Of a DNA stretch of 10,619 bases, positions 1-10,619 are shown piece after piece. The stretch comes from Deltaproteobacteria bacterium (lineage in GTDB: Bacteria > Desulfobacterota > Binatia > UBA9968), in assembly GCA_005878685.1 (NCBI GenBank), contig VBLN01000301.1, positions 1-10,619 of the forward strand, written 5' to 3'. Position 1 is the first letter of the stretch, and each line of letters begins with the position of its first letter. Below the pieces are notes generated by a model, which saw only the letters and a list, made by a program, of their open reading frames with translations, was not told the origin of the DNA and did not search any database. Made by a program: the position numbers and the translations under genes.

Positions 1-378
1 GCCGACGCAATGGATGCGGTCGGACAGAGCGTTGTACTCTTTGGCGAAGTGGTCGTTGGCGGCGCGGCAAGCCGCGACGCAAAACTCGGGCTCGCGCAGC
101 TTGGCGATGTTGCCGGAGCCGGTAGGGAAGAGCACCGCCTCCTCGATGTTGTATTCGTCCATAATCTTGAGCCAGGTCTCAACCTGCTGGGCCGGACTCA
201 TGCCCCGGTCATAGCCACGGTAACCAAGGGTATCGAACAGCTCCGTGTCGAAAGGCTGATCGGACGGCCAGAGGCCCGTCTCGCGGCGGTTCCAGGGCGG
301 TTCCAAATATTTGCGGATGTCCATTTGGCGTTCCAACACATGTCCATCGGCGTCTATGACGGGCGGCCAGTCAACCAT
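1..378 (-). CDS. Amidohydrolase-2 family metal-dependent hydrolase, N-terminal 126 residues (runs off the left edge)
   Basis: The reverse strand from the ATG at 376-378 stays open to base 1, giving the first 126 codons of a protein whose C-terminus lies outside the window. It begins MVDWPPVIDADGHVLE. The D-x-H pair (Asp11, His13) just after the first beta strand is the usual metal-binding start of the amidohydrolase-2 (ACMSD-like) TIM-barrel family, whose members hydrolyse or decarboxylate aromatic and ring-cleavage acids. The stretch EYNIEEAVLFPTGSG matches the second strand of that fold. A very strong Shine-Dalgarno (AGGAGGAG, 383-390) sits 4 bases before the ATG. It is the last visible gene of a minus-strand operon, 59 bases after the solute receptor. 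It belongs to the same superfamily as the complete gene at 3499-4686. Substrate cannot be told. Confidence 0.85.
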   Translation of the reverse strand, partial: MVDWPPVIDADGHVLERQMDIRKYLEPPWNRRETGLWPSDQPFDTELFDTLGYRGYDRGMSPAQQVETWLKIMDEYNIEEAVLFPTGSGNIAKLREPEFCVAACRAANDHFAKEYNALSDRIHCVG

Positions 379-437
379 GTTTCTCCTCCTTCAATGAGCT
401 CACTATTGCCTAATAGCTGTTGCTGTTTTAACAGAAT

Positions 438-1463
438 TTACTTGAGAATCTCTTTCAGTCTGGCCACCAGCGCGGAATCGAGCGCGAAGATTTCGCCGAC
501 GCCCCGCTCCAGCTGCGGGCCGTCCAGGGGATTGATCTCCAAACTGGCTTTTTTGGCTTCCGCCAGCAGCTCTTGATCCTTCATAGCTTCCATGAACGCT
601 TTGCGCAAGATCTGCACGCGATCTTTCGGCGTTCCTGGAGGAAGAGCCAAGGGGCGGACCGTCGGACCATGAACCTGGACTACGACGCGGATTAATTTTT
701 TTGCCTCTTCGGTCTTCGCGAAATTGATCGCTAAGGGCACCCGGGCTAACTCCGGATGCGCAGTCAGGGTCTCCTGTAGAACGACGATGAGCGCTCCCGA
801 TTCGAGCTCCTTGCGCCAAGTGGCTCTAAAAGACTGCCATGAATTGCTCAGCCCTTGAATCTCGCCGCTGTTGAAGGCGAGCCGGACGTCCGCGGTTCCC
901 TTGTATCCCGAGACGAGCTGGACCGGCAGACCGATGGTCGCCTTGAGCACATTGGGAAGGTCGTCCGTGCCCGAGCCTGTGGATACCCCACCCAACTTGA
1001 TCGGGGTCTTGGCGGCCATCAATTGCTCCGCGCTGGCAATGCCGCTCGCTTTGGCGATGCCAAGCATGAACTCATCCTGGGCCGGGACTCCAATGTACTC
1101 GAACTTGCGCGCGTCGAACTCGATCCCAGGTTTTTCAAGCAGCTGTTGGAGAAACAGTCCGCCGATAAAATGGCCGATCGTGAGACCGTCGGGCTTGGCA
1201 ACTTTGTAGACATGATTGGCCGAAATCAAACTTCCGGCCCCGGCCATGTTTTCTACCGCAACGGTCGGATTCCCGGGTACATGTTTCGAGAGGTGCCGGG
1301 CGATGACCCGGGCGTAGGTATCGTAGCCGCCTCCGGCGGAAAAGCCGACAATGATTCGGATCGTTTTCCCCTTGTAAAAGGACTCTTGTGAAGAAGCTGC
1401 GCTGACGCTGAAAGCGAGGGTCAAGCCGATGACGATGAGCGCACTGAAAATTTTTCTGCCCAT
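438..1463 (-). CDS. Bug/TctC-type tripartite tricarboxylate transporter substrate-binding protein
   Basis: A 341-residue secreted receptor. Residues 1-~24 form a signal peptide: Met-Gly-Arg-Lys, then a hydrophobic core, then SAAS/SQ near the cleavage site. The mature protein opens with KTIRIIVGFSAGGGYDTYAR (34-52), the Bug-family beta1/ligand-loop signature, followed by VENMAGAGSLISANHVY (70-86) and a later SGYKGTADVRLAFNSGEIQG segment, the family's second ligand loop. Length is normal (about 320-340). Such receptors bind carboxylates or similar small organic anions in the periplasm and hand them to TctA/TctB membrane proteins. No TctA/B gene is visible here, which is common because orphan receptors are greatly expanded in some lineages. 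An AAGGAGA ribosome site (1471-1477) supports the ATG at 1463. It lies between a VOC protein and an amidohydrolase, so the ligand may be the substrate of those enzymes. That link is inference. Confidence 0.92.
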   Translation of the reverse strand: MGRKIFSALIVIGLTLAFSVSAASSQESFYKGKTIRIIVGFSAGGGYDTYARVIARHLSKHVPGNPTVAVENMAGAGSLISANHVYKVAKPDGLTIGHFIGGLFLQQLLEKPGIEFDARKFEYIGVPAQDEFMLGIAKASGIASAEQLMAAKTPIKLGGVSTGSGTDDLPNVLKATIGLPVQLVSGYKGTADVRLAFNSGEIQGLSNSWQSFRATWRKELESGALIVVLQETLTAHPELARVPLAINFAKTEEAKKLIRVVVQVHGPTVRPLALPPGTPKDRVQILRKAFMEAMKDQELLAEAKKASLEINPLDGPQLERGVGEIFALDSALVARLKEILK

Positions 1464-1507
1464 GGTCGTTTCTCCTTATGTGCCAAGGATGCTGAGCTTA
1501 TCCGATC

Positions 1508-1876
1508 TTAAATCGGCCAACCATGCTGCGAGAGATCGATTGGATTGCCGTCGGGATCATGAACCCGGTATTCGGCCTCGCGGTTTGGCGGTCTCTTGTC
1601 GATATCAGTCGCGGCGTTGAGCTCTTTGCATACGTCTCGAAGGCCGGCGACATCCTCGACCTCGAAACCGAAATGGTATAATCCGGGCTTCAACTGCGTC
1701 CCTTCTACCTTCCGCTCAGGCCCGATGGGTATGATGGCCAGGTTGATGTGCCCATCCGACAGGTAGGTTGCGGTGCCTATTCCCTGAACAATCTTCAGTC
1801 CGAACGCCGTGGTATAAAAGTTGACCAGTTTCCCCACGTCTTCTGTAAGAATTGCAAGATGTCGGATGCGTGCCAT
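1508..1876 (-). CDS. VOC (glyoxalase/bleomycin resistance/dioxygenase) superfamily protein
   Basis: A 122-residue single-domain protein with two beta-alpha-beta-beta-beta modules. The first, MARIRHLAILTEDVGKLVNFY, carries His6. The second begins near GLYHFGFEVEDV with His68. Near the C-terminus, HDPDGNPIDLSQHGW matches the usual ending of VOC enzymes, but with Asp114 where Glu is the common metal ligand. His6, His68 and Asp114 are therefore candidate ligands for a divalent metal. Known relatives are glyoxalase I, methylmalonyl-CoA epimerase and extradiol dioxygenases, and sequence alone does not pick among them. A strong AAAGGAGGAG site (1883-1892) fixes the start. It is the first gene of the minus-strand operon, 44 bases before the solute receptor, which favours a role in handling a catabolic intermediate (inference). 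Confidence 0.9.
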   Translation of the reverse strand: MARIRHLAILTEDVGKLVNFYTTAFGLKIVQGIGTATYLSDGHINLAIIPIGPERKVEGTQLKPGLYHFGFEVEDVAGLRDVCKELNAATDIDKRPPNREAEYRVHDPDGNPIDLSQHGWPI

Positions 1877-1915
1877 TTGGTTCTCCTCCTTTGCAATTCA
1901 CTCTCAGCCAGGCGC

Positions 1916-1945
1916 ATCTTACGAAATCTCCAACTCCCGTGACAA
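1916..1945 (-). promoter_or_regulatory. Candidate sigma70 promoter of the VOC-receptor-amidohydrolase operon
   Basis: Read on the minus strand: TTGTCA (plus-strand 1940-1945), 18-base spacer, TAAGAT (plus-strand 1916-1921). This is 5/6 and 4/6 to consensus. Predicted start of transcription is near 1909, about 33 bases before the VOC start codon, leaving room for its strong ribosome site. No operator palindrome was recognised beside it. Confidence 0.4.
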
Positions 1946-1980
1946 GAGGTTCTTTGAGGAGTCGCTCGATCTCCGTTTTC

Positions 1981-2010
1981 TTTTCATTTGTTATTTGATC
2001 TGTGTATAGT
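1981..2010 (+). promoter_or_regulatory. Weak candidate promoter of the MFS transporter gene
   Basis: On the plus strand TTTTCA (1981-1986), an 18-base spacer and TATAGT (2005-2010) lie in the AT-rich divergent gap 1877-2048. The -10 is good (5/6), the -35 fair (4/6). The -10 would place a transcript start about 32 bases before the TTG start codon at 2049. Support is only the match and its position. Confidence 0.25.
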
Positions 2011-2048
2011 CTGTTGCTGCGCTTCATTTTATTTCAGCGGGTTCAATC

Positions 2049-3290
2049 TTGCGCCGGGAAGAATTACGCGTTCTCCTAGTCGTTTGCCTCGGAACCTTTT
2101 TCCACATTCAGAGTGTCGGCAGCATCAGCGTATCGCTCTCGGCGATCCAAAAAGAATTTGACACCACGTTGGCGGCCGTCCAATGGATCGGCTTGATGGG
2201 AGCGATCATGCTCTCCAGCCTCTCGCTTGGCTTTGGCCGGGCGGGCGACCTCGTCGGACGAAAGGCGATTTTCAAAATAGGACTCACTCTGTACGCGGCG
2301 GGCGCGGGTCTAGCGGCGGTCTCCGGAACGTTTCCGCAATTGCTCGCGTTCCGCTGCCTCATGGCGCTCGGCTTGGCCATGGCAGCACCTCTGGCCGGGG
2401 CTATCATCGCCTCCGTCCACAGCCATGAGAGCAGAGGACGGGCTCTGGGTTTGTTGGCTGCCTCCATCGCGTTGGGCAGGACGACTGGACCGACGATCGG
2501 CGGGCTCATTCTTCAACTTTGGGGATGGAGAGCGGTGTTTATTGCCAATTGCCTTTTTGGGATGGCGACCTGTCTGACTTTGTTTTTGATCCTTAAAGGC
2601 AAGGAAGAACGCCGTAAAGTTTCGTTTGATTATTTGGGTGCCTTTTCCTTGGTCGTCGGCTTTCCTTCAGTTCTCATCGCGCTGACTCTCGGGACGCGCG
2701 CGGGCTGGGATGCCCCGGAGATTATGCTCTGGCTTAGCTTGGCTGCGGCGGGCATCATCGGTTTCGTATGGCGAGAGTTGCATGCGGAAACGCCCCTGAT
2801 GAACCTCCTCTATTTCAGGAGTATTCCCCTTGTAAGAGCCATGTTGTCGTTGGTGCTTGCGACGCTGGCGTTCTACCCGGTCTCTATCTTCGGCCCTCTT
2901 TACCTGCTCAACGTCATTCGGGTTTCCCCGCTTTCGGCCGGCCTCGCCATGGCGACACTTCCTCTCTGCACCACGTTGCTCTCGCCGTTAAGCGGCAGGC
3001 TGGCGGATCGGTTAAATCCCCGGTGGGTGGCGATACTCGGTCTGTGCATCATTCTTTTGGGCGTGTTCTTCTATGCGAAACTCGGCGAGGGCTCGAGTCT
3101 CGTTTGGATCGTTACCGTTCTCTCTATTTTGGGGGCTGGCATCGGCCTCTTCGTCCCCGCAAATGAAAAGGCCGCCTTTTCCACGGTTCCGAGCCGAGAT
3201 TACGGAATGCTTTCCGCCATACTGACCGCGTTTGGCACGGGTTCCGGCGCGTTAGGCACGACTGTAGCGGTAGCGCCGGATGAGCGGTGA
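2049..3290 (+). CDS. DHA2-type major facilitator superfamily transporter, C-terminus lost by frameshift
   Basis: A 413-residue polytopic membrane protein of the drug:H+ antiporter-2 (EmrB/QacA-like) type. Motif A appears as GRAGDLVGRKAIF (63-75) after TM2. Motif C appears as the GPTIGG run (147-152), followed by LWGWRAVFIAN (157-167). A second motif-A-like loop, SGRLADRLNPRW (315-326), lies in the C-terminal half, with around a dozen or more hydrophobic helices in all. Family members export drugs or metabolites by proton antiport. The chosen start is TTG 2049; an in-frame TAG at 2007-2009 excludes much earlier starts, and the ribosome site is weak. The frame ends at an unexpected TGA (3288-3290) just inside what should be the loop before the last helix. 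The missing helix is encoded in the next frame (see 3274-3390). It diverges from the VOC/receptor operon and precedes an amidohydrolase, so it may export a related compound. The substrate is unknown. Confidence 0.85.
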   Translation: MRREELRVLLVVCLGTFFHIQSVGSISVSLSAIQKEFDTTLAAVQWIGLMGAIMLSSLSLGFGRAGDLVGRKAIFKIGLTLYAAGAGLAAVSGTFPQLLAFRCLMALGLAMAAPLAGAIIASVHSHESRGRALGLLAASIALGRTTGPTIGGLILQLWGWRAVFIANCLFGMATCLTLFLILKGKEERRKVSFDYLGAFSLVVGFPSVLIALTLGTRAGWDAPEIMLWLSLAAAGIIGFVWRELHAETPLMNLLYFRSIPLVRAMLSLVLATLAFYPVSIFGPLYLLNVIRVSPLSAGLAMATLPLCTTLLSPLSGRLADRLNPRWVAILGLCIILLGVFFYAKLGEGSSLVWIVTVLSILGAGIGLFVPANEKAAFSTVPSRDYGMLSAILTAFGTGSGALGTTVAVAPDER

Positions 3291-3390
3291 TGCCGGGGGA
3301 TTCGCGTATGACCAGCAATTTGCCTTCTCTTCACTTCTGCCGCTGGCCGCTCTAGCCGTCGTTGTCGCCATGGTGGGGAAACGCGAGTAA
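3274..3390 (+). pseudogene. Out-of-frame C-terminal helix of the MFS transporter
   Basis: In the frame one base later than the transporter, 3274-3390 encodes 38 residues ending at TAA 3388-3390. They include GGFAYDQQFAFSSLLPL followed by a hydrophobic run AALAVVVAMVG and a basic end KRE. This is what the last transmembrane helix and tail of a DHA2 transporter look like. In this frame a TAG at 3271-3273 blocks upstream reading, and in the transporter's frame a TGA at 3288-3290 blocks downstream reading. The shift must therefore fall within about 3274-3290. That stretch has no homopolymer longer than two bases, so a simple slippage read error is not the obvious cause. A 1-base gain or 2-base loss would explain it. 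Confidence 0.75.
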
Positions 3391-3498
3391 GCGGTTTGAG
3401 TGCTTCGCCGGCCGTATGAGAGGACAAGTACCGCTCTTAAGTCTTGCGCTGCAACAGCGGCCTAAGTTAAGAAGTGACTGACACGGCAGCATAGAGCA

Positions 3499-4686
3499 AT
3501 GGCAGTGAAATATCGTTACGTGTCAGGTGACTCTCACCTGGAAATCGATTCCAAGCATTGGACAGGCCGCGTTCCCGCCCAATATCGCGAGCAGGCGCCG
3601 CGGCTTATCCACCTGCCGGATGGAACCGACGCGTGGGCGATCAACAACAAGGTGGCTCGACCCGCGGCCGCCGCCGACCTCTACGGTGGCAAGGGCCGCG
3701 ATCATTACGTCCCCTTCGGCGCTAGGTACGAAGGAACGCCGGGGACGGGCAGCTCCGAGCAGCGGCTCCGCGAGCAGGATCGAGACGGCATCGACGCCGA
3801 GGTGCTGTTTCCGTCGCAGCAGGGAGGCCCCAAGCTTTGGCGTCGCATCCCGGACGACGCCGCGTACAAGACGGTCGTTCGCGCCTACAACGATTGGCTC
3901 GCGGAGGAGTACTGCGCTGTAAACCCGGACCGTCTTATCGGCGTAGGGATCTTGCCATTGACGCATGAGGTAGCGGACACCACCCAAGAGGCGGAGCACT
4001 GCGCTAAAATCGGTCTCAAGACCGTTCTTCTCCTGGGATTTCCAAGTGGCAAACCCTACCCTTCGGACGAAGACAATCGTTTCTGGGCGGCAGCGCTCGA
4101 CTTGAATATGCCGGTAAGCGTTCATGTCGACCTCGACCGCTCGGGAGAACGGGCTGGTCCTCTTTTCAAGTTCCCGTTGGAGCCCAAAGGCATCATAGAA
4201 AAGATCGATACCGGGCTGGTCGACCAGGTGGCGCGCTACGGCCCGTCGCGGGGAAGCGGCTCCGTCGCGGCGGCCCAGTGGATCCTATCGGGACTCTTTG
4301 ACCGCTTTCCGAAGCTCCGGATTTTCTTCGCCGAAAACCAAATCGGCTGGATTCCTTTCTTCCTGCAGGGGGCGGACGTGCGCTATGACCGCCATTACCG
4401 GTGGGCCGAGCGCCTTCTGGGATTCAAGCCTCTGAGCCGCCCTCCAAGCGAATACATCCGCGAGCATTGCTTCTGGGGCTTTCAATTCGATCGGATCGGG
4501 GTCGAGCTGCGCCACAAAATCAACGTGGATCGCCTCATCTGGGGCTCCGATTTTCCGCACCAGGAATCCGACTGGCCTGATTCCATAGGCGTTATTGAAA
4601 AAAATTTCGCCGGCGTGCCGGCGGACGAGAAGCACAAGATGGTGTGCGGCAACGCGGTCGATTTCCTCCGCCTGGCACAAACCTAG
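3499..4686 (+). CDS. Amidohydrolase-2 family metal-dependent hydrolase (ACMSD-like)
   Basis: A complete 395-residue TIM-barrel enzyme of the amidohydrolase-2 family. It starts MAVKYRYVSGDSHLEID, with the metal-binding Asp11-Ser-His13. Further expected ligands are His209 in MPVSVHVDLD, a conserved Glu279 in FFAENQIGWIP, and Asp351 with His354 in IWGSDFPHQESDWP. Length and spacing are normal for the family, which includes aminocarboxymuconate-semialdehyde decarboxylase and other non-oxidative decarboxylases/hydrolases of aromatic-derived acids. It is cytoplasmic, with no signal peptide. The ATG at 3499 is preferred because conserved sequence begins at once; the ribosome site is poor (only AGAGC nearby), and GTG 3505 is the alternative. 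The gap 3391-3498 before it shows no clear promoter. It is in the same direction as the MFS gene. The stop codon lies inside an 11-base tandem duplication. Exact substrate unknown. Confidence 0.92.
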   Translation: MAVKYRYVSGDSHLEIDSKHWTGRVPAQYREQAPRLIHLPDGTDAWAINNKVARPAAAADLYGGKGRDHYVPFGARYEGTPGTGSSEQRLREQDRDGIDAEVLFPSQQGGPKLWRRIPDDAAYKTVVRAYNDWLAEEYCAVNPDRLIGVGILPLTHEVADTTQEAEHCAKIGLKTVLLLGFPSGKPYPSDEDNRFWAAALDLNMPVSVHVDLDRSGERAGPLFKFPLEPKGIIEKIDTGLVDQVARYGPSRGSGSVAAAQWILSGLFDRFPKLRIFFAENQIGWIPFFLQGADVRYDRHYRWAERLLGFKPLSRPPSEYIREHCFWGFQFDRIGVELRHKINVDRLIWGSDFPHQESDWPDSIGVIEKNFAGVPADEKHKMVCGNAVDFLRLAQT

Positions 4687-4703
4687 TAATTTCCTAGTAA
4701 TTT
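4682..4703 (+). repeat. 11-base perfect tandem duplication spanning the amidohydrolase stop
   Basis: CCTAGTAATTT occurs twice head to tail (4682-4692 and 4693-4703). The first copy contains the TAG stop codon of the amidohydrolase (4684-4686), so the duplication just copied the end of the gene. It looks like replication slippage or the footprint of a small insertion event at the edge of the repeat-like sequence that follows. Confidence 0.85.
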
Positions 4704-4704
4704 C

Positions 4705-4735
4705 GGAATTTCCGGGGACAGTATACTTAATTTCC
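4705..4735. repeat. Probable mobile-repeat remnant (Y1/RAYT-associated intergenic motif)
   Basis: The stretch holds two small dyads: GGAA-T-TTCC (4705-4713), and AGTATACT (4720-4727) within GGGGACAGTATACTTAATT. The latter resembles the short intergenic sequences I remember flanking IS200-like/REP-associated tyrosine transposase genes in Desulfobacterota and relatives. That recollection is not a database match. No transposase gene is present here, so at most this is a solitary end or non-autonomous copy. The rest of the gap to 4886 has no recognisable gene. Its TATACT also looks like a -10 box, but there is no fitting -35. Confidence 0.35.
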
Positions 4736-4850
4736 TTTTTTACCCCCCTTCTTGCGTCCGGCAATGTAAGAACTGCAATAGGCTATGGAATAACTTCAAA
4801 AGTTCAAACCGTTCTGAAAATTCAAGTCATTGAAAGCCGGCTTTAGGATC

Positions 4851-4867
4851 GAGACCTTTGATCAGCC
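4851..4867 (+). repeat. Direct repeat, left copy, upstream of the SDR gene
   Basis: GAGACCTTTGATCAGCC. The same sequence recurs at 5766-5784 with two extra bases (CT) inside, in the same orientation. It lies immediately before the ribosome site of the SDR gene. The two copies bracket a ~0.93 kb block containing only the broken SDR gene and a hairpin repeat. Confidence 0.7.
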
Positions 4868-4886
4868 GTAAAGAAAGGAGACTGCC

Positions 4887-5465
4887 GTGAACAAAATAGA
4901 TCTCTCTCGCTTTTCCTTGGAAGGCCGGACCGCCATCATAACCGGCGGTAGTGGTGGCATCGGAAGGGCTTGTGCCTCTGCGTTTGCAAAGGCTGGCGCC
5001 AACGTTGTCATTGCGTCCCTTCCGCCGGATTCGATCCCGCCTGTGGTACAGGAAGTAGAAGCGCTAGGGGTGGAGGGCCTCGGATTGGCGACCGACGTTT
5101 CAAATGCCGAGCAGGTAAAGTCCATGGCGGACCAAACGCTTTCAAAGTTTGGCCGTGTGGATGTCCTGGTCAACGTGGCCGGAGGTTCTTATAGCCGAAA
5201 CCCCTATGTGCCCTCATTCAAACGCGCACCTTTGCTCGACCTGGCTCCGGAAGACTTCATGAGGGTCTATGAAATCAACACCAAGAGCGCTTTTCTCTGT
5301 GCCAAGGCCGTAGTCCCGGCGATGAAGGCTTACGGGAAAGGAAGCATCATCAACATCGGATCGATCTCTGGGCGTGGAACCAAGAAGGAAAGAGCGGACA
5401 TGGCCGCCTATGGTTCTGCCAAGGCTGCCGTGATGAACCTAACCCTTCACATGGCGCACCAGTGA
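4887..5465 (+). CDS. SDR-family NAD(P)-dependent oxidoreductase, cut short by an in-frame TGA
   Basis: A Rossmann-fold short-chain dehydrogenase, 192 residues as far as it can be read. The cofactor motif is TGGSGGIG (19-26), followed by an acidic-helix-cap region ATDVSN, the NVAG variant of NNAG (96-99), Asn131, GSIINIGSISG with the catalytic Ser, and Tyr175-x-x-x-Lys179 in AYGSAKAA. The start is GTG 4887, with AAAGGAG at 4874-4880, 6 bases upstream. A TGA at 5463-5465 then interrupts the protein at the end of helix alpha-F. The same frame continues with recognisable SDR sequence to 5633, so this is a nonsense-interrupted gene, not a natural end. Relatives at this point often have Trp-Gly (TGG GGx), one transition from TGA. 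The remaining part has the active-site residues but lacks the substrate loop and last strand, so activity is unlikely. Confidence 0.85.
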   Translation: MNKIDLSRFSLEGRTAIITGGSGGIGRACASAFAKAGANVVIASLPPDSIPPVVQEVEALGVEGLGLATDVSNAEQVKSMADQTLSKFGRVDVLVNVAGGSYSRNPYVPSFKRAPLLDLAPEDFMRVYEINTKSAFLCAKAVVPAMKAYGKGSIINIGSISGRGTKKERADMAAYGSAKAAVMNLTLHMAHQ

Positions 5466-5633
5466 GAGCCGGAAGTACGGGTCAACTGCATCGCTCCAGG
5501 CATTATCGACAAAAGGATCGCGCTCGGACGGGCCGGCAGGCCCGATGAAGTAGCCAGCGTGGCGCTATTTCTGGCTTCGGACGCATCCGGCTTTGTTAGC
5601 GGAGCCATTATTGACGTAACCGGGGGGGAATGA
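5466..5633 (+). pseudogene. C-terminal remnant of the SDR gene, in frame after the TGA
   Basis: In the same frame as the SDR gene the DNA reads [15 protein letters not shown], then [20 protein letters not shown] and [19 protein letters not shown], ending at TGA 5631-5633. This is the standard SDR C-terminus: the I/V-R-V-N-x-I-x-P-G strand, the GR-x-G-x-P-x-E-V-A helix and the final D-V-x-GG. The 20-odd residues that normally lie between PGII-D and R-x-A/G, the substrate-binding flap, are absent apart from a single Lys. The gene thus shows two lesions, a nonsense codon and a probable in-frame deletion, which favours a real pseudogene over a read error. The whole relic spans 4887-5633, 249 codons including both stops. 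Confidence 0.8.
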
Positions 5634-5650
5634 AAATCAGGCTGTTGAAA

Positions 5651-5750
5651 CTCCGTGCTTGTGATCGTGGCTCGTGCTCGGGCTGAAAAGAACACGAACA
5701 CGGACACGAAACTACGGAGGGCGGCTTCGAAGTTACACGAACACGAAATT
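5651..5750. repeat. Imperfect hairpin repeat made of CACGAA/TTCGTG-like units
   Basis: CTCCGT at 5651-5656 pairs exactly with ACGGAG at 5714-5719. Between them, a GTG-rich arm (TCGTGGCTCGTGCTCG, 5665-5680) pairs loosely with an ACACG-rich arm (AACACG twice then GACACG, 5691-5708). A further ACACGAACACGAAA follows at 5735-5748. The layout is an imperfect stem-loop with short direct repeats, resembling dispersed intergenic repeats of the CACGAA type. A related but larger element lies at 10046-10222. It sits between the SDR relic and the cyclase promoter. The rest of 5634-5822 shows no gene. Confidence 0.6.
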
Positions 5751-5765
5751 GCGCGCCTTTTATCT

Positions 5766-5784
5766 GAGACCTCTTTGATCAGCC
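5766..5784 (+). repeat. Direct repeat, right copy, downstream of the SDR relic
   Basis: GAGACCTCTTTGATCAGCC matches 4851-4867 in all 17 positions after a 2-base (CT) insertion, including 12 contiguous bases (CTTTGATCAGCC). With the left copy it brackets the SDR relic and the hairpin repeat, like the footprint of an inserted or duplicated block. Confidence 0.7.
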
Positions 5785-5822
5785 TGTTATTTTTAGTGGT
5801 AGCCACGGCTTAAAACAATTTC

Positions 5823-5851
5823 TTGGACTTTTCCTGGCGGCTCAGTATACT
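5823..5851 (+). promoter_or_regulatory. Near-consensus sigma70 promoter of the receiver-cyclase gene
   Basis: TTGGAC (5823-5828), an exactly 17-base spacer and TATACT (5846-5851) match the sigma70 consensus at 5/6 and 5/6. Transcription would start near 5858, about 19 bases before the ATG at 5877, with CGGAGG (5869-5874) as the ribosome site in between. The -35 box contains the TTG at 5823 that could otherwise be taken as an upstream start codon, so the match also argues for the later start. Confidence 0.65.
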
Positions 5852-5876
5852 GCCCGCAGGCAATTATTCGGAGGCC

Positions 5877-7031
5877 ATGACCGATCAAGCGAAAATTCTC
5901 GTCGTTGACGACTCGGCCGATATCGTGGAGATCCTGGCTGATCTCCTGAAAGCCAAGGGTTACGCAGTCTGCACCGCCGGCACCGGCCTGGAGGCCCTTG
6001 CACAAATCGAGCGCGAGCGACCGGACCTCGTGCTCCTCGATGTGATGATGCCGAACATGACGGGCTATGAAGCTTGCAGGAAGATCCGGGAGAATCCCGC
6101 GACGGTGTTCCTGCCGGTGGTCATGCTGACCAGCATGGACGCGAATGTGGAACGGATCAACGGCATCGAAGCCGGCGCCGATGATTTCCTGAGCAAGCCG
6201 CCAAACCCCCCGGAACTACTCGCGCGCGTTCGCTCGCTGATCCGGATCAAACAGCTTCATGACACGGTCCAAGCGCAAATGGGCCAACTTTCAGAATGGA
6301 ACAGAACGCTGGAGACGCGCGTGCAGGAACAGGTCGCGCAGCTCGAGCGGCTTGAGCGGCTGAAACGTTTTTTCTCTCCTCAGCTCGCCGAACTCATCGT
6401 GATGGGTGGCGCCGAGGACCCCCTGAAGAGCCACCGCCGTCAGATTAGCGTCGTCTTCATCGATCTTCGGGGATTCACAACTTTTGCGGAAACCAACGAG
6501 CCGGAAGAGGTCATGGACGTGCTTTGGGAATATCATGCGGAGTTGGGCCCGCTGATCGTGAAGCACGAGGGAACCTTGGAGCGATTCACCGGCGACGGCA
6601 TGATGGTGTTCTTCAACGACCCCGTACTCGTGCCGAATCCGGAAGAGCGGGCCGTCCGCATGGCGGTCGCGATGCGCGACCGTGTCGCTACGCTACAGAC
6701 CAAATGGGCCAACCGCGGCTATACACTGGGTATGGGAGCCGGAATCACCGCTGGGTATGCAACCATCGGCGCGATCGGTTTCGAAGGGCGGCGGGACTAT
6801 GCGGCCATCGGTACGGTCCCGAACTTGGCGGCCCGGCTCTGTGATCAGGCCCGTCCCGGCCAGATCCTGATATCGCAGCGGCTCTACAGCGCCGTTGAGT
6901 CGCTCGTAGAGGCCGAATCGGTCGGAGAGCTGTCCTTCAAGGGAATCCAGCGGCCGCTGCAGACATACAACCTCCTCCGGCTTAGGGCTCTGCCCGGCCA
7001 ATCTTTCTCTTTGAGCTTTCTAGGAAGGTAA
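5877..7031 (+). CDS. Response regulator with C-terminal class III nucleotidyl (probably adenylate) cyclase domain
   Basis: 384 residues, cytoplasmic. Residues 5-~125 form a receiver domain: acidic pair Asp11-Asp12, phospho-acceptor Asp55 in LVLLDVMMP, Thr85, Lys107 in SKPP. Residues ~133-165 look like a coiled-coil linker. Residues ~188-370 form a class III cyclase domain with metal aspartates Asp196 (FIDLRGFT) and Asp240 (RFTGDGMMVFF), Asp308 (GRRDYAAIG), and transition-state Asn316 and Arg320 (NLAAR). Asp308 favours ATP, but the usual substrate-reading Lys before F-x-GD is Arg236. A phosphorelay from an unseen histidine kinase would control cNMP synthesis. The start ATG 5877 has CGGAGG only 2 bases away, closer than usual; the sigma70 promoter at 5823-5851 supports it. 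The final ~11 residues (GQSFSLSFLGR) and the stop are encoded by a duplicated piece of the topoisomerase VI A gene read on the opposite strand. Confidence 0.92.
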   Translation: MTDQAKILVVDDSADIVEILADLLKAKGYAVCTAGTGLEALAQIERERPDLVLLDVMMPNMTGYEACRKIRENPATVFLPVVMLTSMDANVERINGIEAGADDFLSKPPNPPELLARVRSLIRIKQLHDTVQAQMGQLSEWNRTLETRVQEQVAQLERLERLKRFFSPQLAELIVMGGAEDPLKSHRRQISVVFIDLRGFTTFAETNEPEEVMDVLWEYHAELGPLIVKHEGTLERFTGDGMMVFFNDPVLVPNPEERAVRMAVAMRDRVATLQTKWANRGYTLGMGAGITAGYATIGAIGFEGRRDYAAIGTVPNLAARLCDQARPGQILISQRLYSAVESLVEAESVGELSFKGIQRPLQTYNLLRLRALPGQSFSLSFLGR

Positions 7032-7092
7032 CTCTTGGTCATCCTTGTTGGCGAGCGCGTCCAGCTCGTACTTGAGGCCGGTCGAGAGCATG
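6997..7092 (-). pseudogene. Duplicated 3'-end fragment of the topoisomerase VI subunit A gene
   Basis: These 96 bases match 8859-8965 in the same orientation with one 11-base deletion (GGTACTGAAAG of the full copy is missing after 7042) and only about three base differences. On the minus strand it still reads MLSTGLKYELDALANKD, identical to residues 332-348 of subunit A. The deletion shifts the frame, and YLPRKLKEKDW follows in another frame. It is a decayed gene tail with no start of its own. The match ends sharply at 7092/7093. Upstream of 6997 there is only loose similarity. It overlaps the last codons of the cyclase on the other strand. The stretch 7093-7161 shows nothing recognisable. 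Confidence 0.9.
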
Positions 7093-7161
7093 TGTTGGGA
7101 CGCGACAGTTGCGAATCCTCCATCTCTCCACATTCTCACGACCCTCGACAGCGACTGCGCA

Positions 7162-8736
7162 TCATTTCGCGCAGGTCGAGATGGCCGGGATCGGCAGAGG
7201 GTGTCCGTCGAGACCAGGCGGCACAGGAACTCCGACGGCCTCTAAAAGGGTGGGAGCAATATCGTAGATCGTGTGGCCGCTGATGTCCACGCCCGCCGAC
7301 ACTCCGGACCCAATTATCAGCACGAAGCCGTGCGCAGTGTGGCTGCCACTGCGCGCGTCCTGGCGGCGGAGCTGAAGTGTCCCGAATCGTGGTGAGTCAA
7401 CAGCCGTCCAGGGGAACGACTGCTCCCAGAAGACGGTCAGGTCCGGCAACCGGTCGAGGAAGGGCCCCTGAAATTCATCGGGGATGAAAGTCACGCGTCT
7501 GACCACGGGCCGGCCGCTAACCGGATCCCGTAGCTCGTAGAGCGCCTCGGTAATCTCCTGGCAGAGACGGCGGTACTCGGCCCCTGCCTGCACGAGGCCG
7601 GTCTTGTCTCGACCTTTCACATTAATCCGGATCGTTCCCACCACGTCATTATTGGGGATGGCAAAGGCGCGGCATGCTTCCCACCTTAGCCCGCCAGTGT
7701 ACCAGAGCTCCACGAGCCGTTCCTGGAGAGTCTGAGGCAGCATCCCTTTAATGCGGTACTGCAGGGCTCCGGGCATCATCATCTTTAGGAGCCTCCAAGG
7801 ATTCACCCGGGCCTTGCGTTGCCTTCCACTTCGAGCAAACCCATTAGTCCTGCTATCGCCAAAGCCCAACAAGTCCAGAATCTCTTGGAGATTCCAAGAG
7901 GCGTGGTAGAGCGGACCCATGCCCTCCGCGGAGACTACGAAGCACCGCACGTTCCTGTCCACCAAGTCGAGCATCTTCCCGATCTCGTGATCGATCGCCC
8001 GGTAGACCTGCTCGATGGTGTCGGCGAGGCCATACGGATCTTCCTTAGGATGCCGCGGATAGCTGGGATCCATGAACCGCCAAAAGTGGTGCCCAGCGCA
8101 GTGGGGCTCCGAGAAGCCGGCAAGAAAGGTATCCCAGGGGTACTCCTGCATCAATTGACGGAAAACCTCTCCATGGAGACGTACCCCTTTAAGCAGTCGG
8201 CCTCGCAGTTGAGCCAGCAATCGTGGGGCATCATCGACAGCATCACACTCTCCAACCGGGTGCTGGCCGAATCTTGTCTCGATCTCGCCAACTAAAGTCT
8301 CGGGTATCGATGCCAGAGGCGCATGCATCGCATGGGCGCCCCAACAGGCCAACTGAAAACCGTTCAAGGACCGGCTCGCAGCGAACTTGGGGACATCCAC
8401 CACCCCAACCCGCTGGCCCGCCTGGCTCAGCCGCTCCCACACGGGCGGAAGGCCGATGGCATCGTCGCCCAGATGGCGCACTCCCATGGTCTGCGCATCG
8501 TACTGGACATAAAAAAATCGCCCAAACTTCGCTGGGTTCATACCGATGTACAGGCAGGGCCAGACCGTATCGGGCAGTTGCTCAGACGTGCTGGCGAGTT
8601 TCCCACCCATCCCCTGTTCCATGAGCCGACGGAAGACTGGCAGCTTTCCCCCGTTTGCCCACTGACGGACCAAGTTCCACTCCATCGCGTCCGCACAGAT
8701 CACCAACTGCCGAATGTGCTCCGAACCCGCTTTCAT
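7162..8736 (-). CDS. Alkaline-phosphatase-superfamily protein (type I phosphodiesterase/nucleotide pyrophosphatase-like)
   Basis: 524 residues with the PF01663-type layout. QLVICADAMEW carries the first metal Asp16, and LPDTVWPCLYIGMNPAKFG (54-72) holds the candidate nucleophile Thr57 in the usual 'T/S...G.NP.K.G' setting. FSEPHCAGHHFW (208-219) is the D/E...H..W metal region. GSHTAHGFVLIIG (464-476) supplies a later metal His466, and a C-terminal ISGHTIYDIAPTLLEAVGVP matches the 'DI.PT.L...G' ending. The usual S-D-H-G metal pair is replaced by Ser269-Ala-Glu-Gly in VVSAEGMGP, so catalysis may be altered or lost. No signal peptide. Relatives hydrolyse phosphodiester, pyrophosphate or phosphoester bonds; the substrate is not readable. 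The start has GGAGGTGG at 8741-8748. It lies alone between the two copies of the topoisomerase gene tail, convergent with the cyclase. Confidence 0.88.
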   Translation of the reverse strand: MKAGSEHIRQLVICADAMEWNLVRQWANGGKLPVFRRLMEQGMGGKLASTSEQLPDTVWPCLYIGMNPAKFGRFFYVQYDAQTMGVRHLGDDAIGLPPVWERLSQAGQRVGVVDVPKFAASRSLNGFQLACWGAHAMHAPLASIPETLVGEIETRFGQHPVGECDAVDDAPRLLAQLRGRLLKGVRLHGEVFRQLMQEYPWDTFLAGFSEPHCAGHHFWRFMDPSYPRHPKEDPYGLADTIEQVYRAIDHEIGKMLDLVDRNVRCFVVSAEGMGPLYHASWNLQEILDLLGFGDSRTNGFARSGRQRKARVNPWRLLKMMMPGALQYRIKGMLPQTLQERLVELWYTGGLRWEACRAFAIPNNDVVGTIRINVKGRDKTGLVQAGAEYRRLCQEITEALYELRDPVSGRPVVRRVTFIPDEFQGPFLDRLPDLTVFWEQSFPWTAVDSPRFGTLQLRRQDARSGSHTAHGFVLIIGSGVSAGVDISGHTIYDIAPTLLEAVGVPVPPGLDGHPLPIPAISTCAK

Positions 8737-8751
8737 GCCGCCACCTCCGCG

Positions 8752-8779
8752 ATTACAAAACTTTCATTTCACGTGTCAA
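8752..8779 (-). promoter_or_regulatory. Candidate sigma70 promoter of the phosphodiesterase-like gene
   Basis: On the minus strand: TTGACA (plus-strand 8774-8779, perfect), 16-base spacer, TGTAAT (plus-strand 8752-8757, 5/6). This would give the gene its own promoter inside the repeat-bounded block. One difficulty is that the predicted start of transcription (about 8745) falls within the ribosome site at 8741-8748, giving an unusually short leader. Either initiation is slightly upstream or the match is fortuitous. Confidence 0.4.
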
Positions 8780-8850
8780 CTCCACGTATCTTCGTCAAAC
8801 TACGTCCCAGTGAAAGGGCCGTCTCAGTGCTCCGCGGGCCGGGCTGCGGG

Positions 8851-9957
8851 CTAGTCCAGCCAATCTTTCTCTTTGAGCTTTCTGGGAAGGTAGGTCTTGG
8901 TCAGGTACTGAAAGTCCTTGTTGGCGAGCGCGTCCAGCTCGTACTTGAGGCCGGTCGAGAGCATGCCCTTGATTTCATTCTGCCATTCTTTTTTTTGAAA
9001 CCATTTATACTTCATGATTTCTTTTGCTCGGTTGATGTCTTTGTCGTTGAGCTTGATGCCGACGTTGCGCGGGAGCCCGTAGCGGTCCGGATCCGCGCTG
9101 GAGAAGCCGATGAATTTGGCCTTGGGAATGGCCATGCGCTGACTTTCAAAAGCGAGATTGATCGATCCCTGCTTGACGACCGAATAGATGTAGTAGCCCC
9201 AGGGATCATTGTCCACGAGGACATAAACGGGCAGCCCCTTTTCTTCGTGCAGCCTCCGCGCCAGGCGCCTGACACCGCGGGGCGGCTGGCCGTTCCCCGT
9301 AAGCAGGATGCAATTGTATCTCCGCCAGAACTTGTCTTCCGAAAGGCGGTTCCACTGGGTGCCTTTCTCAACCAGGAGAACGAAATCAGCCGTGCATCGA
9401 GTGATCTGAATGTATTCCGGCTCGACGATGGAGGGAACCGAATAACCACCTTTCCCGAGCCTGGTGCAGTCCACCCGGTCGCCGTCATCCACCAACACCA
9501 GCGGTCCCACGACGGTACCCGAGTTCTCGGCGCGCACGTGGAGCTCCTCCCGCAGCGTTTCCAAGCTGACTTCCAGGTCCTCGATCAGCGGGTCGGATTC
9601 GTTCTGGCCGTCGAACGTGTTTTCGTGCGAGTTCTTAATCGTGTGCTTGGTGCGGTAGTAGATCTCCCGGAGAGAGGTCGTGAGATCCGATCGCTGAAGC
9701 TCGGCGAGGGCATCGGCCACGAGTACCGTCTGCATAAACTTCTTCGCCATGCCGACGTTGAAAAACGAGCGCGCCTGCTTCCTTCGGCCCATCTCGATCA
9801 TGCCCCTCTTCTCGTCGAACGTGACGTTCGCGAGGCTGCGTACGGGAATCGAAAGCGTCGGGTCCTTGCTCCGCTGCGCGGCGGTAATGACAACATCGGC
9901 CACGCCGACGAGCTTCTTCTCGACCGCTCCGTTATTTTTTGCCTTTTTTCGCGCCAT
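8851..9957 (-). CDS. top6A: DNA topoisomerase VI subunit A (Spo11-like, bacterial)
   Basis: 368 residues, the catalytic subunit of a type IIB topoisomerase that cuts both DNA strands and passes a duplex through, with the ATPase supplied by subunit B. A lysine-rich N-terminus precedes a winged-helix domain whose TTSLREIYYRTKH (93-105) carries the DNA-linking tyrosine, most likely Tyr101 by comparison with the Spo11 R-D-I-F-Y motif. The Toprim domain has Glu197 (LLVEKGTQ) and Asp249/Asp251 (VLVDNDPWGYYIYSVV), which bind Mg2+. Length is normal for the archaeal/bacterial family. ATG 9957 is preceded by an AGGA about 9 bases away. The gene for the probable B subunit lies upstream in the same direction but 292 bases off, with a nested inverted repeat in between. 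Its last 107 bases are duplicated at 6997-7092. Confidence 0.95.
   Translation of the reverse strand: MARKKAKNNGAVEKKLVGVADVVITAAQRSKDPTLSIPVRSLANVTFDEKRGMIEMGRRKQARSFFNVGMAKKFMQTVLVADALAELQRSDLTTSLREIYYRTKHTIKNSHENTFDGQNESDPLIEDLEVSLETLREELHVRAENSGTVVGPLVLVDDGDRVDCTRLGKGGYSVPSIVEPEYIQITRCTADFVLLVEKGTQWNRLSEDKFWRRYNCILLTGNGQPPRGVRRLARRLHEEKGLPVYVLVDNDPWGYYIYSVVKQGSINLAFESQRMAIPKAKFIGFSSADPDRYGLPRNVGIKLNDKDINRAKEIMKYKWFQKKEWQNEIKGMLSTGLKYELDALANKDFQYLTKTYLPRKLKEKDWLD
8859..8965. repeat. Full-length copy of the ~107-base direct repeat (tail of topoisomerase VI A)
   Basis: This is the partner of 6997-7092. It lies inside the last ~36 codons of subunit A and is 107 bases because it keeps the 11 bases lost from the other copy. 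Both copies have the same orientation and are separated by 1,766 bases (7093-8858) that contain the phosphodiesterase-like gene and its promoter. Confidence 0.9.
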
Positions 9958-10045
9958 GTTTTTTTTCCTGTCTACTCCTACTTTGGGTCTTCAGTCTTCC
10001 GTGTGAGTAACCTAGCCAACGCTGTTTCAGTGCGCCGGACGTTTT

Positions 10046-10222
10046 CATTCACCACGAAGCGCACGACACGAAGGCTTCGGATGGTTCACCGCGAAGGCGC
10101 TGAGGACACAGAGGGGAGAGTATAAATAGAAAAATTCTGTGTACTCTGTGTCTCTGTGGTGAATACGGATTCAGATCTCTAGACTTTTAAACCTCCAGCT
10201 CTTCGTTTCCTTCGTGGTGGAC
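10046..10222. repeat. Nested inverted repeat (CACGAAG outer arms, CACAGAG inner arms)
   Basis: Outer arms: CACCACGAAGCGCACGACAC (from 10050) faces TTTCCTTCGTGGTGG (10206-10220), sharing CACCACGAAG and a second ACGAAG block. Inner arms: TTCACCGCGAAGGCGCTGAG then GACACAGAG (10085-10113) faces ACTCTGTGTCTCTGTGGTGA (10143-10162), pairing at roughly three quarters of positions. The loop is AT-rich (GTATAAATAGAAAAATT). Arrays of CACGAAGG and CACAGAGRCACAGAG are, from memory, a widespread dispersed intergenic repeat type in soil bacteria, and this is one such unit. It fills most of the gap 9958-10249, which has no gene. Confidence 0.75.
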
Positions 10223-10249
10223 ACTCCTCACATAAAACCGGCAGAGCCG

Positions 10250-10619
10250 CTACTTTTTTGTGTTTGTCTTGGCCTTCCGTGAACTCGGAGCTGTTTGTTT
10301 TTTGCTACGGTGCTGCGGCCTGCTCTGCTGCGTAACTTTGACCGCTTTCTTTTTCCCCTTCGTCTTAGCCGTTTCCTTCGGCCGCGCCCGCGCCGCGGAC
10401 TGATCCTCTTCGTCTAGAGCTTCTTCCGGTGGTGCACTGCTCATATCCGGCGCCTCTCCTTCGGTTCCCTCGGGCGTGACTATGATCGAATGGGGCAGAC
10501 CTTCCGGGCCGCCGCCGTCGTGTCCCAGTAACTCATCGGTCTTCTGGCCACCGGTCCGTCTCAGGGCGATCTTCTGCAGCTGGTCTTTGAGTTTTTCTTT
10601 CGGCAGTTTTCCCCCCTTG
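10250..10619 (-). CDS. C-terminal part of probable DNA topoisomerase VI subunit B (runs off the right edge)
   Basis: The minus-strand frame is open from the window edge (first full codon at 10618) to TAG 10250-10252, giving 122 visible residues. It reads KLPKEKLKDQLQKIALRRTG, then GQKTDELLGHDGGGPEGLPH and SIIVTPEGTEGEAPD. An acidic spacer and a tail very rich in Lys, Arg, Ser, Thr and Gln follow (KETAKTKGKKKAVKV; SKKQTAPSSRKAKTNTKK), which is likely disordered and DNA-binding. Assignment rests mainly on position directly upstream of subunit A in the same direction, as in archaeal top6B-top6A operons, and on the fit of the TGGQKTDELLG region to what I recall of bacterial subunit B ends. The diagnostic GHKL ATPase motifs lie outside the window. 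It could also be another nucleoid-type basic protein. An internal ATG at 10444 is not a likely start, since the open frame continues upstream without a break. Confidence 0.6.
   Translation of the reverse strand, partial: KGGKLPKEKLKDQLQKIALRRTGGQKTDELLGHDGGGPEGLPHSIIVTPEGTEGEAPDMSSAPPEEALDEEDQSAARARPKETAKTKGKKKAVKVTQQSRPQHRSKKQTAPSSRKAKTNTKK

Follow-up and report, generated by a model that had tools for sequence, protein, structure and literature searches.

Why does a topoisomerase VI gene have its 3' end repeated on one short piece of bacterial DNA, and what does the second copy record? The window, by which we mean the whole stretch of 10,619 nt that was analysed, comes from a member of an uncultured bacterial family and carries an intact top6A gene together with a second, damaged copy of its end. 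We read this repeat as the scar left when DNA was inserted at the top6A end, duplicating some 100–125 bp, at a site that has been used repeatedly, and we put the probability of that reading at roughly 0.6.

The repeat and the genes that flank it

A repeat search and an alignment of the window confirmed what a preliminary description had claimed, namely that the top6A 3' end recurs in the same orientation about 1.8 kb away. The gene-side copy lies at 8856–8965 (+) and the left copy at 6994–7092 (+, with the top6A sense on the – strand), the latter being 11 bases shorter. A single 11-base gap separates two blocks: 7042–7092 and 8915–8965 are identical over 51 of 51 bases, 6994–7041 and 8856–8903 agree at 44 of 48, and the top6A bases 8904–8914 (+) are missing from the left copy. 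The 11-base deletion had thus been described correctly, while the substitutions number four rather than about three and the left copy begins no later than 6994 rather than at 6997, with similarity possibly reaching leftwards over 13 more columns (10 matching) to 6977 and 8840. The repeat is, as had been stated, far beyond chance: its 51 bases are the longest exact direct repeat in the window, whereas 100 dinucleotide shuffles gave 13 on average and never more than 17. An nhmmer profile built from 15 family top6A genes, the window's own included, detected the left copy at E 5e-23, and the two peptides previously read from it, MLSTGLKYELDALANKD and YLPRKLKEKDW, do sit in two different frames on the top6A strand. 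The left copy is a frameshifted, non-coding relic, as had been proposed, and top6A is intact. The further claim that its high identity implies a recent event has support only in part. Of 99 bases compared without gaps, 95 in the relic agree with its own top6A, 93 with the tail found in genome G019 and 89 with that in G011; since it is barely nearer its own gene than the G019 tail, its age is poorly fixed. Rfam (at gathering scores) and ARAGORN gave no matches in the window.

The intact top6A gene (8851–9957, –) encodes a 368-aa topoisomerase VI subunit A (Pfam TOP6A-Spo11_Toprim, E 9.9e-61; TP6A_N; Topo_VI_alpha) that is 88–96% identical to full-length relatives, and the C-terminal part of top6B lies at 10250–10618 (–), matching top6B residues 544–665 with E 3.1e-31. 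Between the two repeat copies is the segment that we read as inserted DNA (7093–8855). It holds a 524-codon ORF (7162–8736, on the – strand like top6A) for a type I phosphodiesterase of the AlkP superfamily (PF01663, E 4.8e-15). This gene is foreign to the family, its matches in 24 further genomes of the family (E <= 1e-20) reaching 32% identity at most. In a global protein set (E <= 1e-60) it matched 381 clusters, and the 120 of these that were listed, its own cluster aside, showed identities of 54–74%; few of those listed carry names, and the named ones include Nitrospira and Pyrinomonadaceae.

On the other side of the relic, an ORF for a response regulator joined to an adenylate/guanylate cyclase (5823–7031, +; Pfam) runs into the relic, which supplies its final 13 codons (6990–7028). 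Seven of the 12 cyclase relatives that were read end at the residue preceding 6990, the other five continue for 3–12 residues with unrelated ends, and nine family copies have their stop codon within about five codons of the same place. The ORF reads 13 relic codons, so the junction has probably supplied a new end in place of the natural one; loss of the original stop codon there is likely rather than proven, given the five relatives that continue past the relic start. The cyclase ORF (5823–6989) also matches Pycsar cyclase models of PADLOC (best E 1.3e-18). We did not assign it to Pycsar, since this domain occurs widely and a partner gene was not seen, and the match probably reflects the shared cyclase domain.

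Further left is a short-chain dehydrogenase gene (4887–5633, +) with five orthologs at 81–86% identity; it has an in-frame TGA after residue 192 and a frame otherwise open throughout. In three of the five relatives that have it (G010, G020 and G023) the dehydrogenase lies beside top6A, at a distance of 229 bases in G020 and 160 bases in G023, and in none of the three does a cyclase or phosphodiesterase gene stand between the two. From this adjacency the cyclase, the relic and the phosphodiesterase can be read as later arrivals between dehydrogenase and top6A. Two observations count against such a reading: the gap in G010 measures 680 bases and holds a 214-codon ORF, and in G009 and G015, the remaining two of the five, dehydrogenase and top6A are on different contigs. 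The insertion in the window would in any case be deduced from comparison with other genera, no empty site from the same species being known. Elsewhere in the window, there appears to be a frameshift towards the end of an MFS transporter gene (near the 3' end, 3270–3390), the remainder of the C-terminus continuing in another frame.

Extra top6A tails across the family

When 125 bases of the top6A end were searched against 25 family genomes, 20 of the genomes had matches, 30 in all. Seventeen are the gene itself, or a gene running into a contig end; the other 13 are extra tail copies, spread over nine genomes (G000, G001, G005, G006, G008, G011, G012, G013 and G019), of which the one in G006:C358 is cut by the contig start. 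Three further cases come on top of these 13: G005:C122 has a second copy, the copy in G013:C113 is split, and G005:C16 has a block that lacks the tail. A comparison with relatives, suggested in the preliminary description as a way of looking for second copies, thus turned up extra top6A tails in eight other family genomes. That description was right about the duplicated 3' end and the relic, and overlooked that the bracketed gene is foreign to the family and that tails recur family-wide. When the whole protein served as query, isolated top6A fragments were C-terminal only. No tail match was found in 123 other genomes of the class (148 in all, up to five candidates scored per genome), all 20 matching genomes belonging to the family. 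Among 80 named loci, mostly from Nitrospirota and Rokubacteria and in 79 cases with more than 300 bases downstream, no convincing second copy was seen, the search giving three short weak matches. One 29-base tail pattern had no exact match in viral contigs.

Eleven of the 13 extra tails begin within two bases of the stop codon, while the window's copy starts at base 6 and the G008 copy at base 32. Inside top6A the tails extend for 22 to 265 bases before they end, the breakpoints being blurred by decay and by later insertions (G001:C811, G013:C113); the G001 tail is split by about 1.8 kb carrying an amidohydrolase gene. Several tails have about 25–60 further bases in common beyond the stop codon. 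We considered whether this post-stop block is an independent dispersed repeat and found that unsupported: with up to three mismatches it has seven matches in five of the 25 genomes, and five of the seven are at tails.

The relics of G011 and G012 adjoin an aldo-keto reductase gene, and the same reductase is near top6A in G023; the tails of G006 and G013 are near a gene pair that we take to be ODC and HSS, and this pair is near top6A in G003. Relics beside such neighbours may mark former positions of the top6A end. Some tails have small genes of toxin-antitoxin type as neighbours. Tandem tails bracket segments of 0.4–5 kb: DUF4160 and DUF4926 genes in G005:C122, an ORF with sub-threshold helix-turn-helix matches only in G012:C117, an 80-codon ORF without family match in G019:C19, and 5.2 kb with transporter-type genes in G013:C331. 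Single tails have as neighbours DUF6883 with a cut DUF4926 ORF (G012:C44), DUF4926 (G008:C95) and HicA with a DUF1902 partner (G006:C358), a candidate similar partner ORF occurring in G013; in G005:C16, ParE and BrnT genes precede the post-stop block. Two different cassette genes, the DUF4926 gene of G005 and the ORF of G012, enter the same block exactly at their stop codons.

Several of these contigs showed features of their own. In G013:C331 (L027:1-6500) the genes next to the top6A tail encode a GAP1-N1 protein, a pair of double-GTPase proteins and a metallophosphatase that carries a GTPase-associated adaptor domain, together a candidate cluster for conflict or defence; in PADLOC the metallophosphatase best matches PDC-S60 (E 4.6e-19), one GTPase weakly matches GajA (E 3e-4) and the other two proteins match nothing. 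In G005:C16 (L229:3431-3728) the post-stop block is joined to a 94-codon fragment, directly after the ParE gene, that weakly resembles the C-terminus of an ISCR transposase. An ISCR-like vehicle was rejected, the evidence being one 94-codon fragment at one block, with E 6e-4 and 18.4 bits against a cut-off of 925. The contig G019:C19, which has two top6A tails, also carries what looks like a relic, 97 bases long, of an ODC-like gene's 3' end (L031:2094-2190). Finally, residues 1–158 of top6B are matched again at G007:C25:5920-6393, in addition to the full gene.

Two features of the survey count against insertion. Many tails are on contigs without top6A, and in G005, a genome that is 100% complete, tails are present with no match to either top6A or top6B, so that some tails may be remnants of gene loss.

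How the tails may have arisen

The reading that we prefer, insertion at the top6A end, starts from four things seen in the DNA: a gene end present twice, a foreign gene between the copies, a cyclase ORF that continues into the relic, and tails that recur. It would work as follows. A segment with the phosphodiesterase gene would have been added at the convergent top6A 3' end, between the cyclase gene and top6A. About 100–125 bp across that end would have been duplicated, such that top6A stayed whole and a non-coding relic was left next to the cyclase. Successive insertions would push older tails outward like tree rings, here with the dehydrogenase arriving before the cyclase and the cyclase before the phosphodiesterase. 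As to the joining itself, incoming DNA carrying cargo plus a top6A tail may recombine with the resident tail, the second junction being illegitimate. Both this order of events and joining through gene-tail sequence, rather than by one dedicated integrase, are deductions from the arrangement. We favour homology-driven joining because the breakpoints vary and because 18 of the 19 tail-bearing contigs have no tyrosine integrase. The search covered the general tyrosine-integrase family PF00589 in 11 genomes, and in it the only positive tail-bearing contig is G005:C122, where the integrase is about 51 kb from the tails; since contigs are short, missing integrases prove little. A donor chimera was looked for at the G000 gene end, where identities by segment give no clear switch of nearest relative. 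Retro-insertion, with a fixed 3' end and variable truncation, was considered too; against it, the repeats also contain sequence beyond the gene.

The main rival to homology-driven joining is a dedicated site-specific recombinase that uses the top6A 3' end as attB for integrative cassettes; the two copies would be attL and attR, and the element would restore the gene end. Tails that start so regularly at the stop codon, the bases shared after it, the two cassette genes that meet one block at their stop codons and the tandem tails around 0.4–5 kb segments would all suit such an enzyme. They have to be set against gene-side breakpoints spread over 22 to 265 bases, the one distant integrase among 19 contigs, and a second gene, ftsZ, with the same anatomy, by which the site is not unique. 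We regard this rival as improbable, if the most serious of those weighed.

The case of ftsZ came from a control search with eleven other gene ends (one 5' end and ten 3' ends, from several genomes), in which at most 15 candidates were scored per genome, so that satellites are under-counted. Segments of top6B and DTW matched their own genome only and are thus uninformative, and the top6A 5' end, ftsA and HSS had no extra copies in the family genomes. Extra ends were found for ftsZ in G007 and G019, for ODC as the apparent relic in G019, and for one AKR end in G013. In G007:C277 an exact 99-bp direct repeat (L262:3997-4095 and 7221-7319), made of the last 62 bases of ftsZ and 37 beyond, encloses 3.1 kb with an NMT1-type ABC transporter operon, and a facing permease ORF reads into the second ftsZ-end copy, just as the cyclase ORF does in the window. 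This matching anatomy indicates that the process is not confined to top6A, which has the most extras among the gene ends compared, the counts being unequal. The AKR end in G013 was seen twice, on a contig (C74, L265) that looks palindromic, with positions that sum to its length plus one; this is probably an assembly artefact.

Direct pairs were also counted without regard to a chosen gene. Forty stretches from eight family genomes, selected by contig number (628,669 bases), held 12 pairs, one of which (G004:C5) spans the end of an integrase fragment while the other pair labelled as a 3' end looks GC-rich and repetitive; 71 named loci (1,135,696 bases) held six. In G004:C5 (L273:1-167, 1295-1461) the 3' end of the tyrosine-integrase fragment and 117 bases downstream of it have a second copy (96%) lying 1.3 kb upstream, and the two enclose a 197-codon ORF that matches no Pfam family.

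A bolder proposal, which we think doubtful, is that the top6A end and its post-stop block form the recombination site of unrecognised small mobile toxin-antitoxin or defence cassettes, moved by a novel enzyme and arranged in integron-like arrays that stand beside topoisomerase VI or replace it. Also improbable is a purely local history, in which phosphodiesterase and top6A tail were duplicated in tandem and the outer phosphodiesterase was then deleted, stranding a tail beside the cyclase; it accounts for the cyclase end entering the relic and for the direct orientation, requires two events, and leaves both the tails in nine of 25 genomes and the family-foreign phosphodiesterase unexplained. 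That a metagenomic contig was wrongly joined at the repeated 51-base stretch is very unlikely, because four substitutions and 11 bases set the two copies apart, their flanks differ and eight other genomes have extra tails, even with a genome bin of 507 contigs that is 80.6% complete and was judged without reads.

Relation to known systems

On the preferred reading, insertion at the top6A end, other genes have entered repeatedly at this gene end within an uncultured family of bacteria. If each tail relic marks one in a series of insertions, the relics let us trace how a single locus gained its genes, and they would then point to small toxin-antitoxin and metabolic cassettes that may spread without a visible tyrosine integrase. 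Among the literature matches listed, we found no report of top6A as an insertion site; those on gene-end islands do not mention topoisomerase VI, and the one on topoisomerase VI, as far as its listed text goes, concerns its distribution (PMC11302465).

The window can be compared with three kinds of system. Genomic islands insert at the 3' ends of tRNA and protein genes and have direct repeats on both sides. Similarly, the window has foreign cargo by a conserved gene end, the end is repeated directly with one copy completing the gene, the gene is whole and the site is reused. In contrast to integrase-driven islands, the window's contig has no match to PF00589; more generally, the top6A case has no tyrosine integrase close by, breakpoints that vary, though blurred by decay and later insertions, segments of only 0.4–5 kb, and top6A itself as target. 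Integron gene cassettes are small and separated by copies of one sequence. The cassettes of G005 and G012 are likewise small, some of toxin-antitoxin type, and split by same-orientation copies of one sequence; unlike in integrons, the repeated element is the coding end of top6A itself, the PF00589 search of these short contigs showed no tyrosine integrase beside the tails, and four tail sites folded on both strands gave no strong attC-like hairpin (z -2.2 to +1.0, 200 mononucleotide shuffles each). The third is homology-facilitated illegitimate recombination, which PMC3240628 describes for DNA uptake and conjugation in cultured species, whereas the genome here is uncultured. The likeness lies in the products: a homologous junction combined with an illegitimate one would leave the gene complete, the relic truncated and the breakpoints variable.
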